Part shown: positions 1 through 64,000 of the stretch, piece after piece
Numbering within the stretch: the stretch's first letter is position 1
Layout of the letters: every line of letters begins with the position of its first letter
From: Geminicoccaceae bacterium
GTDB lineage: Bacteria; Pseudomonadota; Alphaproteobacteria; Geminicoccales; Geminicoccaceae
Direction of reading: 5' to 3'
Length of the DNA stretch: 64,000 nucleotides
NCBI GenBank assembly: GCA_025999455.1
Contig: AP024683.1
Coordinates: forward strand, 3,288,451-3,352,450
The notes under the pieces: model-generated
Told to the model about the DNA's origin: nothing
The model's database searches: none
Seen by the model: the letters and a program-made list of their open reading frames with translations, nothing else
Translations under genes and position numbers: made by a program

Positions 1-83
1 CGCTCCCGCTTCGGCGCGCCCGGATCACACCCCGGGCTTCACGCGCGCGGACGACGCGGGCATGATCCTCTCGTGGAGGGGCC

Positions 84-815
84 ATGACCACCGTCACGCT
101 CGAGCTTCTGGCCGACCGGCTCGAATACTTGATCGGCGCCGTCGGCGCGGTCGAGAAGAGGCTGGCGAGCCTGGAGGCCACGACCGCGAGCCTCGATTCC
201 CGCGTGCAGGCCCTCGACGGCCGGATCCAGGACCTCACGACCCGCGTCGAAAGCGTGGAGAAGCGTCTCGAAACCCTGGAGCAGCGTCTCGAAGGTCTCG
301 ATAAGCGTCTCGAAGGTGTCGAGAAGCGGCTCGAAGGTGTCGAGAAGCGGCTCGAAGGTGTCGAGAAGCGACTCGAAGGTGTCGAAAAGCGGCTCGAAAG
401 TCTCGAGAAGCGACTCGAGAGTCTGGAAAAGGGTGTCGAACGCCTGGAGGGGCGTGTCGAAAATCTGGAAAACCGTGTCGAAAGTCTGGAGACCCGGCTC
501 GAAACCCTGGCAGGCCGGGTCGGCACGATCGAAGTGGAAGTCCGGGGGCTGCGTGCGAGCCACGAGGCTCTGGATCAGCGCGTTCGCGAGATGACCGCGG
601 ACGGCAAGCTCACCCTCGCTTTCCTCGCCCGCCAGGCCGAACGCCTGCTCGACGAGCAGAGCCGGCTCCGGGACGACATGACGGTCGTGACGGGCATGCC
701 GATGCGGCTCGACGGAACCGTCCAGGGCCTCACCGTCGAAGTCCGTGGCGAACACAGCCGCTACGAACGCCTCGCACGCGAGGTGGCACGGCTCCGGGAG
801 CCGACGCCGGGCTAG
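84..815 (+). CDS. Heptad-repeat coiled-coil protein of unknown function
   Basis: A 243-residue protein with no recognised catalytic domain. Residues about 54-145 are a run of some 13 seven-residue units (LEGVEKR, LESLEKR, VENLENR and variants) with hydrophobic residues at the first and fourth positions, which predicts a long parallel coiled coil. The flanks (1-53 and 146-225) are also helical and charged. No signal peptide or membrane segment is seen, so a cytoplasmic oligomer is expected. The ATG at 84 follows a good ribosome site (GGAGG, about 7 bases upstream). The gene is not in an operon: the downstream kilobase is non-coding. The heptads are encoded by near-identical 21-bp DNA repeats, so copy number may vary between strains. 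Function is not assignable; a scaffold or structural role is inference. Confidence 0.75.
   Translation: MTTVTLELLADRLEYLIGAVGAVEKRLASLEATTASLDSRVQALDGRIQDLTTRVESVEKRLETLEQRLEGLDKRLEGVEKRLEGVEKRLEGVEKRLEGVEKRLESLEKRLESLEKGVERLEGRVENLENRVESLETRLETLAGRVGTIEVEVRGLRASHEALDQRVREMTADGKLTLAFLARQAERLLDEQSRLRDDMTVVTGMPMRLDGTVQGLTVEVRGEHSRYERLAREVARLREPTPG
288..392 (+). repeat. 21-bp in-frame tandem repeat encoding LEGVEKR heptads
   Basis: Five consecutive 21-bp units (starting at 288, 309, 330, 351 and 372) differ by only a few bases; those at 309, 330 and 351 are almost identical. More diverged units of the same length continue to about 518. Each unit encodes one coiled-coil heptad, so gain or loss of units would keep the reading frame. 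Confidence 0.85.
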
Positions 816-849
816 GACGCGCCGGTCGTCGACCGCCCGCCTACGAACC

Positions 850-1740
850 GCGCCGATCCACGCGATCGGGGTTCTCGGATCCGGCCGAACGCCGGTCGCG
901 CTGCCACCGAGCTTGGTCGGCACCCTCCGTCACGAGCCGTCCCCCTGGTAGCCGACCGTAGGCTCCGGGCACGGCATCTGGCGGGCGGCCCTGCGAAGCT
1001 CGGGAGGCCGTGTGCGGGCCGTTGCAACGGCGCATCGCTACAGCCGACCCAGGCGGCTCTGCTGCCGCGCCTTCGAGTCACCCCCGATCCGGCCGATCGC
1101 GGACCGCAGCGCCCGAGCAGAGTACTCGCGCCGGCCGCGCCCCGGTCGGGAGCCTCCGTGAAGGCCACCGCGACCGCGCATCGTGTAGGTCGACGCCCAC
1201 GGACCCGCTGCAGCGTCGCGAGCCGCCGTCTGTGCGGCCGAGCGCCGGTCGATCCGCCTCGAAGCGTCGCCGACCGTCTCGTTCGACGTCGATCCGGGCG
1301 ACCGCCGCACGCAGCTTCCGAGCACGGTACCGGCGCTGCGCCCGCCCCGGTCGGAAGCTGCCGTGAAGGCCGTCGCGACGACGCAGCGCGTCGGCCGCGC
1401 CAGCGGCTCCCCCCGCCTCTTCGGGCGCCACCGGTGCGGCGGAGCGCCGACCGATCCGCCTCGAAGCGTCGCCGACCGTCTCGCTCGACGATCCGGGCGA
1501 GCGCCGTCCGCAGCTCCCGAGCACGGCACCGGAGGCGGCCTTGCCGAGGTCGGGAGCCCCTGAGAGGACCATCGCGACGGCCCATCGCTTCGGCCGACCC
1601 AGGCGGCTCTGCTCCCGCGCCTTCGAGCCGCCCCCGACCCGGCCGAGCGCGGACCGTGGTCAGCGCGCACCCCACCGGGCCGGCAGCCCTCCTAAAGTCG
1701 GGAGCCCGCGTGAAGGCCGTCGCGGCATCGTCTTACGTCG
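850..1740. repeat. Degenerate tandem repeat, about 200-bp period, in a non-coding interval
   Basis: The 1.1-kb gap 816-1923 has no convincing gene. It holds an imperfect tandem repeat. The element GATCCGGCCG or a close variant recurs at 878, 1086, 1291, 1490 and 1636. CTCGAAGCGTCGCCGACCGT recurs at 1258 and 1460. A block of about 36 bases at 1044 recurs almost unchanged at 1594. A core near GGTCGGGAGCC followed by GTGAAGG recurs around 1144, 1349, 1548 and 1697. Spacings (208, 205, 199, 146) are not multiples of three, and the open frames across it are arginine-rich low-complexity shadows, so it is probably not coding. From 1741 to 1923 I see nothing further. Confidence 0.65.
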
Positions 1741-1923
1741 ACCGATCCCCGCGAGACCGTCCCGCGCCTCCGGCCGCCGCCGAGACGGCGCTCGCGCGCT
1801 CACGTTCGGAGGATTCCGGCCCCGACGGATCGGCTCGCGACGGTCCGAACTCGCCTCTCGAGGGCGACGCGATGCGCCTCGGAAGGAAACCGCCCCGAGC
1901 TCGGCACGCCACGTCGGCCGGGC

Positions 1924-3117
1924 TCAGCGCTCCAAGAACGCCTTCAAGCGATCGGCGACCTGGCCGATCGCCGTGATCCCGTCGAGATGGCCGTCCACGC
2001 CGTCGAGCCAGGCGATCTCGACCGGCGTGCCATCGGCCCGGACGAGCTCGGCCGTCCGCTCGACCCGTGCCGGCAGGAAGATGAGATCGTCCTTCGACGG
2101 CACGAGCAGGACCGGCGCCTCGATCCGCCGGAGCCCCTCGGCCAAGCCCCCGCCGCCCGCGACGAACAGCTGATTGGCCCTGACCAGATAAAGGAAATGG
2201 TTGGCGTCGGCGAGCGCGGCCCGTGTTCGCCCGACCGCGTCGAGCGTGGCCTCGATCTTGAACCGGTTCACGAGCGCCGCCGCCGGGTCCTTGCCCTCTT
2301 CGGCCCATGCCCGCCCGAAGGCCTTGTCGGCCCATTCGTACCAGCGGGCATGCAGCGTCACGAGCTTCAAGGCCGCAGCGAGCCCGGCCGTGGGCGGCGT
2401 CCGGCCGTAATAGTCCCCGCCGTTCCAGTTCGGGTCGAGCCGGATCGGCGTGGCCCAGGCATCCAGCCAGCCGATCAGGAACGGATCGACCTCGCCCGCT
2501 CCGATCACGGGCACGACCCGTCCGACCATCTCGGGGTAGCTCGAGGCCCATTCGAGGGCCTGCAGAGCCCCCATCGAGGCGCCGATCACCGCGTGCAGCT
2601 TGCGGATCCCGAGACTCTCGACGAGCGCCTTCTGGACGTTCACGAAATCGCGGATCGTGACGATCGGGAAATCCGTGCCCCAGGGCTTGCCGGTGGCCGG
2701 GTTCGTCGTGGCCGGGCCGGTCGTCACGACCTTCGGATCGTGAACGTTCAAGTTGACGAGCGTGTCGGAGCTCAAGACGAAGAAGCGGTCGGTGTCGATC
2801 GCCTTGCCCGGTCCGATGATCGCGTTCCAATAGCCGGGGGCCGGATCGCTCTCGGCATATTTGCCGGCGGCGTGGCTCGTGCCGCTGAAGAAATGGGTGA
2901 TCAGGATCGCGTTGTCCTTGGCGGCGTTCAGCGTGCCGTAGCTCTCCCAACCGACCCGGACGGGCGCGATCGTCTTGCCGCCGACCGTCGTGTAGCTCGG
3001 AAGCTCGAAGACCTTCTTCTCGACGATCCCGACCTCGCCCGCGAAGGAAGGGCGAAGGAACGCCACCAGGAACAGGAACGCGACGACCAGCGAGCCGATT
3101 CGGACGTGGTGGAACAT
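1924..3117 (-). CDS. Exported MetX-like alpha/beta-hydrolase (putative esterase)
   Basis: A 397-residue protein of the homoserine O-acetyltransferase (MetX) fold. It has an N-terminal signal peptide (hydrophobic residues about 8-22, cleavage likely after SFA at 24-26). The nucleophile elbow GASMGA places Ser181; the probable remaining triad members are Asp343 or Asp344 (PSKDD) and His377 (DGHLDG). Classical MetX is cytoplasmic and makes O-acetylhomoserine for methionine synthesis. A signal peptide makes that role unlikely here, and the protein better fits the secreted MetX-like putative esterases. The ATG at 3117 follows a strong GGGGAGG. It stands alone, flanked by the repeat region and by a 247-bp gap (3118-3364). 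The substrate is unknown. Confidence 0.85.
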   Translation of the reverse strand: MFHHVRIGSLVVAFLFLVAFLRPSFAGEVGIVEKKVFELPSYTTVGGKTIAPVRVGWESYGTLNAAKDNAILITHFFSGTSHAAGKYAESDPAPGYWNAIIGPGKAIDTDRFFVLSSDTLVNLNVHDPKVVTTGPATTNPATGKPWGTDFPIVTIRDFVNVQKALVESLGIRKLHAVIGASMGALQALEWASSYPEMVGRVVPVIGAGEVDPFLIGWLDAWATPIRLDPNWNGGDYYGRTPPTAGLAAALKLVTLHARWYEWADKAFGRAWAEEGKDPAAALVNRFKIEATLDAVGRTRAALADANHFLYLVRANQLFVAGGGGLAEGLRRIEAPVLLVPSKDDLIFLPARVERTAELVRADGTPVEIAWLDGVDGHLDGITAIGQVADRLKAFLER

Positions 3118-3231
3118 GGCGAACCTCCCCGATCGTTCGCGAGCGTGCCAGGCGGCCGCCCGACCGTCCAGACCGGTCGGCGCGAACCTCCTCGCCGGCC
3201 GCTACGTCCCATGCGAACCCGTCCGCTCACC

Positions 3232-3249
3232 CACGCGGGCTCCCGACTT
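3232..3249 (-). repeat. Inverted 18-nt copy of the repeat-array core
   Basis: The 18 bases here are the exact reverse complement of positions 1695-1712 in the last unit of the tandem repeat (AAGTCGGGAGCCCGCGTG when read on the minus strand). The two copies flank the MetX-like gene in opposite orientation. Confidence 0.7.
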
Positions 3250-3364
3250 CAACGTTCGGACGGCGTCGTAGCTCGGAAAGGTTGCGAAAAGGTTGACGCT
3301 CGGCGGGCTTTCGGGGTGCCCCCGGACCGCCGGCCGCGCGCCGAGGGCCAGCGTGTCCCGCCCC

Positions 3365-4537
3365 TCACCCCGTCTTCGCGAAGAGCTCCCGGCCGATCAG
3401 CCAGCGGCGGATCTCGCTCGTCCCGGCGCCGATCTCGTAGAGCTTGGCATCCCGCAAGAGCCGCCCGGTCGGGTAGTCGTTGACGTAACCGTTGCCGCCC
3501 AAGAGCTGGATCGCGTCGAGCGCCATCCGGGTCGCCCGCTCGCCGGCATAAAGGAGACAGCCGGCCGCGTCCTCGCGGGTGAGCTTGCCCGCGTCCGCCG
3601 CCTTGCCGCAGAGATAGACGTAGGCGCGGCAGGCGGCGTGCTCGGTGTACATGTCGGCGAGCTTCCCTTGGACGAGCTGGAAGCTGCCGATCGGCTGGCC
3701 GAATTGGCGGCGCTCGTGGACGTAGGGCAGGACGACGTCGAGGCAGGCCTGCATGATGCCGAGCGGGCCGCCGGCCAGCACGAGGCGCTCGAAATCGAGC
3801 CCGCGCATGAGCACGCGCACCCCGCCGTTCACCTCCCCGAGCACGTTCTCCTCGGGCACTTCGGCTTCCTCGAGGACGAGCTCGCAGGTCTCGGAGCCGC
3901 GCATGCCGAGCTTGTCGAGCTTCTGCGCGGTCGAGAAACCGGGTGTCCCGCGCTCCAGGATGAAGGCCGTGATGCCCTTCGAGCCCGCCTCGGGGTCGGT
4001 CTTGGCGTAGACCACGATCACGTCGGCGACGGGGCCGTTCGTGATCCACATCTTCCGGCCGGTGAGCAGCCAGCGGTCGCCCTTCTTGACCGCCCGGGTG
4101 CGCATCGAGACGACGTCCGAGCCGGCGCCGGGCTCGCTCATGGCAAGCGCACCCACGTGCTCGCCCGAGATCAGCTTCGGCAGATAGCGGCGCTTCTGCG
4201 CGTCGGTCCCGTGCAGACGGATCTGGTTGACGCAGAGATTGGAATGGGCGCCGTAGGAGAGCCCGATCGCCGCCGAGGCGCGCGAGATCTCCTCCATCGC
4301 GACCGTGTGCGCGAGATAGCCGAGCCCCGCGCCCCCGTATTCCTCCTCGACCGTCACGCCCAGGAGCCCCGCCGCGCCGAGCTTCGGCCAGAGCTGGCGC
4401 GGGAAGCTGTCGGTCCGGTCGATCTCCTCGGCCAAGGGCGCGATCTCGCGCTCGGCCAGGCTCGCCGCCACCTCGCGGATCGCCTCGACCTCCTCGCCGA
4501 GCTCGATCGGCAAAGAGGGTGCACGGAATTGCGGCAT
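3365..4537 (-). CDS. ivd: Isovaleryl-CoA dehydrogenase
   Basis: A 390-residue acyl-CoA dehydrogenase. It oxidises isovaleryl-CoA to 3-methylcrotonyl-CoA in leucine degradation, passing electrons from FAD to electron-transferring flavoprotein. The order is an N-terminal helical domain, the middle beta domain with [10 protein letters not shown] and MWITNG signatures, and a C-terminal helical domain with the RRQFG and QLLGGNGY motifs. The segment [14 protein letters not shown] carries the catalytic glutamate at the position characteristic of isovaleryl-CoA dehydrogenases rather than the site used by most other family members. The ATG at 4537 is chosen over an in-frame one 24 codons upstream because AGGGGAG precedes it and the protein then starts like the family. 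The 3-methylcrotonyl-CoA carboxylase genes that often follow are absent here. Confidence 0.92.
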
Positions 4538-4633
4538 CACGGACTCCCCTCGACGCTGCGCTCTTCTCACCCGCGCCCGGCCCGGTGCACAAGGGGGCGA
4601 GGCCGGCACGGAGAGGTCGGCCGGAGATCGATC

Positions 4634-4858
4634 ATGGCCTATTTGAGTCTCGTCTTCTGGCTCTGTGCCGCCGGCGCGCCGAGCGACGATCTCGCCGGCT
4701 GCGATCGGATCGTGTTGCCCTGGTACGGCAGCTTCTGGGGTTGTCAGGTCGAAGCCCAGCGCGAGATCGCGGCCTGGATGCGGCGGGCGCAGCGCGAGGA
4801 GGAGCGGCTGCGCCGTTGGCGGTGCACCATCGAGCCCGTGCCGCAGACCTACGGTTGA
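4634..4858 (+). CDS. Small cysteine-containing protein of unknown function
   Basis: A 74-residue open frame starting [11 protein letters not shown], divergent from ivd. GGAG lies about nine bases before the ATG. The first 15 residues are hydrophobic and could be a short export signal or membrane anchor; the rest contains four cysteines in all, a WYGSFWGC segment and an arginine-rich amphipathic helix. The aromatic-rich, non-low-complexity composition looks like a genuine protein rather than a shadow of the opposite strand. No function can be assigned, and non-coding status remains possible. Confidence 0.5.
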
Positions 4859-4939
4859 CCTCGCTCGCGCGGGCCGGCGCGGTTCGGCTGCGGCGGACCC
4901 GACGCCGACGCGCCGACCGACCGCGCCCTGCCGGACCGC

Positions 4940-6292
4940 TCAAAAGAGGAGTCGTGCGAGCGCCTCGCGATAAGCGCGCGTGACGCGCGCCTTGGCGCGG
5001 TGGCGGCCACCGACCACGAGCCGGTGCCCGGCCGCCCAGACCTCGCGCACCGCCGCCCGACCGGCGCAGAAGATCCAGCCGTCGAGGGCTCGGTCGTCGG
5101 TGCGGCCCGCGAGGTCGGGATGCTCGGGGTCGAGCGCCACGAGATCGGCCGGGGCACCCGGGCGGATCCCGAACAGCTCGCGGCCCAGGGCACGGGCCCC
5201 GCCTTCGAGCGCCGCCTCGAACAACACCCGCCCCGTCGAACGACCGGGCTCGGCGAGACAGTTGCGCCGGCCGAGGGCGAGGCGCTGGGCGTATTCGAGC
5301 TGGCGGAGTTCGGCCGCGGCGTCGATCTGGACGTTCGAATCGCTGCCGATCCCGAACCGGCCGCCTTCGCGGCGGAACGCGGTCGCGGCGAAGATCCCGT
5401 CGCCCAGGCTCGCCTCGGTGATCGGGCAGAGGCCGAGTGTCGCGGCCGAGCCGGCGAGCGTTTTCCGCTCCGCCTCGGTGGCGTGCGTGCCGTGGATCAG
5501 GCAGAGCCGTTCGGAAAGGCCGATCGTGTCCGCGACGAGCGCGATCGGGGTCGTACCGTGGACGCGGCGGCAGGCTTCGACCTCGCGCGGCTGCTCGCTC
5601 GCGTGGAGGTGGATGGGCCCCGTGGGGAAGCTTTCCGCGAGCCGCCGCAGCTCCTCGGGTGTCACCGCCCGGATCGAGTGCGGGGCGATCCCGATCCCGC
5701 CCACGGGCAACGTGGCGACCGCCTTCGCCGCCGCCGCGTGGATCCGGCCGAACAGCTCGAGGTCGCAGACGAACCGGCGCTGACCCTCGCTCGGCGGTGC
5801 CCCGCCGACCTCGCCGTGGGCGTAGAAGCTCGGCAAGAGGAGAAGGCCGATCCCGGTGGCCCGCGCCGCCTCGACGTGGCGGAGCGCGAGCTCGGCCGGC
5901 TCGTCGTAAGCTCGTCCCTCGGGGTCGTGATGGAGATAGTGGAACTCGGCCACCGCCGTGAACCCGGCCTCGAGCATCTCGGCATAGGCGAAGGTGGCGA
6001 TCGCCTCCACCTCCTCGGGGCCGAGCCGGGCCAGGAAGCGGTACATGAGCTCGCGCCAGGTCCAGAAACTGTCCTCGCCCGGCCCCGCCACCTCGGCGAG
6101 CCCGGCCATGGCGCGCTGGAAGGCGTGGCTGTGCAGGTCGGCGAGGCCCGGCACGACGATCCCGGCCACGCGCTCGCCCTCGCCCTGGCCGGGCTCGACC
6201 GAAGCGATCCGGCCGCGGCCGTCGATCCGCACCGTCACCCGTTCGGCCCAGCCCTCGGGCAGGAGCGCACGCTCGAGGCAGAGGACGGTCAT
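4940..6292 (-). CDS. hutF: Formimidoylglutamate deiminase
   Basis: A 450-residue amidohydrolase-superfamily enzyme that deiminates N-formimidoyl-L-glutamate to N-formyl-L-glutamate and ammonia, the fourth step of the five-step histidine pathway. The zinc-binding HSH motif is at residues 54-56 ([13 protein letters not shown]). Later metal and substrate motifs are [18 protein letters not shown] and GSDSNVQID. The ATG at 6292 (GGAG a few bases upstream) is preferred to a frame-open start 27 codons earlier. It is divergent from hutI and shares with it an intergenic region carrying a HutC-type operator. HutF together with HutG means that formimidoylglutamate is processed in two steps rather than by direct formamide release. 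Confidence 0.95.
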
Positions 6293-6315
6293 CGCGGATC
6301 TCCGTCGGGCGGGGG

Positions 6316-6332
6316 TTGACCTGTCTATACAA
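6316..6332 (+). promoter_or_regulatory. Probable HutC operator with hut promoter -35 element
   Basis: Between hutF and hutI, CTGTCTATACAA (6321-6332) contains the imperfect dyad TGTCTATACA. It resembles the TGT-N-TATACA operators recognised by GntR/HutC repressors. It directly abuts TTGACC (6316-6321), a good -35 hexamer for hutI; no equally clear -10 is seen. Binding by the HutC encoded at 15069-15779, released by urocanate, is the known mechanism in the family and an inference here. Confidence 0.6.
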
Positions 6333-6375
6333 CTTCGCCACAAAGGCCGCCAGACGTGCGCTCCGGGAGGCACCC

Positions 6376-7578
6376 TTGCGCGTCGATCGGCTCTTCACCG
6401 ACGTCCGCCTCGCGACCATGGCCCCGGACCGGCCGGGGCTCGGCATCGTCGAGGACGGCGTGCTCGCCACCCGCGAGGGGCGGATCGCCTGGCTCGGCCC
6501 GCGCGCGGAAGCCCCGGCCTTCGTGGCGCGCGAGACGATCCGGGGCGACGGTCGCTGGCTCACCCCCGGGCTGATCGACTGCCACACCCATCTCGTTTGG
6601 GCCGGTGACCGCGCGGCCGAATTCGAGCGCCGCCTCGAAGGGGCGACCTACGAAGAGATCGCGCGCGAGGGCGGTGGCATCCTCTCGACCGTGCGGGCGA
6701 CCCGCGCCGCGAGCCGCGACGAGCTCGTCCGGGCCGCCCTGCCGCGGCTCGACGCGCTCCTCGCCGAGGGTGTGACCACGGTCGAAGTGAAGTCGGGCTA
6801 CGGGCTCGAGCCCGCGACCGAGTACCGTCAGCTCGAGGCCGCCCGGGCCCTCGAGGTCGAGCGGGCGGTGCGGATCGAGCCCACCTTCTTGGGCGCTCAC
6901 ACGCTGCCGCCCGAGTACGCCTCCGACCGCGACGGCTATCTCCGCCTCCTCTGCGACGAGATGATCCCGCGCATCGCCCGCGACCGGCTCGCCCGGGCGG
7001 TCGACGCCTTCTGCGAGAAGATCGCCTTCACGCCCGAAGAGACCCGGCGCGTCTTCGAGGCGGCCCGCGCGCACGGGCTGCCCGTCAAGCTCCACGCCGA
7101 TCAACTCTCCGACACGGGCGGCGCCGCCCTCGCCGCTTCCTTCGCCGCGCTCAGCGCCGACCATCTCGAATACACGAACGCCGAAGGTGTGCGGGCGATG
7201 GCCGGCGCCGGCACGGTCGCCGTCCTCCTGCCCGGCGCCTTCTATTGCCTGCGCGAAACGCAGCTCCCGCCGGTCGAGAGCTTCCGCCGGGCGGGCGTGC
7301 CGATGGCCGTGGCGACCGACTGCAACCCCGGCACCTCGCCCCTGCTCTCGCTCCTCCTGGCCATGAACATGGCGGCCACGCTCTTCCGGCTCACCGTGAC
7401 CGAGTGCCTTCTGGGCGTGACCCGCAACGCCGCCCGGGCCCTCGGCCTCGCCGACGATCGCGGCACGCTCGAGATCGGCAAGCGGGCGGATCTGGCGCTC
7501 TGGTCGATCGAGCGGCCGGCCGAGCTCGTCTATCTGATCGGCGCCCGGCCGCTCGCCGGCCGCTGGGTCGGCGCATGA
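6376..7578 (+). CDS. hutI: Imidazolonepropionase
   Basis: A 400-residue metal-dependent amidohydrolase that opens the ring of 4-imidazolone-5-propionate to give N-formimidoylglutamate, step three of histidine degradation. The metal-binding pair HTH is at about residues 70-72 ([13 protein letters not shown]), followed by HADQLSD, the SADHLEY histidine and [10 protein letters not shown]. The start is taken as TTG at 6376 because GGGAGG ends five bases upstream and the protein then matches usual family length; an in-frame upstream ATG at 6316 would run through the operator. It is the first gene of the plus-strand hut operon and overlaps hutH by ATGA. Confidence 0.93.
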
Positions 7579-9119
7579 CGGCCCCGCTCGAGATCCGCGC
7601 CGGCGGCAACCCGCTCGCCCTCTGGCGGCAGGTCCGCCAGGGTGCGGCGCCGCGGCTCGCGCCCGATTGCCGGCCGCGGATCGAAGCCGGACACCGGGCG
7701 ATCCTCGCGGCCGCCGCGGGCGAGCGCGCCGTCTACGGGCTCAACACCGGCTTCGGCAAGCTCGCCCTCGTCCGCATCCCGGCCGGCCGGCTCGTCGAGC
7801 TCCAGGTCAACCTCGTCCGCTCCCACCAAGCGGGCGTGGGCGAGCCGCTTCCCGCCCCCGCGGTCCGGCTCGTGCTCGCGACCAAGCTCGCCTCGCTCGC
7901 CCACGGCGCGTCGGGCGTGCAGCCGGCCGTGGCCGAGCTCCTCGAGGCGATGCTCGCCCGCGACCTCCTGCCGGTGATCCCCTCCCAAGGTTCAGTCGGC
8001 GCCTCGGGTGATTTGGCACCGCTCGCGCACCTGGCCGCGGTCCTGATCGGCGAGGGCGAAGCCTTTTGGCACGGCGAACGGCTGCCCGGTCGCGAGGCGC
8101 TCGCGCGAGCCGGTCTCGCCCCCGTGACCCTCGGGCCGAAAGAGGGTCTGGCGCTCTTGAACGGGACCCAGGTCTCGACCGCGCTCGCCCTCGACGCGCT
8201 CTTCGCCCTCGAGCCCGTGCTCGCGGCGAGCCTCGTCGTGGGGGCTGCGTCGGTCGACGCCGCGGCCGGCTCCGACACGCCCTTCGACCCCCGGATCCAC
8301 GCGCTCCGCGGCCAGCCCGGGCAGATCGCCGTGGCTTCGATCCTGCGCGCCCTCATGGCCGGAAGTGCCATCCGCCGCTCGCATCTCGAAGGCGATCCGC
8401 GCGTCCAGGACCCCTATTCGCTCCGCTGCCAGCCGCAGGTCGTGGGCGCCTGCCTCGACCTCGTGCGCCAGGCGGCCGCGACCCTCGAGCGCGAGGCGAA
8501 CGGCGTGTCCGACAACCCGCTCGTCGTCGAGACGGGCGAGGTCCTCTCGGGCGGCAATTTCCACGCCGAGCCCGTGGCCTTCGCGGCCGATCAACTGGCG
8601 CTCGTGATCGCGGAGCTCGGCAACATCGCCCAGCGCCGTTGCGCGCTCCTGTGCGATCCGGCGCTCTCCGGCCTGCCCGCCTTCCTGGTCCGCGAGCCGG
8701 GCCTCCATTCGGGCTTCATGGTGGCCGAGATCACCTCCGCGGCCCTGGCTTCCGAGAACCGCCAGAAGGCCGCCCCCGCCTCGATCGACACGATCCCGAC
8801 CTCGATCGACCAGGAAGACCACGTCTCGATGGCGGCGCACGCCGCCCGTAGGCTCGGCCCCATGGTCGAGAACCTCGCCCGCATCGTGGCGATCGAGGCC
8901 TTGATGGCGGCCCAGGGGATCGAGCTGCGCGCCCCGCTCGCGACGAGCCCGCGCCTTTCCCGCTTCCTCGAGGCGGTGCGGAGCGTGGCCCCGCCGCTCG
9001 ACGCCGACCGGCCGCTCTCGCCCGACATCGAGGCGGTGGCGGGCCTCGTCCGCGACGGCACGCTCGCCGGGATCCTCACGGTCGAGGAGCGCGCCCTCCT
9101 GTTCGGAGACGGGGCATGA
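7575..9119 (+). CDS. hutH: Histidine ammonia-lyase
   Basis: A 514-residue enzyme removing ammonia from L-histidine to give urocanate, the committed step. The Ala-Ser-Gly triad at residues 143-145 ([14 protein letters not shown]) forms the electrophilic MIO cofactor. The active-site loop tyrosine is at 54 (VYGLNTGFG), and the C-terminal half holds the usual [11 protein letters not shown]-type and QEDHVSM segments. The start at 7575 overlaps the hutI stop (ATGA), and its own stop overlaps hutG in the same way, so translation of the operon is probably coupled. Length and motifs are typical and nothing is missing. Confidence 0.96.
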
Positions 9120-9949
9120 CGAGCGCGGACCGGATCGGCCCGATCGAGATCCATTGGGGCGACTCGCCGCTCGTCTTGAGCCAGCCGCACGGCGGCACCT
9201 GGCTCCCGCCCGAGGTCACGGCCGCCCTCGACGAGACGGGCCACACCGTGGCCGACACCGATTGGTGGATCGACCGGCTCTACGCGCCGCTCGCCGAGCG
9301 CTTCCGGGCGACGGTCGTGCGCACGCCCGTGAGCCGCTGGGTGATCGACGTCAACCGCGATCCGAGCGGCGCCTCGCTCTACCCCGGGCAGGCGACGACC
9401 GGGCTCGTGCCGACCGAGACCTTCGACGGCACGCCCATCTGGCGGCCGGGTGCCGAGCCCGATGCGGCCGAGATCGCGCGGCGCAAGCGGCTCTGGTTCG
9501 AGCCCTACCACGCCGCCCTCGCCGCAGCGGTCACCCGCACCCGCTTGCGCTACGGCTTCTGCCTGCTCTGGGACTGCCACTCGATCCGCTCGCGGATCCC
9601 GCGGCTCTTCGACGGCGTGCTGCCGACCTTCAATCTCGGCACCTTCGACGGCCGGTCCTGCTCGCCCACACTGCGTGCGGCGGCCGAGCGGGTGCTCGCC
9701 GGCACGGGCGAGCGCTTCGTGATCGACGGCCGCTTCAAAGGTGGCTGGATCACCCGCCATTGGGGCCGGCCGGCCGAGGCCGTGGAGGCCGTCCAGATGG
9801 AGCTCGCGCAAGCGGCCTACATGGACGAGAGCCCACCTTGGACCTTCCGCGAGGAGAAGGCCGAGCGGGTCCGGGCGGTCTTCGCGACCTTGATCGAAAC
9901 CCTGCTCCAGGAGGCCGGGCGGCTGCACGCCCCGGGGACCGCACGATGA
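9116..9949 (+). CDS. hutG: N-formylglutamate deformylase
   Basis: A 277-residue N-formylglutamate amidohydrolase that releases formate and L-glutamate, the final step of this version of the pathway. Family motifs are [10 protein letters not shown] near the N-terminus, [27 protein letters not shown] and the metal-site segment LWDCHSIRS. Overlaps of four bases with hutH upstream and hutU downstream place it in the same transcript. It pairs with HutF across the divergent promoter; neither would be useful alone. Confidence 0.95.
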
Positions 9950-11625
9950 CCGATCCGCGTCTCGACAACGCCCGCAAGATCCGCGCCCCGCGCGGCCGGA
10001 CCATGTCCTGCAAGACCTGGGCGGCCGAGGGGGCCTTGCGGATGCTCATGAACAATCTCGACCCGGAGGTCGCCGAACGCCCCGAAGCCCTCGTCGTCTA
10101 CGGCGGGATCGGCCGCGCCGCCCGCGATTGGGACTGTTTCGATCGGATCGTCGCGGCCCTTCGCCGGCTCGGGCCGGACGAGACCCTGCTCGTCCAATCC
10201 GGCAAGCCGGTCGGGATCTTCAAGACCTTCCCGGACGCGCCGCGGGTCTTGATCGCGAATTCGAACCTGGTCGCCAAATGGGCCACCTGGGAAGAGTTCG
10301 ACCGGCTCGACCGGCTCGGGCTCATGATGTACGGCCAGATGACCGCCGGCTCCTGGATCTACATCGGCAGCCAGGGGATCGTGCAGGGCACCTACGAGAC
10401 CTTCGCCGAGGTCGGCCGGCGGCACTATGGTGGGAACCTGCGCGGCAAATGGATCCTGACCGCCGGGCTCGGCGGCATGGGCGGCGCCCAGCCCTTGGCC
10501 GCGACCATGGCCGGGGCGTCGTTGATCGCGATCGAATGCCGTCCCTCGGCGATCGAGTTCCGGCTCAAGACCCGCTATCTCGACACCAAGGCCGACACGC
10601 TCGACGAGGCCCTGGAGATCGTCGACCGGCATCATCGCATGGGCAAGCCGGTCTCGGTCGGGCTTCTCGGGAACGCCGCCGAGCTCGTGCCCGAGATCGT
10701 CCGCCGCGGCATCCGTCCCGACGTCGTGACCGACCAGACGAGCGCCCACGACCCGCTCCACGGCTATCTCCCGGCCGGCTGGACGCTCGCCGAGTGGGAG
10801 GAGCGCCAGGAGCGCGATCCCGAGGGCGTGAAGCGCGCCGCCAAGGAGTCGATGGCGGTCCACGTCCGCGCCATGTTGGAGCTCCACCGGCAGGGCGTGC
10901 CGACGCTCGACTACGGCAACAACATCCGCCAGATGGCGAAGGACATGGGGGTCGAGGACGCCTTCGCCTTCCCGGGCTTCGTCCCGGCCTACATCCGACC
11001 GCTCTTCTGCCGCGGGATCGGGCCTTTCCGCTGGGCGGCGCTCTCGGGCGATCCCGAGGACATCTTCAAGACCGACCGGAAGGTGAAGGAGCTGATCCCG
11101 GACGATCCGCACCTCCACCAGTGGCTCGACATGGCCGAGGAGAAGATCGCCTTCCAGGGCCTGCCGGCGCGGATCTGCTGGCTGGGTCTCGGCCAGCGGC
11201 ACAAAGTGGGGCTCGCCTTCAACGAGATGGTGGCGAAGGGCGAGCTCGCGGGCCCGATCGTGATCGGCCGCGACCATCTCGATTCGGGCTCGGTCGCCTC
11301 GCCCAACCGCGAGACCGAGGCGATGCGCGACGGCTCGGACGCGGTCGCCGACTGGCCGCTCCTGAACGCGCTCTTGAATTGCGCCTCGGGGGCCTCCTGG
11401 GTCTCGATCCACCACGGCGGCGGGGTCGGCATCGGCTATTCGCAGCATGCCGGCATGGTCGTCGTCGCCGACGGCACGCCCGAAGCCGCCCGCCGGCTCG
11501 AGCGGGTGCTCTTCAACGACCCGGGCACGGGGGTCATGCGCCACGCCGATGCGGGCTATCCCGAAGCGATCGCCTGTGCCCGCGAGCAGGGCCTCGTGCT
11601 CCCCGCCCTCGGGATCAACTGGTGA
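9946..11625 (+). CDS. hutU: Urocanate hydratase
   Basis: A 559-residue urocanase, the usual size, converting urocanate to 4-imidazolone-5-propionate with tightly bound NAD as electrophile. Visible features are the N-terminal [18 protein letters not shown] segment, the NAD-binding [12 protein letters not shown] loop, the substrate-domain segment [13 protein letters not shown], and the [15 protein letters not shown] motif near the C-terminus. The start overlaps the hutG stop by ATGA. A 178-bp interval with two tiny overlapping open frames separates it from the TRAP genes that follow in the same direction. Confidence 0.96.
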
Positions 11626-11729
11626 CGCGCGAGCCCGTGGCATCCATGGTCGAAGACCGCGAGGTCGGTAGCGACATCGAGGCCGTCGAAGCCGCCCTGC
11701 GCGACCTGCCGGCGGAGCTCTTCGCATGA
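11622..11729 (+). CDS. Possible 35-residue ORF coupled to hutU
   Basis: A GTG at 11622 overlaps the hutU stop (GTGA) and opens a 35-codon acidic frame ending at 11729, where a second ATGA overlap opens a 21-codon frame (11726-11791). The chain of 4-base overlaps copies the arrangement of the hut genes. Neither peptide has recognisable motifs, so they may simply be a spacer whose frames happen to be open, or leader-like peptides before the TRAP genes. Confidence 0.25.
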
Positions 11730-11803
11730 GCGCGGCCCGCTTTTCGCAAGTCCGCGTTCGACCGGCCGGGAAAGGTCTCGGCCCAGCCTGACGGAGGAAA
11801 GCC

Positions 11804-12895
11804 ATGAAGCGTCGCAAGCTGGTTCTCGGCACGGGCGCGGTCGCCGCGACCGCCGCCGCGTTCCCCGCCCCGGCGATCTCGCAGCAGCGTATCGAATGGC
11901 GGATGGTCACGGCCTGGCCCAAGAACCTGCCCGGGCCCGGTGTCGCCGCCCAGAAGGTCGCCGACCGGATCGCCGCGGTCACGGGCGGGCGGATCACCGT
12001 CAAGCTCCACGCCGCGGGCGAGATCGTGCCGGCCACGGGCGTGTTCGACGCGGTCGCGGCCGGCACCGCCGACCTCTACCACGCGGTGCCGGCCTATTGG
12101 GTCTCGAAGTCGCCCGGCATCGGCTTCTTCGGCTCCTTCCCCTTCGGCCTGACCGCCTACGAGCAGCAGGCCTGGCTCCTGCACGGCGGCGGCCAGGCGC
12201 TCTACGACGAGATCTACGCCAAGTTCGGCATCAAGCCCTTCAACACCGGCAATTCCGGGCCGCAATGGCTCGGCTGGTTCCGCAAAGAGATCAAGTCGAT
12301 CGACGATTTCCGCGGCCTGCGCTTCCGCACCGCAGGCCTGGGTGCCGAGATGTTCCGCCGGGCCGGTGCCTCGGTCGTGACCTTGCCGGCGGGTGAGATC
12401 TTCCAAGCCCTGCAGTCCGGCACGATCGACGCGGCGGAGTTCGTGGGGCCCTTCTCGGATGCGCCTCTGGGCCTGCACCAGGTCGCCAAGAATTACTACT
12501 TCCCGGGCGTGCAGGAGCCGTCCTCGGCCGAGGAGATCGGCATCAATCTCCAGCGCTGGAACGCGCTCCCCGACGAGCTCAAGGCCGCCGTCCGCTTCGC
12601 TTGCCAGTCGGTCGCCGAGGAAGTCACGACCGAGTACGACACGCGCCATCCGCAAGCGCTCGCCCAGCTCGTGAGCCAGCACGGCGTGCAGGTCAAAGAG
12701 GCGCCGCGCGATCTGCTCGAAGCGCTCGGCAACGCCGCCGGTCAAATGCTCGCCGAATACCGCGAGCACCAGGACCCGCTCGTCAAGAAGATCGCCAACG
12801 CCTACGCCGAGTTCCGCAACAAGAGCCAAAGCTACATGATGCAGAGCTACGGCGCGATCTTCAACGCTCGCGCCCTGCCCATCAAGTGGGGCTGA
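11804..12895 (+). CDS. TRAP transporter substrate-binding protein (DctP/TakP type) in the hut operon
   Basis: A 363-residue periplasmic solute receptor. The N-terminus MKRRKLVLGTGAVAATAAA with a cleavage site near AIS-QQ is a Sec or Tat-like signal. The family signature RFRTAGLGAEMF, then QALQSGTIDAAEFVGP, holds the arginine that normally binds the carboxylate of the ligand. Overall it resembles the TakP (2-oxo acid) branch. An excellent ribosome site, GGAGGAAAG, precedes the ATG. Lying between hutU and hutC and followed by its two permeases, it probably captures histidine, urocanate or an imidazole carboxylate; the ligand is inferred from context only. Confidence 0.92.
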   Translation: MKRRKLVLGTGAVAATAAAFPAPAISQQRIEWRMVTAWPKNLPGPGVAAQKVADRIAAVTGGRITVKLHAAGEIVPATGVFDAVAAGTADLYHAVPAYWVSKSPGIGFFGSFPFGLTAYEQQAWLLHGGGQALYDEIYAKFGIKPFNTGNSGPQWLGWFRKEIKSIDDFRGLRFRTAGLGAEMFRRAGASVVTLPAGEIFQALQSGTIDAAEFVGPFSDAPLGLHQVAKNYYFPGVQEPSSAEEIGINLQRWNALPDELKAAVRFACQSVAEEVTTEYDTRHPQALAQLVSQHGVQVKEAPRDLLEALGNAAGQMLAEYREHQDPLVKKIANAYAEFRNKSQSYMMQSYGAIFNARALPIKWG

Positions 12896-12924
12896 GCGTC
12901 GACCGGCGGGCGCGGGGGGAACCC

Positions 12925-13485
12925 GTGCAGCTCCTCCTCGCGCTCGCCGGCGCGCTCGACCGGATGGGCCGCGTGGTCGGCAAGGCCGTGCGCTGGCTCG
13001 CGGTCCTTCTGGTCCTGATCCAGTTCGCCGTGGTCGTGCTGCGCTACGCCTTCGGCACGAGCTACATCTGGCTGCAGGAGAGCGTGCTCTACACGAACGC
13101 CACGCTCTTCATGCTCACGATCGCCTACACCTTCCTGGTCGACCAGCACGTCCGGGTCGATCTTTTCTACGCCCGCTGGTCGGCGCGCCGCCGAGCCCTC
13201 GTCGACCTTTCGGGCATCCTCCTCGCCGTCCTTCCCTTCTGCGGCCTCGTGATCTGGGCCTCCTGGGGCTACGTCGCGGTCTCCTTCCGCATGGGCGAAG
13301 GCCCGATGCAGGTGGGAGGCCTGCCGCTCCTCCCCTGGCTCAAGAGCCTGATCCCGGCGATGGCGACCCTCCTCGCCCTCCAGGCCCTCGCGATCGCGCT
13401 CCGCTGCCTCGCCGTGCTCGCGGGCCACGCCGGAACGCACTTCCCCCATCGCGGCGGCCACGGCGAGCCGGAGGTCCGGGCTTGA
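12925..13485 (+). CDS. TRAP transporter small permease (DctQ)
   Basis: A 186-residue membrane protein with four predicted transmembrane segments, the small subunit joining the receptor to the large permease. The start is taken as GTG at 12925, preceded by GGGGGGA; an ATG 13 codons later is an alternative. The segment WLQESVLYTNATLFMLTIAYTF followed by QHVRVD is characteristic of DctQ proteins. The C-terminus overlaps the large permease by TTGA, giving tight coupling. Confidence 0.9.
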   Translation: MQLLLALAGALDRMGRVVGKAVRWLAVLLVLIQFAVVVLRYAFGTSYIWLQESVLYTNATLFMLTIAYTFLVDQHVRVDLFYARWSARRRALVDLSGILLAVLPFCGLVIWASWGYVAVSFRMGEGPMQVGGLPLLPWLKSLIPAMATLLALQALAIALRCLAVLAGHAGTHFPHRGGHGEPEVRA

Positions 13486-15053
13486 GCACGCACGGGCTCG
13501 CGAACCTGCTCGACGCGCTCATGTTCCTGAGCTTGTGCGGGCTCATCCTCACGGGCCTGCCGGTCGTCTTCGTCTTGACCGGCTGTGCCGTCGTCTTCGC
13601 CGCCCTCGGCACGGCCCTCGGCGTCTTCGATCCGTTCCTCTTGCGGGCACTCGCCCAGCGCGTCTTCGGCACGATGACGAGCGAGGTGCTCGTCGCCATC
13701 CCGCTCTTCGTCTTCATGGGCATCATGCTCGAGCGCTCCAAGATCGCCGAGGAGCTCTTGGAAGCCATGGGCAGCCTGTTCGGCCGGATCCGCGGCGGGC
13801 TCGCCGTCTCGGTCTCGGCGGTGGGCGCACTCCTCGCCGCCTCGACCGGGATCGTCGGGGCGACCGTCGTCACGATGGGCCTCATGGCGCTGCCGGCCAT
13901 GCTCCGGCGCGGCTACGACAAGGGCTTCGCCACGGGCTCGATCTGCGCCGCCGGCACGCTCGGCCAGATCATCCCGCCCTCGACCGTCATGGTGATCCTG
14001 GGCGAGGTGCTCTCCGCCGCCTACCAGCAAGCCCAGCTCGCCCAGGGCAAGTTCACGATCGAGACCGTCTCGGTGGGCCAGCTCTTCGCCGGCGCCATGA
14101 TCCCGGGGCTCCTGCTCGTCGGCCTCTACATCCTCTACCAGCTGGCCCGCGCCTGGCTCCACCCGACGGTCGCGCCTGCGATCCCGCGCGAGGAGCTCGG
14201 CACGGTCGGCGCCCGCCGGCTCTTTTCCGTCCTCGTTCCCCCGCTCGTCCTGATCGTGGCGGTGCTCGGGTCGATCCTGGGCGGGATCGCGACCCCGACC
14301 GAGGCCGCCTCGGTGGGTGCCGTGGGCGCCACGCTCCTCGCCGCCCGCCGCCAGGGGGGTGCGGCCGCACGCCTCGCGCCGATCGCCGGCCTCGCGGCCT
14401 TGGGCCTGGCCCTCCTGGGCGCCGTGTTCGACATGCGGCTCGGCCGCGAGATCGTGCCGGCCGGGGATCGCGCGGCGATGGCGGTCGCCGCGGTCCTCGT
14501 CCTGATCCTGGCCATCGGGCTCCTCGCAGCACTCTGGTCGCTCGGTCGCGCCGGCATCCTCGCCCGGGTGTGCGAGAGCACGACGACGATCACCGCCATG
14601 ATCTTCGCCACGCTCATCGGTGCCACGCTCTTCTCGCTCGTCTTCCGGGGCCTCGGCGGCGACGAGACGGTCGAATCGCTCCTGGCGGCCTTGCCGGGCG
14701 GCACCTGGGGGGCGCTCGCGACCGTGATGGCCGCCATGTTCCTCATGGGCTTCTTCTTGGATTTCGTCGAGATCACGATCATCGTGATCCCGATCGTCGG
14801 CCCCGTGCTCCTCGCGATGGGGATGGATCCGATCTGGCTCGGTGTGTTGATCGCCCTCAACCTCCAGACGAGTTTCTTGACCCCGCCCTTCGGCTTCGCG
14901 CTCTTCTATCTGGCGGGCGTGGCCCCGAAGGAGGTCGGCGCGCGCGACATCTATCGCGGCATCGTGCCCTTCGTGGCGCTCCAGCTCCTGGCACTCGCGA
15001 TCGTCGCGGCCTTCCCGGGGCTCGCCACCTGGCTACCGCGCGCGCTCTTCTGA
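13482..15053 (+). CDS. TRAP transporter large permease (DctM), extended form
   Basis: A 523-residue polytopic transporter, the sodium-coupled translocation subunit. It begins at a TTG overlapping the DctQ stop. Typical DctM segments are AIPLFVFMGIMLERS, AASTGIVGATVVTMG, GQIIPPSTVMVILG and, near the end, NLQTSFLTPPFGFALFYL. It is about 90-100 residues longer than a standard DctM because of an insertion around residues 285-365 that adds one or two hydrophobic segments and a charged loop. Extended DctMs are known in the TakP-like branch, consistent with the receptor. The gene ends 15 bases before hutC. Confidence 0.92.
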   Translation: MSTHGLANLLDALMFLSLCGLILTGLPVVFVLTGCAVVFAALGTALGVFDPFLLRALAQRVFGTMTSEVLVAIPLFVFMGIMLERSKIAEELLEAMGSLFGRIRGGLAVSVSAVGALLAASTGIVGATVVTMGLMALPAMLRRGYDKGFATGSICAAGTLGQIIPPSTVMVILGEVLSAAYQQAQLAQGKFTIETVSVGQLFAGAMIPGLLLVGLYILYQLARAWLHPTVAPAIPREELGTVGARRLFSVLVPPLVLIVAVLGSILGGIATPTEAASVGAVGATLLAARRQGGAAARLAPIAGLAALGLALLGAVFDMRLGREIVPAGDRAAMAVAAVLVLILAIGLLAALWSLGRAGILARVCESTTTITAMIFATLIGATLFSLVFRGLGGDETVESLLAALPGGTWGALATVMAAMFLMGFFLDFVEITIIVIPIVGPVLLAMGMDPIWLGVLIALNLQTSFLTPPFGFALFYLAGVAPKEVGARDIYRGIVPFVALQLLALAIVAAFPGLATWLPRALF

Positions 15054-15068
15054 GCCCGGATCCGAGCC

Positions 15069-15779
15069 TTGGACGCGACCCCCCTCTACCGGCGGATCAT
15101 GGAGGCGATCCGCACCGAGATCGCCCAGGGCCGGCTGCCGCCCGGGGCGCGCGTGCCCTCCGAGCACGAGCTCGTCCGCCGCTTCGGCGTGGCACGGATG
15201 ACTGCGAACCGCGCCCTCAAGGAGCTCGCCGCCGAAGGCCTGATCGTGCGGACCGCCGGCAGCGGCACCTACGTGGCCGACCGCAAGCTCGAGCATTCGG
15301 CCCTCGTCGTCCCCGACATCGCTCAGGAGATCCGCGCCTCCGGCCGCGCCTACCGGGGCGACGTGCTCGCGGCCGAGGAATGCGCCGCACCCGAGCCGGT
15401 CGCCCGGGCGCTCGAGCTCGACCCGGGCGCGCCCGTCTTCCACACCCGGATCCTGCACCGCGCCGACGGGATCCCGGTCCAGCTCGAGGAGCGCTGGGTC
15501 AACCCGGCCTACGCCCCCGAGTTCCTCGCCCAGGATTTCACCGCCCGCACGCCCAACGCCTACCTGACCGCGATCGGCCGGGTCGAGGAGGCCGAGGAGA
15601 CGATCGAAGCGGTGGCGGCCGACCGCGCCGAGGCCCGTTTGCTCGAGGTCGCCCCGGGCACGCCCTGTCTCCTCTTGACCCGGCGGACCTTCGCCCGCGG
15701 TCTCTGGGCCACGACCGCGCGCCTTTTGGGCCCGGGCCGGCGCTGGCGGCTCACCGCCCGCTTCCGCCCGCCGCTCTGA
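15069..15779 (+). CDS. hutC: Histidine utilisation repressor (GntR/HutC family)
   Basis: A 236-residue GntR-family regulator. Residues 1-72 are the winged helix-turn-helix (PLYRRIMEAIR, LPPGARVPSEHELVRRFGVARMT, RTAGSGTYV); residues about 90-230 form the UTRA effector domain, which binds urocanate in HutC. The closing ARLLGPGRRWRLTARF is typical of HutC. The start is a TTG at 15069, giving the expected N-terminus; an ATG ten codons later would cut the first helix. As last gene of the hut-TRAP operon it would be autoregulated through the operator at 6321-6332. Confidence 0.92.
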   Translation: MDATPLYRRIMEAIRTEIAQGRLPPGARVPSEHELVRRFGVARMTANRALKELAAEGLIVRTAGSGTYVADRKLEHSALVVPDIAQEIRASGRAYRGDVLAAEECAAPEPVARALELDPGAPVFHTRILHRADGIPVQLEERWVNPAYAPEFLAQDFTARTPNAYLTAIGRVEEAEETIEAVAADRAEARLLEVAPGTPCLLLTRRTFARGLWATTARLLGPGRRWRLTARFRPPL

Positions 15780-15781
15780 GC

Positions 15782-16624
15782 TCAGCGCACGAGCCAGGCG
15801 GCGACCGGCTCGATCTGCGTGGGATCCAGGAGCGCCGGGGCGTGACCGCAGCCCGGCAGCGTGAGGATTTCGCATTCGGGCCCGCGGCGCAGCATCGCCC
15901 GCGCCGTCTCTTCGAGGAGCAGGGTCGATTCGGCACCGCGCAGGACGAGCGTGGGTGCGGTGATCGCTTCCCAGAGCGGCCAGAGGTCGATGTCCGCCAC
16001 CGCCTGCCCCTCCCAGGGCACGCGGATGCCCGGATCGTAGTGGAGCCGCAGCCCTTCGGGTGTCACGCGCACCGAATGCTCGGCGAGATGGCGCCACTGG
16101 GCGTCGGTGAGCCGGCCGAAGGGGGCGTGGATCCGCCGCAGATAAGCCTCGGCCTCCTCGAGCGAGGCGAAGAGCGGGTCCGTGCCGACGTACGAGCGGA
16201 TCGTCTCGAGTGCGGCCCTCGGCACGAACGGGCCCACGTCGTTCAAGACGAGGCGCCGGATCCGGCCGTCGGGCGTCGCGGCGAGGGCCATGCCGATCAG
16301 CCCACCCATCGACGTGCCGACCCAGTCGACCGCCTCGAGCCCGAGGAGCTCCAGGAGCCGGGCGAGTTGGGCGGCGTAAGTGGGCACCGTGTAGTGGCGC
16401 TTGTCGGCGAGCCAGGAGCTCCGGCCGCGGCCCGGCACGTCGACCGCGAGAACCCGCGCGCCGCGTGCCGCCAGCGCCTCGGCGAGGGCGTCGAAGTCGC
16501 GGGCGTTGCGGGTGAGGCCGTGGACGCAGACGACCGTCCGCGCGGCCGCGGGATCGCCGCGTTCGACGATCCCGATCCGCACCCCCGCCTGGGGCCCGTC
16601 GAGTTCGACCTCGAGGAGCCGCAT
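15782..16624 (-). CDS. Alpha/beta-fold hydrolase
   Basis: A 280-residue hydrolase with the motif VCVHGLTRNARDFD for the oxyanion hole, the nucleophile elbow GTSMGG, an acid in the strand TLVLRGAESTLL region and a late histidine in GCGHAPALL. No signal peptide, so cytoplasmic. Probable last gene of the minus-strand operon that begins with the dioxygenase at 21548, 36 bases after the aminotransferase. Its stop lies two bases from the convergent hutC stop. In this setting it may hydrolyse an ester, lactone or C-C bond of the imported compound, but the substrate is unknown. Confidence 0.85.
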   Translation of the reverse strand: MRLLEVELDGPQAGVRIGIVERGDPAAARTVVCVHGLTRNARDFDALAEALAARGARVLAVDVPGRGRSSWLADKRHYTVPTYAAQLARLLELLGLEAVDWVGTSMGGLIGMALAATPDGRIRRLVLNDVGPFVPRAALETIRSYVGTDPLFASLEEAEAYLRRIHAPFGRLTDAQWRHLAEHSVRVTPEGLRLHYDPGIRVPWEGQAVADIDLWPLWEAITAPTLVLRGAESTLLLEETARAMLRRGPECEILTLPGCGHAPALLDPTQIEPVAAWLVR

Positions 16625-16660
16625 CCTCGGCCTCGCGCCCGCTCGGCGGCCCGCCCTTGC

Positions 16661-17611
16661 TCAAAACGGCCGGGTGGGTGCCGCCTCGTCCAGCCGATCG
16701 AGATATTGGCGCACGAAGTCGAAGCCGACGAGCCGGATGTAGGCGTCGGCGAGTCGCCGGGTCATCGGGCCCCAGACCTGGCCCGCGGGGCCGATCGGGT
16801 TGCCGTTGACCGAGCGGACCGGGCAGATGCAGAGCGAGGTCGAGGTCAAGAAGCACTCGTCGGCATTGTAGGCGTCGTAGAGGTCGAGATCGGCCTCGAC
16901 GACCTCGATACCCTGCTCGCGGGCGAGCTCGATCACGGTCCGCCGGCTCACCCCCGGGAGCACGTACTTCTCGCGCGGGGTGAAGAGCGTGCCGTCGCGC
17001 ACCAGGAAGATGTTCGAGCCGAGCCCCTCGGCGAGGTTGCCGTTGACGTCGAGCAGGACCGCCCAGGCCTCGGGGTCGATCGCCTCGACCTCCTGGCTCG
17101 CGACGATGAGGTTCAAATAGTTGTGGGTCTTGGCGCGCGGGGTCAGCATTTCCGGGGCGATGCGCCGCTGCGAAGGGGTCACGACCTTGATCCCGTCGCG
17201 GAAGAGCTTGGCGCGCTGGCGCAAGGGCAAGGGCATGCACTCGACGATCACGGTCGGCCCGTAATGGTCCCAATTGTCGCCCTCGACCTTCTTGATCCCG
17301 CGGCTCACCCGCTGCCCGAGCCAGTAATCGTCGTTCGGGCCCAGAAGATGCCGGTTGCGCTCGAAGACTTCTTCCGAGATCGCGATCATCTCGGCGGGCG
17401 AGAGGCCCGGGTCGATGCGCAGATATTTGAGCGAGCGGTAGAAGCGTTCGATGTGCTCCTGCAAGCGGAAGATCTTGTGGCCGAAGGTGCGGGTCATGTC
17501 GAAGGCGCCGTCGCCGTAGACCCAGCTCGTGTCGCGGAACGGTACCCGGACCTCGCTCTCCGGCACGTACTTCCCGTTGAAGTAGCAGATCCGCTCGTTC
17601 GCCCGGCTCAT
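16661..17611 (-). CDS. Class-IV (fold-type IV) aminotransferase, branched-chain/D-amino-acid type
   Basis: A 316-residue PLP enzyme of the family containing branched-chain aminotransferase, D-amino-acid transaminase and aminodeoxychorismate lyase. The Schiff-base lysine is Lys161 (RAKTHNYLN). The N-terminal DTSWVYGDGAFDMTRTF, the LAEGLGSNIF segment and the phosphate-binding SLCICPVRSV loop are typical. The ATG at 17611 is preferred to one 24 codons upstream because the protein then opens like its family. It lies about 100 bases after the second TRAP set, so it probably acts on the imported substrate or its oxidation product. Assignment as IlvE is unsafe; stereochemistry and substrate cannot be read here. 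Confidence 0.85.
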   Translation of the reverse strand: MSRANERICYFNGKYVPESEVRVPFRDTSWVYGDGAFDMTRTFGHKIFRLQEHIERFYRSLKYLRIDPGLSPAEMIAISEEVFERNRHLLGPNDDYWLGQRVSRGIKKVEGDNWDHYGPTVIVECMPLPLRQRAKLFRDGIKVVTPSQRRIAPEMLTPRAKTHNYLNLIVASQEVEAIDPEAWAVLLDVNGNLAEGLGSNIFLVRDGTLFTPREKYVLPGVSRRTVIELAREQGIEVVEADLDLYDAYNADECFLTSTSLCICPVRSVNGNPIGPAGQVWGPMTRRLADAYIRLVGFDFVRQYLDRLDEAAPTRPF

Positions 17612-17711
17612 CCTGGTCCTCCGCTCGCTCGGCCGACGGACGCTAAGCCCCCGTACCGGGACGGGCAAGCGCGCGGCCCTCATGGCGGGGAAGCGAGGGC
17701 CGTTCCGCGCC

Positions 17712-19028
17712 TCAGCTGCTCAGCGCGCGCGGCAGCCAGAGGGCGAGGTCGGGGAAGAGGATCACGAGGCCGATCGCGATCCCCTGGAGGACCATGAAGG
17801 GCCAGACCGCGGCGTAGATCTCCTGCAGGCTGATCTCGGGCGGTGCCACGCCTTTGAGGTAGAAGCAGGCCGGCCCGAAGGGCGGGGAGAGATAGCTGAT
17901 CTGCATGTTGAGGCAGAAGAGCACGCCGAACCAGACCTTGTCGTAGCCCAAGCTCTCGATGATCGGCACGAAGACCGGCATGGTCAACAACAACACGCCG
18001 ATCCAATCGATGAAGCAGCCCATGACGGCGAGGATCACCATCATGAGCACGACGACGACCCAGGGCTCGTAGGGCAGATAGCCGATCGTGGCGCGCATCC
18101 AGGCGATCCCGCCCATGAGATTGTAGACACCGATCGAGGCGGTGGCGCCGAAGGTGAGCCAGAGGAGGAGCCCGCAGGCCGCCATGGTCTGGAGCGAGGC
18201 GTCGCGGAGCATCGCCCAGGAGAGCTCGCCGCGGAGCCAGGCGGCGAGGATCACGCCGAGCACGCCCATGGCCGCCGCCTCGGTGACCGCCGCGAGCCCG
18301 AGATAGATCGTGCCGAGCACCGAAAAGGCGATGCCGAGGGGCAGGACGAGGCTTTTCAGCATCAGGAGTTTTTCGGCGAGCGGCATCGCCCGTTCGGCTT
18401 CGGGCAGAGGCGGGCCCAGCGCCGGGTTCAGGACACAGCGGCCGGCCACGTAGAGGACGTAGAGGCCGGCCAAAAGCAGCCCCGGCACGATCACGGCGAG
18501 GAAGAGATCGCCGATCGAGACGTTGGCGGTGAGGCCGTAGAAGACGAGGACGATCGAGGGTGGGATCATCGTGCCGAGCGAGCCGCCGCCGCAGACGATC
18601 CCGATCGCGAGCTTCTTGTCGTAGCCGAGGCGGAGCATCTGCGGCAGGGCCACGAGGCCCAAGAGGATCACCTCGCCGCCGATGATCCCGGTCGTGGCGG
18701 CCATGAGGACCGCCGCCACGAGCGTCATGATGCCGACCCCGCCCGGCATCCGCCCGGCCCAGACGCTCATCGCCCGGTAGAGGTCGCGGGCCACCCCGCT
18801 CCGGTCCATGATGGTCGCCATCAAGAGGAACATCGGCACGGACAGGAGCACGTAGTTCGTGACGAAGCCGTAGATCCGGCTCGAGATCAAAAGGAGGGCG
18901 TCGAAGCCGAAGAAGCCGAGCGTGAAGCCCACGCCCACCGCCCCGAGCGCGAAGGCCATCGGCATGCCGATGGCGAGGAGCAGGGCGAGGGCCCCCACCA
19001 TCGCGAACGTGGCGAGCTCGATGCTCAT
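17712..19028 (-). CDS. TRAP transporter large permease (DctM), second system
   Basis: A 438-residue polytopic permease, the standard DctM length, with the segments LSVPMFLLMATIMDRSG, TTGIIGGEVILLG, GTMIPPSIVLVFYGL and the C-terminal NMQISYLSPPFGPACFYL. It overlaps the upstream small permease by four bases. Clearly distinct from the 523-residue DctM in the hut operon, so the two transporters are not recent duplicates. Confidence 0.93.
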   Translation of the reverse strand: MSIELATFAMVGALALLLAIGMPMAFALGAVGVGFTLGFFGFDALLLISSRIYGFVTNYVLLSVPMFLLMATIMDRSGVARDLYRAMSVWAGRMPGGVGIMTLVAAVLMAATTGIIGGEVILLGLVALPQMLRLGYDKKLAIGIVCGGGSLGTMIPPSIVLVFYGLTANVSIGDLFLAVIVPGLLLAGLYVLYVAGRCVLNPALGPPLPEAERAMPLAEKLLMLKSLVLPLGIAFSVLGTIYLGLAAVTEAAAMGVLGVILAAWLRGELSWAMLRDASLQTMAACGLLLWLTFGATASIGVYNLMGGIAWMRATIGYLPYEPWVVVVLMMVILAVMGCFIDWIGVLLLTMPVFVPIIESLGYDKVWFGVLFCLNMQISYLSPPFGPACFYLKGVAPPEISLQEIYAAVWPFMVLQGIAIGLVILFPDLALWLPRALSS

Positions 19029-19612
19029 GCGGCCGGCCGACCGCGCTGCGGGCCGCGCACGAGCTCGACCGAGTGGGCCACGAGCTGCAGGAGGAGTAGA
19101 GCGGAGCCCAAGAAGAAAGCGGTGCGGATCACGACCGGCATGGGGAAGTTCCAGGCGTGGCCGCTCATCTCCCAGATCGTGATCGATTCGAGCGCTTGGA
19201 CGCCGGTGAACCAGGTCAGGACGGCCACGTAGAAGATCGCGAGGAGGTGGCTCACGAGATCGCAGAGCCAGCGGGCCCGGGCCGGCAGGAGGTCGTAGAT
19301 CGGGGTGATGCGGATGTGCTCGCGCCGCGCCTGGGCGTAGGCCCCGCCCAAAAGGAAGCCGATCACGCAGAGCATGGTCGTGAGATCGTGCACCCAGATC
19401 GTGGGTGCGGCGAGGAGCGAGGAGGCGAGCACTTCCCAGCCCGTGAGCAGGGCGGAGAGGAGGAAGACCCAGGCGAGCGTCTCGCCCGTGCGGCGCGAGA
19501 GGCGGTCGATCGGCCCTTCCGCCGGCGCGGGCGCCGCCGCTCCCCCTCCCCCGGCCGCGGCACCGCCCTTCGTGGCGGCGCGCGGCCCGCTCGGCTCTCC
19601 GCCTTCCCTCAT
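19025..19612 (-). CDS. TRAP transporter small permease (DctQ), second system
   Basis: A 195-residue small permease with four hydrophobic segments beginning at about residue 48. The first 40 residues are an unusual Gly/Ala/Pro-rich extension, so a later start is possible. IWVHDLTTMLCVIGFLLGGAYA followed by the REHIRI motif is characteristic of DctQ. It lies between the receptor and the large permease and overlaps the latter. Confidence 0.88.
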   Translation of the reverse strand: MREGGEPSGPRAATKGGAAAGGGGAAAPAPAEGPIDRLSRRTGETLAWVFLLSALLTGWEVLASSLLAAPTIWVHDLTTMLCVIGFLLGGAYAQARREHIRITPIYDLLPARARWLCDLVSHLLAIFYVAVLTWFTGVQALESITIWEMSGHAWNFPMPVVIRTAFFLGSALLLLQLVAHSVELVRGPQRGRPAA

Positions 19613-19643
19613 CGGCCGTGCCGGGCCGTCGCCCGGCCGAGGC

Positions 19644-20663
19644 TCAAAGGAGGCCGATCTTGGTCATGTAGGCGACGTAGCTGTCGTAGACCTTCTGCGC
19701 CATGGGGCTCTTCTTGCCCCACTCTTCCCAGACCGTCCGGGCCACCCGGCGCAGCTCGAGCCGTTCCTCGCGACCCCAGGAGATCAAGGTCGAGGGATCG
19801 CGCGCCGCCACCGCTTCCTCGTCGAGCTTCTCGTTGGCCTCGAGGCTGTAGCGGTTGAACTCGACCGTCTCGTCGAGCAGGACCTGCTTCAAGTCGGCCG
19901 GCAGCTTCTCCCAGATGTCGAGCTTGATCGTGACGTCGGAGGCCGGCATCGAGTGGATGCCCGGATAGATCGCGTATTTCGCGATCTTGCCGTAGCCGAG
20001 CTGGTCGTTCATGCCGAGCGAGCCCCAGTCGGTGGCCTCGATCCGGCCGCGCTCGAGGGCGGTGTAGACCTCGGTGCCGGGCAGCGTGATCACGCCCACC
20101 CCGAGCTTCGACCAGATCGCGGCACCGAGCCCCTCGGGCGCCCGCATCTTGATGCCCTTGAAGTCGCGGATGTTGCGCAAGGGCATCTTGGAGGGGATCG
20201 ATTCGGCCCCCCACAAGACCGGGCCCAGATAGAACGCGCCGAACCTGGCGTAGAGCTCGCGGGCGAGCTCGTTGCCGCCGCCCTCGTAGAACCAGCGGGT
20301 GAGCTGGTCCGGGCTCTCCCAGGCGCAGTTGAGGTCGGCCAAGAGCGCGAAGGCCGGGTCCTTGCCGACATAGTACCCCGTGCCGCCGTTCGAGCCCTGC
20401 AGGATGCCGGCGCGCACCGCATCGAGCACCTCACCCGGCGGCACGATCGCGTTCACCGGCAGCGCTTCGATCTCGATCCGCCCGCCCGAGCGCTCCTTCA
20501 CCCGCTGGGCGAAGCGCTCGAAAGCCAATTGATTGACCGTGTTCGGCTGCCAGAAGCTCTGCCACTTCCAGCGATGTTCGGCGGCCGCCCGCGCCTTCCG
20601 GTCGCCGACCAGGACGAGCGCGCAAGCCGCCGCCCCCACCGAAAAGCCCCGTCGTGTCGTCAT
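19644..20663 (-). CDS. TRAP transporter substrate-binding protein (DctP), second system
   Basis: A 339-residue periplasmic receptor with an N-terminal twin-arginine-like signal (TTRRGFSVGAAACALVLVG) cleaved before about residue 28. Family signatures are IKMRAPEGLGAAIWSKLGV, then the ALERGRIEATDW segment with the ligand-contact region. It lies 39 bases after the dioxygenase gene, so the four genes are likely co-transcribed. The family binds carboxylates, so an amino or oxo acid ligand is reasonable. The identity is unknown. Confidence 0.92.
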   Translation of the reverse strand: MTTRRGFSVGAAACALVLVGDRKARAAAEHRWKWQSFWQPNTVNQLAFERFAQRVKERSGGRIEIEALPVNAIVPPGEVLDAVRAGILQGSNGGTGYYVGKDPAFALLADLNCAWESPDQLTRWFYEGGGNELARELYARFGAFYLGPVLWGAESIPSKMPLRNIRDFKGIKMRAPEGLGAAIWSKLGVGVITLPGTEVYTALERGRIEATDWGSLGMNDQLGYGKIAKYAIYPGIHSMPASDVTIKLDIWEKLPADLKQVLLDETVEFNRYSLEANEKLDEEAVAARDPSTLISWGREERLELRRVARTVWEEWGKKSPMAQKVYDSYVAYMTKIGLL

Positions 20664-20702
20664 CTCTGCCTCCCTTTTTTCTTCTTCGGGAACCGGTCGG
20701 GT

Positions 20703-21548
20703 TCACATCGCGGCCGGGCGCTCCTCGACTTTGCCCGTGCCGCGGAACAGCACCCGGTTCAGCCGATCCATCACCTCCTGGTAGTGGGCGCGGGCCGCCG
20801 GGTCGAGGTCGGCCTTCGGCCGCTCCTCCGGCTCGAAATGGCCGTAGCGGTCGACGCCGCGCACGAGCGTGGCGCTGTCGGTGCGGCCGACCACCTGGCG
20901 GACGTAGGTCGGCACGTAGCGGATGACGAACCCGATCCGCCGATCGTCCGAGCGGTTCGCTTCCGAGCCGTGGACGAGCTTGACGTGGTGGAGCGACATC
21001 TCGCCGGGTGCGAGGACGTCGAACAGGACCTTCGATTCGTCGACCTCGACCTGGATCTCCTGGCCGCGCGACAGGAGGTTCTTCTCGGCGAAGGTGTCCT
21101 TGTGCGGCAGGATGTCGAGCTTGTGACTCCCCGGCCAGAACTTCATGCAGCCCGATTCGGGCGTGGCGGGCGACAGGGCCAGCCAGGCCGTGACGATGTC
21201 GGCGGGGTCGAGGCCCCAATAGGTCAAGTCCTGGTGCCACGACACGTAGGCCGGATCCTTGGCCTCCTTGTTGAAGAAGCCCGAGGACCAGCAGAGGATG
21301 TCCGGCCCGATCACGTCCTCGACCGCATCGAGGATCCTCGGGTGGCGGATCAGCTCGTCGCACCAGGTGAAGACGAGATGCGCCTTGGTGCGCAGGTATT
21401 TCTGGATGTCCGGGTCACCCGAGGCCTCGGCCGCCTCGAGCTTGCGCCGATAAGCGCGCGCCTCGGCCTCGCTCATCACCCGGATCGGGAAGACGAAGCC
21501 GTTCTCTTCGTAGAAGCGGATCTGCTCCGCGCTCAAAAGCTTGCCCAT
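20703..21548 (-). CDS. Phytanoyl-CoA dioxygenase (PhyH)-family Fe(II)/2-oxoglutarate oxygenase
   Basis: A 281-residue non-haem iron oxygenase. The facial triad is visible as His105-x-Asp107 (SWHQDLTYW) and distal His193 (LVHGSEANRS), with Arg204 positioned for 2-oxoglutarate. Because the Asp is present, hydroxylation is expected rather than the halogenation seen in HxA/HxG relatives. The segment CMKFWPGSHK is typical. The ATG at 21548 is preceded by GGAGG. As the promoter-proximal gene of an operon with a TRAP transporter, an aminotransferase and a hydrolase, it probably hydroxylates the imported molecule or an early intermediate. Confidence 0.88.
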   Translation of the reverse strand: MGKLLSAEQIRFYEENGFVFPIRVMSEAEARAYRRKLEAAEASGDPDIQKYLRTKAHLVFTWCDELIRHPRILDAVEDVIGPDILCWSSGFFNKEAKDPAYVSWHQDLTYWGLDPADIVTAWLALSPATPESGCMKFWPGSHKLDILPHKDTFAEKNLLSRGQEIQVEVDESKVLFDVLAPGEMSLHHVKLVHGSEANRSDDRRIGFVIRYVPTYVRQVVGRTDSATLVRGVDRYGHFEPEERPKADLDPAARAHYQEVMDRLNRVLFRGTGKVEERPAAM

Positions 21549-21611
21549 ACGCCAACCTCCCCGCCGCCCGAACCGGGCACCGTGCCTTTCGTCGGCGTGC
21601 GACCCGGCCGT

Positions 21612-21653
21612 CGATGACGACGTTATCATCGGTCGATCCGGCCCGCCCGACAA
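21612..21653 (-). promoter_or_regulatory. Promoter overlapped by a 20-bp palindrome, dioxygenase-TRAP operon
   Basis: On the minus strand TTGTCG (21653-21648) and GATGAT (21630-21625) are 17 bases apart, a plausible sigma-70 pair, with an untranslated leader of about 70 bases to the ATG at 21548. The -10 lies inside an imperfect palindrome CGATGACGACGTTATCATCG (21612-21631; 16 of 20 positions symmetric), a likely operator for a repressor that is not encoded next to it. The remaining gap (21549-21807) has an AT-rich patch at 21751-21777, before the divergent gene, with no clear second promoter. Confidence 0.5.
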
Positions 21654-21807
21654 CCTCCCCGCCCGCATGGCCCGGCCGCACCGCGCACGGATCGGACACC
21701 CTGGCGCCGGTCGATCGAGCACCGCCGCACCGATCGCCGCCTTCCCCTCGACATTTGAACATTTTCCTATTACGAAAGGCAGGCAATCGCCGCCCTCGGA
21801 GCCCACC

Positions 21808-23235
21808 ATGCCCGAGCCCCTCCCCCGCCGACCCCGCTCCCCCGCTCAGATCGCCGCCGCCCGCGCCAACGGCGCCCGCTCGCGTGGGCCGCGCACGCCC
21901 GAAGGCAAGGCACGGTCCTCGCAGAACGCGCTCGTCCACGGCTTCGCCGCCACCGTCCACCTCCTGACCCCGGGCGAGGACCCGGCCGAGCTCGAGCGCC
22001 TGCGCGACACGTTCCTCACCGCCTACGCCCCCGATCGGCCGGGCCGGGCGCTCCTCGTCGAGCGGCTCGTCGCCGCCGCCTGGAAATTGCGCCGCGCCGA
22101 ACGGCTCGAGGCCGCCCTCCACCGCCTCGCCCCGCGCGCCGCCCCCGGCCGGCTCGACCCCGACCCGGGCCTGCCCGCGGCCCTCACCCGCCACGCCGAG
22201 TACGACCTTCTCCTGCGCTACCAGAGCCGCCTCGAAGGTTTCTTGTTGCGCGCACTCCGGCTGCTCGAGACGCCGCCCGGCGAGCCGGTCGGAACGGCGC
22301 CGTCCGTGGTCGAACGCGAAGCCGCGCCGGCCGACCCACCGCCCGAACCGGACGCCGAGGCGAGCCCGACGCCGCCATACGCGATCGACGCGGTCGAGGG
22401 AGACGGCCCGAAAATCGAGGTGCGGCGCGATCCGGCCGACGTCGCGGCCGCCGATGCCCCGGGCGGATCCGAGGTCTCGGCCGCGGACGACGCCGCGGCT
22501 ACGGTGACGCCCGACCCGCCCGACAGGCCGGGTCCGGTCGAGCCCGACCGAAGCGCCGAACCGTCGACGGAAAACTTGCAGGAACTCGCACGCGCGAGCG
22601 CCGAGCGGCTGTTGCGCGACGGGCGCCCGCTCGAGGCCGCCCGTCTCGCCCGCCTGTTGCACCTGGCCGGCCGGCGGCGCGCCGAGTCGGAGACCTGCCC
22701 CGGCCCCCCCGACCCCGGTCCGATCGGACCGCTCGATCCCGCAACGGCTGCACTCTGGGAGGAGGTCGACTACCGCAACTGGGTCGTGCCGCCCGGAACG
22801 GGCCGCCGGCCGCTCGCCTCGCTCACCGCCGAATGGGTCTGCCCGGCCGACCGCTGGCGCGTGCTCGAAGAGCTCCGCTCGGTGGACGAGCCGGTCGAAA
22901 GAGCGCGCGTCCTCGCGCACTGGGCGCGCGCCGGGCTCGACCCCGGCCTCGACCATCCGGCCTATCGCGGTCTCGCCGAGCCGTCGCGAACGGAGCCGGC
23001 CGCCGCCCCGGCCGCGTCGTCCGCCGACCCGCCGCCCGAGCCCGACCCGCCGACCGGGCGCCGGGCGCTCTTCGTCCAGCTCGGCCGCGAGGCCGAAGCC
23101 TACCACGCGATCGGACGCGAGCGGTGGGCACGCGAGGCCTGGGTGCGGCACGCCCGCGAGCTCGGCGTGCCCCTGCCGCCGCACGCCGACCCGCCCGAGG
23201 GGTACGAGCGCGAGGCCCCGGCGCCGGTCGCTTGA
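21808..23235 (+). CDS. Uncharacterised protein with SRGPxTxEGK...NALxHG N-terminal motif
   Basis: A 475-residue protein of unknown function. Residues about 12-48 (AQIAAARANGARSRGPRT, then EGKARSSQNALVHGF) match a short motif that I recall from many uncharacterised bacterial proteins. Residues 50-155 form an arginine/leucine-rich helical domain, 160-260 are a Pro/Asp/Glu-rich probably disordered linker, and two helical blocks follow (about 255-300 and 310-380), with a further Pro-rich linker before a C-terminal helical block (about 415-460). No signal or membrane segment. GGAG lies eight bases before the ATG. It stands alone, divergent from the dioxygenase operon and 113 bases before argD; that gap holds nothing recognisable. 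Confidence 0.75.
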   Translation: MPEPLPRRPRSPAQIAAARANGARSRGPRTPEGKARSSQNALVHGFAATVHLLTPGEDPAELERLRDTFLTAYAPDRPGRALLVERLVAAAWKLRRAERLEAALHRLAPRAAPGRLDPDPGLPAALTRHAEYDLLLRYQSRLEGFLLRALRLLETPPGEPVGTAPSVVEREAAPADPPPEPDAEASPTPPYAIDAVEGDGPKIEVRRDPADVAAADAPGGSEVSAADDAAATVTPDPPDRPGPVEPDRSAEPSTENLQELARASAERLLRDGRPLEAARLARLLHLAGRRRAESETCPGPPDPGPIGPLDPATAALWEEVDYRNWVVPPGTGRRPLASLTAEWVCPADRWRVLEELRSVDEPVERARVLAHWARAGLDPGLDHPAYRGLAEPSRTEPAAAPAASSADPPPEPDPPTGRRALFVQLGREAEAYHAIGRERWAREAWVRHARELGVPLPPHADPPEGYEREAPAPVA

Positions 23236-23348
23236 CGTGCCGAACGAACCCGAGCCCCGTCCGGCTTGCGCTCGCCGCCGTCGGGCGCCACTGTCGCGCT
23301 CTCGCGCGCGGGCGCAGGGGCCCGCGCCGGGCAGTTCCGGGCCGAACC

Positions 23349-24533
23349 ATGCGCAACAGCAGCATCCCTTCCCTGATGCCGGTCTACAATCGGATCGATC
23401 TCGTCTTCGAGCGCGGCGAGGGGAGCTGGCTGTTCGACCGACGCGGCAAGGCCTACCTCGACTTCGGCAGCGGCATCGCCGTGACCGGCCTCGGCCATTG
23501 CCATCCGCATCTCGTGAAGGCGCTGCAGGAGCAGGCGGCCAAGCTCTGGCACGTCTCCAACCTCTACCGGATCGAGCAGCAGGAGAAGCTGGCCGACCGG
23601 CTGGTCGCCAACTCGTTCGCCGAGACGGTCTTCGTCTGCAATTCGGGCGCCGAGGCGATCGAGGGCTGCATCAAACTCGTCCGCCGCTATTGGTGGGCCA
23701 AGGGCCGGCCCGAGCGCACGAAGATCGTGACCTTCGAGGGCGCCTTCCACGGCCGCACCATGGCGGCGATCTCGGCGGCCGGGTCGAAGAAGCTCACCGA
23801 GGGCTGCGAGCCGCTCTTGCCCGGATTCGAGATCCTGCCCTTCGGCGACCACGCCGCGCTCGAGCGGGCGATCGGGCCCGAGACCGCCGCCGTGCTCGTC
23901 GAACCGATCCAGGGCGAGGGCGGCATCCGCCCGGTGCCCGCCTCCTGCCTCCAGGCGCTGCGCGAGCTCTGCGACCGGCAGGGCTGCCTGCTCGTCTTCG
24001 ACGAGGTGCAGACCGGCATGGGCCGCACCGGTAAGCTCTTCGCCCACGAAGCGTTCGGTGTGCGGCCGGATGTCGTGGCGATCGCCAAGGGCCTGGGCGG
24101 CGGCTTCCCGATCGGCGCCTTCATGGCGACCGCCGAAGCGGCTTCCGGCATGACCGCCGGCGCCCACGGCTCGACCTTCGGCGGCAATCCCTTGGCCTGC
24201 GCGGTCGCCAACGCGGTCCTCGACGTCATGCTGGCCGAGGGCTTCCTCGACCAGGTCGCCGCCAAAGGTGCCCTCTTCAAGCGGCGGGTCGAGGAGGTCG
24301 CGGCCCGGCTCGGCGGCGCGATCCAAGAGGTCCGCGGCCTCGGGCTCATGGTCGGGATCAAGACCGCGCGGCCGAACGGCGAGGTCGCGGCCGAGCTCCG
24401 GGCCGCCGGGCTCTTGACCGTGCCGGCGGCCGACAACGTGCTGCGCCTTCTCCCACCCTTGACGATCAGCGAGGCCGAGATCGAGCAGGGCTGCGCGATC
24501 CTGGCCGAGACCTTGCGGGCGAAAGCGGCATGA
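23349..24533 (+). CDS. argD: Acetylornithine/succinyldiaminopimelate aminotransferase
   Basis: A 394-residue class-III PLP aminotransferase that interconverts N-acetylglutamate semialdehyde and N-acetylornithine in arginine synthesis; many also serve lysine synthesis. It opens with [11 protein letters not shown], a hallmark of ArgD. Lys247 (AIAKGLGGG) is the PLP lysine, [12 protein letters not shown] carries the cofactor-binding Asp, and [10 protein letters not shown] the phosphate loop. The ATG at 23349 has a weak ribosome site but gives the expected N-terminus. It overlaps argF by ATGA. Confidence 0.95.
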
Positions 24534-25426
24534 GCCGGCATTTCCTCGACCTCGACGCGCTCGAGGCGCACGAGCTCCGGGCGATCCTGGACCGCGCCAA
24601 GGCCTTCAAGGCGGGCGATCCGGCACGACCCATGGCCGGGCGGATCCTCGCCATGATCTTCGACAAGCCGAGCACGCGCACACGCGTCTCCTTCGAGGTC
24701 GCGGCCAAGAAGCTCGGCGGCGACGCGGTCGTCCTCTCCTCCCGCGACATGCAGCTCGGCCGCGGCGAGACGATCGCCGACACCGCCCGCGTCCTCTCGC
24801 GCTACGTCGACGCGATCATGATCCGCACCGACGCGCACGCGAAGCTTCTGGAGATGGCGGCCCATGCGAGCGTGCCGGTCATCAACGGCCTGACCGACGC
24901 CTCGCATCCCTGCCAGATCGTGGCCGACGTCTTGACGATCGAGGAGCGCAAGGGGCCGATCCGCGACCTCAAGCTCGCCTGGTCGGGGGACGCCAACAAC
25001 GTCGCGACCTCGTTGATCCACGCCGCGGTCCGGCTCGGCTTCCGCCTCGACCTCGCCTGCCCGCCCGAGATGGCGCCCAAGCCCGAGCTCTTGCGCTGGG
25101 TCGAGGCGCATCAGGGCCGGGTCCGGGTCATGCGCGATCCGTTCGAGGCGGTGCAGGGTGCGGACGCGGTGTTCACCGACACCTGGGTGTCGATGGGCGA
25201 CGTCGAGGTCGAGCGCCGGCACGCGCTCTTGACCCCCTACCGCATCGACCAGCGCCTCATGGCGGCGGCCAAGCCGGATGCGATCTTCCTCCATTGCCTG
25301 CCGGCGCATCGCGGCGAGGAGGTCACGGCCGAGGTGATCGACGGCCCGCAGTCGGTCGTATTCGACGAGGCCGAGAACCGCTTGCACGCCCAGAAGGCGA
25401 TCCTCGCCTGGTGCCTCGAGGCCTGA
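24530..25426 (+). CDS. argF: Ornithine carbamoyltransferase
   Basis: A 298-residue transcarbamylase joining carbamoyl phosphate and ornithine to give citrulline. The carbamoyl-phosphate loop STRTR is at residues 48-52 ([11 protein letters not shown]). The ornithine-binding segment is [10 protein letters not shown] and the C-terminal motif [11 protein letters not shown] holds the catalytic cysteine. The start overlaps argD. The argD-argF-hslO order is common in Alphaproteobacteria. argH, the last step, is found at the far end of the window. Confidence 0.96.
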
Positions 25427-25458
25427 CGGGTGGCTTGGCGCGGGCGGTCCGATCGACC

Positions 25459-26406
25459 ATGCTGGAACGAGACCTCCCTGCGATGGCCCCGCCCATGGAC
25501 CGCGTCGAGCCTTTCCGATCCGACCTCTTGCGCCCCTTCCAGCTCGAACGTTCGGGCCTCCGGGGCCGGTTCGTGCGGCTCGGGCGCACGCTCGACCAGG
25601 TCTTGGCGGCGCACGCCTATCCCGAGCCCGTGAGCCGGCTCTTGGGTGAGCTCCTCGTGCTCGCGGGTGGGCTCGCGGGCGGGCTCAAGTTCGACGGCAT
25701 GTTCTCGCTCCAGGTCCGGGGCGACGGTCCGGTCGGCTTCATGGTCGCGGACTGCACGAACCACGGCCGGATGCGCGGCTATGCGAGCTTCGACGCTGCG
25801 GCGATCGGCGAAGCGAGCGGCGAGCGGGACCTTCTGGGTGAAGGCTTGCTCGCGCTCACGGTCGACCAGACCCGGATCGGCGGCGAACTCCAGCAAGGCA
25901 TCGTGTCGCTCGAGGGCCGCACGCTCACCGACGCGATGCTCGCCTATTTCCGTACCTCCGAGCAGATCCGCACGGCCATCAAGCTCGCGATCGGTCGCGA
26001 TCCGAGGACCGGCGGCTGGCACGGCGGAGCCATCATCCTCCAGGCCCTGCCGGCGGCACCGGGGGCGGAGGAGGAGGCGGCGCGCGAGGCCTGGCAGGAG
26101 GCGATGCTGCTCCTCGAAACCGCGACCGAGGCGGAGCTCGCCGGCCCCGAGCTCGACCCCGACACGGTCCTCTACCGGCTCTTCCACGAGACCGGCGTGC
26201 GCGTTTGGGACGCCCTGCCGCTCGAGGCCGGCTGTTCCTGCAACGAAGCGCGGGTGCGGGCGATGCTCGAGCGGTTCCCGCCGACCACACTCGCCGAGAT
26301 GCGCCTGCCCGACGGCCGCATCGAGGTCACCTGCCAGTTCTGCAACCGGGTCTACGCCTTCGACGAGGCGGCGATCGCCACCCTCCACGCCCCGCGGAGG
26401 CATTGA
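25459..26406 (+). CDS. hslO: Hsp33 redox-regulated chaperone
   Basis: A 315-residue cytoplasmic holdase that is activated when oxidising stress forms disulfides and releases zinc. The C-terminal zinc centre is complete: CSC near residue 259 and CQFC near residue 293. The N-terminal domain has the FVRLGRTLDQVL and DGPVGFMVADC segments. The ATG at 25459 is used; another in-frame ATG eight codons later is equally possible, since neither has a strong ribosome site. It lies 32 bases after argF and overlaps the following lipoprotein gene by one base (TGATG). Confidence 0.94.
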   Translation: MLERDLPAMAPPMDRVEPFRSDLLRPFQLERSGLRGRFVRLGRTLDQVLAAHAYPEPVSRLLGELLVLAGGLAGGLKFDGMFSLQVRGDGPVGFMVADCTNHGRMRGYASFDAAAIGEASGERDLLGEGLLALTVDQTRIGGELQQGIVSLEGRTLTDAMLAYFRTSEQIRTAIKLAIGRDPRTGGWHGGAIILQALPAAPGAEEEAAREAWQEAMLLLETATEAELAGPELDPDTVLYRLFHETGVRVWDALPLEAGCSCNEARVRAMLERFPPTTLAEMRLPDGRIEVTCQFCNRVYAFDEAAIATLHAPRRH

Positions 26407-27026
26407 TGGTCCGCGAGGCGACCGCAGGGACGGAGGAGACGTCGAGCGGGCTCGTGCGGCGGGCGGCCCTGGGCCTCCTCGCCGCGGGGCTCGCGGGTTG
26501 CGGCGGCAGGCTCGAGCCGGGGCGCGAGGCCTCGCCCGGTCGACCGGTGATCCGCCTCGCCGTGGGTGAGATCCTCGACGGCGACGGGCCGGCACCGCTC
26601 CCGGCCGCCAATTTCATCGACGAGCGGCGCTCGGCCGAACTCGCCCGGACGGTGCGGGAGCGGCTGCGCCAGCGGCTCGTGCCCGTGGGCGGGAGTCCGA
26701 CGGCGCGGCTCGACCTCGAGCAGGCGGCGCTCACCGAGCGGCTGGTGCCCGACCGGCAGGGCGGGGTGACCGGGCTCGTCACGCGCGAGCCGACCTTCGC
26801 CCAGGAGGGCACGGTGGCCGTGCGGATCCGGATCCTGGAGCGGGACGGGCGCGAGCTCGCCCGGGCCCGGGTCGCCGTCCAGCGCTCGCGGTCCCTGCCG
26901 GCCGGCAGTTCGGTGACCCGGCGCGAGGAGGGCGCGCGGGTCTTGGCCGCCGATCTGCTCGACCAGCTCGACGACGCGCTCGAGGTGGCGGTGCGCGACA
27001 ATCTCGGGCCCTGGCTCGCCGAGTAG
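26406..27026 (+). CDS. Putative outer-membrane or periplasmic lipoprotein
   Basis: A 206-residue protein with a lipoprotein signal: residues 15-31 are hydrophobic after an arginine pair, and LAGC places the lipidated cysteine at 32. The mature part (about 50-206) alternates strands and helices, including a segment with NFIDERRSAELARTVRERL and a C-terminal LLDQLDDALEVAVRDNLGPWL. It looks like the small ABC-type auxiliary or LPS-assembly-like lipoproteins often annotated as hypothetical in Alphaproteobacteria; I cannot name it. The ATG overlaps the hslO stop, so it belongs to that operon. Confidence 0.8.
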   Translation: MVREATAGTEETSSGLVRRAALGLLAAGLAGCGGRLEPGREASPGRPVIRLAVGEILDGDGPAPLPAANFIDERRSAELARTVRERLRQRLVPVGGSPTARLDLEQAALTERLVPDRQGGVTGLVTREPTFAQEGTVAVRIRILERDGRELARARVAVQRSRSLPAGSSVTRREEGARVLAADLLDQLDDALEVAVRDNLGPWLAE

Positions 27027-27056
27027 GCCCCCGATGGCCGTGCCGGCGGCGGGCCC

Positions 27057-28364
27057 TCAGCCGCTGGCGGGACCGGCCTCGGGTGGGCGGATCGCGAGTC
27101 GGACGAGGCGGTGGCGGCGGCGCTCGAGGACGGTGATCCGGTAGCCCGCGACGGAGACCTCCTCGCCCTCGGCGGGGATCCGTCGGGCGACCCGCATGAC
27201 GAGCCCGGCGATCGTCACGGCCTCGTCCTCGGGCAGCGCCCAATCGCATTGGCGGTTGAGATCGCGCACCGGGGTACGCCCGTCGACGACGACCCGGCCC
27301 TCGGCGTCGGGCCGGACGGTGGGGGTCTCGCGGTCGCGCTCGTCGGCGATGTCGCCCACGATCTCTTCCACGATGTCCTCGAGCGTCACGAGGCCCATGA
27401 GCGTGCCGTACTCGTCGACGACGAGGGCCAAATGCTGGCGGCGCTGGCGGAAGGCGAGGAGCTGTTGGTAGAGCGCGGTCGTGTCCGGGATGAACCAGGG
27501 CGGGGTCAAGAGCTGCTCGAGCCGCACGGTCTCCGGCAGCCGGCCGTGTTCGTCGAGGAGGCCCACGAGGCTCTTGGCGTCGAGGATGCCGATGATCTGG
27601 TCGGGATCGCCGCGCCAGACCGGGAAGCGGGTGAATCGCGAGCTCCGGATCTGGCGCAACAGTTCCGGCATCGGCTGGTCGGCGTCGAGCGTGACCATGT
27701 CGCGGCGGTGGGTCATGACCGCGCCCACCTCGACCTCGGCGAGGTCGAGCACCGCGCCCAGCATGTCGTGCTCGTGCTTGGCCACCGTGCCGTGGCGTCG
27801 CGACAGGCCGATCAGGCTCTTGAGCTCGGTGGTCGAGACGACCTCGGCGGGGGCCGCCTCGGCGACGCCGAGCAGCCGCAGGAGCCCGCGCGAGGCGGCG
27901 TTCAAGAGCCGGTTCAAAGGATAGATGGCGCGGTAGAAGAGCTCGAGCGGAAAGACCACCCAGAGCGTCGCCGGCTCGGCGCGGCGGATGGCGAGCGTCT
28001 TCGGGACCTGCTCGCCCACGACGATGTGGAGGGCCGAGAAGAGCAGGAACCCCACGAGGAAGCTCACCGTGTGGAGGAGGGGGTCACCGAGGCCCGCCGC
28101 GGCGAAGAGCGGCTCCAGGAGTGCCGCCACGAAGGGCTCGCCGACCCAGCCCAGGCCCAGCGATGCCATCGTGATCCCGAGCTGGCAGGCGGCGAGGTAG
28201 GCCTCGAGGTCGGGCAGGATGCGGCGGGCGAGGCGGGCACGGCGGCTGCCCCGCTCGGCCAATTCCTCGATCCGCAGCGAGCGGACCCGCACGAGGGCGA
28301 ACTCGGCCGCGACGAAGAAGGCGTTGGCGGCGAGGAGGAGGACGATGAGGACGAGCGTGGTCAC
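27057..28364 (-). CDS. Hemolysin-family (CNNM/CorC-type) membrane protein with CBS domains
   Basis: A 435-residue protein starting at a GTG (28364). The N-terminal DUF21/CNNM domain has four hydrophobic segments (residues about 1-20, 58-80, 95-118 and 135-150). Two CBS repeats follow (about 215-330; MTHRRDMVTLDAD, then FRQRRQHLALVVDEYGT), and the C-terminal CorC_HlyC domain spans about 345-425. The family is linked to magnesium or cobalt transport and resistance; a hemolysin role is not established. It lies downstream of aroB on the same strand after a 57-base gap. It converges with the lipoprotein gene. Confidence 0.9.
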   Translation of the reverse strand: MTTLVLIVLLLAANAFFVAAEFALVRVRSLRIEELAERGSRRARLARRILPDLEAYLAACQLGITMASLGLGWVGEPFVAALLEPLFAAAGLGDPLLHTVSFLVGFLLFSALHIVVGEQVPKTLAIRRAEPATLWVVFPLELFYRAIYPLNRLLNAASRGLLRLLGVAEAAPAEVVSTTELKSLIGLSRRHGTVAKHEHDMLGAVLDLAEVEVGAVMTHRRDMVTLDADQPMPELLRQIRSSRFTRFPVWRGDPDQIIGILDAKSLVGLLDEHGRLPETVRLEQLLTPPWFIPDTTALYQQLLAFRQRRQHLALVVDEYGTLMGLVTLEDIVEEIVGDIADERDRETPTVRPDAEGRVVVDGRTPVRDLNRQCDWALPEDEAVTIAGLVMRVARRIPAEGEEVSVAGYRITVLERRRHRLVRLAIRPPEAGPASG

Positions 28365-28421
28365 GGCGTCGTTCCCTTCGGGAGACGCCGGCCGCCGGGC
28401 GACGTTCGTGGGTGGGCGGCC

Positions 28422-29537
28422 TCAGCCATCGCCGGCGAGCAGCGCCCGCACCTCCGCTTCGTCGACGTCGCGCGCGAGCTCGGCGCGGCCGATCCCGTTC
28501 GAGAGGACGAAGGTGAGCTTGCCGCCGGTGGCCTTCTTGTCGCGGCGCATGAGCGCCAAGGTCTCCTCGACCGGGAAGCCGCCGCGCCGCACGGTGGAGG
28601 GCCGCACCGGCAGGCCGACCCGGGCGAGATGCGCGCGGGCCACCTCGGCATCGGCGGCCGGGCAGCGACCGAGTCGGGCCGAGAGCGCGAAGGCCCGGGC
28701 CATGCCGAGCGCCACGGCCTCGCCGTGCAGGAGTTCGGCCGTGTAGCCCGTGAGCGTCTCGTAGGCGTGGGCGAAGGTGTGGCCGAAGTTCAAGAGCGCC
28801 CGCTCGCCGCTCGTCTCGCGCTCGTCGGCGCCGACGATCGCGGCCTTGATCGCCACCGAGCGGGCGATCGCCTCGATCCGCAGCTCCGGATCGCCCGCGA
28901 GCAGCGGCTCGACCACCCGGTCGAGCCACTCGAAGAGCGCGCGGTCGCGGATGAAGGCGTGCTTGACGAGCTCGGCATACCCCGCGAGCAGCTCGCGGCG
29001 CGGCAGGCTCTCGAGCGCGTCGACGTCGATCAACACCCGCCGCGGCTGCCAGAAGGCGCCCACGAGGTTCTTGCCGTAGCGGCTGTTCACGCCGGTCTTG
29101 CCGCCGACCGAGCTGTCGACTTGGGCGAGGAGCGAGGTCGGCAGTTGGACGAAGGGCACGCCGCGCAACAGGAGCGCCGCGGCGAGCCCGGCCAGATCGC
29201 CGATCATCCCGCCGCCGAGCGCCAACACGGCGAGCCGGCGGTCGGCGCCGCCCTCGAGGATCGCATCCAGGAGCGCGGCGAGCCTTTCCAGGCTCTTGCT
29301 CGCCTCGCCGGCGGGCACGACCACGGTGCGGTAGCGCAGCCCGGCCGCCTCGAGCCCGCGGCCGACCCGGCCGGGCAGGTCGGTGGCGACCAGGTTGCTG
29401 TCGGTGACGAGGACCGCCTCCGGCCCGTCCAGGACCTCGGCCAGGAGCTCGCCCGCCCGGCCCAGAAGGCCGCGGCCGACCAGGACGTCGTAGCCCCGCT
29501 CGCCGAGCTCGACGCGCACGCTGTGGACCGTGGTCAC
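28422..29537 (-). CDS. aroB: 3-dehydroquinate synthase
   Basis: A 371-residue NAD- and zinc-dependent enzyme that cyclises DAHP to 3-dehydroquinate, step two of the shikimate pathway. Motifs include ALGGGMIGDLAGLAA for NAD binding, PTSLLAQVDSSVGGKTGVN for substrate binding, and the zinc ligands Glu (YAELVKHAFI) and His (NFGHTFAHAYE). It starts with a GTG at 29537 overlapping the aroK stop (GTGA), the standard aroK-aroB arrangement. Confidence 0.96.
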   Translation of the reverse strand: MTTVHSVRVELGERGYDVLVGRGLLGRAGELLAEVLDGPEAVLVTDSNLVATDLPGRVGRGLEAAGLRYRTVVVPAGEASKSLERLAALLDAILEGGADRRLAVLALGGGMIGDLAGLAAALLLRGVPFVQLPTSLLAQVDSSVGGKTGVNSRYGKNLVGAFWQPRRVLIDVDALESLPRRELLAGYAELVKHAFIRDRALFEWLDRVVEPLLAGDPELRIEAIARSVAIKAAIVGADERETSGERALLNFGHTFAHAYETLTGYTAELLHGEAVALGMARAFALSARLGRCPAADAEVARAHLARVGLPVRPSTVRRGGFPVEETLALMRRDKKATGGKLTFVLSNGIGRAELARDVDEAEVRALLAGDG

Positions 29538-30070
29538 TTCGGGTTCTCCTCGAGGAGGCGGAGGATCGCGGCGGCGATCTCTTCGGGCGGCCGCGCGCCA
29601 CTTTCGACGCGATGATCGGCCTGCGCGTAGCAGCTCCGCCGCTCTTCCAGCAGCTTTTCGAGCTTGGCGCGCAGATCGCCGTCCTTGAGGAGCGGCCGGC
29701 TCGCCCGCTTGCGGCTCGTGCGCTCGACGAGCGTGTCGACGTCGGCATCGAGCCAGATCGAGATCGCCTTTTCTTTGACCCGGGCACGGGTCGTGGGATC
29801 GACGAAGGCACCGCCGCCGAGCGCCAGGACACCGGGCGGCCCGTCGAGCAGGCGGGCGACGACCCGGCGCTCGAGGTCGCGGAAGACCGGCTCGCCGTAG
29901 GTCTCGAAGATGTCGGCGATGCTCATCCCGGCGGCCGCCACGATCTCCTCGTCGGCGTCGACGAAGGGCGCGCCCAGAGCCTTGGCGAGCCGCCGGCCGA
30001 CCGAGGTCTTACCGGCCCCCATGAGGCCCACGAGCACGATGCGCCGCCCGCCCACGGCCGAAGGCGGCAT
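29534..30070 (-). CDS. aroK: Shikimate kinase
   Basis: A 178-residue kinase phosphorylating shikimate. The Walker A loop GLMGAGKTS is at residues 15-23, the shikimate-binding Asp in FVDADEEI, a glycine-rich ALGGGAF, and the lid RKRASRPLL. The ATG at 30070 is preceded by GAGG at about 11 bases; the upstream frame is open, so a slightly longer form is possible. First gene of the aroK-aroB unit, under the minus-strand half of a divergent promoter at 30146-30175. Confidence 0.93.
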   Translation of the reverse strand: MPPSAVGGRRIVLVGLMGAGKTSVGRRLAKALGAPFVDADEEIVAAAGMSIADIFETYGEPVFRDLERRVVARLLDGPPGVLALGGGAFVDPTTRARVKEKAISIWLDADVDTLVERTSRKRASRPLLKDGDLRAKLEKLLEERRSCYAQADHRVESGARPPEEIAAAILRLLEENPK

Positions 30071-30123
30071 CGCCGCGCTCGCCTCTGCCGCGCCGGACGA
30101 GCCCTGCTCCACCCGACCTGCCG

Positions 30124-30175
30124 TTGAATCGCCCGGTCGCACCCGATATAAGCCCGGGTCGCCGTCAGGCGGCAA
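30124..30175. promoter_or_regulatory. Divergent promoters with overlapping -10 elements (aroK-aroB / xerD)
   Basis: Plus strand: TTGAAT (30124-30129), 17 bases, TATAAG (30147-30152), reading toward the small membrane protein and xerD. Minus strand: TTGCCG (30175-30170), 18 bases, TTATAT (30151-30146), reading toward aroK. The two -10 hexamers share five base pairs, so polymerase binding should be mutually exclusive. The rest of 30071-30263 shows nothing else. Confidence 0.65.
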
Positions 30176-30263
30176 CCCTCGTCCCGTTCCGTTCCGCGAG
30201 TGCCGTCGCGTGCCGGTCTCGCCCAGAGATGCGGCGGTGCGGTCGGCGATGCAAGGCGTCCCG

Positions 30264-30398
30264 ATGATCCGCCGTCTCTTGCTCCTCGTGCCGCTGATCA
30301 TCGTCCTGGGCGGACTGATCTTTCTCTTGACCTGGGACATCCCGCCGCCCACCCGGCCGGTCGAGCTCGTCATCCCCGACGAGCGGCTGCCGCGCTGA
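30264..30398 (+). CDS. Small membrane protein between aroK and xerD
   Basis: A 44-residue protein (49 if the ATG at 30249 is used): MIRR, then one hydrophobic segment of about 20 residues, then the tail TWDIPPPTRPVELVIPDERLPR. I recall similar short proteins with a WDIP-P...V-PD-RFPR type tail at this place beside aroK and xerD in other Alphaproteobacteria, so it is probably real. A single-pass inner-membrane protein with a periplasmic or cytoplasmic tail is expected. Function unknown. It shares the plus-strand promoter with xerD, whose start is 15 bases downstream. Confidence 0.7.
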   Translation: MIRRLLLLVPLIIVLGGLIFLLTWDIPPPTRPVELVIPDERLPR

Positions 30399-30412
30399 GC
30401 GCGTCGCCCCCG

Positions 30413-31345
30413 GTGATCGAACCCTTCCTCGAGATGCTGGCGGTCGAACGCGGCGCCTCGCGCCACACGCTCGAAGCCTATCGCCGCGATCTCGCCCGCG
30501 CCGGCCGCTTCCTCGCCGAGCGCGGGACCTCACTCGACGCCGCCCGGGAAGAGGATCTGCGCGCCTTCCTGCAGGCCGAGACCGCAGCCGGCCTCGAGGC
30601 CGCGACCGTGGCCCGCCGGCTCGCGGCACTGCGGACCTATTTCCGTTTCCTCTACCTCGAGGGGCGGCGCCCCGACGATCCGGCGGCCGGGCTCGACGCC
30701 CCCAAGCGCAAGACGGCGCTCCCCCGGGTCCTCTCGGAAGACGAGGTCTTGGCCCTGATCGAGGCCGCCCGAGCCGACACGAGCCCGCGCGGGCTGCGGC
30801 TGTCGACTCTGCTCGAGCTCGCTTATTCGACCGGGCTCCGAGTCTCCGAGCTCGTGGGCCTGCCGCTTTCGGCCCTCGCCGCCGACCGCTCCTGGCTGCT
30901 CGTGCGCGGCAAGGGGGGCAAGGAGCGGATCGTGCCGATCGGCCGGCCGGCGCGGGCCTGCCTCGAGGCGTGGCTCGCGGTGCGCCCGAGTTTCCTCGCC
31001 GGCCCCAAGAGCACCCGCTTCCTCTTCCCCTCGACGAGCCGGAGCGGCCATTTGACGCGCCAGCGTCTCCTCCAGCTCTTGAAGGCGCTCGCGCCCGCGG
31101 CCGGCATCGAGCCCGTGCGGATCTCACCGCACGTGCTGCGCCACGCCTTCGCCACCCACTTGCTCGAGCGCGGCGCCGATCTGCGCTCGGTCCAAGCGCT
31201 CTTGGGTCACGCCGACATCGCCACGACCCAGGTCTACACCCACGTCCAGACGCATCGCCTGCAGGCGGTCGTCGAGACGCACCATCCGCTCGCCCGTGCC
31301 CGCAGCGAAGGGCGCGGGCCGCCCGGTCCGGAGGACGAGACGTGA
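30413..31345 (+). CDS. xerD: Site-specific tyrosine recombinase XerD
   Basis: A 310-residue tyrosine recombinase that resolves chromosome dimers at dif together with XerC. The N-terminal SAM-like core-binding domain covers about 1-85 and the catalytic domain 100-285. The catalytic set is complete: Arg143 (TGLRVSEL), Lys167 (GKGGKER), His240 and Arg243 ([12 protein letters not shown]), His266 (LLGHADI) and Tyr275 (TTQVYTHV). The start is GTG at 30413. The aroK-divergent position supports a housekeeping XerD rather than an integrase. Its stop overlaps the following lyase gene (GTGA). Confidence 0.93.
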
Positions 31346-32331
31346 GCTTCACCCAGGTCCCCGAGCGCCCGAGCCGGCTCAACCGCTCCGAGCTCGCCGT
31401 GCCCGGCTCCTCGCCGCACTTCTTCGAAAAGGCGGCCAAGGGCGCGGCCGACATCGTCTTCCTCGACCTCGAGGACGCGGTGGCGCCGGACAAGAAGGAC
31501 GAAGCGCGCAGGAACGTCGTCGCCGCGATCAACGAGATCGACTGGGGCAACAAGACCCTCTCGGTGCGGATCAACGGCCTCGACACGCCCTGGATGTACC
31601 GCGACCTCGTGGAGGTGCTCGAGCAGGCGGGCGAGCGGCTCGATCTCATCATGATCCCCAAGGTCGGCACGGCGGCCGACGTCTACGCCGTCGACATGCT
31701 CGTGACCCAGATCGAGACCGCCAAGCGGCGCACGAAGCGGGTCGGCTTCGAGCTCATCATCGAAACCGCCCTCGGCATGATGAACGTCGAGGCCATCGCC
31801 GGCGCCTCGCCGCGCAACGAATCGCTCCATTTCGGCGTCGCCGACTACGCCGCGAGCACCCGGGCGCGGACGACCGGGATCGGGGGTGCCAACCCCGACT
31901 ACGTCGTCTTGACCGACGCGCCGGCCGACGGTCCACGGGCGCGGCACTGGGGCGATCCTTGGCACTACCCGCTCGCCCGCCTCGTGGTGGCGGCGCGCGC
32001 CCACGGGCTGCGCGCGGTCGACGGCCCGTTCGGCGACTTCAAGGATCCCGAGGGCTTCGAGGCCCAGGCCCGGCGCGCCGCGGCGCTGGGCTGCGAAGGC
32101 AAATGGGCGATCCATCCGAGCCAGGTGGCGCTCGCCAACGCGGTCTTCACCCCGCCGCCGGCCGAGGTCGAGAAGGCCCGGCGGATCCTCGCGGCGATGG
32201 CGGAGGCCGAACGCGAGGGCAAGGGTGCCGTCCAGCTCGACGGCCGGCTGATCGACATCGCCTCGATCCGCCAGGCGCAGGCCATCGTCGCGATGGCCGA
32301 GCGGATCGCCGCCGCCTCCAGCTCGAGCTAA
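31342..32331 (+). CDS. mcl1: L-malyl-CoA/beta-methylmalyl-CoA lyase-like HpcH/HpaI family enzyme
   Basis: A 329-residue CoA-ester lyase of the CitE-like TIM-barrel family. Visible are the CoA/phosphate Arg in the opening [17 protein letters not shown], the metal-binding acids in [13 protein letters not shown], the [14 protein letters not shown] glutamate, the [10 protein letters not shown] aspartate and the KWAIHPSQ segment. Its length and these segments match Mcl1, which cleaves malyl-CoA to acetyl-CoA and glyoxylate and methylmalyl-CoA to propionyl-CoA and glyoxylate in the ethylmalonyl-CoA and related pathways. It starts at a GTG overlapping the xerD stop. Its stop overlaps that of the convergent ABC gene by three bases. 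No other pathway genes are present here. Confidence 0.88.
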
Positions 32332-33317
32332 GCGGGGCTCGCCGCCCATTCCCGGGCCCGCAGACAACGCACGGCGTGGCCCGGGACCGGGGTCTCGAGC
32401 TTCGGCACCTGCCGGCTGCAGGCCTCGAGCGCGAGGGAACAGCGCGGGGCGAAGGCGCAGCCGGGCGGCGGGCGGGCGAGATCCGGCGGGCTTCCCGGGA
32501 TCGCCGCGATCCGCCGGCCCTTGACCAGCGCCCCCTCGGTCCGGCTCGCGAGCAGGCCGCGGGTGTAGGGATGCAGCGGGCTGCGGATCACCGAGCGGAC
32601 CGGGCCCTCCTCCACGATGCGGCCGGCGTAGATGACGGCGATCCGATCGGCGATCTCGACCGCGGCACCGATGTCGTGGGTGACGAAGAGGATCGCGAGG
32701 CCCAGCCGCTCCTGCAGCTCGCGCAACAGCAGCAGGACCTGGATCTGGACCGTGGCGTCGAGCGCGGTGGTGGGCTCGTCGGCCAAGAGGAGGCGCGGCC
32801 GACAGGAGAGCGCCAAGGCGATCATCGCCCGCTGGCGGAGCCCGCCCGAGAGCTCGTGCGGATAGGCGTCGAGGCGCCGTTCGGGCGAGGGCACGTGGAC
32901 GAGGCGCAGGAGCTCGAGCGCCCGCGCCCGGGCCTCGGCCCGGCTCACGGGCTCGTGGGCGCGGATCGCCTCGACGATCTGCTGGCCCACCGTGTAGACC
33001 GGATCGAGGGCCAAGAGGGGCTCTTGGAAGACCATCCCGACTCGGCCGCCCCGGAGTCGGCGCAGGCCCGCCGCGTCGAGCTTCCCCACCTCCTCGCCGC
33101 AGACCCGGATCGAGCCCGCGACCTCGGTCGTCCGTTCCGGGTCGAGCCGCAGGACCTGGCGCAGGGTGACGCTCTTCCCCGAGCCCGATTCGCCGATCAG
33201 CGCCACGGCTTCGCCGGGCCCGATGGTGAGGTCGAGCCCGGCCACGGCGCGGATCCGCTCGGCGCCGCGGCGGTAGGTCACCTCGAGGCCGCGGATCTCG
33301 AGGACGGGCTCAGCCAA
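32328..33317 (-). CDS. Peptide-type ABC transporter ATP-binding protein (DppD-like)
   Basis: A 329-residue ATPase. Walker A GESGSGKS, the signature ELSGGLRQRAMIA, Walker B LLLADEPTTALD and the H-loop FVTHD are all present. The C-terminal oligopeptide-transporter extension has the PPGCAFAPRC motif with cysteines as in DppD/OppD. It begins at a TTG overlapping the previous ATPase by eight bases; another start is possible. Last gene of the five-gene transporter operon. Confidence 0.9.
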   Translation of the reverse strand: MAEPVLEIRGLEVTYRRGAERIRAVAGLDLTIGPGEAVALIGESGSGKSVTLRQVLRLDPERTTEVAGSIRVCGEEVGKLDAAGLRRLRGGRVGMVFQEPLLALDPVYTVGQQIVEAIRAHEPVSRAEARARALELLRLVHVPSPERRLDAYPHELSGGLRQRAMIALALSCRPRLLLADEPTTALDATVQIQVLLLLRELQERLGLAILFVTHDIGAAVEIADRIAVIYAGRIVEEGPVRSVIRSPLHPYTRGLLASRTEGALVKGRRIAAIPGSPPDLARPPPGCAFAPRCSLALEACSRQVPKLETPVPGHAVRCLRAREWAASPA

Positions 33318-34368
33318 GGTCCGGCTCCCGCGACGGCCGGGGCGCGCGGCCGTGCCCCGAGCCCGGCTGGGCCATCAGGCAGGCGACCCGGTGCGCCGGC
33401 CCGCAGGCGGAAAGCGAGGGCTCGCGGCGGCCGCAGACCGGCTCGGCGAAGGCGCAGCGCGGGTGGAACCGGCAGCCCGCGGGCGGATCGATCGGGTTCG
33501 GCGGGTCGCCCTGGAGCGGGGCTTCGCGGGTGCGCGCATCCGGGTCGAGCGAGGGCATCGAGCGCAGGAGCGCCTGCGTGTAGGGGTGACGCGGGCTCTC
33601 GAAGATCGCCTCGGCCGGGCCGAGCTCGGCCACCCGGCCGAGATACATGACGAGCACCCGGTCGGAGAGGTAGCGGACGACCTGCAGGTCGTGGCTGATG
33701 AAGAGGTAGGTGAGGCCGAGCTCGTCCTTGAGGTCCTGGAGCAGGTTGAGGACCTGGGCCTCGACCGACTTGTCGAGGGCGGAGACCGCCTCGTCGAGGA
33801 TCACGAGCTCGGGGCCGAGGGCGAGCGCGCGGGCGATGTTGACCCGCTGTCGCTGGCCGCCCGAGAGCTCGTGCGGGTAGCGGCCGGCGAAGCGGCGCGG
33901 GTCGAGCCCGACCCGGTCGAGGAGCGCGTGCGCGCGGGCGAGCGCTTCGGCCCGCGGCGTGCCGTGGACGATCGGGGCGAAGGCGATGCTCTCCTCGACC
34001 GAAAGGCGCGGGTTCAAGGAGGACCAGCTGTCCTGGAACACCATCTGCACGCGCCGGCGGTAGGCCCGCAGCGGCAGGTCGGGGCCGCCCACGATGCGGC
34101 CGGCGAAGCGGATCGTCCCGGCATCCGGGTCCAAGAGCCGCATCAAGAGCCGGGCGAGGGTCGACTTGCCGCAGCCCGATTCGCCGACGATGCCCAAGGT
34201 CTCGCCACGGGTCAGGGCGAAATCGACACCGTCGACGGCGCGGACCCGGCCGGTCCGGCCGAGGAGCCCGCCGCGCAGGGGGAAGTGCTTGACGAGGCCT
34301 TCGACCTCGAGGAGCGGCGCGGCATCCGTGGCCGGGGTGCGGTCGGCGAGCGGGAGGGTCGCGGCCAC
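33310..34368 (-). CDS. Peptide-type ABC transporter ATP-binding protein (DppF-like)
   Basis: A 352-residue ATPase, partner of the DppD-like subunit. Motifs: Walker A GESGCGKST, Q-loop MVFQDSWSSLNP (the SLNPR form typical of OppF/DppF), signature ELSGGQRQRVNIA, Walker B LVILDEAVSALD, and the C-terminal PPAGCRFHPRC zinc-like extension. The start is a GTG at 34368, five bases after the permease stop. The order here is F-type before D-type, the reverse of the textbook dpp order. Confidence 0.9.
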   Translation of the reverse strand: MAATLPLADRTPATDAAPLLEVEGLVKHFPLRGGLLGRTGRVRAVDGVDFALTRGETLGIVGESGCGKSTLARLLMRLLDPDAGTIRFAGRIVGGPDLPLRAYRRRVQMVFQDSWSSLNPRLSVEESIAFAPIVHGTPRAEALARAHALLDRVGLDPRRFAGRYPHELSGGQRQRVNIARALALGPELVILDEAVSALDKSVEAQVLNLLQDLKDELGLTYLFISHDLQVVRYLSDRVLVMYLGRVAELGPAEAIFESPRHPYTQALLRSMPSLDPDARTREAPLQGDPPNPIDPPAGCRFHPRCAFAEPVCGRREPSLSACGPAHRVACLMAQPGSGHGRAPRPSREPDLG

Positions 34369-34373
34369 CGGGC

Positions 34374-35267
34374 TCAGCCCTTGACGTCCATCGCCGAGCG
34401 GAGCGCGTCGGCCAGGAGGTTGAAGGAGATCGAGGTCAAGAAGATCATGACCCCCGGCAGGGCCGCGACCCAGGGCTGGACGTAGATCGCGGTGCGCAAG
34501 GTGTTGAGCATGAGGCCCCATTCGGGTTCGGGCGGGCGCACGCCGAGGCCCAGGAAGGAGAGGCCCGAGGCCAGGATCATCGAGACCGAGACGAGGCTCG
34601 TGGCGTAGACGAAGATCGGCCCGAGCGCGTTGCCGAGCACGTGGACGCGGACGATCGTGAGCGGCCCCGCCCCGCTCGCCCGCGCCGCCTCGACGAAGTC
34701 GCGGGTCCGGAGCTGCGTCGCGACGCTCTCGGCCACCCGGGCGATCGGCGGGACGAAGACGAGCGTCAAGGAGAGGAGCGCGTTCTCGATCCCGGCACCG
34801 AGCGCACCCGAGAGTGCGATCGCCAGGAGCACCGAGGGGAAGGCGTAGAAGACGTCGATCGTCCGCATGATGAGCGTGTCGACGAAGCCGCCCGCATAGC
34901 CGGCCGTGATGCCGATCGCCGAGCCGATCAGGAAGGCGAGGACGACCGGCGTGACCCCCATGAACAAGGACCAGCGGGCGCCGTGGACGAGCCGGGCGAG
35001 CATGTCGCGGCCGAGCTCGTCGGTGCCGAGCGGGTGCCCGGGCGTGCCGATCGGCTTGAGCCGGCGCAGGACCGAGGAGGCGTAAGGGTCGGTCGCGACG
35101 AGCCAGGGCCCGAAGATCGCGAGGACGAGGAGGGCGAGGATCACCGCGGCCGCCAGCAGCGCGATCGGGTCGCGGCGCAGGCGGGCGAGCACGCTCGACC
35201 AGAAGGAGGGCGAGCGGAGCGCGGGGGCCGGCTCCTCGACGGCGGCAGGCGCACCGACGGTCGCCAT
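34374..35267 (-). CDS. Peptide-type ABC transporter permease (DppC-like)
   Basis: A 297-residue inner-membrane permease with an N-terminal OppC-type extension, six membrane segments and the cytoplasmic EAA loop (TRDFVEAARASGAGPLTIVRVHVLGN). The HPLGTDELGRDMLARLVHGAR motif is diagnostic for DppC/OppC proteins. The ATG overlaps the DppB stop by one base (TGATG). Confidence 0.93.
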   Translation of the reverse strand: MATVGAPAAVEEPAPALRSPSFWSSVLARLRRDPIALLAAAVILALLVLAIFGPWLVATDPYASSVLRRLKPIGTPGHPLGTDELGRDMLARLVHGARWSLFMGVTPVVLAFLIGSAIGITAGYAGGFVDTLIMRTIDVFYAFPSVLLAIALSGALGAGIENALLSLTLVFVPPIARVAESVATQLRTRDFVEAARASGAGPLTIVRVHVLGNALGPIFVYATSLVSVSMILASGLSFLGLGVRPPEPEWGLMLNTLRTAIYVQPWVAALPGVMIFLTSISFNLLADALRSAMDVKG

Positions 35268-36220
35268 CAGGCGCGCCGGATGCGCGGGTCGAGCGCCGTC
35301 TGGACGACGTCGACCACGAGGTTGAGGACCACGAAGAAGGTCGCGAGCACGAGGATCGTTCCCTGCAGGAGCGGCAGGTCGCGTTGGAAGATCGCGGCGT
35401 TCAACAAGAAGCCCGTGCCGGGCCAGGAGAACACGGTCTCGATCAGGATCGAGCCGCCCAAGAGGTAGCCGAGCTGCAGGCCCATGACCGCGAGCGCGGT
35501 GGGTGCGGCGTTCTTGACCACGTGGCGGAACACCGCGAACTCGGAAAGCCCGCGGGCGCGCAGGCCCATGACGAACTCCTGCGAGAGGATCTCGGCCACG
35601 AGTGCCCGCAAGGTGCGGGCCACGATCCCCATGGGGATCACCGACATGGTGACGGCGGGCAGGATCAGGTGGCGGAAATGCTCCCAGTCCCAGGCCCACT
35701 CGGTCGAGCCGCCGGGGCCGGCACCGGTCGCCGGCAGCCAGCCGAGCTGGGCGGAGAAGAGGATGACGAGCACCATGCCGAGCCAATAATGCGGCACCGA
35801 GACGCCGAGCACGGCGAGCGCCGAGGCCGCGCGGTCGACCGGGCTGTCGCGGAAATAGCCCGCCACGAAGCCGAAGATCGCGCCGAGCGTGAAACCGATC
35901 GCGGTGGCGAAGGCGGCCAGCGTCACGGTGTTGCCGACCGCGCGGAACACCTCGCTCGCCACCGGTCGGGCGGTCGCGATCGAGGTGCCGAGATCACCGC
36001 CGAGGGCGCGGGCGAGCCAGCGCAGGAACTGCTCCGGCAAGGGCCGGTCGAAGCCGTAGAGCTCGGCCATCTGCCGCCTGAGCGCCTCGGTGGCGTCGGG
36101 CGGCAGGACCGAGACCAAGGGATCGCCCGGGGCGATGTGGACGAGGAGGAAGCAGACGAGGCTCACGCCCAGCATGATCGGCAGGGCGTAGAGGATCCGT
36201 CGGAGCGTGTAGCGGAGCAC
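35267..36220 (-). CDS. Peptide-type ABC transporter permease (DppB-like)
   Basis: A 317-residue permease with the DppB N-terminus (LRYTLRRILYALPIMLGVSLVCF), the periplasmic PGDPLVSVL segment, six membrane segments and the EAA loop (EFVMGLRARGLSEFAVFRHVVKNAAP). It follows the binding-protein gene by 47 bases and overlaps the DppC gene. It forms the translocation pore with DppC. Confidence 0.93.
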   Translation of the reverse strand: MLRYTLRRILYALPIMLGVSLVCFLLVHIAPGDPLVSVLPPDATEALRRQMAELYGFDRPLPEQFLRWLARALGGDLGTSIATARPVASEVFRAVGNTVTLAAFATAIGFTLGAIFGFVAGYFRDSPVDRAASALAVLGVSVPHYWLGMVLVILFSAQLGWLPATGAGPGGSTEWAWDWEHFRHLILPAVTMSVIPMGIVARTLRALVAEILSQEFVMGLRARGLSEFAVFRHVVKNAAPTALAVMGLQLGYLLGGSILIETVFSWPGTGFLLNAAIFQRDLPLLQGTILVLATFFVVLNLVVDVVQTALDPRIRRA

Positions 36221-36267
36221 GGGGTGGAGATCCGGCCGGGCGATCCGCGGACCGCCCGGCCCTCGCC

Positions 36268-37917
36268 TCAGCCGGCCAGGTCCATGGGCGCGATGTCGAT
36301 GAACCAGGAGCGCGGCTGGACCACGTTCTTGATCTTGGGGCTCAGCATCCGCGGGCCCACGTCGTGCGCCACCCAGAGGAACGGGGCTTCCTCGACGATC
36401 CGCTTGTGCAGCCGGGCGAGCGCGGCGTCACGGGCGGCGGCGTCGAAGGAGGTCCGGGCGGCGCGGACGAGCTCCTCCATCTCCTCGGTGTTGAAGAAAC
36501 CCCAATTGTTGGAGTTCGGCGGGAAGGCGCCCTTCGTCACGAAGCGGACCATGGCGAAGAACGGATCCATCGCCGCGAAGGTCACGTTGATGGCGTTCGC
36601 CCCGCGGGCGTTCGGGTGATTCGCGCCTTCCCGCCAGGTCGTGAAGAGCGCGTTCCACTCGATGACCTCGAGCGCGACGTCGAACCAGCAGGCCTTGAGG
36701 GCTTGCTGGAGCCACTCGTTCATGAGCACGGGCTGCATCTGCCCCGACCCCGAGGCCGAGGTCAGCACCTTGACCTTCAAGGGCTTGGCCTCGGAGTAGC
36801 CGGCCTCCTTCATGAGTCGGCGGGCCTCGGCGAGATCGAAGCGGATGTCGAAGGAGGGGTTGCCCCACCAGGGATGGCCGGGCGGCACCGTGCCCTTGGG
36901 CACGCCCATGAGCCCGCCCAGGAGCTGCTTCAGCTCCTCGCGGTCGATGCAGAGATTGGCGGCGTGGCGCACGCGGATGTCGCGCCAAGGCGAACCCTCG
37001 AGGAAGGAGAACTGCCAGGGCCAGACGTGCGGCTGCGGGTTCTGGTAGAGGACGAAGCCACGCGCCTGCATGGCCGGGATCGCATCCGGGGCCGGTGCTT
37101 CGATCCAGTCGACCTGGCCGCCCAGGATCGCCGCGGTCCGGGCATTGGCCTCGGGCATCGGCAGGAGCACGACGCGGTCGATCTTGGGCCGCCGCCGCTC
37201 GTCCCAATAGTCCGGGTTCTTGACCATCTCGAAGCGCTCGCGCGGCACGAGCCGCACGCCCTTGAAGGGCCCGGTCCCGGACGGATTGGCGGCGAACTCG
37301 GCCCAGGCGCGCTTGGCGCGCTCCTTGGGATCGGTCACGTCGGCCGGCACCGCGTCGTAGAGCTTCTGCCAGTGCGCGGGCGAGGCCATGAAGAGGTTGG
37401 TCAGGTTGTAGGGCAGGAAGGAGTCGGGCTCGGAGGTCGTGAGCTCGACCGTGAGCGGGTCGATCGCCCGGGCACTCCGCAAGGTCGGCATGCGCGAGGC
37501 CGTCACGCCGACCTGGCTCGGGTCGAAATGCGGCGCGTCGCGGTCGAGGACCTTGCGCACGTTCCACACCACGGCCTCGGCGTCGAAGGCCGAGCCGTCG
37601 TGGAACTTCACCCCCGGCCGGAGCTTGAAGATCCACTTCTTGGGATCGGCCGGATCGACCGCCCATTCGGTCGCGAGCCCGGGGATCAGGACCGAGGGCG
37701 CATCGGCTTTCGAGAGGTCCCATTGGGTCAAGGAATCGTACATCGGGATGCCGGTGAACCGGTTCCCCTCGAAGCCCTGGTCGGGCTGACCGTGGGTGCG
37801 CGGGATGTCGGCCGCGGTCATGGCGATGCGCAGGACCTTCTCCTGGGCGAGCGCCGGTGCGACGAGCGCACTCGCGAAGAGCAGGGCCGCCGTCCAGCGG
37901 CGAGCGACACGCAGCAT
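36268..37917 (-). CDS. Peptide-type ABC transporter substrate-binding protein (SBP_bac_5 family)
   Basis: A 549-residue periplasmic receptor with a signal peptide cleaved after ALAQ (about residue 24). Family features: YDSLTQWD, the KFHDGSAFDAEAVVWN motif near residue 110, GTGPFKG near 215, and the FLEGSPWRDIRVRHAANLCIDREEL block. The family takes up di- and oligopeptides but also opines, nickel complexes and glutathione; the ligand cannot be read from the sequence. ATG at 37917 follows GAGGAGA. First gene of the operon, driven by the promoter at 38000-38027. Confidence 0.92.
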   Translation of the reverse strand: MLRVARRWTAALLFASALVAPALAQEKVLRIAMTAADIPRTHGQPDQGFEGNRFTGIPMYDSLTQWDLSKADAPSVLIPGLATEWAVDPADPKKWIFKLRPGVKFHDGSAFDAEAVVWNVRKVLDRDAPHFDPSQVGVTASRMPTLRSARAIDPLTVELTTSEPDSFLPYNLTNLFMASPAHWQKLYDAVPADVTDPKERAKRAWAEFAANPSGTGPFKGVRLVPRERFEMVKNPDYWDERRRPKIDRVVLLPMPEANARTAAILGGQVDWIEAPAPDAIPAMQARGFVLYQNPQPHVWPWQFSFLEGSPWRDIRVRHAANLCIDREELKQLLGGLMGVPKGTVPPGHPWWGNPSFDIRFDLAEARRLMKEAGYSEAKPLKVKVLTSASGSGQMQPVLMNEWLQQALKACWFDVALEVIEWNALFTTWREGANHPNARGANAINVTFAAMDPFFAMVRFVTKGAFPPNSNNWGFFNTEEMEELVRAARTSFDAAARDAALARLHKRIVEEAPFLWVAHDVGPRMLSPKIKNVVQPRSWFIDIAPMDLAG

Positions 37918-37999
37918 GGGCGTTTCTCCTCGTTCGGGGTGAGATGCCGCGACGTCCGATCCCCGCGACCCGGGGGCCGCGGGCGCCTCCCGGGCGGGC

Positions 38000-38027
38000 A
38001 TCATCGACTCCGGTCCGGGGCTGTCAA
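38000..38027 (-). promoter_or_regulatory. Sigma-70-type promoter of the peptide-transporter operon
   Basis: On the minus strand a perfect TTGACA (38027-38022) is followed after 16 bases by GATGAT (38005-38000, four of six consensus positions). The predicted start is near 37993, about 75 bases before the ATG at 37917. It lies in the 132-bp gap after urtE and indicates that the two transporters are separate transcription units. Confidence 0.6.
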
Positions 38028-38049
38028 TCGTGGGCCGGTCCACGCGCGC

Positions 38050-38751
38050 TCAAACCGTGAGGTGCCGGCGGGCGGCCTCGAGGTCGAGGCTCGCCCGGTC
38101 GCCTTCGAGCACGATCCGGCCGCGGTCCATGATCGCGATCCGGTCGGCGAGCTCGAGCGCGAAGTCGAGATACTGCTCGACCAACAGGATCGCCATCGTC
38201 CCGGTCTTGGCGAGCTCGGCCACGACCCGGCCGATCTCGGCCACGATGTTGGGCTGGATCCCCTCGGTGGGCTCGTCGAGCAGCAGGACTCGGGGCCGGG
38301 TCACGAGCGCCCGGCCGATCGCGAGCTGCTGCTGCTGACCGCCCGAGAGATCACCGCCGCGCCTTCGCGCCATCCGCTCGAGCACGGGGAAGCGGGCCCA
38401 GATCTCGGCGAGCGGCAGGGGCTCGACCCCGCGACCGCGGAGCGCCGCGTAGCCGGTCGCGAGATTCTCTTCGACCGTGAGGCGGGGGAAGATCTCACGG
38501 CCCTGGGGGACGGCGGCGAGCCCGAGCCGGGCCCTTTTCCAAGCCGGCAGGCCCTCGATCGGCACGCCCTCGAGGAGGATGGCGCCGCTCGTGATCGGCT
38601 CGTGGCCGAGGATCGCCTTCAAGAGCGTCGTCTTGCCGACCCCGTTGCGGCCCAGGAGACAGGTGATCTTGCCGCGCTCGAGGGTGAGCGAGACGCCCCT
38701 GAGTGTGTGCGAGGCGCCGTAGTGGAGATGCAGGTCGCGGACCTCGAGCAT
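38050..38751 (-). CDS. urtE: Urea ABC transporter ATP-binding protein UrtE
   Basis: A 233-residue LivF-type ATPase: Walker A GRNGVGKTT, signature DLSGGQQQQLAI, Walker B VLLLDEPTEGIQPNIV. The EGIQPNIV form after the Walker B motif and LHYGASHTLRGVSL near the start are typical of UrtE rather than LivF. Last gene of the urtABCDE operon, three bases after urtD. Confidence 0.93.
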   Translation of the reverse strand: MLEVRDLHLHYGASHTLRGVSLTLERGKITCLLGRNGVGKTTLLKAILGHEPITSGAILLEGVPIEGLPAWKRARLGLAAVPQGREIFPRLTVEENLATGYAALRGRGVEPLPLAEIWARFPVLERMARRRGGDLSGGQQQQLAIGRALVTRPRVLLLDEPTEGIQPNIVAEIGRVVAELAKTGTMAILLVEQYLDFALELADRIAIMDRGRIVLEGDRASLDLEAARRHLTV

Positions 38752-38754
38752 CGC

Positions 38755-39540
38755 TCACGAACGCCCCAGATAGACTTCGACGACCGCCGGATCGGCCTGC
38801 ACGGCCTCGACCGGGCCCTCGGCGAGCACCCGGCCTTCGTGGAGCACGGTGACCTTGGCGCCGAGCTCGCGCACGAAGTGCATGTCGTGCTCGACGACGA
38901 CGAGGGTGTGGCGGCCCTCGAGACTACGGATCAGCTCGGCGGTCTTGGCGGTCTCGGCGTCGCTCATCCCGGCCACCGGCTCGTCGAGGAGGACGAGGCG
39001 CGGCTCTTGGACGAGGAGCATGCCGATCTCGAGCCATTGCCGCTGCCCGTGCGAGAGGCGGCCGGCCTCCTCGCCGCGCAGCTCGGCGAGCCCGACCGTT
39101 TCGAGCGTGCGCTCCACCCGCTCCCGCCCCTCCCCTTCGAGCCGGCCCAGGAGCAGGCGGCCGAGGCCCCAGCCGCCCTGGGTCGCGAGCTCGAGGTTCT
39201 CCTCGACCGTGAGGCGGTCGAAGACGGTGGGCTTTTGGAACTTCCGGCCGATACCGAGCCGGGCGATCGCCGTCTCGTCGAGCGCCAAGAGATCGATGCC
39301 GCCTCGGAACAGGACGGTCCCGGCATCGGGCCGCGTCTTGCCGGTGATCACGTCCATCATCGTGGTCTTGCCGGCACCGTTCGGGCCGATGATCGTGCGC
39401 AGCTCGCCTTCTTCGAGGACGAGGGAGAGCGAATCGAGGGCTTTGAAGCCGTCGAAGCTCACCGTCACACCGTCGAGATAGAGGAGGATGTGCGGCTCCA
39501 GGACCCGGCCGCCCGGGAGCTTGCGCGAGATCTCAGCCAC
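38755..39540 (-). CDS. urtD: Urea ABC transporter ATP-binding protein UrtD
   Basis: A 261-residue LivG-type ATPase: Walker A GPNGAGKTT, then MMDVITGKTRPDAG, RKFQKPTVFDRLTVEENLEL, signature RLSHGQRQWLEIG, and LLDEPVAGMSDAET. The GKTRP and FQKPTVF segments are characteristic of UrtD. The start is GTG at 39540, overlapping urtC by eight bases; a longer upstream frame is a shadow inside urtC. Confidence 0.93.
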   Translation of the reverse strand: MAEISRKLPGGRVLEPHILLYLDGVTVSFDGFKALDSLSLVLEEGELRTIIGPNGAGKTTMMDVITGKTRPDAGTVLFRGGIDLLALDETAIARLGIGRKFQKPTVFDRLTVEENLELATQGGWGLGRLLLGRLEGEGRERVERTLETVGLAELRGEEAGRLSHGQRQWLEIGMLLVQEPRLVLLDEPVAGMSDAETAKTAELIRSLEGRHTLVVVEHDMHFVRELGAKVTVLHEGRVLAEGPVEAVQADPAVVEVYLGRS

Positions 39541-40663
39541 GGGCCACCTCCGCCCCGCCGACCGCGGGCTCGGCCGCGGCCGGTCGCTTCGGCCGCCCGC
39601 GGAGCGCCGCGGCGAGGCCCACGATGCCGTTGGGCAAGACGAGCGTGACCGCGACGAAGAGCCCACCCAGGACGAAGAGCCAAAGCTCGGGCGCGGCCCC
39701 GGTGAGCCAGGTCTTCAGCCCGTTCACGAGGAAGGCGCCGAGCACCGGCCCCAAGATCGTGTCGCGGCCGCCGACCGCGACCCAGATCGCGATCTCGATC
39801 GAGGCGGCCGGGCTGAACTCGGACGGGTTGATGATGCCGACCTGCGGGACGTAGAGGGCGCCGGCGAGTCCGGCGAGCACGGCCGAGAGGGTCCAGACGA
39901 AGAGCTTCGCGCGGAGCGTGTCGTGGCCGAGGAAGCGGGCGCGCGCCTCGCCGTCGCGGATCGCGACGAGCAGCCGGCCGAGCGGTGAGCGGCGCAGATG
40001 GACGGCGATCGCGAGCGCCACGAGGAGGAGGACGCCGGTCGCGAGATAGAGGGCGAGGCGGGTGTCGGGCGAGGTGATCGGGAAACCCAGGATGTCCTTG
40101 AAGTCGGTGAGGCCGTTGTTGCCGCCGAAGCCCATGTCGTTCCGGAAGAAGGCGAGCATGAGCGCGAAGGTGAGGGCTTGGGTGATGATCGAGAGGTAGA
40201 CACCGCTCACCCGCGAGCGGAAGGCGAGCCAGCCGAACAGGAAGGCGAGCGTTCCCGGTACCAGCACGACCATGAGGAGGGCGAAGGGGAAGCGGTCGAA
40301 GCCGTACCAGTACCAGGGCAGCTCCTGCCAATTCAAAAAGACCATGAAGTCGGGCAGCACCGGATGGGCGTAGACGCCGCGCGGCCCGATCTGGCGCATG
40401 AGGTACATGCCCATCGCGTAGCCACCGAGGGCGAAGAAGGCGCCGTGGCCGAGGGAGAGGATGCCGGCACGACCCCAGACGAGATCGAGGGCCACGGCGA
40501 GCACCGCATAGGCGAGATATTTGCCGAAGCGCGGGACGAGCCGGTCCTCGAGGTGGAAGGGCGAGCCCTCCGGCACGAGCCGGTTGAGGACGGGAACGAG
40601 GAGGATCGCGCCGCCGACCGCGAGGAGGAGGAGAAGCGGTCGACCGTTGCGGGCCTCGACCAT
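39533..40663 (-). CDS. urtC: Urea ABC transporter permease UrtC
   Basis: A 376-residue LivM-type permease with about ten hydrophobic segments. The diagnostic UrtC insert after the YAHPVLPDFMVFLNW region and the block FFRNDMGFGGNNGLTDFKDILGF are present. The EAA-like loop is RDGEARARFLGHD. It starts one base after the urtB stop and works with UrtB as the membrane pore. Confidence 0.94.
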   Translation of the reverse strand: MVEARNGRPLLLLLAVGGAILLVPVLNRLVPEGSPFHLEDRLVPRFGKYLAYAVLAVALDLVWGRAGILSLGHGAFFALGGYAMGMYLMRQIGPRGVYAHPVLPDFMVFLNWQELPWYWYGFDRFPFALLMVVLVPGTLAFLFGWLAFRSRVSGVYLSIITQALTFALMLAFFRNDMGFGGNNGLTDFKDILGFPITSPDTRLALYLATGVLLLVALAIAVHLRRSPLGRLLVAIRDGEARARFLGHDTLRAKLFVWTLSAVLAGLAGALYVPQVGIINPSEFSPAASIEIAIWVAVGGRDTILGPVLGAFLVNGLKTWLTGAAPELWLFVLGGLFVAVTLVLPNGIVGLAAALRGRPKRPAAAEPAVGGAEVARG

Positions 40664-40664
40664 C

Positions 40665-42275
40665 TCAGGCCTCCGCCGCCCGGCCGCGGAGCGCGAAGAG
40701 CCCCTGCGGTCGGCGCTGGATGAAGAGGATGAGGGCCACGAGCACGAGGATCTTGCCGAGCACGGCCCCGGCCACGGGCTCGAGGAGCTTGTTGACGACG
40801 CCGAGCGTCATCGCCCCCAGGAACGTGCCCCAGAGATTGCCCACCCCGCCGAACACGACGACGATGAAGCTGTCGACGATGTAGGCCTGGCCGAGATTGG
40901 GGCTCACATTGTCGATCTGGGCGAGCGCCACGCCGCCGATCCCGGCGATTCCCGAGCCGAGCGCGAAGGTGAGCGCATCGACCCGCGGCGTGCGGATGCC
41001 CATGGTCTCGGCCATCCGCCGGTTCTGGGTGACGGCGCGGATCTCGAGGCCGAGCCGGGTGCCGCGGATCAGCGCCACGAGCAAAAGGAAGACCGCGAGC
41101 GCGAAGAGGACGATGACGACGCGGTTCATCGTGAGGGCGAGGCCGGGAACCGGCTCGACGAGCCCGCTCATCCAAGACGGGGTGACGACCTCGCGGTTGG
41201 TGGCGCCGATGCCGAGGCGGACGGCCTGCTGGAGGACGAGCGAGATGCCGAAGGTGGCAAGCAGCGTCTCGAGCGGGCGGCCGTAGAGGCGGCTGATCAC
41301 GCTCCGCTCGATCGCCCAGCCGGCCGCGCCGGCGAGCAGGAAGGCGGCGGGCAGCGCGGCGAGCAGCGACCAATCGAGCGCGCCCGGAAGGAAGGCGCGG
41401 AACGCCTCCTGCACCGCCCAGGTCGCGTAGGCACCGAGCATGACCATCTCGCCGTGCGCCATGTTGATCACGCCCATGACGCCGAACGTCACGGCGAGGC
41501 CGATCGCGGCGAGCAGGAGCACCGAGCCCAAGCTCAGACCTTGGAAGAAGGTCTGGGCGAACTCGAGCAGCCGGAGCCGGGTCTCGACCCGCGCGACCGC
41601 GGCGTCGAGCGCTTCGGCGAGCGCCGGGTCGGCATCGGCGGGAAGCGCGCGCTTGGCCGCCTGGAGCTTGCCGAGCACGGCGGGCGAGGCGGCCGAGGCG
41701 AGCAGGCTCGCAGCCTCCGCGCGGGCTGCGGGCGGGCCGTGCTCCACCAGGATCGCCGCCCGGGCCCGGGCGAAGGCCTCGCGGACGGCGCCGTCGGCCT
41801 CGCGGGCGAGCGCGCGCTCGAGGGGCTCGAGGGCCGAGAGATCGGGCCGGGTGAAGAGCTTCTCGGCGGCGGCGAGGCGCACCGCCCGGTCGGGGCTCGC
41901 GAGGGTCAAGGAGCCGAGCGCCGCTTCGAGGGCGCGGCGCAGCCGGTTGTTGATCCGGACCGGGCGGAGCGTGCGGGCTTCGACCGCGGCCGGCGTCCCG
42001 CTCTCGGCCTCGAGGACGGTTCCCTCGGGCGTGCGGAGGAAGAGGGCGCGGTCGGCTTGGCGGGCGAGGAGCCGCCCGTCGAGCAGCGCGCGCAGGACGG
42101 GTTCGGCCCACGCGACGCCGCTCCTTGCGATCACGCCGATCGCGGGCTCCATCGCGTCGAGATTGCCGGCCGCCAAGGTGGCGAACGCGTCGCGGACGGC
42201 CGTCTCGTCCTCGCCGCGCACCGGTTGGGGCGCGAGTGCGGCGAGAAGCATCAAGAAAAGGAACAAGCGGCGCAT
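40665..42275 (-). CDS. urtB: Urea ABC transporter permease UrtB
   Basis: A 536-residue LivH-type permease. It has an N-terminal signal (RRLFLFLMLLAALAPQPVRG) and a long extracytoplasmic region of about 220 residues, a feature of UrtB not found in LivH. The permease domain then covers about 230-530, with GVMGVINMAHGEMVMLGAYA and GNLWGTFLGAMTLGVVNKLLEP as landmarks. It lies 81 bases after urtA. Confidence 0.94.
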   Translation of the reverse strand: MRRLFLFLMLLAALAPQPVRGEDETAVRDAFATLAAGNLDAMEPAIGVIARSGVAWAEPVLRALLDGRLLARQADRALFLRTPEGTVLEAESGTPAAVEARTLRPVRINNRLRRALEAALGSLTLASPDRAVRLAAAEKLFTRPDLSALEPLERALAREADGAVREAFARARAAILVEHGPPAARAEAASLLASAASPAVLGKLQAAKRALPADADPALAEALDAAVARVETRLRLLEFAQTFFQGLSLGSVLLLAAIGLAVTFGVMGVINMAHGEMVMLGAYATWAVQEAFRAFLPGALDWSLLAALPAAFLLAGAAGWAIERSVISRLYGRPLETLLATFGISLVLQQAVRLGIGATNREVVTPSWMSGLVEPVPGLALTMNRVVIVLFALAVFLLLVALIRGTRLGLEIRAVTQNRRMAETMGIRTPRVDALTFALGSGIAGIGGVALAQIDNVSPNLGQAYIVDSFIVVVFGGVGNLWGTFLGAMTLGVVNKLLEPVAGAVLGKILVLVALILFIQRRPQGLFALRGRAAEA

Positions 42276-42356
42276 GCGGTCGGGCCCGGTTCTTGTCGTG
42301 TGGACCCGGCGGCGCTCGGGTCCGGCCGCCGCCGGATCGGGTGCGCCGGAACGGCT

Positions 42357-43643
42357 TCAGCTACCGCCGCACTTGCCGGTCTTCACGTTGAAGTTGCCGC
42401 AGCGCATCGGCGGCCGCCAATCGGCGATCAGGTCCTTCGAGCCCTCGAGATAGTCGGACCATTCGTCGCCGACGACGAGACCGGGCGTCTGCCAGACGAT
42501 GCTGAACTGACCGTCGGCCTGGATCTCGCCGATGAGCACGGGCTTCGTGATGTGGTGGTTGGGCATCATGGCCGAATAGCCGCCCGAGAGGTTCGGCACG
42601 GCGATGCCGATCATGGCGTCGATCACCGCGTCGGGGTCGGTCGTGCCGGCCTTCTCGACCGCCTTCACCCACATGTTGAAGCCGATGTAGTGCGCCTCCA
42701 TCGGATCGTTGGTCACCCGCTTCGGATCCTTGATGAAGGCGTGCCACTTCTCGATGAACTCTTTGTTCTCGGGCGTGTCGACGCTCATGAAATAGTTCCA
42801 GGCCGCGAGATGGCCGACCAGGGGCGCCGTGTCCAGCCCCGCGAGCTCCTCCTCGCCGACCGAGAAGGCGACGACCGGGATGTCGGTCGCCTTGATGCCC
42901 TGATTGGCGAGCTCCTTGTAGAAGGGGACGTTGGCATCGCCGTTGATCGTCGAGACGACGGCCGTCTTCTTGCCGGCCGAGCCGAACTTCTTGATCTCGG
43001 CGACGATGGTCTGCCAGTCGCTGTGGCCGAACGGGGTGTAGTTGATCATGATGTCCTCGGGCTTGACGCCTTTGGACTTGAGGTAGGCTTCCAGGATCTT
43101 GTTGGTGGTGCGGGGATAGACGTAGTCCGTCCCGGCCAGCACCCAGCGCTCGACCTTCTCTTGCTGCATGAGATAGTCGACCGCCGGGATCGCCTGCTGG
43201 TTCGGCGCGGCCCCGGTGTAGAAGACGTTGCGGCTCGATTCCTCGCCCTCGTACTGCACGGGGTAGAAGAGGATGCCGTTGAGCTCTTCGAACACCGGCA
43301 GGACCGACTTGCGGCTCACCGAGGTCCAGCAACCGAACACGGCCGCGACCTTGTCCTTCGAGAGCAGCTCGCGCGCCTTCTCGGCGAAGAGCGGCCAGTT
43401 CGAGGCGGGATCGACGACCACGGGCTCGAGCTTCTTGCCGAGAAGGCCACCCTTCTTGTTCTGCTCTTCGATCAGCATGAGCATGACGTCCTTCAAGGTC
43501 GTCTCGCTGATCGCCATGGTACCGGAGAGCGAATGCAGGATGCCGACCTTGATCGTGTCGGCGGCGGCGACCGGGCCGGTCCAGAGGGCCAGGGCGGCGG
43601 CACCGGCCAAGAGCCAGCGGCGAGAGAGCGCGATCCCGTTCAT
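42357..43643 (-). CDS. urtA: Urea ABC transporter substrate-binding protein UrtA
   Basis: A 428-residue periplasmic receptor with a signal peptide (ALSRRWLLAGAAALALW, cleavage near VAAAD). Landmarks are KVGILHSLSGTMAISET, FGCWTSVSRKSVLPVFEE, LFYPVQYEGEESSRNVFYTGAAPNQQ and the closing RCGNFNVKTGKCGGS, all typical of urea or short-amide receptors (UrtA/FmdD). The ATG at 43643 is preceded by GAGG; the frame extends far upstream as an antisense shadow of the dehydrogenase gene, which is rejected. No urease genes are in the window, so they must lie elsewhere if urea is used. Confidence 0.94.
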   Translation of the reverse strand: MNGIALSRRWLLAGAAALALWTGPVAAADTIKVGILHSLSGTMAISETTLKDVMLMLIEEQNKKGGLLGKKLEPVVVDPASNWPLFAEKARELLSKDKVAAVFGCWTSVSRKSVLPVFEELNGILFYPVQYEGEESSRNVFYTGAAPNQQAIPAVDYLMQQEKVERWVLAGTDYVYPRTTNKILEAYLKSKGVKPEDIMINYTPFGHSDWQTIVAEIKKFGSAGKKTAVVSTINGDANVPFYKELANQGIKATDIPVVAFSVGEEELAGLDTAPLVGHLAAWNYFMSVDTPENKEFIEKWHAFIKDPKRVTNDPMEAHYIGFNMWVKAVEKAGTTDPDAVIDAMIGIAVPNLSGGYSAMMPNHHITKPVLIGEIQADGQFSIVWQTPGLVVGDEWSDYLEGSKDLIADWRPPMRCGNFNVKTGKCGGS

Positions 43644-43693
43644 GCCTCGATGCCTCCACGAGGGTGCTGCGGCGCAGCAAGCACGCATAACCG

Positions 43694-43710
43694 AGCAAAC
43701 CACGTGCCAG
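43694..43710 (-). promoter_or_regulatory. Sigma-54 (RpoN) promoter of urtABCDE
   Basis: The minus strand reads CTGGCACGTGGTTTGCT, matching the sigma-54 consensus YTGGCACG-N4-TTGCW at every defined position, with the GG and GC at the required spacing. It lies about 50 bases before the urtA ATG, leaving a short leader. Nitrogen-responsive activation by NtrC is the expected control for urea uptake; I see no clear NtrC half-site pair in 43711-43874. Confidence 0.85.
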
Positions 43711-43874
43711 GCCTGGCGACCGATTCGCCGGCGATCTCGCGGCGGCTTTTGCCCAAGAGTTCGGCAGAGTCCCGCCGTTGCGCGACCTTCTGCCCGAATC
43801 TTGGACAAGCGGCTCGCGCTTGACCGGACGGCGGCCCTCGGAGAGGGAGAGCAGCGCGTGCGAAGGGAGCGATC

Positions 43875-45197
43875 ATGGACAACGTCGCCGACCGCTTGGC
43901 CGAACGGATCCGCACCGGGACCGCCCGGTTCGGCGTGATCGGGCTCGGCTACGTAGGCCTGCCCTTGGCCCTCGCGGCCGCCCGCTCCGGCCTCGAGGTC
44001 ACGGGCTTCGACATCGACGCGCCCAAGGTCGCGGGGCTCGAGGCCGGCCGCTCGCCGCTCGCCCACATCGGTGATGCGGCCGTGGCGGCGGCCCGCGCGA
44101 GCGGGCGCTTTTCCGCCACCGCCGACTTCGCCCGCCTGGCCGAGGTCGACGCGATCGCGATCTGCGTGCCGACCCCGCTCGGCCGCCATCGCGAGCCCGA
44201 CCTCTCCTTCGTCGAGGCGACCGCCCGGCAGATCGCCACCACGCTCCGGGCGGGCCAGCTCGTCGTGGTCGAATCGACCACCTGGCCGGGCACGACCCGT
44301 GAGGTCGTCAAGCCGATCCTCGAAGCGACCGGGCTGCGCTCCGGCACCGACTTCTTCTTGGCCTACAGCCCGGAGCGCGAGGATCCGGGCAACCGCGACT
44401 TCTCGACCGCGCGGATCCCCAAGCTCGTGGGCGGCGACGGCGAGCGGGCGCGCGATCTGGCCGCGGCCCTCTACGGGCGGTTCGTCGAGACGGTCGTGCC
44501 GGTCGAGTCCTGCGAGGTCGCGGAGGCCGCGAAGCTCACCGAGAACATCTTCCGCGCCGTCAACATCGCGCTCGTCAACGAGCTCAAGCTCGTCTTCTCG
44601 GCCATGGGGATCGACGTCCACCGGGTGATCGACGCCGCCGCGACCAAGCCCTTCGGCTTCATGCCGTTCCGGCCGGGGCCGGGGCTCGGCGGCCACTGCA
44701 TCCCGATCGATCCCTTCTACTTGACCTGGAAGGCGCACGAAGTGGGCGTCCACACCCGCTTCATCGAGCTCGCGGGCGAGATCAACACGGCGATGCCGCG
44801 CTGGGTCGTCGAGCGGCTCGCCGAAGCGGTCGACCGGCGCTTCGGCAAGGGGCTCTCGGCCTCGCGGATCCTGCTCTTGGGGGTGGCTTACAAAAAGAAC
44901 GTCGACGATGTCCGCGAGAGCCCGGCCTTCGCGATCTGGGAGCTTCTGGAGGCCCGCGGGGCGGAGGTCGCCTTCCACGACCCGCACGTGACGGTGATCC
45001 CGCCCACCCGCGAGCACGCGGCGCTGGCCGGCCGGCGCTCGCTGCCGCTCGATGCCGCGACGCTCGAGCGGTTCGACGCGGTGCTCGTCGTCACCGACCA
45101 CGACGCGATCGATTGGCGGCTCGTGGCCGAGCGGGCCCGTCTCGTGGTCGACACGCGCGATCGCCTGCCGCCCGGTCCGAACCGCGTCGCGGCTTGA
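43875..45197 (+). CDS. Nucleotide-sugar dehydrogenase (UDP-N-acetylglucosamine 6-dehydrogenase-like)
   Basis: A 440-residue UDP-glucose/GDP-mannose dehydrogenase family enzyme. The N-terminal Rossmann motif [11 protein letters not shown] is at about 20-30. The catalytic cysteine sits in [16 protein letters not shown], the central helix is followed by a C-terminal UDP-binding domain with [19 protein letters not shown]. This cysteine motif is of the WbpA/TviB class acting on UDP-N-acetylhexosamines rather than the GFGGSCFPKD form of typical UDP-glucose dehydrogenases. The next gene, UDP-glucuronate decarboxylase, would however require UDP-glucuronate. It opens the polysaccharide locus, divergent from urtA. 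Confidence 0.88.
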
Positions 45198-45220
45198 GCG
45201 CAAGGCACGAACGCGAGAGA

Positions 45221-45249
45221 TTGCCGAAAACTCGATCTACCTTTAGTTT
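45221..45249 (+). promoter_or_regulatory. Probable sigma-70 promoter upstream of the UDP-xylose synthase gene
   Basis: TTGCCG (45221-45226), a 17-base spacer and TAGTTT (45244-45249) lie in an AT-richer patch 23 bases before the ATG at 45272. They suggest that the polysaccharide genes from here onward have their own start of transcription. Confidence 0.5.
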
Positions 45250-45271
45250 TGCGATCGGACGGGAGAGCGGC

Positions 45272-46261
45272 ATGTTCGGGCTCGCGAGCAGGCGGATCCT
45301 GGTGACCGGCGGCGCCGGCTTCCTCGGCAGTTTCCTTTGCGAGCGGCTCTTGGCCCAGGGTCACGAGGTGCTCTGCGTCGACAATTTCTTCACCGGCCGC
45401 CGGCGCAACATCGCGCACCTGCTCGACCATCCGGGCTTCGAGCTCTTGCGCCACGACGTGACCTTCCCGCTCTACGTGGAAGTCGACGAGATCTACAATC
45501 TCGCTTGCCCGGCCTCGCCGATCCATTACCAGTTCGATCCCGTGCAGACGACCAAGACCTCGGTGCACGGGGCGATCAACATGCTGGGCCTCGCCAAGCG
45601 GGTGAAGGCAAAGATCCTGCAAGCGAGCACGAGCGAAGTCTACGGCGACCCGGCCGTCCACCCCCAGACCGAAGACTATTGGGGCAACGTCAACCCGATC
45701 GGCCCGCGCGCCTGCTACGACGAGGGCAAGCGCTGCGCCGAAACGCTCTTCTTCGACTATCGCCGCCAGCACAAGCTCGAGATCAAGGTGGCCCGGATCT
45801 TCAACACCTACGGCCCGCGCATGCACCCGAACGACGGCCGGGTCGTCTCGAATTTCATCGTCCAAGCGCTTCTGAACCGGCCGATCACGGTCTACGGGGA
45901 CGGCAGCCAGACCCGCTCCTTCTGCTACGTCGACGATCTGATCGAGGGGCTCGTGCGGTTGATGGCCACCCCTTACGACGTCACGGGGCCGATCAACCTC
46001 GGCAACCCGGGCGAGTTCACGATCCTCGAGCTCGCGCGGAAGATCGTCGACAAGACCGGCTCGCGCTCTAGGATCGAGTTCCGGCCGCTGCCGGAGAACG
46101 ATCCCGCCCAGCGGCGGCCCGACATCGGCCGCGCCCGCGAGCTTTTGGGCTGGGAGCCCAAGGTGCCGCTCGACGAGGGGCTCGTCCGAACGATCGCCTA
46201 TTTCGACGAGCTGTTGCGCGAGGATCCCGAGGCGGCGCAGCGCCTCGGCACGCGCCGCTGA
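45272..46261 (+). CDS. UDP-glucuronate decarboxylase (UDP-xylose synthase)
   Basis: A 329-residue extended short-chain dehydrogenase that converts UDP-glucuronate to UDP-xylose with bound NAD. The NAD loop TGGAGFLGS is at 12-20. The catalytic Tyr149 and Lys153 are in [11 protein letters not shown]; the serine/threonine and Glu of UXS are in [12 protein letters not shown]. The segments [16 protein letters not shown] and [18 protein letters not shown] are hallmarks of UXS. The ATG follows GGGAGAG. It lies between the dehydrogenase and galE in the sugar-nucleotide block. Confidence 0.93.
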
Positions 46262-46279
46262 CGGCCGGGCGCGACGCGC

Positions 46280-47284
46280 ATGGCCCGCGGTAAGGTGCTC
46301 GTCACGGGTGGGGCGGGCTATGTCGGCAGCCACACCTGCAAGGCCCTCGCCGCCGCCGGTTTCGAGCCGGTCGTCTACGACAATCTCTCGACCGGCAACC
46401 GCTGGGCGGTCCGCTGGGGCCCGCTCGAGCTCGGCGACATCCTCGACCCCACGGCACTCCACCTCGCTTTCAAGCGGCACCGGCCGGTCGCGGTCGTCCA
46501 CTTCGCGGGCGCCGCCTTGGTCGGCGAATCGATGCGCGAACCGGCGCTTTATTGGCGGCAGAACCTCGCCGGCACGCTCGCCCTGGTCGAAGCCTGCCGG
46601 ATCCACGACGTCCCGGCCTTCGTCTTCTCCTCGACCTGCGCGGTCTACGGCACGCCCGAACGGGTGCCGATCGACGAGGAGACGCCGAAGGCGCCGATCA
46701 ACCCCTACGGCGCCTCGAAGCTCGCGGTCGAACGGCTCCTCGCCGATTCCGCGATGGCCTACGGTCTCCGCTTCGCGGCACTCCGCTACTTCAACGCGGC
46801 GGGGGCCGATCCCGAGGGCGAGATCGGCGAGCACCGGCCGGTCGAGACCCATCTGATCCCGCTCCTGCTCGACGCGATCTTGGGCCTGAGGCCGCCCCTG
46901 CAGGTCCTGGGCACCGACTATCCGACCCCCGACGGTACGGCGATCCGGGACTATGTCCACGTGGCCGACCTCGCCGTCGCCCACGTCCGGGCGCTCGAGC
47001 ATCTGCTCGCGGGCGGCGCGTCGCTCGTCTGCAATCTCGGAACGGGCGAGGGTCATTCGGTCCGGCAGGTGATCGAGGCGGCGGAGCGGATCACCGGCCG
47101 GCCGGTGCCGCGGATTGAAGCACCGCGCCGGCCGGGCGACCCGCCGCGGCTCGTGGCCGATCCGACCCGCGCGCGACGCGAACTCGGCCTCCTGCCCTCG
47201 AACCCGATGGGTCTCGAGCGGATCCTGGAGACCGCCTGGGCCTGGCACGCCGAGCACCGCCCCCGGCGGCTCGCGGGGGGTTGA
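46280..47284 (+). CDS. galE: UDP-glucose 4-epimerase
   Basis: A 334-residue NAD-dependent epimerase interconverting UDP-glucose and UDP-galactose (some forms also N-acetyl derivatives). Landmarks: VTGGAGYVGSHTCKAL, then SSTCAVYG, the YGASK active-site segment, RYFNAAGADPEGEIGE and TPDGTAIRDYVHV. It follows the UXS gene by 18 bases and likely shares its transcript, supplying galactose donors for the surface polysaccharide. Confidence 0.93.
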   Translation: MARGKVLVTGGAGYVGSHTCKALAAAGFEPVVYDNLSTGNRWAVRWGPLELGDILDPTALHLAFKRHRPVAVVHFAGAALVGESMREPALYWRQNLAGTLALVEACRIHDVPAFVFSSTCAVYGTPERVPIDEETPKAPINPYGASKLAVERLLADSAMAYGLRFAALRYFNAAGADPEGEIGEHRPVETHLIPLLLDAILGLRPPLQVLGTDYPTPDGTAIRDYVHVADLAVAHVRALEHLLAGGASLVCNLGTGEGHSVRQVIEAAERITGRPVPRIEAPRRPGDPPRLVADPTRARRELGLLPSNPMGLERILETAWAWHAEHRPRRLAGG

Positions 47285-47351
47285 GGGCGGCCCCGTTCGC
47301 GTGCGCAGAACACCTTTTCGGCGGTGAAGCTGCCACTTCTGCAATTTCTGG

Positions 47352-47380
47352 TTGCGCGCACCCTCCCCTCGTCATAGTAT
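47352..47380 (+). promoter_or_regulatory. Probable sigma-70 promoter of the polysaccharide assembly genes
   Basis: TTGCGC (47352-47357), a 17-base spacer and TAGTAT (47375-47380) in the 137-bp gap after galE. Downstream, CGGTAC (47395-47400), GGTACCG (47429-47435) and GGTACCG (47442-47448) recur, forming a loose dyad and a direct repeat around the start codon that could be a regulatory site. Confidence 0.55.
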
Positions 47381-47421
47381 GAGCAACGAGGGATCGGTAC
47401 TACTTCAGGTTGTGACAGCCC

Positions 47422-48957
47422 GTGGAGTGGTACCGAGCGGAGGTACCGCGGGGTTCCGCCCCCACGCGCTGGAAGGTCCGCCCAACCGTGACTCCGAGCC
47501 AGGTCGGCGCACTCCGCGCCACGGGTTCAAGAACGGCCGAGCGAACCGGTTCCCTTCTCACTCGTCCCGTCGTGACGGGGCTGGTCCGTGCCGGCGACGT
47601 CCTCGTCGTCGTAGCAGCCGGGTTCGTCGCGACTTGGTTGCGCTTCGGCGCGGGCGAACCCGAGCTCCCGGATCTGCTGAGGCTCGTTCATTTCTCGGGC
47701 GCGCTGGCTGCCGCACTCGGTTTCGCGTTCCTCGTCGATTACGAATTCGAGCCGCTCCGGGACCCCGGCCGTTCTCTCGGCCGCTTGCTCGCGGCTTGGT
47801 CGGTCGCGATCGCCGCCGTTCTCGTTCTCCTCTACGCGCTCAAGTCGGGGGAGGAGGTCTCGCGGCTCTGGATCGGCTACTGGTGGGGTGCGGCGGGCGT
47901 CGGCCTGATCGCACTCCGGGTCGGCGTGGGCCTCGCCATCGGTGCCGCCCAGCGTGGCGGTGCGCTGCGCCGCGCGGTCCTCGTGATCGATGGTGCTCGG
48001 TGCGAGGAGAAGCCGCGGCTCGCCGATCGGTTGATCGACGAGGTCGGGGACGAGATCCGGATCGTCGGAGCGATGCCGTTCCCGAACGCGGTCGGCGACC
48101 GCCGCGCCGGCCATCCGCTGGAGCGCTACCCCGAGCTCGCCGCGTTCCTCCGCGGGCACCAGGTGGACGAGGTCGTGGTCGGCACGGACGGTGCATCGCC
48201 CGAAGAGGTCGAGGCGCTCGTTCGCTGGCTGCGCGCTTTTCCCGTGGCGGTCAGCCTGGTCGATCGTGCGATCGCGGGTCGCGTCCCGGTCGTCGCTCTC
48301 GGCCGCCTCGGGACCGTTTCCCTGTTGCGGGTGGTCGAGCAGCCGCTGGACGGCTGGAAGCGGGTCGTGAAGGCGCTCGAGGACCGCATCCTCGGGACGA
48401 TCTTCCTCCTGCTCGCCGCACCGGTGATGCTGGTGATCGCTCTCGCCATCAAGTTGACCTCTCCGGGTCCTGTTCTCTACCGCCAGCTTCGGCACGGCTT
48501 CAACCAACAGCCGATCGAGGTGTTGAAGTTCCGCACGATGTACGTCGACCGCTGCGACCCGCCGGATGCGGCGGTGGTGCGGCAGGCGACCCGGGACGAT
48601 CCGCGCGTCACACCGGTCGGCCGCTTCCTGCGGCGAACGAGCCTCGACGAGCTGCCGCAGCTCTTCAACGTGGTGCGGGGGGAGATGAGCCTCGTCGGGC
48701 CGCGGCCTCACGCCCTCGCGCACAACGACGCTTACGCCGCCTTGATCGACGACTATCTGGCACGGCATCGGGTCAAGCCCGGGATCACCGGCTGGGCGCA
48801 AGTGAACGGCTGCCGCGGCGAGACGGCGACCCTCGAGGAAATGGAGCGACGGATCCGCTACGATCTCGAATATGTCGAGCGGTGGTCTCCCGGGAAAGAC
48901 CTCTTCATTCTTTTCGCCACACTCGGGTCCGTTTTGCGCAAGACCAAGGCATATTGA
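47422..48957 (+). CDS. Polyprenyl-phosphate sugar-1-phosphate transferase (WcaJ/ExoY type)
   Basis: A 511-residue membrane protein that transfers a sugar phosphate from a nucleotide sugar to undecaprenyl phosphate, starting each repeat unit. Four hydrophobic segments lie at about 50-150, a CoA-binding-like soluble domain (FLRGHQVDEVVVGTDGA) at 160-290, a fifth segment at about 325-348, then the catalytic bacterial sugar transferase domain with KLTSPGPVLYRQ, VLKFRTMYVD, LRRTSLDELPQLFNV and GPRPH, and the closing KPGITGWAQVNG. The start (GTG at 47422) is uncertain; a GTG 22 codons later is possible. Base composition is still high here. Confidence 0.92.
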   Translation: MEWYRAEVPRGSAPTRWKVRPTVTPSQVGALRATGSRTAERTGSLLTRPVVTGLVRAGDVLVVVAAGFVATWLRFGAGEPELPDLLRLVHFSGALAAALGFAFLVDYEFEPLRDPGRSLGRLLAAWSVAIAAVLVLLYALKSGEEVSRLWIGYWWGAAGVGLIALRVGVGLAIGAAQRGGALRRAVLVIDGARCEEKPRLADRLIDEVGDEIRIVGAMPFPNAVGDRRAGHPLERYPELAAFLRGHQVDEVVVGTDGASPEEVEALVRWLRAFPVAVSLVDRAIAGRVPVVALGRLGTVSLLRVVEQPLDGWKRVVKALEDRILGTIFLLLAAPVMLVIALAIKLTSPGPVLYRQLRHGFNQQPIEVLKFRTMYVDRCDPPDAAVVRQATRDDPRVTPVGRFLRRTSLDELPQLFNVVRGEMSLVGPRPHALAHNDAYAALIDDYLARHRVKPGITGWAQVNGCRGETATLEEMERRIRYDLEYVERWSPGKDLFILFATLGSVLRKTKAY

Positions 48958-48958
48958 A

Positions 48959-49771
48959 ATGCAACGCTTCACCGACGACTCCGCTTACAGTGCGATCCTC
49001 CTTAGGCTTCTTCCGTTACTCGACGATCCCCCCGACGACTGGCATACCGTCGTCAGCGCGTCACCTCCGCGATTGGTGACCTTCGTAAATCCCTTGACGG
49101 TCGCCACACTACGAAACCGCGCCGACTTTTTCGACGTTCTATCCCGGTTCGACAACATTTTCGCCGACGGTATACTTCTCGCTCTCGTTGCCGGTCACCT
49201 CCGTGGCCGCCCCCTTCGGCGAGCCGCTTTCGATGGTAATTCCGTGGCACCGGCCGTCTTCAATGCTGCGCGAAGGGAAGGTCGGCCGATCTATTTCATC
49301 GGCGGGCCGACTGGTGCCGCTGAAAAAGCTGCGGCGCTGTTTCGCCGAACTTTCGGCGTGACCGTCGCGGGCGCGGAGGGCGGTCATTTCGCGAATCCCG
49401 ACGCCCGTCGTGCCGCGCTCGCTCGTGTAGCCGCGAGTAGAGCGCCCATCGTGGTAGTGGGGATGGGAAGTTACATCCAAGAGCGTTTTCTCCTCGATCT
49501 GGTGACATCAGGATGGCACGGCACAGGATTTACCTGCGGCGCCTATCTTGAGCAGGCCGCGAGAGGTCGTGTCGCTTATTATCCGACCTCTTTCGATCGC
49601 CTGCATTGTCGCGCCATTTATCGTCTTGTCCGCGAGGGGCCTCGCATGGCTTTCCGTTATTTAATCGATTATCTACCATTTTACATAGGTACGTTCCAGG
49701 CTTGGTCGGCCCACGTCACCGCCAAACGACTTTCCGGCCGTGACGCTCACCCCCGGACGGTTCGAAAGTGA
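48959..49771 (+). CDS. WecG/TagA/CpsF family glycosyltransferase
   Basis: A 270-residue glycosyltransferase of the family that adds N-acetylmannosamine(uronic acid) or glucose-type residues to the lipid-linked primer. Family features: TFVNPLTVATL, the acidic NIFADGILLAL motif, IYFIGGPTGAAEKAA, VAGAEGGHF and VVVGMGSYIQERFL, then TCGAYLEQAAR. The ATG overlaps no gene but follows the transferase stop immediately (stop at 48955-48957). The drop in G+C begins here. It overlaps the next gene by GTGA. Confidence 0.87.
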   Translation: MQRFTDDSAYSAILLRLLPLLDDPPDDWHTVVSASPPRLVTFVNPLTVATLRNRADFFDVLSRFDNIFADGILLALVAGHLRGRPLRRAAFDGNSVAPAVFNAARREGRPIYFIGGPTGAAEKAAALFRRTFGVTVAGAEGGHFANPDARRAALARVAASRAPIVVVGMGSYIQERFLLDLVTSGWHGTGFTCGAYLEQAARGRVAYYPTSFDRLHCRAIYRLVREGPRMAFRYLIDYLPFYIGTFQAWSAHVTAKRLSGRDAHPRTVRK

Positions 49772-51243
49772 AGACCCTCGCCATCCGCGCCGGTCAACTC
49801 TGGTTTCCCACAACGGTCACCGCTCCCGGTGCCTGCGCTTCTCGTTCGAGCGCGGCCTCGATCCTCGTTTTGACGATAGCTGCGGCGCCTTTCATCTGGC
49901 TCCTCGGTGGTTCCGTCATCGCGTATCACCTCGCCGCCTTCGTAGCCCTCGTGGCCACCGTGTCGGCGCGACGGTCACAGCGCGTACGGGTCGGCTCGAT
50001 CGAAGTTCTCCTTTGCGGCTACCTTTTCTTGTACACCTTGTCGCTGTCATTCAACGTGACCGCGGCCGAACCCGATCGCCTTTTGGCAAGTGCCTACAAC
50101 CTCTCGCTTTGGATAGTAGGCGCCGCAATGGTATTTGTCGGCCGTAACATCTCCCACGAGACGTTCATGGAATTGCATGGACGCGCCCTTACTTGGCTTC
50201 TTGCGTTCATATTGTTGGCCACCTTTTATGCGTTTGGCGCGTGGTTGAGTGGCTACGACCACTTCGTCCTTCATCCTTTGACACACTTTCTGTTTGCAAT
50301 TCCCGTCCAACTCGACGGAAACGACCTCTTCAGCGCAAGTGTTCGCCTTAACGTCATAATTCGGGATTGGCTTCTCGAAACCACGCTACCCCGCCTGTCC
50401 GTGCTGGCACCATACCCCGTGGCGTTGGCCGGCTTGATGTTATGCTGCGTCCCCTTGGCCCTCGCTCGGTGCTTCGACGGCCCGCGGCGCTCCGTAACCG
50501 CCGCCGCGATCTCTATCCTCGCGTTGGCGCCCTTTGTGTGGACACTGTCGCGAGTCGCTCTTGCTTCCTTGATACTTGCATCGATAATCGTTTTGTCAGC
50601 ACGCTATTTGCACCTCGCCATTGTCGCATTGAGCTTAAGCACCATTACGTTATTAATGAGCTTTCTGTTAGTGAGTTATCTGTACGATTTTCTTTGGCTT
50701 CGAGAAGCCAGCACGTCCTATCGCTTCGAAATGTACCAGCACGCTCTGCAGACCACTTTGGATGTGTCGCCGTTGATAGGCCTAGGTGTGAAGCCGCGGG
50801 TTTCGACCTTCACGATCCCCTTGGGCTCTCACTCGACCTATCTCGGCGCTTTCACGAAAACCGGCACACTTGGCGCCTTGATCTTGACGGTGGTGACACT
50901 GCGGATCGCCTGGCGGGCGCTGCTCGTCGCCACTCGCACGACGAGCCCTGCTCACGTCGCTCTCGGTATCAGTGTCATCGCAATCCTCTTTTGGATGGCT
51001 ACGGAGGATATCGATGCTCCGCAGCTCGTCGCCTTTCTCTTCTGGCTTCACGTGGGCCTTCTGGAACGACCTTATCCCGTGGGCGTCGGCCCCGCGACGG
51101 CCGGTCAACTAAGCCCGCACGGGGCTGGTCCGCCCGTGGCCGTTCGCTTCGCGCCGCCACCGCCGCTCGCTCCCGCGGCAGCCACTTGCTCGCCGATCGT
51201 CGGCGCGCTGCGCCTGCCGAGCGCAGACCCATCCCGGAGCTGA
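49768..51243 (+). CDS. O-antigen polymerase/ligase-like polytopic protein (Wzy or WaaL type)
   Basis: A 491-residue membrane protein with ten or more hydrophobic segments, including a long periplasmic loop near residues 155-210 (GYDHFVLHPLTHFLF onward), and a GLGVKPR segment before the last segments, as in O-antigen polymerases and ligases. Sequence alone does not separate Wzy from WaaL; its place between a primer-level transferase and a Wzx favours a Wzy polymerase. It begins at a GTG overlapping the previous stop. The last ~60 residues are a Pro/Ala-rich tail encoded by very G+C-rich DNA (51070-51243), unlike the rest of the gene. Confidence 0.78.
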   Translation: MKTLAIRAGQLWFPTTVTAPGACASRSSAASILVLTIAAAPFIWLLGGSVIAYHLAAFVALVATVSARRSQRVRVGSIEVLLCGYLFLYTLSLSFNVTAAEPDRLLASAYNLSLWIVGAAMVFVGRNISHETFMELHGRALTWLLAFILLATFYAFGAWLSGYDHFVLHPLTHFLFAIPVQLDGNDLFSASVRLNVIIRDWLLETTLPRLSVLAPYPVALAGLMLCCVPLALARCFDGPRRSVTAAAISILALAPFVWTLSRVALASLILASIIVLSARYLHLAIVALSLSTITLLMSFLLVSYLYDFLWLREASTSYRFEMYQHALQTTLDVSPLIGLGVKPRVSTFTIPLGSHSTYLGAFTKTGTLGALILTVVTLRIAWRALLVATRTTSPAHVALGISVIAILFWMATEDIDAPQLVAFLFWLHVGLLERPYPVGVGPATAGQLSPHGAGPPVAVRFAPPPPLAPAAATCSPIVGALRLPSADPSRS

Positions 51244-51247
51244 GTCC

Positions 51248-52276
51248 GTGACACCGCTCGTGTCCGTCGTCATGCCTGCTCGCCACCCGGTTCCGTGGTT
51301 GGAGCAAGCCGTTCGAAGTATTCTGAACCAAGACATGGATGACTTCGAACTGATCATCGTCGATGACGGTTCCGAAGACGACGCCGAGATCCGGCGCGTC
51401 GCTCGCATCGATCGGCGTATTCGCCTCGTCCGCCAACAGGAGAACCTTGGTGTCGCTGTTGCACTCAATACAGGTATTGCACTCGCACGCGCGCCTTTCG
51501 TCGCGAGGATGGATGCCGACGACATCGCATTACCGGATCGTTTGCGGCGACAGATCGACCATCTGGCAGCGAACCCGAACCTCGTAGCTGTTGGCGCTTC
51601 CTATGCCTGTATCGATCCCAACGGACGGGTATTCCGCGTGTGCTATCGCGGTCGTGAGCCGATCGATACACGTTGGGCTCTCCTGACACGTTGCGCCATC
51701 CTACACCCTACACTCGTCTTGAGGCGGGAGGTTTTCGACATCGTCGGCGTTTACGATAGCAACCTTCCTCTTACGCAGGACTTGGACCTTTTCCTGCGCC
51801 TCACCGACGCTGGCGATGTCATGGTCATGCCCGACATTTTGTTACACTATCGCATTCACGGAAACAGTCAAACGCGAAAATATCGAAATGCGCAGGTCCA
51901 GTCGCACATTTCTATTTTGAAGCGATATTGGAACCGTCTAGAGCTGCTCGACGGCAGGTCCGCCGACGCGTTGGCCTCTCTTGTACAGTCGTTTCTGATC
52001 GGAGGAACGTGTGGAAGATATTCGTTGGAAGAGAAGATTGGATCTTTTCAGCTTCTGTTGGAAAAATTTTTGAAGCGGTTCCGACCAAACGAGCGCGAGG
52101 AACTTCGGGTAAGAGCCGACGCCGCCACATTTTTGTGGGCCGCCCTCTTTCGCTCCCGCAACGTGGCGTCGTTATGTCGACATGCAATCCGTACCTTACA
52201 GCCACGATACGGTGCCGTCATGTTCGGTGCGTTTCGACTTTTCTTGCGTGAGTTGGCTGGCCTCGCACGTTGCTGA
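51248..52276 (+). CDS. Family 2 glycosyltransferase
   Basis: A 342-residue GT-A transferase. The N-terminal SVVMPARHPVPWLEQAVRSIL and IIVDDGSEDD bind the nucleotide, the DxD-type motif is ARMDADDIALPDRL, and the acceptor-side segment is TQDLDLFLRL. The tail (about 220-342) is helical and specific to this protein. It starts at a GTG four bases after the Wzy-like gene and lies within the AT-richer part of the locus. Donor and acceptor are unknown. Confidence 0.9.
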   Translation: MTPLVSVVMPARHPVPWLEQAVRSILNQDMDDFELIIVDDGSEDDAEIRRVARIDRRIRLVRQQENLGVAVALNTGIALARAPFVARMDADDIALPDRLRRQIDHLAANPNLVAVGASYACIDPNGRVFRVCYRGREPIDTRWALLTRCAILHPTLVLRREVFDIVGVYDSNLPLTQDLDLFLRLTDAGDVMVMPDILLHYRIHGNSQTRKYRNAQVQSHISILKRYWNRLELLDGRSADALASLVQSFLIGGTCGRYSLEEKIGSFQLLLEKFLKRFRPNEREELRVRADAATFLWAALFRSRNVASLCRHAIRTLQPRYGAVMFGAFRLFLRELAGLARC

Positions 52277-52314
52277 TTGGGCGTTCATTACCTTAGCCAT
52301 GATAGGATTTAGCA

Positions 52315-53634
52315 GTGCGCCTGATCGAATCGAAACGCTCCCGAAGCGTTGGCCTGCCAATCGGCGCCTTGGCCGAATTCCACGAGATATTGCGCTCATA
52401 TTCGGTCGTTGGAGTGGGAATGTTCGTAACATCGCTTTTGCAGATCACTACCTTGAGCCTTCTTGCTCGTGACCTGCCGCACGACGTATTCGGGCAGCTG
52501 GTCATGGTAATGGCCGGCGCTCGGCTCGCCTCCGGCCTCGTCGTCCCGAACGTTGGCCCGATCGTGCTCGGGACCGCCGCAGGATCGTGGTTCGCCGGTC
52601 GGCGGCGTGAATTCGCCGATTTGTTCTGGTCGCTTTGGCGTCTGGAGGTACTGAGTGGCGTTTGCGCGAGCTTTCTGATCGGCACCGTCACCTGGTACGT
52701 GGTGCCCCTCTGGACTCCCTCGATCTCACCCTTGTGTGCGTCGATGGCGGCATTCGCCCCACTCGCTTCGGCGACGAGCGCTTTCGCTGCCTGGTTGCGC
52801 ATGCACGGAAAGTTTCTCGACCTCAGTTTTCGGGACGTCATCGTCGCTGCGTTCCGCCTTTGCGTCATCTTCCTCGCGCCGATCTTCGCCCTCCCTCACT
52901 CGGCCATCCTCGCCCTCTGGTTTGCCGCCGAACTCGTGGGCCTTCTCTTTCTGGCGTCGCGTTTCGAGTCGCTTCGCCGCGCCATGTACCTCCCCGGCCC
53001 GCGCGCCGCCCCGCCGCTCGATCGCCGCCACTTCGTTCTGGCCTATCGCTGTCATTCTTGGGCGGTCATGCGTCTGTCGACCCTCGAGCTCGATACCTTG
53101 ATCATCGGTCTCGTCGTGAGCGACACCGCTGCGGGCGTCGTCCGGATGGCGAAACAATGGGCGCTTCTGGTCAATCGGATCGCCGAGGTGAAGGAACAAG
53201 TAATTTTCCCCCGCCTCGCCGAAGCTCACGAACTCCACGGCCAACTCGGTGTCAAGCGCCTCGAACGGATCACTTTCATTGCGGGCGTGAGCTTGGTCTC
53301 GGCGATCCTCTCGGGATGGCTCCTCGTCGATCGCTTCGTCATCGGCCTGCTGCTGCCGAACGCTGTTCCCGAGTTGGCGGCGGCCGTCCGGATCCAAATG
53401 CTCGCCTGTTCTTTCTATCTCGTCGGTGTCACCCACGTTCCTCGGCTGCTGCTGGCTAAACGTGAGAACGATTATACGCTGATACTATTCGTTGCCAGCA
53501 CGCTCTTTTTCGTTACTCTTCTGATGTCGGCGCCGGTATTGGGTGCACTGGCGGCACCCGTCTCCCACCTCCTCTTCAACGTGGTGTGGTTCCTCTGGAC
53601 CGCGCTCGTTCTTTCGCATCCAGCCCGCCAATGA
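52315..53634 (+). CDS. Polysaccharide repeat-unit flippase (Wzx-like, MATE/MVF superfamily)
   Basis: A 439-residue protein with about 12-14 membrane segments, beginning with SYSVVGVGMFVTSLLQITTLSLLARDLPHDVFGQLVM, the usual N-terminal helix pair of oligosaccharide flippases. A central segment (LELDTLIIGLVVSDTAAGVVRMAKQW) corresponds to the substrate-gate helix. It would move the lipid-linked repeat unit across the inner membrane for the Wzy-like polymerase. The start is GTG at 52315, 38 bases after the GT2 gene. Confidence 0.85.
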   Translation: MRLIESKRSRSVGLPIGALAEFHEILRSYSVVGVGMFVTSLLQITTLSLLARDLPHDVFGQLVMVMAGARLASGLVVPNVGPIVLGTAAGSWFAGRRREFADLFWSLWRLEVLSGVCASFLIGTVTWYVVPLWTPSISPLCASMAAFAPLASATSAFAAWLRMHGKFLDLSFRDVIVAAFRLCVIFLAPIFALPHSAILALWFAAELVGLLFLASRFESLRRAMYLPGPRAAPPLDRRHFVLAYRCHSWAVMRLSTLELDTLIIGLVVSDTAAGVVRMAKQWALLVNRIAEVKEQVIFPRLAEAHELHGQLGVKRLERITFIAGVSLVSAILSGWLLVDRFVIGLLLPNAVPELAAAVRIQMLACSFYLVGVTHVPRLLLAKRENDYTLILFVASTLFFVTLLMSAPVLGALAAPVSHLLFNVVWFLWTALVLSHPARQ

Positions 53635-53652
53635 CCGGCCGCGGAGGAAGCC

Positions 53653-54545
53653 ATGGCGATCAACGAACATCTGTTCCGCTTCATCCTGTACGGGCGGCGT
53701 ACTTTCGGCCTCTCCCTTGCGCAGACGCTAACTCTCGGACGACAGCATTGCTTGATTCCTTCCAAACGCCTCCTCGCCATCGCACGTCGCTGCGAGGAAC
53801 TGCGGACCGTCGACCCCGACCTTCTCCGCAACTTGCACGGCAACTTCGCCGAGCATTTGTTTGCATTGCTCGGCGCAAAAAGGATCGACAGCATCGATGC
53901 AAACTCTTTTGAAGATGCGTCGATTGTCCACGATCTGAATCATCCAATTCCAGATGGCATGGCGAGACGCTACACGTGCGTGATCGACGGTGGTACACTT
54001 GAGCACGTTTTTTCCGTTTCGACGGCCATATTCAACGCCATGCGCGCCGTCGGTGTGGGCGGACACTTCGTCTCGATTTCGGTTGCAAATAATTTTTTTG
54101 GACACGGCTTCTTTCAGTTGAGCCCAGAATTTTTTTCCGCGTCTTGGCGCCGTCGAACGGCTTCGAGGTTCAAAGTCTTGTCGTGTGTGAGGCCTCCGAT
54201 CGCCGGCGATGGTACGAAGTACGGGATCCAGCCACATTGGGCCGCCGCGTGACTTTGATCAATTCGCGGGAAACGTTCCTGATGGTCCTTGCTAGAAAGT
54301 TGGCCGATGTGGACCAACTCGCGATCCCCCAACAAAGCGACTATCAGGTTTGCTGGGCGCTCCGTCGGACCGACGCACGAAGCGCATCGGGCTCTTGGGG
54401 ACGCTTCGAGGCGTTGCGGCCGATTTGGCGGAAGTTGAGCCAGCGCCAGCAAGAGCTGGTTCGCCGTTACCTGTTCGGCTTGAGGGGGCTCGACCGTGCC
54501 TTCCTCGCTCGGGACGCATATGCCCTCAGCGGCACGGACGTTTGA
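53653..54545 (+). pseudogene. SAM-methyltransferase-like gene, frameshifted at a T7 run
   Basis: Two frames together encode one protein of about 297 residues. The first (53653-54252, after GGAGG and ATG) carries YTCVIDGGTLEHVF and GGHFVSISVANNFFGHGFFQLSPEFF. At a run of seven Ts (54130-54136) the frame goes out. Adding one T would give ...SPEFFFRVLAPSNGFEVQSL and continue in the frame of 54144-54545 (YEVRDPATLG onward). The VIDGGTLEHVF block resembles the D-G-TxEHV segment of methyltransferases found in polysaccharide clusters; the exact activity is unsure. The frameshift may be a sequencing error, a real mutation or slippage at the homopolymer. Confidence 0.7.
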
Positions 54546-54571
54546 CATCTTGTCGCGCGGGCCGTTTTCAT
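54542..54571 (+). promoter_or_regulatory. Possible promoter before the last methyltransferase gene
   Basis: A perfect TTGACA (54542-54547) overlaps the end of the preceding frame; after 18 bases TTTCAT (54566-54571) is a four-of-six -10. GAAGGAG precedes the ATG at 54608. Confidence 0.4.
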
Positions 54572-54607
54572 TCACCGATGAAACGCTAGCGAGAAGGAGC
54601 ATCCGAA

Positions 54608-55330
54608 ATGACGAACACGCCCTATTCGGACGATTTTTTCGCCAGCAACAAAGACGGAAGCAAGGTCGCCGCGGAACGCGTTATGCCTTGGCTCATCGAA
54701 AGACTTGAACCGAGGAGCGTCGTCGATTTCGGATGTGGTGTAGCGGCGTGGCTCGAAACGGCTCGTCGCCACGGCATCTCCGATCTGCTCGGAATAGAAG
54801 GGCCTTGGATCGACGGAAAGGTTCCGACCGACCTACCGATCCTTCTCCGAGACCTCGAGCAACCGATCGTCCTCGATCGAACCTTCGATCTGGCCTTGTG
54901 TTTAGAGGTGGCCGAGCATCTTCCCGCAGATCGGTCGGCCGGGCTCGTCCAGGACCTCACTCGCGCCGCACCGCGCGTGCTTTTCAGCGCGGCCGTTCCC
55001 GGCCAAATCGGCGTTCGCCACATCAATGAACGTTGGCCATCTTTTTGGGATCGGCTGTTCGCAGAGCAAGGTTTCGAGTGCCTCGACGTGGTTCGCCCGG
55101 TATTTTGGAACGATTCTGTCGTACCGTGTTGGTACCGACAAAACATCGTTCTCTATGTTCGTGAAGACATCGCCGAAACTACTGCAACACGATTCGGAAT
55201 GTCGTTGCCGACCACGCTACGGGATATCGTGCATCCTGAAATAATGGCGTATTATGCAAAGAATTATTACCGGGCATCGTTCAGGTTTTTGGCACGCTTG
55301 GTTTTGAATCGCTTGGGTTTTTCTCGTTAG
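54608..55330 (+). CDS. Class I SAM-dependent methyltransferase
   Basis: A 240-residue methyltransferase. The SAM loop VVDFGCGVAAWLE is near residues 38-50, then GIEGPWIDG, the post-II motif LALCLEVAEHLP near residue 95-106, and LFSAAVPGQIGVRHINE with the WPSFWDRLFAEQGFE segment typical of methyltransferases in polysaccharide clusters. It probably methylates the sugar or a terminal residue. AAGGAG precedes the ATG. It is the last intact gene of the polysaccharide locus, and its 3' part (55200-55330) is notably AT-rich. Confidence 0.85.
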   Translation: MTNTPYSDDFFASNKDGSKVAAERVMPWLIERLEPRSVVDFGCGVAAWLETARRHGISDLLGIEGPWIDGKVPTDLPILLRDLEQPIVLDRTFDLALCLEVAEHLPADRSAGLVQDLTRAAPRVLFSAAVPGQIGVRHINERWPSFWDRLFAEQGFECLDVVRPVFWNDSVVPCWYRQNIVLYVREDIAETTATRFGMSLPTTLRDIVHPEIMAYYAKNYYRASFRFLARLVLNRLGFSR

Positions 55331-55456
55331 CCGGAACCAACGTAGAGACCGGCGAATTCATGGACGATTTCACGATCTCCCAGCGTAGTCGCGAGCCCCA
55401 GCCGAGGTTCGCACTCGTAACAGAAACCGCTGTGGAGGCGAACGATCTTCGGTAAA

Positions 55457-55702
55457 CTACTGGATGCGGGCCGTCGTCGCGATGGCCCGCGTCGCCGATT
55501 GCGCATGTCCGTAATCGACCAGGACCGCCAGAACCGTGGCGACGGCTTGGGCGATCGCGAGCTCGCCCCAGGCCTCCGGCCCCAGCGTCCGCGTCAAATA
55601 GGGAACGCTCGCGAGGGGGAGCAGCGCCGCGGCCCCGGTCGCCGCATAAAACGCCGCGGATCGACCGGCGATCCGCCTCGCGAGGCCGCTCGCCATTCCC
55701 AC
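55457..55702 (-). pseudogene. Remnant of a second Wzx-type flippase gene (N-terminus only)
   Basis: An 81-residue frame reading LARRIAGRSAAFYAATG, then LLPLASVPYLTRTLGPEAWGELAIAQAVATVL, which is the first one to two membrane segments of an oligosaccharide flippase. It then stops (TAG at 55459-55457) and no continuation is visible in any frame toward 55331. Full proteins are 400-500 residues. It is on the opposite strand from, and only weakly like, the intact flippase at 52315, so it is a decayed gene from an earlier polysaccharide cluster rather than a duplicate fragment. Confidence 0.6.
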
Positions 55703-56026
55703 CCGCCCTCCGCTCCCGGCGCGGCCGTGCCGCCTCCGCGGGACCTTCGCGACGAACCTGATGCGCGAGCCGGATCGCTCGCCATTCTCTCAAGTTCACT
55801 ACTCTAGGTAGCAGAACCCGTCAACCAACCCGCGCATCCAGGCATTTTCCGCGGGAGATCGCGCGGCGACGGGCCGCGCCCACCTCGGGCGGGTCGAGCG
55901 GCGCGCGCCGACGCTCTCGCTTTGCGGTCGAGGGGCGCCGACCCGCGGCCCGGCCCGCCGGCCGGCACCACGGCCCCGAGCGAGGCCCCCCCTTGCCTCG
56001 CACGCCGCGGCCGCGCTATCCGAGAA

Positions 56027-56036
56027 AAAACGATTT
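56027..56036 (+). promoter_or_regulatory. Probable LacI-family operator
   Basis: AAAACGATTT, a central CG flanked by A and T runs, matches the core AAA-N-CG-N-TTT of LacI-family operators. It lies 15 bases before the lacI-type ATG and inside a longer dyad (CGCTA at 56014, TAGCG at 56036). A weak TTGCCT-N18-TATCCG promoter (55993-56022) ends just upstream, so binding would block transcription. Confidence 0.5.
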
Positions 56037-56051
56037 AGCGACGGGGAGGCC

Positions 56052-57152
56052 ATGGCGGACGACGAGCGAACCCGAGGGGCCGGGCGCCGACCCACCGTCC
56101 GCGACGTCGCCCGCGCCGCGGCGGTCTCGCCCGCCACCGTCTCCAACGTCCTCACCGGCCGCCGCGCCGTCGCCCCCGAACGCGCCGCCCGGGTGCTCGC
56201 CGCCGTCGAACGGCTCGGCTACCGCCCCGACCCGCTCGCCGCCAATCTCCGCAGCACCCGCCGGGCCGTCCTGGGCGTGCTCGTCCCCGAACTCGCCAAC
56301 CCCTTCTTCGCCGAGCTCGTCGAGGCGCTCGAACGGCGCGCCCGCGCGGCCGGCTGGCGGCTGCTCGTCGCCACGAGCGGCGAGGACCGGGCCGAAGAGC
56401 CACGGGCGATCGAGGAGCTCGTCACCTGGCGGCCGGCCGGGCTCGTCCTCGTGCCGGTCGACGATTCCTTCCCCGCCCGGCCGATCGTCGAACGCTCGGG
56501 TCTGCCCTGCGTGCTCGTCGACCGCGTCCCGCCGGGCTGCGAAGCGTTCGACAGCGTCGCCATCGACAATCCGGGTGCGGCCCGCGCCGCGACCGCCCGG
56601 CTCCTCGAGCTCGGCCATCGGCGGATCCTCGCGGTCGCGAGCACGCTCGCGATCGCCAACATGCGCGAGCGGGTCGAGGGCGTGGCGGCGGCGGTGACGG
56701 CGGCCGGCGCCCGGCTCGACCTGCTCGAGGCGGGTGCCGAGGCCGAGCCCGCCGCGGCCGCGATCGCCGGCAAGCTCGACCGGTCCGATCCGCCGACCGC
56801 CATCGTGGCGCTCACCACGACCTTGACGCTCGCCGCCCTGCGCGCCCTGGCCGAAACCGGCCGACGGGTCCCGGCCGACTGCGCGCTTCTGGGCTTCGAC
56901 GACCACGCCTGGATGCAGGTCGCCCGGCCGGCGATCGCCGCCGTCCGCCAGCCGATCGGCGAGCTCGCCCGGCTCGCCTTCGACCGGCTGCGGCTGCGCG
57001 CCGGAGCCGAACAGCCCCTGCCCCCGTGCCGCGTGCGGCTCGCCTGCGACATCGCCTGGCGCGAGTCGATCGCCGGGCCGCCCGCCCCCGCACCGACCGG
57101 GCCGTCCGAGAGCCCGGCCGCGCCACCGAACCGAGGGAGACTGAACGTATGA
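56052..57152 (+). CDS. LacI-family transcriptional regulator
   Basis: A 366-residue regulator. Residues about 14-60 form the helix-turn-helix and hinge (TVRDVARAAAVSPATVSNVLTG, then RAARVLAAVERLGYRP), followed by the periplasmic-binding-protein-like effector domain (GVLVPELANPFFAELVEALE, VLVDRVPPG, TARLLELGHRRI, LLGFDDHAWM). The ATG follows GGGGAGG. First gene of the sugar-uptake operon and overlapping the binding-protein gene by ATGA, so it is probably autoregulated by the operator at 56027-56036 and induced by the transported sugar or its phosphate. Confidence 0.93.
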   Translation: MADDERTRGAGRRPTVRDVARAAAVSPATVSNVLTGRRAVAPERAARVLAAVERLGYRPDPLAANLRSTRRAVLGVLVPELANPFFAELVEALERRARAAGWRLLVATSGEDRAEEPRAIEELVTWRPAGLVLVPVDDSFPARPIVERSGLPCVLVDRVPPGCEAFDSVAIDNPGAARAATARLLELGHRRILAVASTLAIANMRERVEGVAAAVTAAGARLDLLEAGAEAEPAAAAIAGKLDRSDPPTAIVALTTTLTLAALRALAETGRRVPADCALLGFDDHAWMQVARPAIAAVRQPIGELARLAFDRLRLRAGAEQPLPPCRVRLACDIAWRESIAGPPAPAPTGPSESPAAPPNRGRLNV

Positions 57153-58153
57153 CGCTCACCCGACGCAGCCTCTTGGCCGCCACGGCCGGTCTTCCCACCG
57201 CCCTCGCGCTGGGTGCCGCCCCGGCCCGCGCGCAGAAGAAGATCCAGATCGCCACGGTCGTGAAGATCGGCGGCATCCCCTGGTTCAACGCCATGGAGGT
57301 CGGCATCAAGAAGGCGGCTCAGCAGCTCGGCGTCGAGGCCTGGATGATCGGTCCGACCCAGGCGGACGCCGCCCAGCAGGTCCGCGCCGTCGAGGACCTG
57401 ATCGCCCGCAAAGTCGACGTGATCTGCGTCGTGCCGAACGACGCGCAGGCGCTCGAGCCGGTCTTCAAGCGGGCCCAGGAGGCCGGCATCAAGGTCCTCA
57501 CCCACGAGAGCCCGGAGCAGAAGTTCAACGACTGGAACATCGAGCTCACCACGGTCGAAGGCTTCGGCGAGACGCACATGGAAGCCCTCGCCAAGGCCAT
57601 GGGTGGCGAGGGCAAGTACATCGTCTACGTGGGGTCCTTGACCGTGCCCCTGCACAACAAATGGGCCGATGCGGCGATCGCGCTGCAGAAAGCCAAATAC
57701 CCCAAGATGCAGCTCGTCACCGACCGGTTCGGGGTGGCGGAGAGCCTCGACGATTCCTACCGCACGGCCCTCGACCAGATGCGCGCCAACCCCGACCTCA
57801 AGGGCATCCTGGCCTTCGGCAGCCAGGGCCCGATCGGTGCGGCGCGCGCCGTCGAAGAGCGTGGCAAGATCGCGTCCGTCGCGGTCGTCGGCCCCTTCTC
57901 GCCCGGCCAGGGTGCGAAGTACATCAAGTCGGGCGCGATCCGCGAAGGGTTCATCTGGAACCCGATGCTCGCGGGTGAGGTCATCGTGCGGGTCGGCACC
58001 ATGGTCGCCAAGGGCCAGACCCCGACCGACGGGATGGAGATCGAAGGGCTCGGCAAGGTCTCGGTCGACCCCAAGACCCGCAACATCCTCGCCAAGAAGC
58101 TCCAGCCCATCAACAAGGACACGATCGACGAGCTCGTGGCGATGGGCCTCTGA
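57149..58153 (+). CDS. Sugar ABC transporter substrate-binding protein (LsrB/RhaS-like)
   Basis: A 334-residue periplasmic receptor of the ribose/autoinducer-2/rhamnose family (Peripla_BP_4). The twin-arginine-like signal TRRSLLAATAGLPTALALG is cleaved near ARAQ (residue 27). Landmarks: VKIGGIPWFNAMEVGIK, DLIARKVDVICVVPND, then VLTHESPEQ and VGPFSPGQGAKYIKSGAI. Such proteins are often annotated as autoinducer-2 binding, but no lsrK, lsrF or lsrG is here, so a sugar ligand is more likely. It is overlapped with the regulator and followed by its ATPase after 63 bases. Confidence 0.92.
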   Translation: MTLTRRSLLAATAGLPTALALGAAPARAQKKIQIATVVKIGGIPWFNAMEVGIKKAAQQLGVEAWMIGPTQADAAQQVRAVEDLIARKVDVICVVPNDAQALEPVFKRAQEAGIKVLTHESPEQKFNDWNIELTTVEGFGETHMEALAKAMGGEGKYIVYVGSLTVPLHNKWADAAIALQKAKYPKMQLVTDRFGVAESLDDSYRTALDQMRANPDLKGILAFGSQGPIGAARAVEERGKIASVAVVGPFSPGQGAKYIKSGAIREGFIWNPMLAGEVIVRVGTMVAKGQTPTDGMEIEGLGKVSVDPKTRNILAKKLQPINKDTIDELVAMGL

Positions 58154-58216
58154 CCCGGTTCCGCCGGCGGCACCCGCCGCCGGCGGCCCGACCCCGAGCC
58201 GGGAACCTCCGAGACC

Positions 58217-59716
58217 GTGGCCGACTCCGCCCCGCCCGCGCTGCGCCTCTCCCGCCTCGCCAAACGGTTCGGCGGCGTGCAGGCGCTCGACGGCGTCGAT
58301 CTCGAGGTCGCGGCGGGCGAGATCCACGGCCTCGTGGGCGAGAACGGCTGCGGCAAGTCGACCCTCATCAAGCTCGTGGCGGGGGTCCACGAGCCCGACC
58401 CCGGGAGCGTGATCGAGCTCGCCGGAGAGCGCTTCGCCCGGCTCGACCCGGCGACCGCCAAGGCCATGGGCGTGCAGGTCATCTACCAGGACCTCTCGCT
58501 CTTCCCCAATCTCACGGTCGCCGAAAACGTGGCCTTCGACCTCGCCCTCGAAGGGCTCGCCCGACCCGCCCGCCGGCGGCGGATGCGGGCGATCGCGGCC
58601 GAGACCCTGGCCCGGCTCGGCTTCGCGCTCCCGCTCGAGGCGCGCGTCGAAGACCTCGCGATCGGCGAGCGGCAGATCGTGGCGATCGCCCGCGGGCTCG
58701 CGGCCCGGGCCCGGATCCTCTTCATGGACGAGCCGACCGCCTCCTTGACCCGAGCCGAGGTCCGAAGGCTCGAAGCGGTGGTGCGCCGGCTCGCGAGCCA
58801 GGGGATCGCGATCGTCTTCGTGAGCCACCGGCTCGACGAGATCGTCGAGCTCGCCGACCGCGTCACCGTGCTGCGCGACGGCCGCAAGGTGGGCACCTTC
58901 GCAGCCGGCGAGCTCGATCCGCGGCGGATCGGCGAGCTCATGACCGGGCTCGTCATCGAGCAGCGGGTCCAGGCCCGCTCGCTCGCCGACGCACCACCGG
59001 CCCTGGAGGTCGAGGGGCTCGAGCGGCGGGGCGAGTTCGGTCCGGTTTCCTTTTCGATCCGCGCGGGCGAGGTCCTGGGGCTCGGCGGGCTCTTGGGCGC
59101 CGGGCGGACCGAGCTCGCCCTCTGCCTCTTCGGCATGACCCGGCCCGATGCCGGCACGGTGCGGCTTGCCGGGAAGCCGCTCCCGCCCGGCTCGCCCGCC
59201 GCGGCGATCCGAGCGGGCCTCGCCTATCTTTCCGAGGACCGCCTCGCGCTCGGCCTCGTGCTCCGCCAATCGGTCGAGAAGAACCTCGTGCTCGCTTCCC
59301 TCGACCGGCTCGCCGACCGCTTCGGCTGGATCGCCCCGGCCCGCCGCCGCGCCCTCGCCCGCGACTGGGTCGAGCGGCTCAAGGTCAAGCTCGGCTCGCT
59401 CGACCAGCCCGTCCAGGAGCTCTCGGGCGGCAACCAGCAACGGATCGTGCTCGGCAAATGGCTCGCGACCGAGCCCAAGGTCTTGATCCTGGACTCACCG
59501 ACCGTCGGGGTCGACGTCGCCAACAAGCAGGCGATCCACGAGCTCGTGCGCGCCCTCGCCCGCCAGGGGATGGCCATCCTCCTGATCTCCGACGAAGTCG
59601 GCGAGCTCTGGTCGACCTGCGATCGGGTCCTCGTCATGCGCGGCGGCCGGATCACGGGTGAGCTCGTGCCCGAAGAGGGCCGCGAGCGCGCCCTCGAAGA
59701 CCTCGTCTATGCCTGA
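58217..59716 (+). CDS. Sugar ABC transporter ATP-binding protein (RbsA/MglA type, two ATPase domains)
   Basis: A 499-residue fused double ATPase. Domain 1 (about 8-245): Walker A GENGCGKST, signature LAIGERQIVAIARGL, Walker B ILFMDEPTASL. Domain 2 (about 255-495): degenerate Walker A GLLGAGRTE, signature LSGGNQQRIVLGKWL and Walker B VLILDSPTVGVDV. One intact and one degenerate Walker A is normal for the family. Starts at a GTG. It energises the two permeases that follow. Confidence 0.94.
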   Translation: MADSAPPALRLSRLAKRFGGVQALDGVDLEVAAGEIHGLVGENGCGKSTLIKLVAGVHEPDPGSVIELAGERFARLDPATAKAMGVQVIYQDLSLFPNLTVAENVAFDLALEGLARPARRRRMRAIAAETLARLGFALPLEARVEDLAIGERQIVAIARGLAARARILFMDEPTASLTRAEVRRLEAVVRRLASQGIAIVFVSHRLDEIVELADRVTVLRDGRKVGTFAAGELDPRRIGELMTGLVIEQRVQARSLADAPPALEVEGLERRGEFGPVSFSIRAGEVLGLGGLLGAGRTELALCLFGMTRPDAGTVRLAGKPLPPGSPAAAIRAGLAYLSEDRLALGLVLRQSVEKNLVLASLDRLADRFGWIAPARRRALARDWVERLKVKLGSLDQPVQELSGGNQQRIVLGKWLATEPKVLILDSPTVGVDVANKQAIHELVRALARQGMAILLISDEVGELWSTCDRVLVMRGGRITGELVPEEGRERALEDLVYA

Positions 59717-59734
59717 GCGGGCGGGGACCGACCG

Positions 59735-60739
59735 ATGAGCGCGCTCCTCGATCGTCTCGGCCGGCGCACCGAGGGCCTCCTCTTGCTCGTGATCCTCCTC
59801 GTGGGTGCGGTCTGGAGCCTGCTCACCCCGCACTTCCTGACGCTCCAGAACCTGGTCGACCTCGTCGAGAGCTATTCGGTCACCGCGATCTTGGCCCTCG
59901 GGCTCTTCGTGGTCCTGCTTTCGGGCGGGATCGACATCTCGTTCGCCGCGATCGCCTCGATCGCCCAGTACGCGACGGCGGTCGCCGCGACCCGGGTGGG
60001 CTTGCCGGCCTGGCTCTGCATCCCGCTCGGCCTTTCGATCGGCGTGGCGTTGGGTGCCGTCAACGCCGCCTTGATCCGCTGGCTCGAGGTGACCTCGATC
60101 ATCGTCACGATCGCGACGATGAGCGTCTATTTCTCGCTCCTGATGTGGATCACGGGCGGCAAGTCGATCTACCTCCTGCCCGATTGGTGGTCGACCCGGA
60201 TCGTCTTCTGGCAGACCGAGACGGAAACGGGCGATCTCGTCCGCATCACGCTACCGATCGTGGTCGCGGCCGGGGCCGCGCTCGCGACCTGGCTCTTGAT
60301 CACCCGCACCAACGCCGGTCGCCAGCTCGTCGCCATGGGCGGCAATCCCGAAGCCGCGCGGCGGGTCGGTGTGAGCATCACCGCCATGCACTTCCTGGCC
60401 TATGGCTGGCTCGGGCTCATGGCCGGGCTGGGTGGCCTCGTCCAGGCGCACCGGGTCGGCGAATCGGTGCCGAACGCGATGGTCGGCGGCGAGCTCAACG
60501 TCCTCGCGGCCTGCGTGCTCGGCGGGGCGAGCCTCACGGGTGGACGCGGCACGGTGGGCGGGGTGCTCCTGGGCATCCTCCTGCTCGCCATGCTCCAGAA
60601 CGGGCTCAATCTCCTGGGCGTCTCGCCCTACTTCTTCCCGATCGTGATCGGCCTCGCGATCCTCTCCTCGACCTCGGTCACCGGGCTCGCCGGCCGGGCG
60701 CGGCGCCGGCTGCGCACCCGGGGTGCGGGAGCCGGCTGA
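59735..60739 (+). CDS. Sugar ABC transporter permease (RbsC-like), first copy
   Basis: A 334-residue BPD_transp_2 permease with eight to ten hydrophobic segments. The cytoplasmic coupling loop is GGNPEAARRVGVSITAMHFLAYGWLG, and the closing LNVLAACVLGGASLTGGRGTVGGVLLG is diagnostic. The ATG at 59735 lies 18 bases after the ATPase. Two non-identical permeases in the operon suggest a heterodimer, as in rhamnose and Lsr-type systems. Confidence 0.93.
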   Translation: MSALLDRLGRRTEGLLLLVILLVGAVWSLLTPHFLTLQNLVDLVESYSVTAILALGLFVVLLSGGIDISFAAIASIAQYATAVAATRVGLPAWLCIPLGLSIGVALGAVNAALIRWLEVTSIIVTIATMSVYFSLLMWITGGKSIYLLPDWWSTRIVFWQTETETGDLVRITLPIVVAAGAALATWLLITRTNAGRQLVAMGGNPEAARRVGVSITAMHFLAYGWLGLMAGLGGLVQAHRVGESVPNAMVGGELNVLAACVLGGASLTGGRGTVGGVLLGILLLAMLQNGLNLLGVSPYFFPIVIGLAILSSTSVTGLAGRARRRLRTRGAGAG

Positions 60740-61824
60740 TGGCGCTCGACCGCGCCGACCCGCCGCGCACCGCCGAGGCCGGCCTCGATCGGCTGCTCGC
60801 GATCGCGCGGCTGCGCGTCCCCGGGACCGAGCGCGGCCTCCTCCTCCTGCTCGCGGCCCTCTTCCTCCTCTTCTCCGCGCTCTTGCCCGACCGCTTCCCG
60901 ACCGCGGCCACGCTGCAGTCGATGATGTTCCAGCTGCCCGAGCTCGGCCTTTTGGCGCTCGCCATGGTCGTGCCGCTGCTCTCGGGGGGCATCAACCTCG
61001 CGATCATCGCGACGACCAACCAGTGCGCGCTCGCCATGGCCTGGCTCATGAAGACGCTCGGCCCGGCCGCCGCAAGCGGGCCCGAGACGCTGCTCGTCGT
61101 CCTCGTGGCGATGCTCGCGGGCCTCGTGCTCGCCGTGCTCATCGGGACCGTCACGGGCTTCCTCGTCGCGACCATGGGCGTGCATCCGATCCTCGTGACG
61201 CTCGGCACCATGTCGCTCGTCGACGGGATCTCGATCTGGCTCACCCGCGGCACCGTCATCGCCGGCTTCCCGGAACCCTTCCTCTGGCTCGCGAACGGCG
61301 TGGTCCTGGGCGTACCGGTCTCGTTCGTGATCCTGCTCGCCGCCGCGGGCGTCACCGCCGCGATCCTCGGCCGGACCGCCTTCGGCCTCTCGGTCTACAT
61401 GATCGGCTCGAACCTCGAGGCCACCCGCTATTCCGGGGTCGACACCCGCTCGGTCCTGATCCGCGTCTATCTCTTGTCGAGCGTGCTGTGCTGGCTCGCG
61501 GCCTGCTTGATGATGGCGCGCTTCAACTCGGCGAGCGCCGGCTACGCTCAATCCTATCTCCTCGTCACGATCCTCGCGGCCGTGCTCGGCGGCATCGACC
61601 CGTTCGGCGGCTTCGGCCGGATCACCGGGCTCCTGCTCGCCCTCTTCGTGCTCCAGGTCATCTCCTCGGGCTTCAACCTGTTGGGACTGAGCCAGCACCT
61701 CACCCTCGCGATCTGGGGTCTCACGCTCCTGGCCGTGATGGCGGTCAAGTTCCTCCTGGCGCCGCGGCTCGCGGGACGCGCCGCCACGGCCGCCGGGCCT
61801 CCCCGCCACGACGAGAAGGGCTGA
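60739..61824 (+). CDS. Sugar ABC transporter permease (RbsC-like), second copy
   Basis: A 361-residue permease related to but clearly diverged from the first. Landmarks: LLSGGINLAIIATTNQCALAM, ATMGVHPILVTLGTMSLVDG, the coupling loop MIGSNLEATRYSGVDTRSV, and the C-terminal LAAVLGGIDPFGGFGRITGLLLALFVL. Its ATG overlaps the stop of the first permease by one base (TGATG). Confidence 0.93.
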   Translation: MALDRADPPRTAEAGLDRLLAIARLRVPGTERGLLLLLAALFLLFSALLPDRFPTAATLQSMMFQLPELGLLALAMVVPLLSGGINLAIIATTNQCALAMAWLMKTLGPAAASGPETLLVVLVAMLAGLVLAVLIGTVTGFLVATMGVHPILVTLGTMSLVDGISIWLTRGTVIAGFPEPFLWLANGVVLGVPVSFVILLAAAGVTAAILGRTAFGLSVYMIGSNLEATRYSGVDTRSVLIRVYLLSSVLCWLAACLMMARFNSASAGYAQSYLLVTILAAVLGGIDPFGGFGRITGLLLALFVLQVISSGFNLLGLSQHLTLAIWGLTLLAVMAVKFLLAPRLAGRAATAAGPPRHDEKG

Positions 61825-61826
61825 CG

Positions 61827-62681
61827 ATGAGCGTCCGTTTCGGTGTCCATTCGAGCTTGTGGACGGCGTCTTGGAGCGTCGCCGCGGCCGAACGCTTCGT
61901 GCCGCAGGCGGCCCGCCACGGGCTGCAGGTGATCGAGGTGGCGCTCCTTTCGCCCGAAACGATCGAGGCCGAACGGACCCGCGAGCTCCTCGCCGCCCAC
62001 GGGATGGAGGCCACGGCCTCGCTCTGCCTCCCGGCCGACGCCAACGCCGCGCTGCGGCCGGACCGCGCCGAGACCTTCTTGCGGCGGGCCCTCGACGTGG
62101 CGCACGCGATGGGAGCGAAGATCCTCTGCGGGGTGACCTATTCGACGCTCGGCTGGCGCTCCGGCAGCCCGCCGAGCGAGGCCGAGCTCGCCAACGTCGC
62201 CGCGGCCTTGAAGCCGGTCGCCCGGCACGCCGCGAGCCTCGGCATGACGCTCGGCATCGAGCCCTGCAACCGTTACGAGACCCACCTCCTCAACACCGCG
62301 CGCCAAGCCCGCGCCATGCTCGAGCGGATCGGCGAGCCCAACGTCACGATCCACCTCGACACCTACCACATGAACATCGAGGAGAAGGGCCTCGCCGACG
62401 GGTTCCGCGCGGCCGGCCGGCGCTGCTCGTACGTGCACCTCTCCGAGAGCGATCGGGGTGTGCCCGGGACCGGCACGGTCGACTTCGCCGCGGCGTTCCG
62501 GACCCTCGCCGAGCTCGGCTTCTCGGGCGATCTCGTGCTCGAAAGCTTCGTGACGCTGCCGCCCGAGATCGCCGCCGCGCTTTCGGTCTGGCGGCCGGTG
62601 GCCTCGAGCCCCGAGGAGGTCCTGGAGCGCGGCCTTCCCTATCTCCTCGGCCTCGCCCGCCTGCACGGGCTCGTGCGCTGA
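61827..62681 (+). CDS. Sugar epimerase/isomerase of the AP-endonuclease-2 barrel family (ketose 3-epimerase-like)
   Basis: A 284-residue TIM-barrel protein. The metal ligands of the tagatose/psicose 3-epimerase group are visible: Glu in GIEPCNRYETHLLNT, Asp and His in HLDTYHMNIEE, His in YVHLSESDRGVPGTG, and a C-terminal Glu in LVLESFV. The likely reaction is C3 epimerisation of a ketose, feeding the imported sugar into central metabolism. It lies two bases after the second permease as the last gene of the operon; no kinase is encoded with it. Confidence 0.88.
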   Translation: MSVRFGVHSSLWTASWSVAAAERFVPQAARHGLQVIEVALLSPETIEAERTRELLAAHGMEATASLCLPADANAALRPDRAETFLRRALDVAHAMGAKILCGVTYSTLGWRSGSPPSEAELANVAAALKPVARHAASLGMTLGIEPCNRYETHLLNTARQARAMLERIGEPNVTIHLDTYHMNIEEKGLADGFRAAGRRCSYVHLSESDRGVPGTGTVDFAAAFRTLAELGFSGDLVLESFVTLPPEIAAALSVWRPVASSPEEVLERGLPYLLGLARLHGLVR

Positions 62682-62708
62682 GGGACGCCGGGCGCGCGCC
62701 GCCGCCCT

Positions 62709-62900
62709 TCAGCCGATCTCGAGGCCCGTGGCGCGGGGGGCGCGGCGCTCCGGGGCGGAGCGGCCGGCGGGCGCGGGCGAGGTCGGCGACGAGCCGCCTT
62801 CCCCGCCTTCCTCGCGCGAGGGCAGGCGGAGCTTGCCGCGCCGGCCGCAAGCGGCGGGCGCGAGCAGGAGGAGAGCGAGGACCAGACGGCGCCGGCTCAC
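62709..62900 (-). CDS. Small lipoprotein (LptM/YifL-like) after argH
   Basis: A 63-residue protein: [16 protein letters not shown] is a lipoprotein signal with Cys18, followed by GRRGKLRLP, close to the CGxKGPLxLP start of LptM-type lipoproteins, which assist LPS-transport (LptD) maturation. The rest is a Gly/Ser/Pro-rich tail. It starts at a GTG overlapping the argH stop (GTGA), the same argH-neighbour position seen in other Proteobacteria, where lysA usually follows; here the next gene is convergent. Confidence 0.75.
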
Positions 62901-64000
62901 GAGCCGCCTTCGCCCAGAAAGCGCGCCCGGGCGGCGGCCACCGCCTCCCGCACCCGCACGGGTGCGGTCCCGCCCAAGCTCGTCCGGCTCGCCACCGACC
63001 GGTCGACGCCCAGGACCTCGCGGACGGCGGGCTCGAGCCTGGGATCGATCGCCGCGAGCTCGGCGTCCTCGAGCTCGTCGAGCTGGCAGCCCCGCTCCTC
63101 GGCCCGGCGCACGGCGCGGGCGGCGATCCCGTGCGCCTCGCGGAACGGCACCCCCTTCACCCGCACGAGCCAATCGGCGAGGTCGGTCGCGGTCGTGTGG
63201 CCGAGACCGGCCGCGGCGCGCAGCCGGGCCAGGTCGAAGCGCGCACCGTCGAGCATGGCCGCGGTGGCGGCGAGGCAGAGCTCGAGCGTGTCGGCGGCGT
63301 CGAAGAGGCCCTCCTTGTCCTCCTGCATGTCCTTCGAATAGGCGAGCGGGAGGCCCTTGAGGACGGTCAGCAGGGCCACGAGGTGGCCGATCACCCGCCC
63401 GCTCTTGCCGCGCACGAGCTCGGCCGCGTCCGGGTTGCGCTTCTGCGGCATGATCGAGCTCCCCGAGGTGAAGGCCTCGGGCAGGACGACGAAACCGAAT
63501 TGCGGGGTGGCCCAGAGCACGAGCTCTTCGGCGAGCCGCGAGAGGTGGACGGCGCAGATCGCGGCCGCCGAGAGGTAATCGAGGGCGAAGTCGCGGTCCG
63601 AGACGGCGTCGATCGAATTGGCCATCGGCCGGTCGAAGCCGAGCTCGCGCGCCGTGGCTTCGCGGTCGATCGGGAAGCTCGTCCCGGCGAGGGCAGCGGC
63701 CCCGAGCGGACACTCGTTCGACCGTCGCCGGGCAGAGGCGAAGCGGTCGCGGTCGCGGCCGAACATCTCGACATAGGCCAGGAGATGGTGGCCGAGGGTG
63801 ACGGGCTGGGCCGCCTGGAGATGGGTGAAGCCGGGCATGACGTCGGCGGCGTGCCGCTCGGCCTTGTCGATCAGCACCGCCTGCAGCGCGCGCAGGAGCG
63901 CCTCCGCGCGGTCGATCGCGCCGCGCACCCAAAGGCGCATGTCGGTCGCGACCTGATCGTTGCGCGAGCGGGCGGTGTGCAGCCGGCGGCCGGCTTCGCC
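62897..64000 (-). CDS. argH: Argininosuccinate lyase (5' end outside the window)
   Basis: At least 367 residues of the enzyme that splits argininosuccinate into arginine and fumarate. The visible part begins at [20 protein letters not shown], followed by [21 protein letters not shown] and the fumarase-superfamily signature [16 protein letters not shown]. The frame runs off the right edge at 64000, so about 90-100 N-terminal residues are missing. It completes the arginine route begun by argD and argF at 23-25 kb, though argG is not in the window. Confidence 0.94.

What the first reader, a model, noticed from the sequence alone, without database searches (positions are those of the whole stretch)
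15782..21548. Unassigned operon: Fe(II)/2OG dioxygenase, TRAP transporter, class-IV aminotransferase, hydrolase
Six co-directional genes give the outline of a complete route: uptake of a carboxylate, hydroxylation by an enzyme with an intact HxD...H centre, transamination and hydrolysis. I do not recognise this set as a described pathway. A non-proteinogenic or D-amino acid, or an N-containing osmolyte, would fit the enzymes.
Basis: inference. Interest (0 to 1): 0.7.

Follow-up and report, generated by a model that had tools for sequence, protein, structure and literature searches.

The report
Transporter-dioxygenase cassette beside transaminase-hydrolase pair
A bacterium related to Geminicoccaceae carries a recurring gene set that seems to import a small acid and oxidise it with an iron enzyme, next to a transaminase and a hydrolase that only recently became its neighbours, so the idea of one complete pathway is only half supported.

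Summary
The six genes are present as described (15782-21548, minus strand): PhyH-type Fe(II)/2-oxoglutarate dioxygenase, TRAP P-Q-M, class-IV aminotransferase (AT4), alpha/beta-hydrolase (ABH). They end 2 nt from hutC of a hut operon with its own TRAP transporter. They are two modules rather than one conserved operon. (A) PhyH-TRAP recurs: 18 of 80 named PhyH loci hold P, Q and M relatives; of 49 other TRAP-receptor loci, 13 of 14 with Trp after the acidic metal-site residue (D212-W213 here) have a PhyH gene near, against 5 of 35 without. (B) AT4-ABH sits by hutC in 6 of 6 genomes of the genus, also in one without module A; in the 31 AT4 loci read outside the genus neither ABH nor this TRAP type was found. 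A and B are joined in 2 of 6 congeners, a third unresolved. Receptor relatives bind lactate or keto acids, so I read module A as uptake plus oxygenase-initiated breakdown of a small 2-oxo/2-hydroxy acid; the substrate is not shown. A D-amino acid or osmolyte route has no specific support. Three literature searches found no description of a PhyH-TRAP system.

The parts
20703..21548 (-). PhyH-family Fe(II)/2OG dioxygenase (module A); H105, D107, H193, R204
   Evidence: PF05721 110.5 bits; invariant in 13 of 13 aligned proteins; nearest solved chain 6zyk, 170.5 bits
19644..20663 (-). TRAP substrate-binding protein (module A), R174 and D212-W213; twin-Arg type N-terminus by eye
   Evidence: PF03480 130.8 bits; nearest solved 4pe3 220 bits, lactate binder TTHA0766 (2zzv) 206 bits, ketoacid binder 7ug8 131 bits; motif table
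19025..19612 (-). TRAP small permease DctQ (module A)
   Evidence: PF04290 70.3 bits
17712..19028 (-). TRAP large permease DctM (module A)
   Evidence: PF06808 241.9 bits; TIGR00786 282.2 bits, cut-off 268.45
16661..17611 (-). class-IV (BCAT-like) aminotransferase AT4 (module B), Lys K161 at the position expected for the catalytic one
   Evidence: PF01063 154.7 bits; K161, DxWxxQRxxRG and STS invariant in 37 of 37 aligned rows; below the cut-offs of the NCBIfam models listed
15782..16624 (-). alpha/beta-hydrolase ABH (module B), GTSMGG nucleophile elbow
   Evidence: PF00561 82.1 bits; nearest solved 4ose 156.5 and 3bwx 142 bits, named only as hydrolases; GTSMGG and LND(V/I)GPF in 6 of 6 genus copies
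15069..15779 (+). hutC repressor, convergent neighbour, end of the hut operon (context, not part of the set)
   Evidence: TIGR02018 277.5 bits, cut-off 220
6376..15053 (+). hutI, hutH, hutG, hutU and a hut-linked TRAP P-Q-M (context)
   Evidence: the 186-aa gene at 12925-13485 is taken as Q from its place only

Best explanation
Two modules stand in line. Module A (PhyH, TRAP P-Q-M) is an uptake-and-oxidation cassette: the periplasmic receptor binds a small carboxylate of the 2-hydroxy/2-oxo acid kind (carboxylate on R174, metal/hydroxyl site at D212-W213), QM import it with an ion gradient, and the PhyH enzyme oxidises the imported acid, or a near derivative, with O2, Fe(II) and 2-oxoglutarate as the first committed step of its breakdown. 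Module B (AT4, ABH) is a pair beside hutC that in this sub-lineage came to lie behind module A; a BCAT-like transaminase and an esterase/lactonase-type hydrolase could process the oxidised keto acid or its lactone, but this link is inferred. Shown: gene content, order, intact motifs, recurrence of the PhyH-TRAP pairing, the receptor signature, separability of A and B. Inferred: substrate class, residue roles, order of steps, co-transcription, any role of AT4 and ABH in the same route.
For: 18 of 80 named PhyH loci hold TrapP, TrapQ and TrapM relatives (two of the 18 are congeners; 17 of 80 with the stricter settings), in two layouts: co-directional behind PhyH, and divergent. From the receptor's side, 49 loci other than the window's own: a PhyH gene near 12 of 13 at 44% identity or more and 6 of 36 at 41% or less (p = 2e-6); by Trp at position 213, 13 of 14 against 5 of 35 (p = 4e-7; not corrected for kinship). 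The 13 non-genus P-Q-M loci found through PhyH and shown (receptors 35-50% identical) carry D-W; one more, L153 (32%), carries E-W. Receptor relatives: TTHA0766 lactate, ketoacid binder. Partners elsewhere: relatives in the 80 loci of PanB 10 (each directly behind PhyH), alcohol dehydrogenase 14, MetX-like esterase 8, SGL lactonase 5. Module B separable.
Against: The W213 split was noticed in the data on which it was then tested, the loci are related, and the genome search scored only the five best candidates per genome. 62 of 80 PhyH loci show no P-Q-M set of this type in the DNA held (some contigs are short); PhyH also stands by CitMHS, MFS or other TRAP permeases. Two of the 13 PhyH calls rest on distant PhyH genes (L296, L297) and one on a 60-aa piece at a contig end (L295). 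One of 14 W213 receptors (L293) has no PhyH near. The nearest solved receptor, 4pe3, has no ligand in its name and Tyr instead of Trp. TRAP-linked PhyH proteins are not one clade. No structure model could be made. No expression or binding data.
Confidence: 0.5

Rival explanations
1. A and B are chance neighbours: PhyH-TRAP handles one compound, AT4-ABH does an unrelated job (general transaminase plus esterase) by the hut operon.
For: AT4-ABH by hutC in 6 of 6 congeners, in G387 without PhyH or an orthologous TrapM; on other contigs than PhyH-TRAP in G233 and G386; the 31 AT4 loci read outside the genus show no ABH and no P-Q-M of this type and no neighbour cluster within three genes of AT4 in more than 3 of the 18 loci displayed.
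Against: Joined in G000 and G388 on one strand with short gaps; a VOC gene behind TrapM in G385 is 88% identical to one ahead of AT4 in G386, a second hint of shared company. One AT4 plasmid locus (Skermanella) has a TAXI-type TRAP transporter and an Ldh-family oxidoreductase near AT4, so transporter company of another type exists.
Confidence: 0.3
2. Module A serves a branched-chain 2-oxo/2-hydroxy acid of the pantoate / ketopantoate / 2-oxoisovalerate circle; AT4 then makes or uses the matching branched-chain amino acid. (A narrower form of the best explanation.)
For: PanB (3-methyl-2-oxobutanoate hydroxymethyltransferase; the L143 copy scores 266.4 bits, TIGR00222 cut-off 207.55) directly behind PhyH in 10 of 80 named loci and in G292; AT4 nearest to branched-chain transaminases; keto-acid type receptor.
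Against: Where PanB loci have the TRAP set (5 of 10) the receptors are only 35-39% identical and the layout is the divergent one; the nearer layout has alcohol dehydrogenase and esterase genes instead. AT4 misses the BCAT cut-off (178 of 245.55 bits).
Confidence: 0.2
3. One reading: one dedicated six-gene route to or from a non-proteinogenic or D-amino acid or an N-containing osmolyte.
For: Six genes in one direction with small gaps; full order kept in G388.
Against: The full order was seen only within one genus; D-amino-acid transaminase and ectoine hydroxylase models far below cut-off; receptor relatives bind lactate/keto acids.
Confidence: 0.1

Closest known systems
TRAP receptor TTHA0766 (lactate; 2zzv) and ketoacid-binding protein 7ug8
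   Same: DctP family; acidic residue at the same site (query D212 aligned to D216 of 2zzv and a Glu of 7ug8)
   Different: Window receptor has Trp next to it (Phe in 2zzv and 7ug8, Tyr in 4pe3) and is linked to a PhyH gene; ligand unknown
PhyH-type oxygenases: 6zyk (named only monooxygenase), CytC3 and syringomycin enzyme 2 (halogenases, from recall), SnoK, human-type PhyH, EctD
   Same: PhyH family, HxD...H metal centre
   Different: Far below the ectoine-hydroxylase and chlorinating-enzyme cut-offs; Asp present where, from recall, halogenases lack it; transporter-linked
Ectoine systems with a TRAP importer and the EctD hydroxylase (PMC5924519 and others, seen in the search listings only)
   Same: From recall, a TRAP transporter and a PhyH-type hydroxylase in one physiology
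   Different: Window PhyH fails the ectoine-hydroxylase model
Branched-chain transaminases 5mqz, 5cm0, 5e25
   Same: Class-IV family, nearest solved relatives
   Different: AT4 has W-L-G where 5cm0 has Y-I-R (alignment) and its own DxWxxQRxxRG motif

Membership tests
PhyH (PF05721) Fe(II)/2OG dioxygenase | Profile match and HxD...H triad with 2OG-binding Arg | tested here: met
   110.5 bits, cut-off 22; H105, D107, H193, R204 invariant in 13 of 13
Ectoine hydroxylase (TIGR02408) | Curated equivalog score 336.5 | tested here: not met
   21 bits
Chlorinating enzyme (TIGR01762) | Curated score 226.3 and no Asp in the triad (second point from recall) | tested here: not met
   78.7 bits; D107 present
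TRAP transporter (DctP/DctQ/DctM) | All three subunits | tested here: met
Lactate/ketoacid-type TRAP receptor | Sequence kinship to TTHA0766 and the ketoacid binder | tested here: met
   206 and 131 bits
Lactate/ketoacid-type TRAP receptor | Binding of such an acid | not testable with these tools
   needs a ligand screen
Branched-chain transaminase IlvE (TIGR01122) | Curated score 245.55 | tested here: not met
   178.4 bits
D-amino-acid transaminase (TIGR01121) | Curated score 277.45 | tested here: not met
   118.4 bits
3-oxoadipate enol-lactonase PcaD (TIGR02427) | Curated score 255.85 | tested here: not met
   69.7 bits
One conserved six-gene operon | Same set kept together outside close kin | tested here: not met
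   AT4 and ABH in 1 of 80 PhyH loci, a congener; joined in 2 of 6 genus genomes, 1 unresolved

The most novel reading that the evidence does not exclude
PhyH plus this TRAP subfamily is an undescribed, widespread uptake-oxygenase cassette: a receptor class marked by Trp after the acidic metal-site residue feeds a small 2-oxo/2-hydroxy acid to a dedicated dioxygenase that opens an unknown aerobic breakdown route, with swappable downstream enzymes (PanB, alcohol dehydrogenase plus esterase, lactonase, or here a BCAT-like transaminase plus hydrolase).
Probability: 0.45. Interest if true: 0.6.

Novelty: new variant of a known kind. Interest (0 to 1): 0.42.

Why it matters
TRAP receptors and PhyH-family oxygenases are both numerous and mostly without known substrates (general knowledge). 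A tight link between a receptor sub-class and an oxygenase family lets each be used to find the other's substrate: a ligand screen of one receptor could name the oxygenase substrate in many genomes. It also warns against reading a compact, same-strand gene run as one pathway when two of its genes are separable in sister species.

Tried and rejected
Ectoine/hydroxyectoine: rejected on score. Halogenase: rejected, Asp present and score low. D-amino-acid transaminase: rejected on score. Treating the GntR gene at 15069-15779 as regulator of this set: rejected, it is hutC at the end of a hut operon, though a reach across the 2-nt gap cannot be excluded. A single clade of TRAP-linked PhyH: rejected; the label needs 8 changes on a tree of 46 proteins (shuffled mean 10.8, 13 of 500 shuffles as low). 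The label there covered 9 loci, three of them with only part of a TRAP set; two PhyH stretches with an internal stop (L044, L045) were left out.

AT4 neighbours as a clue: in the 18 loci displayed no neighbour cluster lies within three genes of AT4 in more than 3 loci (c11 in L115, L118 and L122; c14 and c31 in L115, L116 and L118, one family; c7 in L117 and L126). Of ten neighbours scanned nine had a family, all different, and one had none. Some of the 31 AT4 loci outside the genus are short (for example L245, 3.5 kb), so absence there is weak. Plasmid records gave 7 PhyH and 2 AT4 records; five of the nine were opened and none shows the set.

Papers: 6ZYK no hit. PhyH with TRAP: 3 papers, all three opened at passages; each names the two separately. 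A search asking for 4 of 5 terms around pantoate and TRAP gave 0. PMC12632250 (passages) gave no help on lactate-type TRAP. Promoter/terminator scan uninformative. Structure prediction not available, so no fold search.

One search used 30 AT4 loci as control for the 18 of 80; the right number is 31 and was recomputed (p = 0.003, not corrected for kinship or locus length).

Full report
What is there. Six minus-strand genes fill 15782-21548: PhyH (281 aa), TRAP receptor P (339 aa), Q (195 aa), M (438 aa), class-IV aminotransferase AT4 (316 aa) and alpha/beta-hydrolase ABH (280 aa). Gaps are 39, 31, -4, 100 and 36 nt. All pass their Pfam cut-offs. PhyH has H105-x-D107...H193 and R204, invariant in 13 of 13 aligned proteins, a chosen subset.

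What lies beside it. On the plus strand 6376-15779 reads hutI, hutH, hutG, hutU, a second TRAP set and hutC, with hutF at 4940-6292 on the minus strand. ABH ends 2 nt from hutC. The GntR regulator and second TRAP are therefore histidine-utilisation genes.

Is it one operon in evolution? Within the genus (6 genomes) AT4 is in 6 of 6, PhyH at 81% or more in 5 of 6 and TrapM at 87% or more in 5 of 6, with 41% the best in G387. AT4-ABH is adjacent in 6 of 6 and convergent with hutC (in G233 about 1.1 kb with another reading frame lies between). In G385 the contigs end in the gap: behind TrapM is a VOC-type gene (PF13669) and AT4 starts about 165 nt from another contig's end. In G386 a VOC gene 88% identical to that one precedes AT4, while PhyH-TRAP is on another contig followed by an opposing gene. 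In G233 TrapM is followed by an ApbE gene on the other strand. G387 has AT4-ABH, no PhyH match and no orthologous TrapM. Hence modules A (PhyH-TRAP) and B (AT4-ABH) are separable and were joined, most simply, within this genus.

Module B outside the genus. AT4 is found in 55 of 385 class genomes (E <= 1e-50) and 17 of 31 family genomes (E <= 1e-40). Of 31 loci outside the genus that were read (19, one plasmid, 11) none shows ABH or a P-Q-M set of this type by tblastn; one has a weak TrapP2 match, and the Skermanella plasmid locus has a TAXI-type TRAP near AT4. In the 18 loci displayed no neighbour cluster is near AT4 in more than 3. AT4 is nearest to branched-chain transaminases, below their cut-offs, with invariant K161, DxWxxQRxxRG and STS in 37 of 37 rows.

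Module A outside the genus. PhyH relatives are in 98 of 385 class genomes at E <= 1e-40; 40 neighbourhoods were read, 7 with P, Q and M relatives, one of them the genus-mate G233. In the named-genome scan (best 80 of 579) 18 of 80 loci hold P, Q and M, two of them congeners (17 of 80 with stricter settings). Two layouts appear: co-directional PhyH-P-Q-M, in some loci with an IclR gene, an SGL-type lactonase, a zinc alcohol dehydrogenase and a MetX-like esterase; and divergent P-Q-M, in some loci with a GntR/FCD gene, an FAD oxidoreductase, a second PhyH, and PanB behind PhyH. Relatives anywhere in the 80 loci: PanB 10, dehydrogenase 14 (some only about 40% identical), esterase 8, lactonase 5, FAD oxidoreductase 8, second PhyH 20. 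Short contigs make these lower bounds. The tree of 46 PhyH proteins does not put TRAP-linked ones in one clade (8 changes; shuffled mean 10.8; 13 of 500 shuffles as low), so the link was gained or lost repeatedly.

From the receptor's side. A search with the receptor gave 54 places in 33 of 385 genomes, five candidates scored per genome. Leaving out the window's own and merging four double receptors gives 49 loci. PhyH genes of any kind lie near 12 of 13 with receptors at 44% identity or more and 6 of 36 at 41% or less (p = 2e-6). In the alignment the residue after the acidic metal-site residue (W213) is Trp in 14 loci, 13 with PhyH, and another residue in 35 loci, 5 with PhyH (p = 4e-7; close PhyH type 11 of 14 against 1 of 35, p = 1.4e-7). 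The split was noticed in these data and the loci are related, so p overstates. As a partly separate check, the 13 non-genus loci that came in through PhyH and are shown have D-W at 35-50% receptor identity; L153, left out, has E-W. The genome also holds a second PhyH-TRAP neighbourhood (about 2192201-2196941 of the contig; PhyH 28-31%, TrapM 60%), with Phe instead of Trp.

Likely function. Nearest solved receptors are 4pe3, the lactate binder TTHA0766 and a ketoacid binder. A conserved Arg restricts TRAP receptors to carboxylates (PMC4646407, start of abstract in the listing). Metal binding at the acidic site in such receptors is recalled, not from a call. Together with keto-acid and alcohol enzymes in other PhyH clusters this points to a small 2-oxo/2-hydroxy acid; which one is open. 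PanB and the BCAT-like transaminase make branched-chain acids the best single guess, at about one in five.

Literature. In the held library PhyH with TRAP gives 3 papers; in the passages of all three the genes are mentioned separately. Searches for the enzyme set gave mainly ectoine papers (listings only).

Verdict. The most useful result is the receptor motif that marks PhyH-linked TRAP systems.

Noticed in passing
window 6376-15779: A hut operon carries its own TRAP set between hutU and hutC; the receptor has an AAEFVGP stretch that recalls TakP (from memory). A TrapM2 relative stands beside hutC in all six genus genomes. One literature search (listing only) showed no paper on a TRAP importer in a hut operon.
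   Followed up: partly
L114:612-2123, L238:6116-7528, L242:3048-4367: Three congeners have a second histidine-ammonia-lyase-like gene (42-43% to HutH) between hutU and the hut TRAP; the window has none there.
   Followed up: no
L239 (G388), about 12987-14495: A 1.5-kb stretch of 77.5% GC without a called gene separates TrapP from TrapQ in this MAG; insertion or assembly fault not decided.
   Followed up: partly
whole genome G000: 25 DctP matches in a 3.76-Mb genome, TRAP-rich to my knowledge.
   Followed up: no
L256:6202-10942 (about G000:C1:2192201-2196941): A paralogous TRAP P-Q-M with a distant PhyH gene, next to ABC transporter genes in G000; the TRAP-PhyH pairing is also in G233 and G388.
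   Followed up: partly
L237:83-622 and L241:8439-8978: A VOC-type gene (88% identical between the two) follows TrapM in G385 and precedes AT4 in G386.
   Followed up: partly
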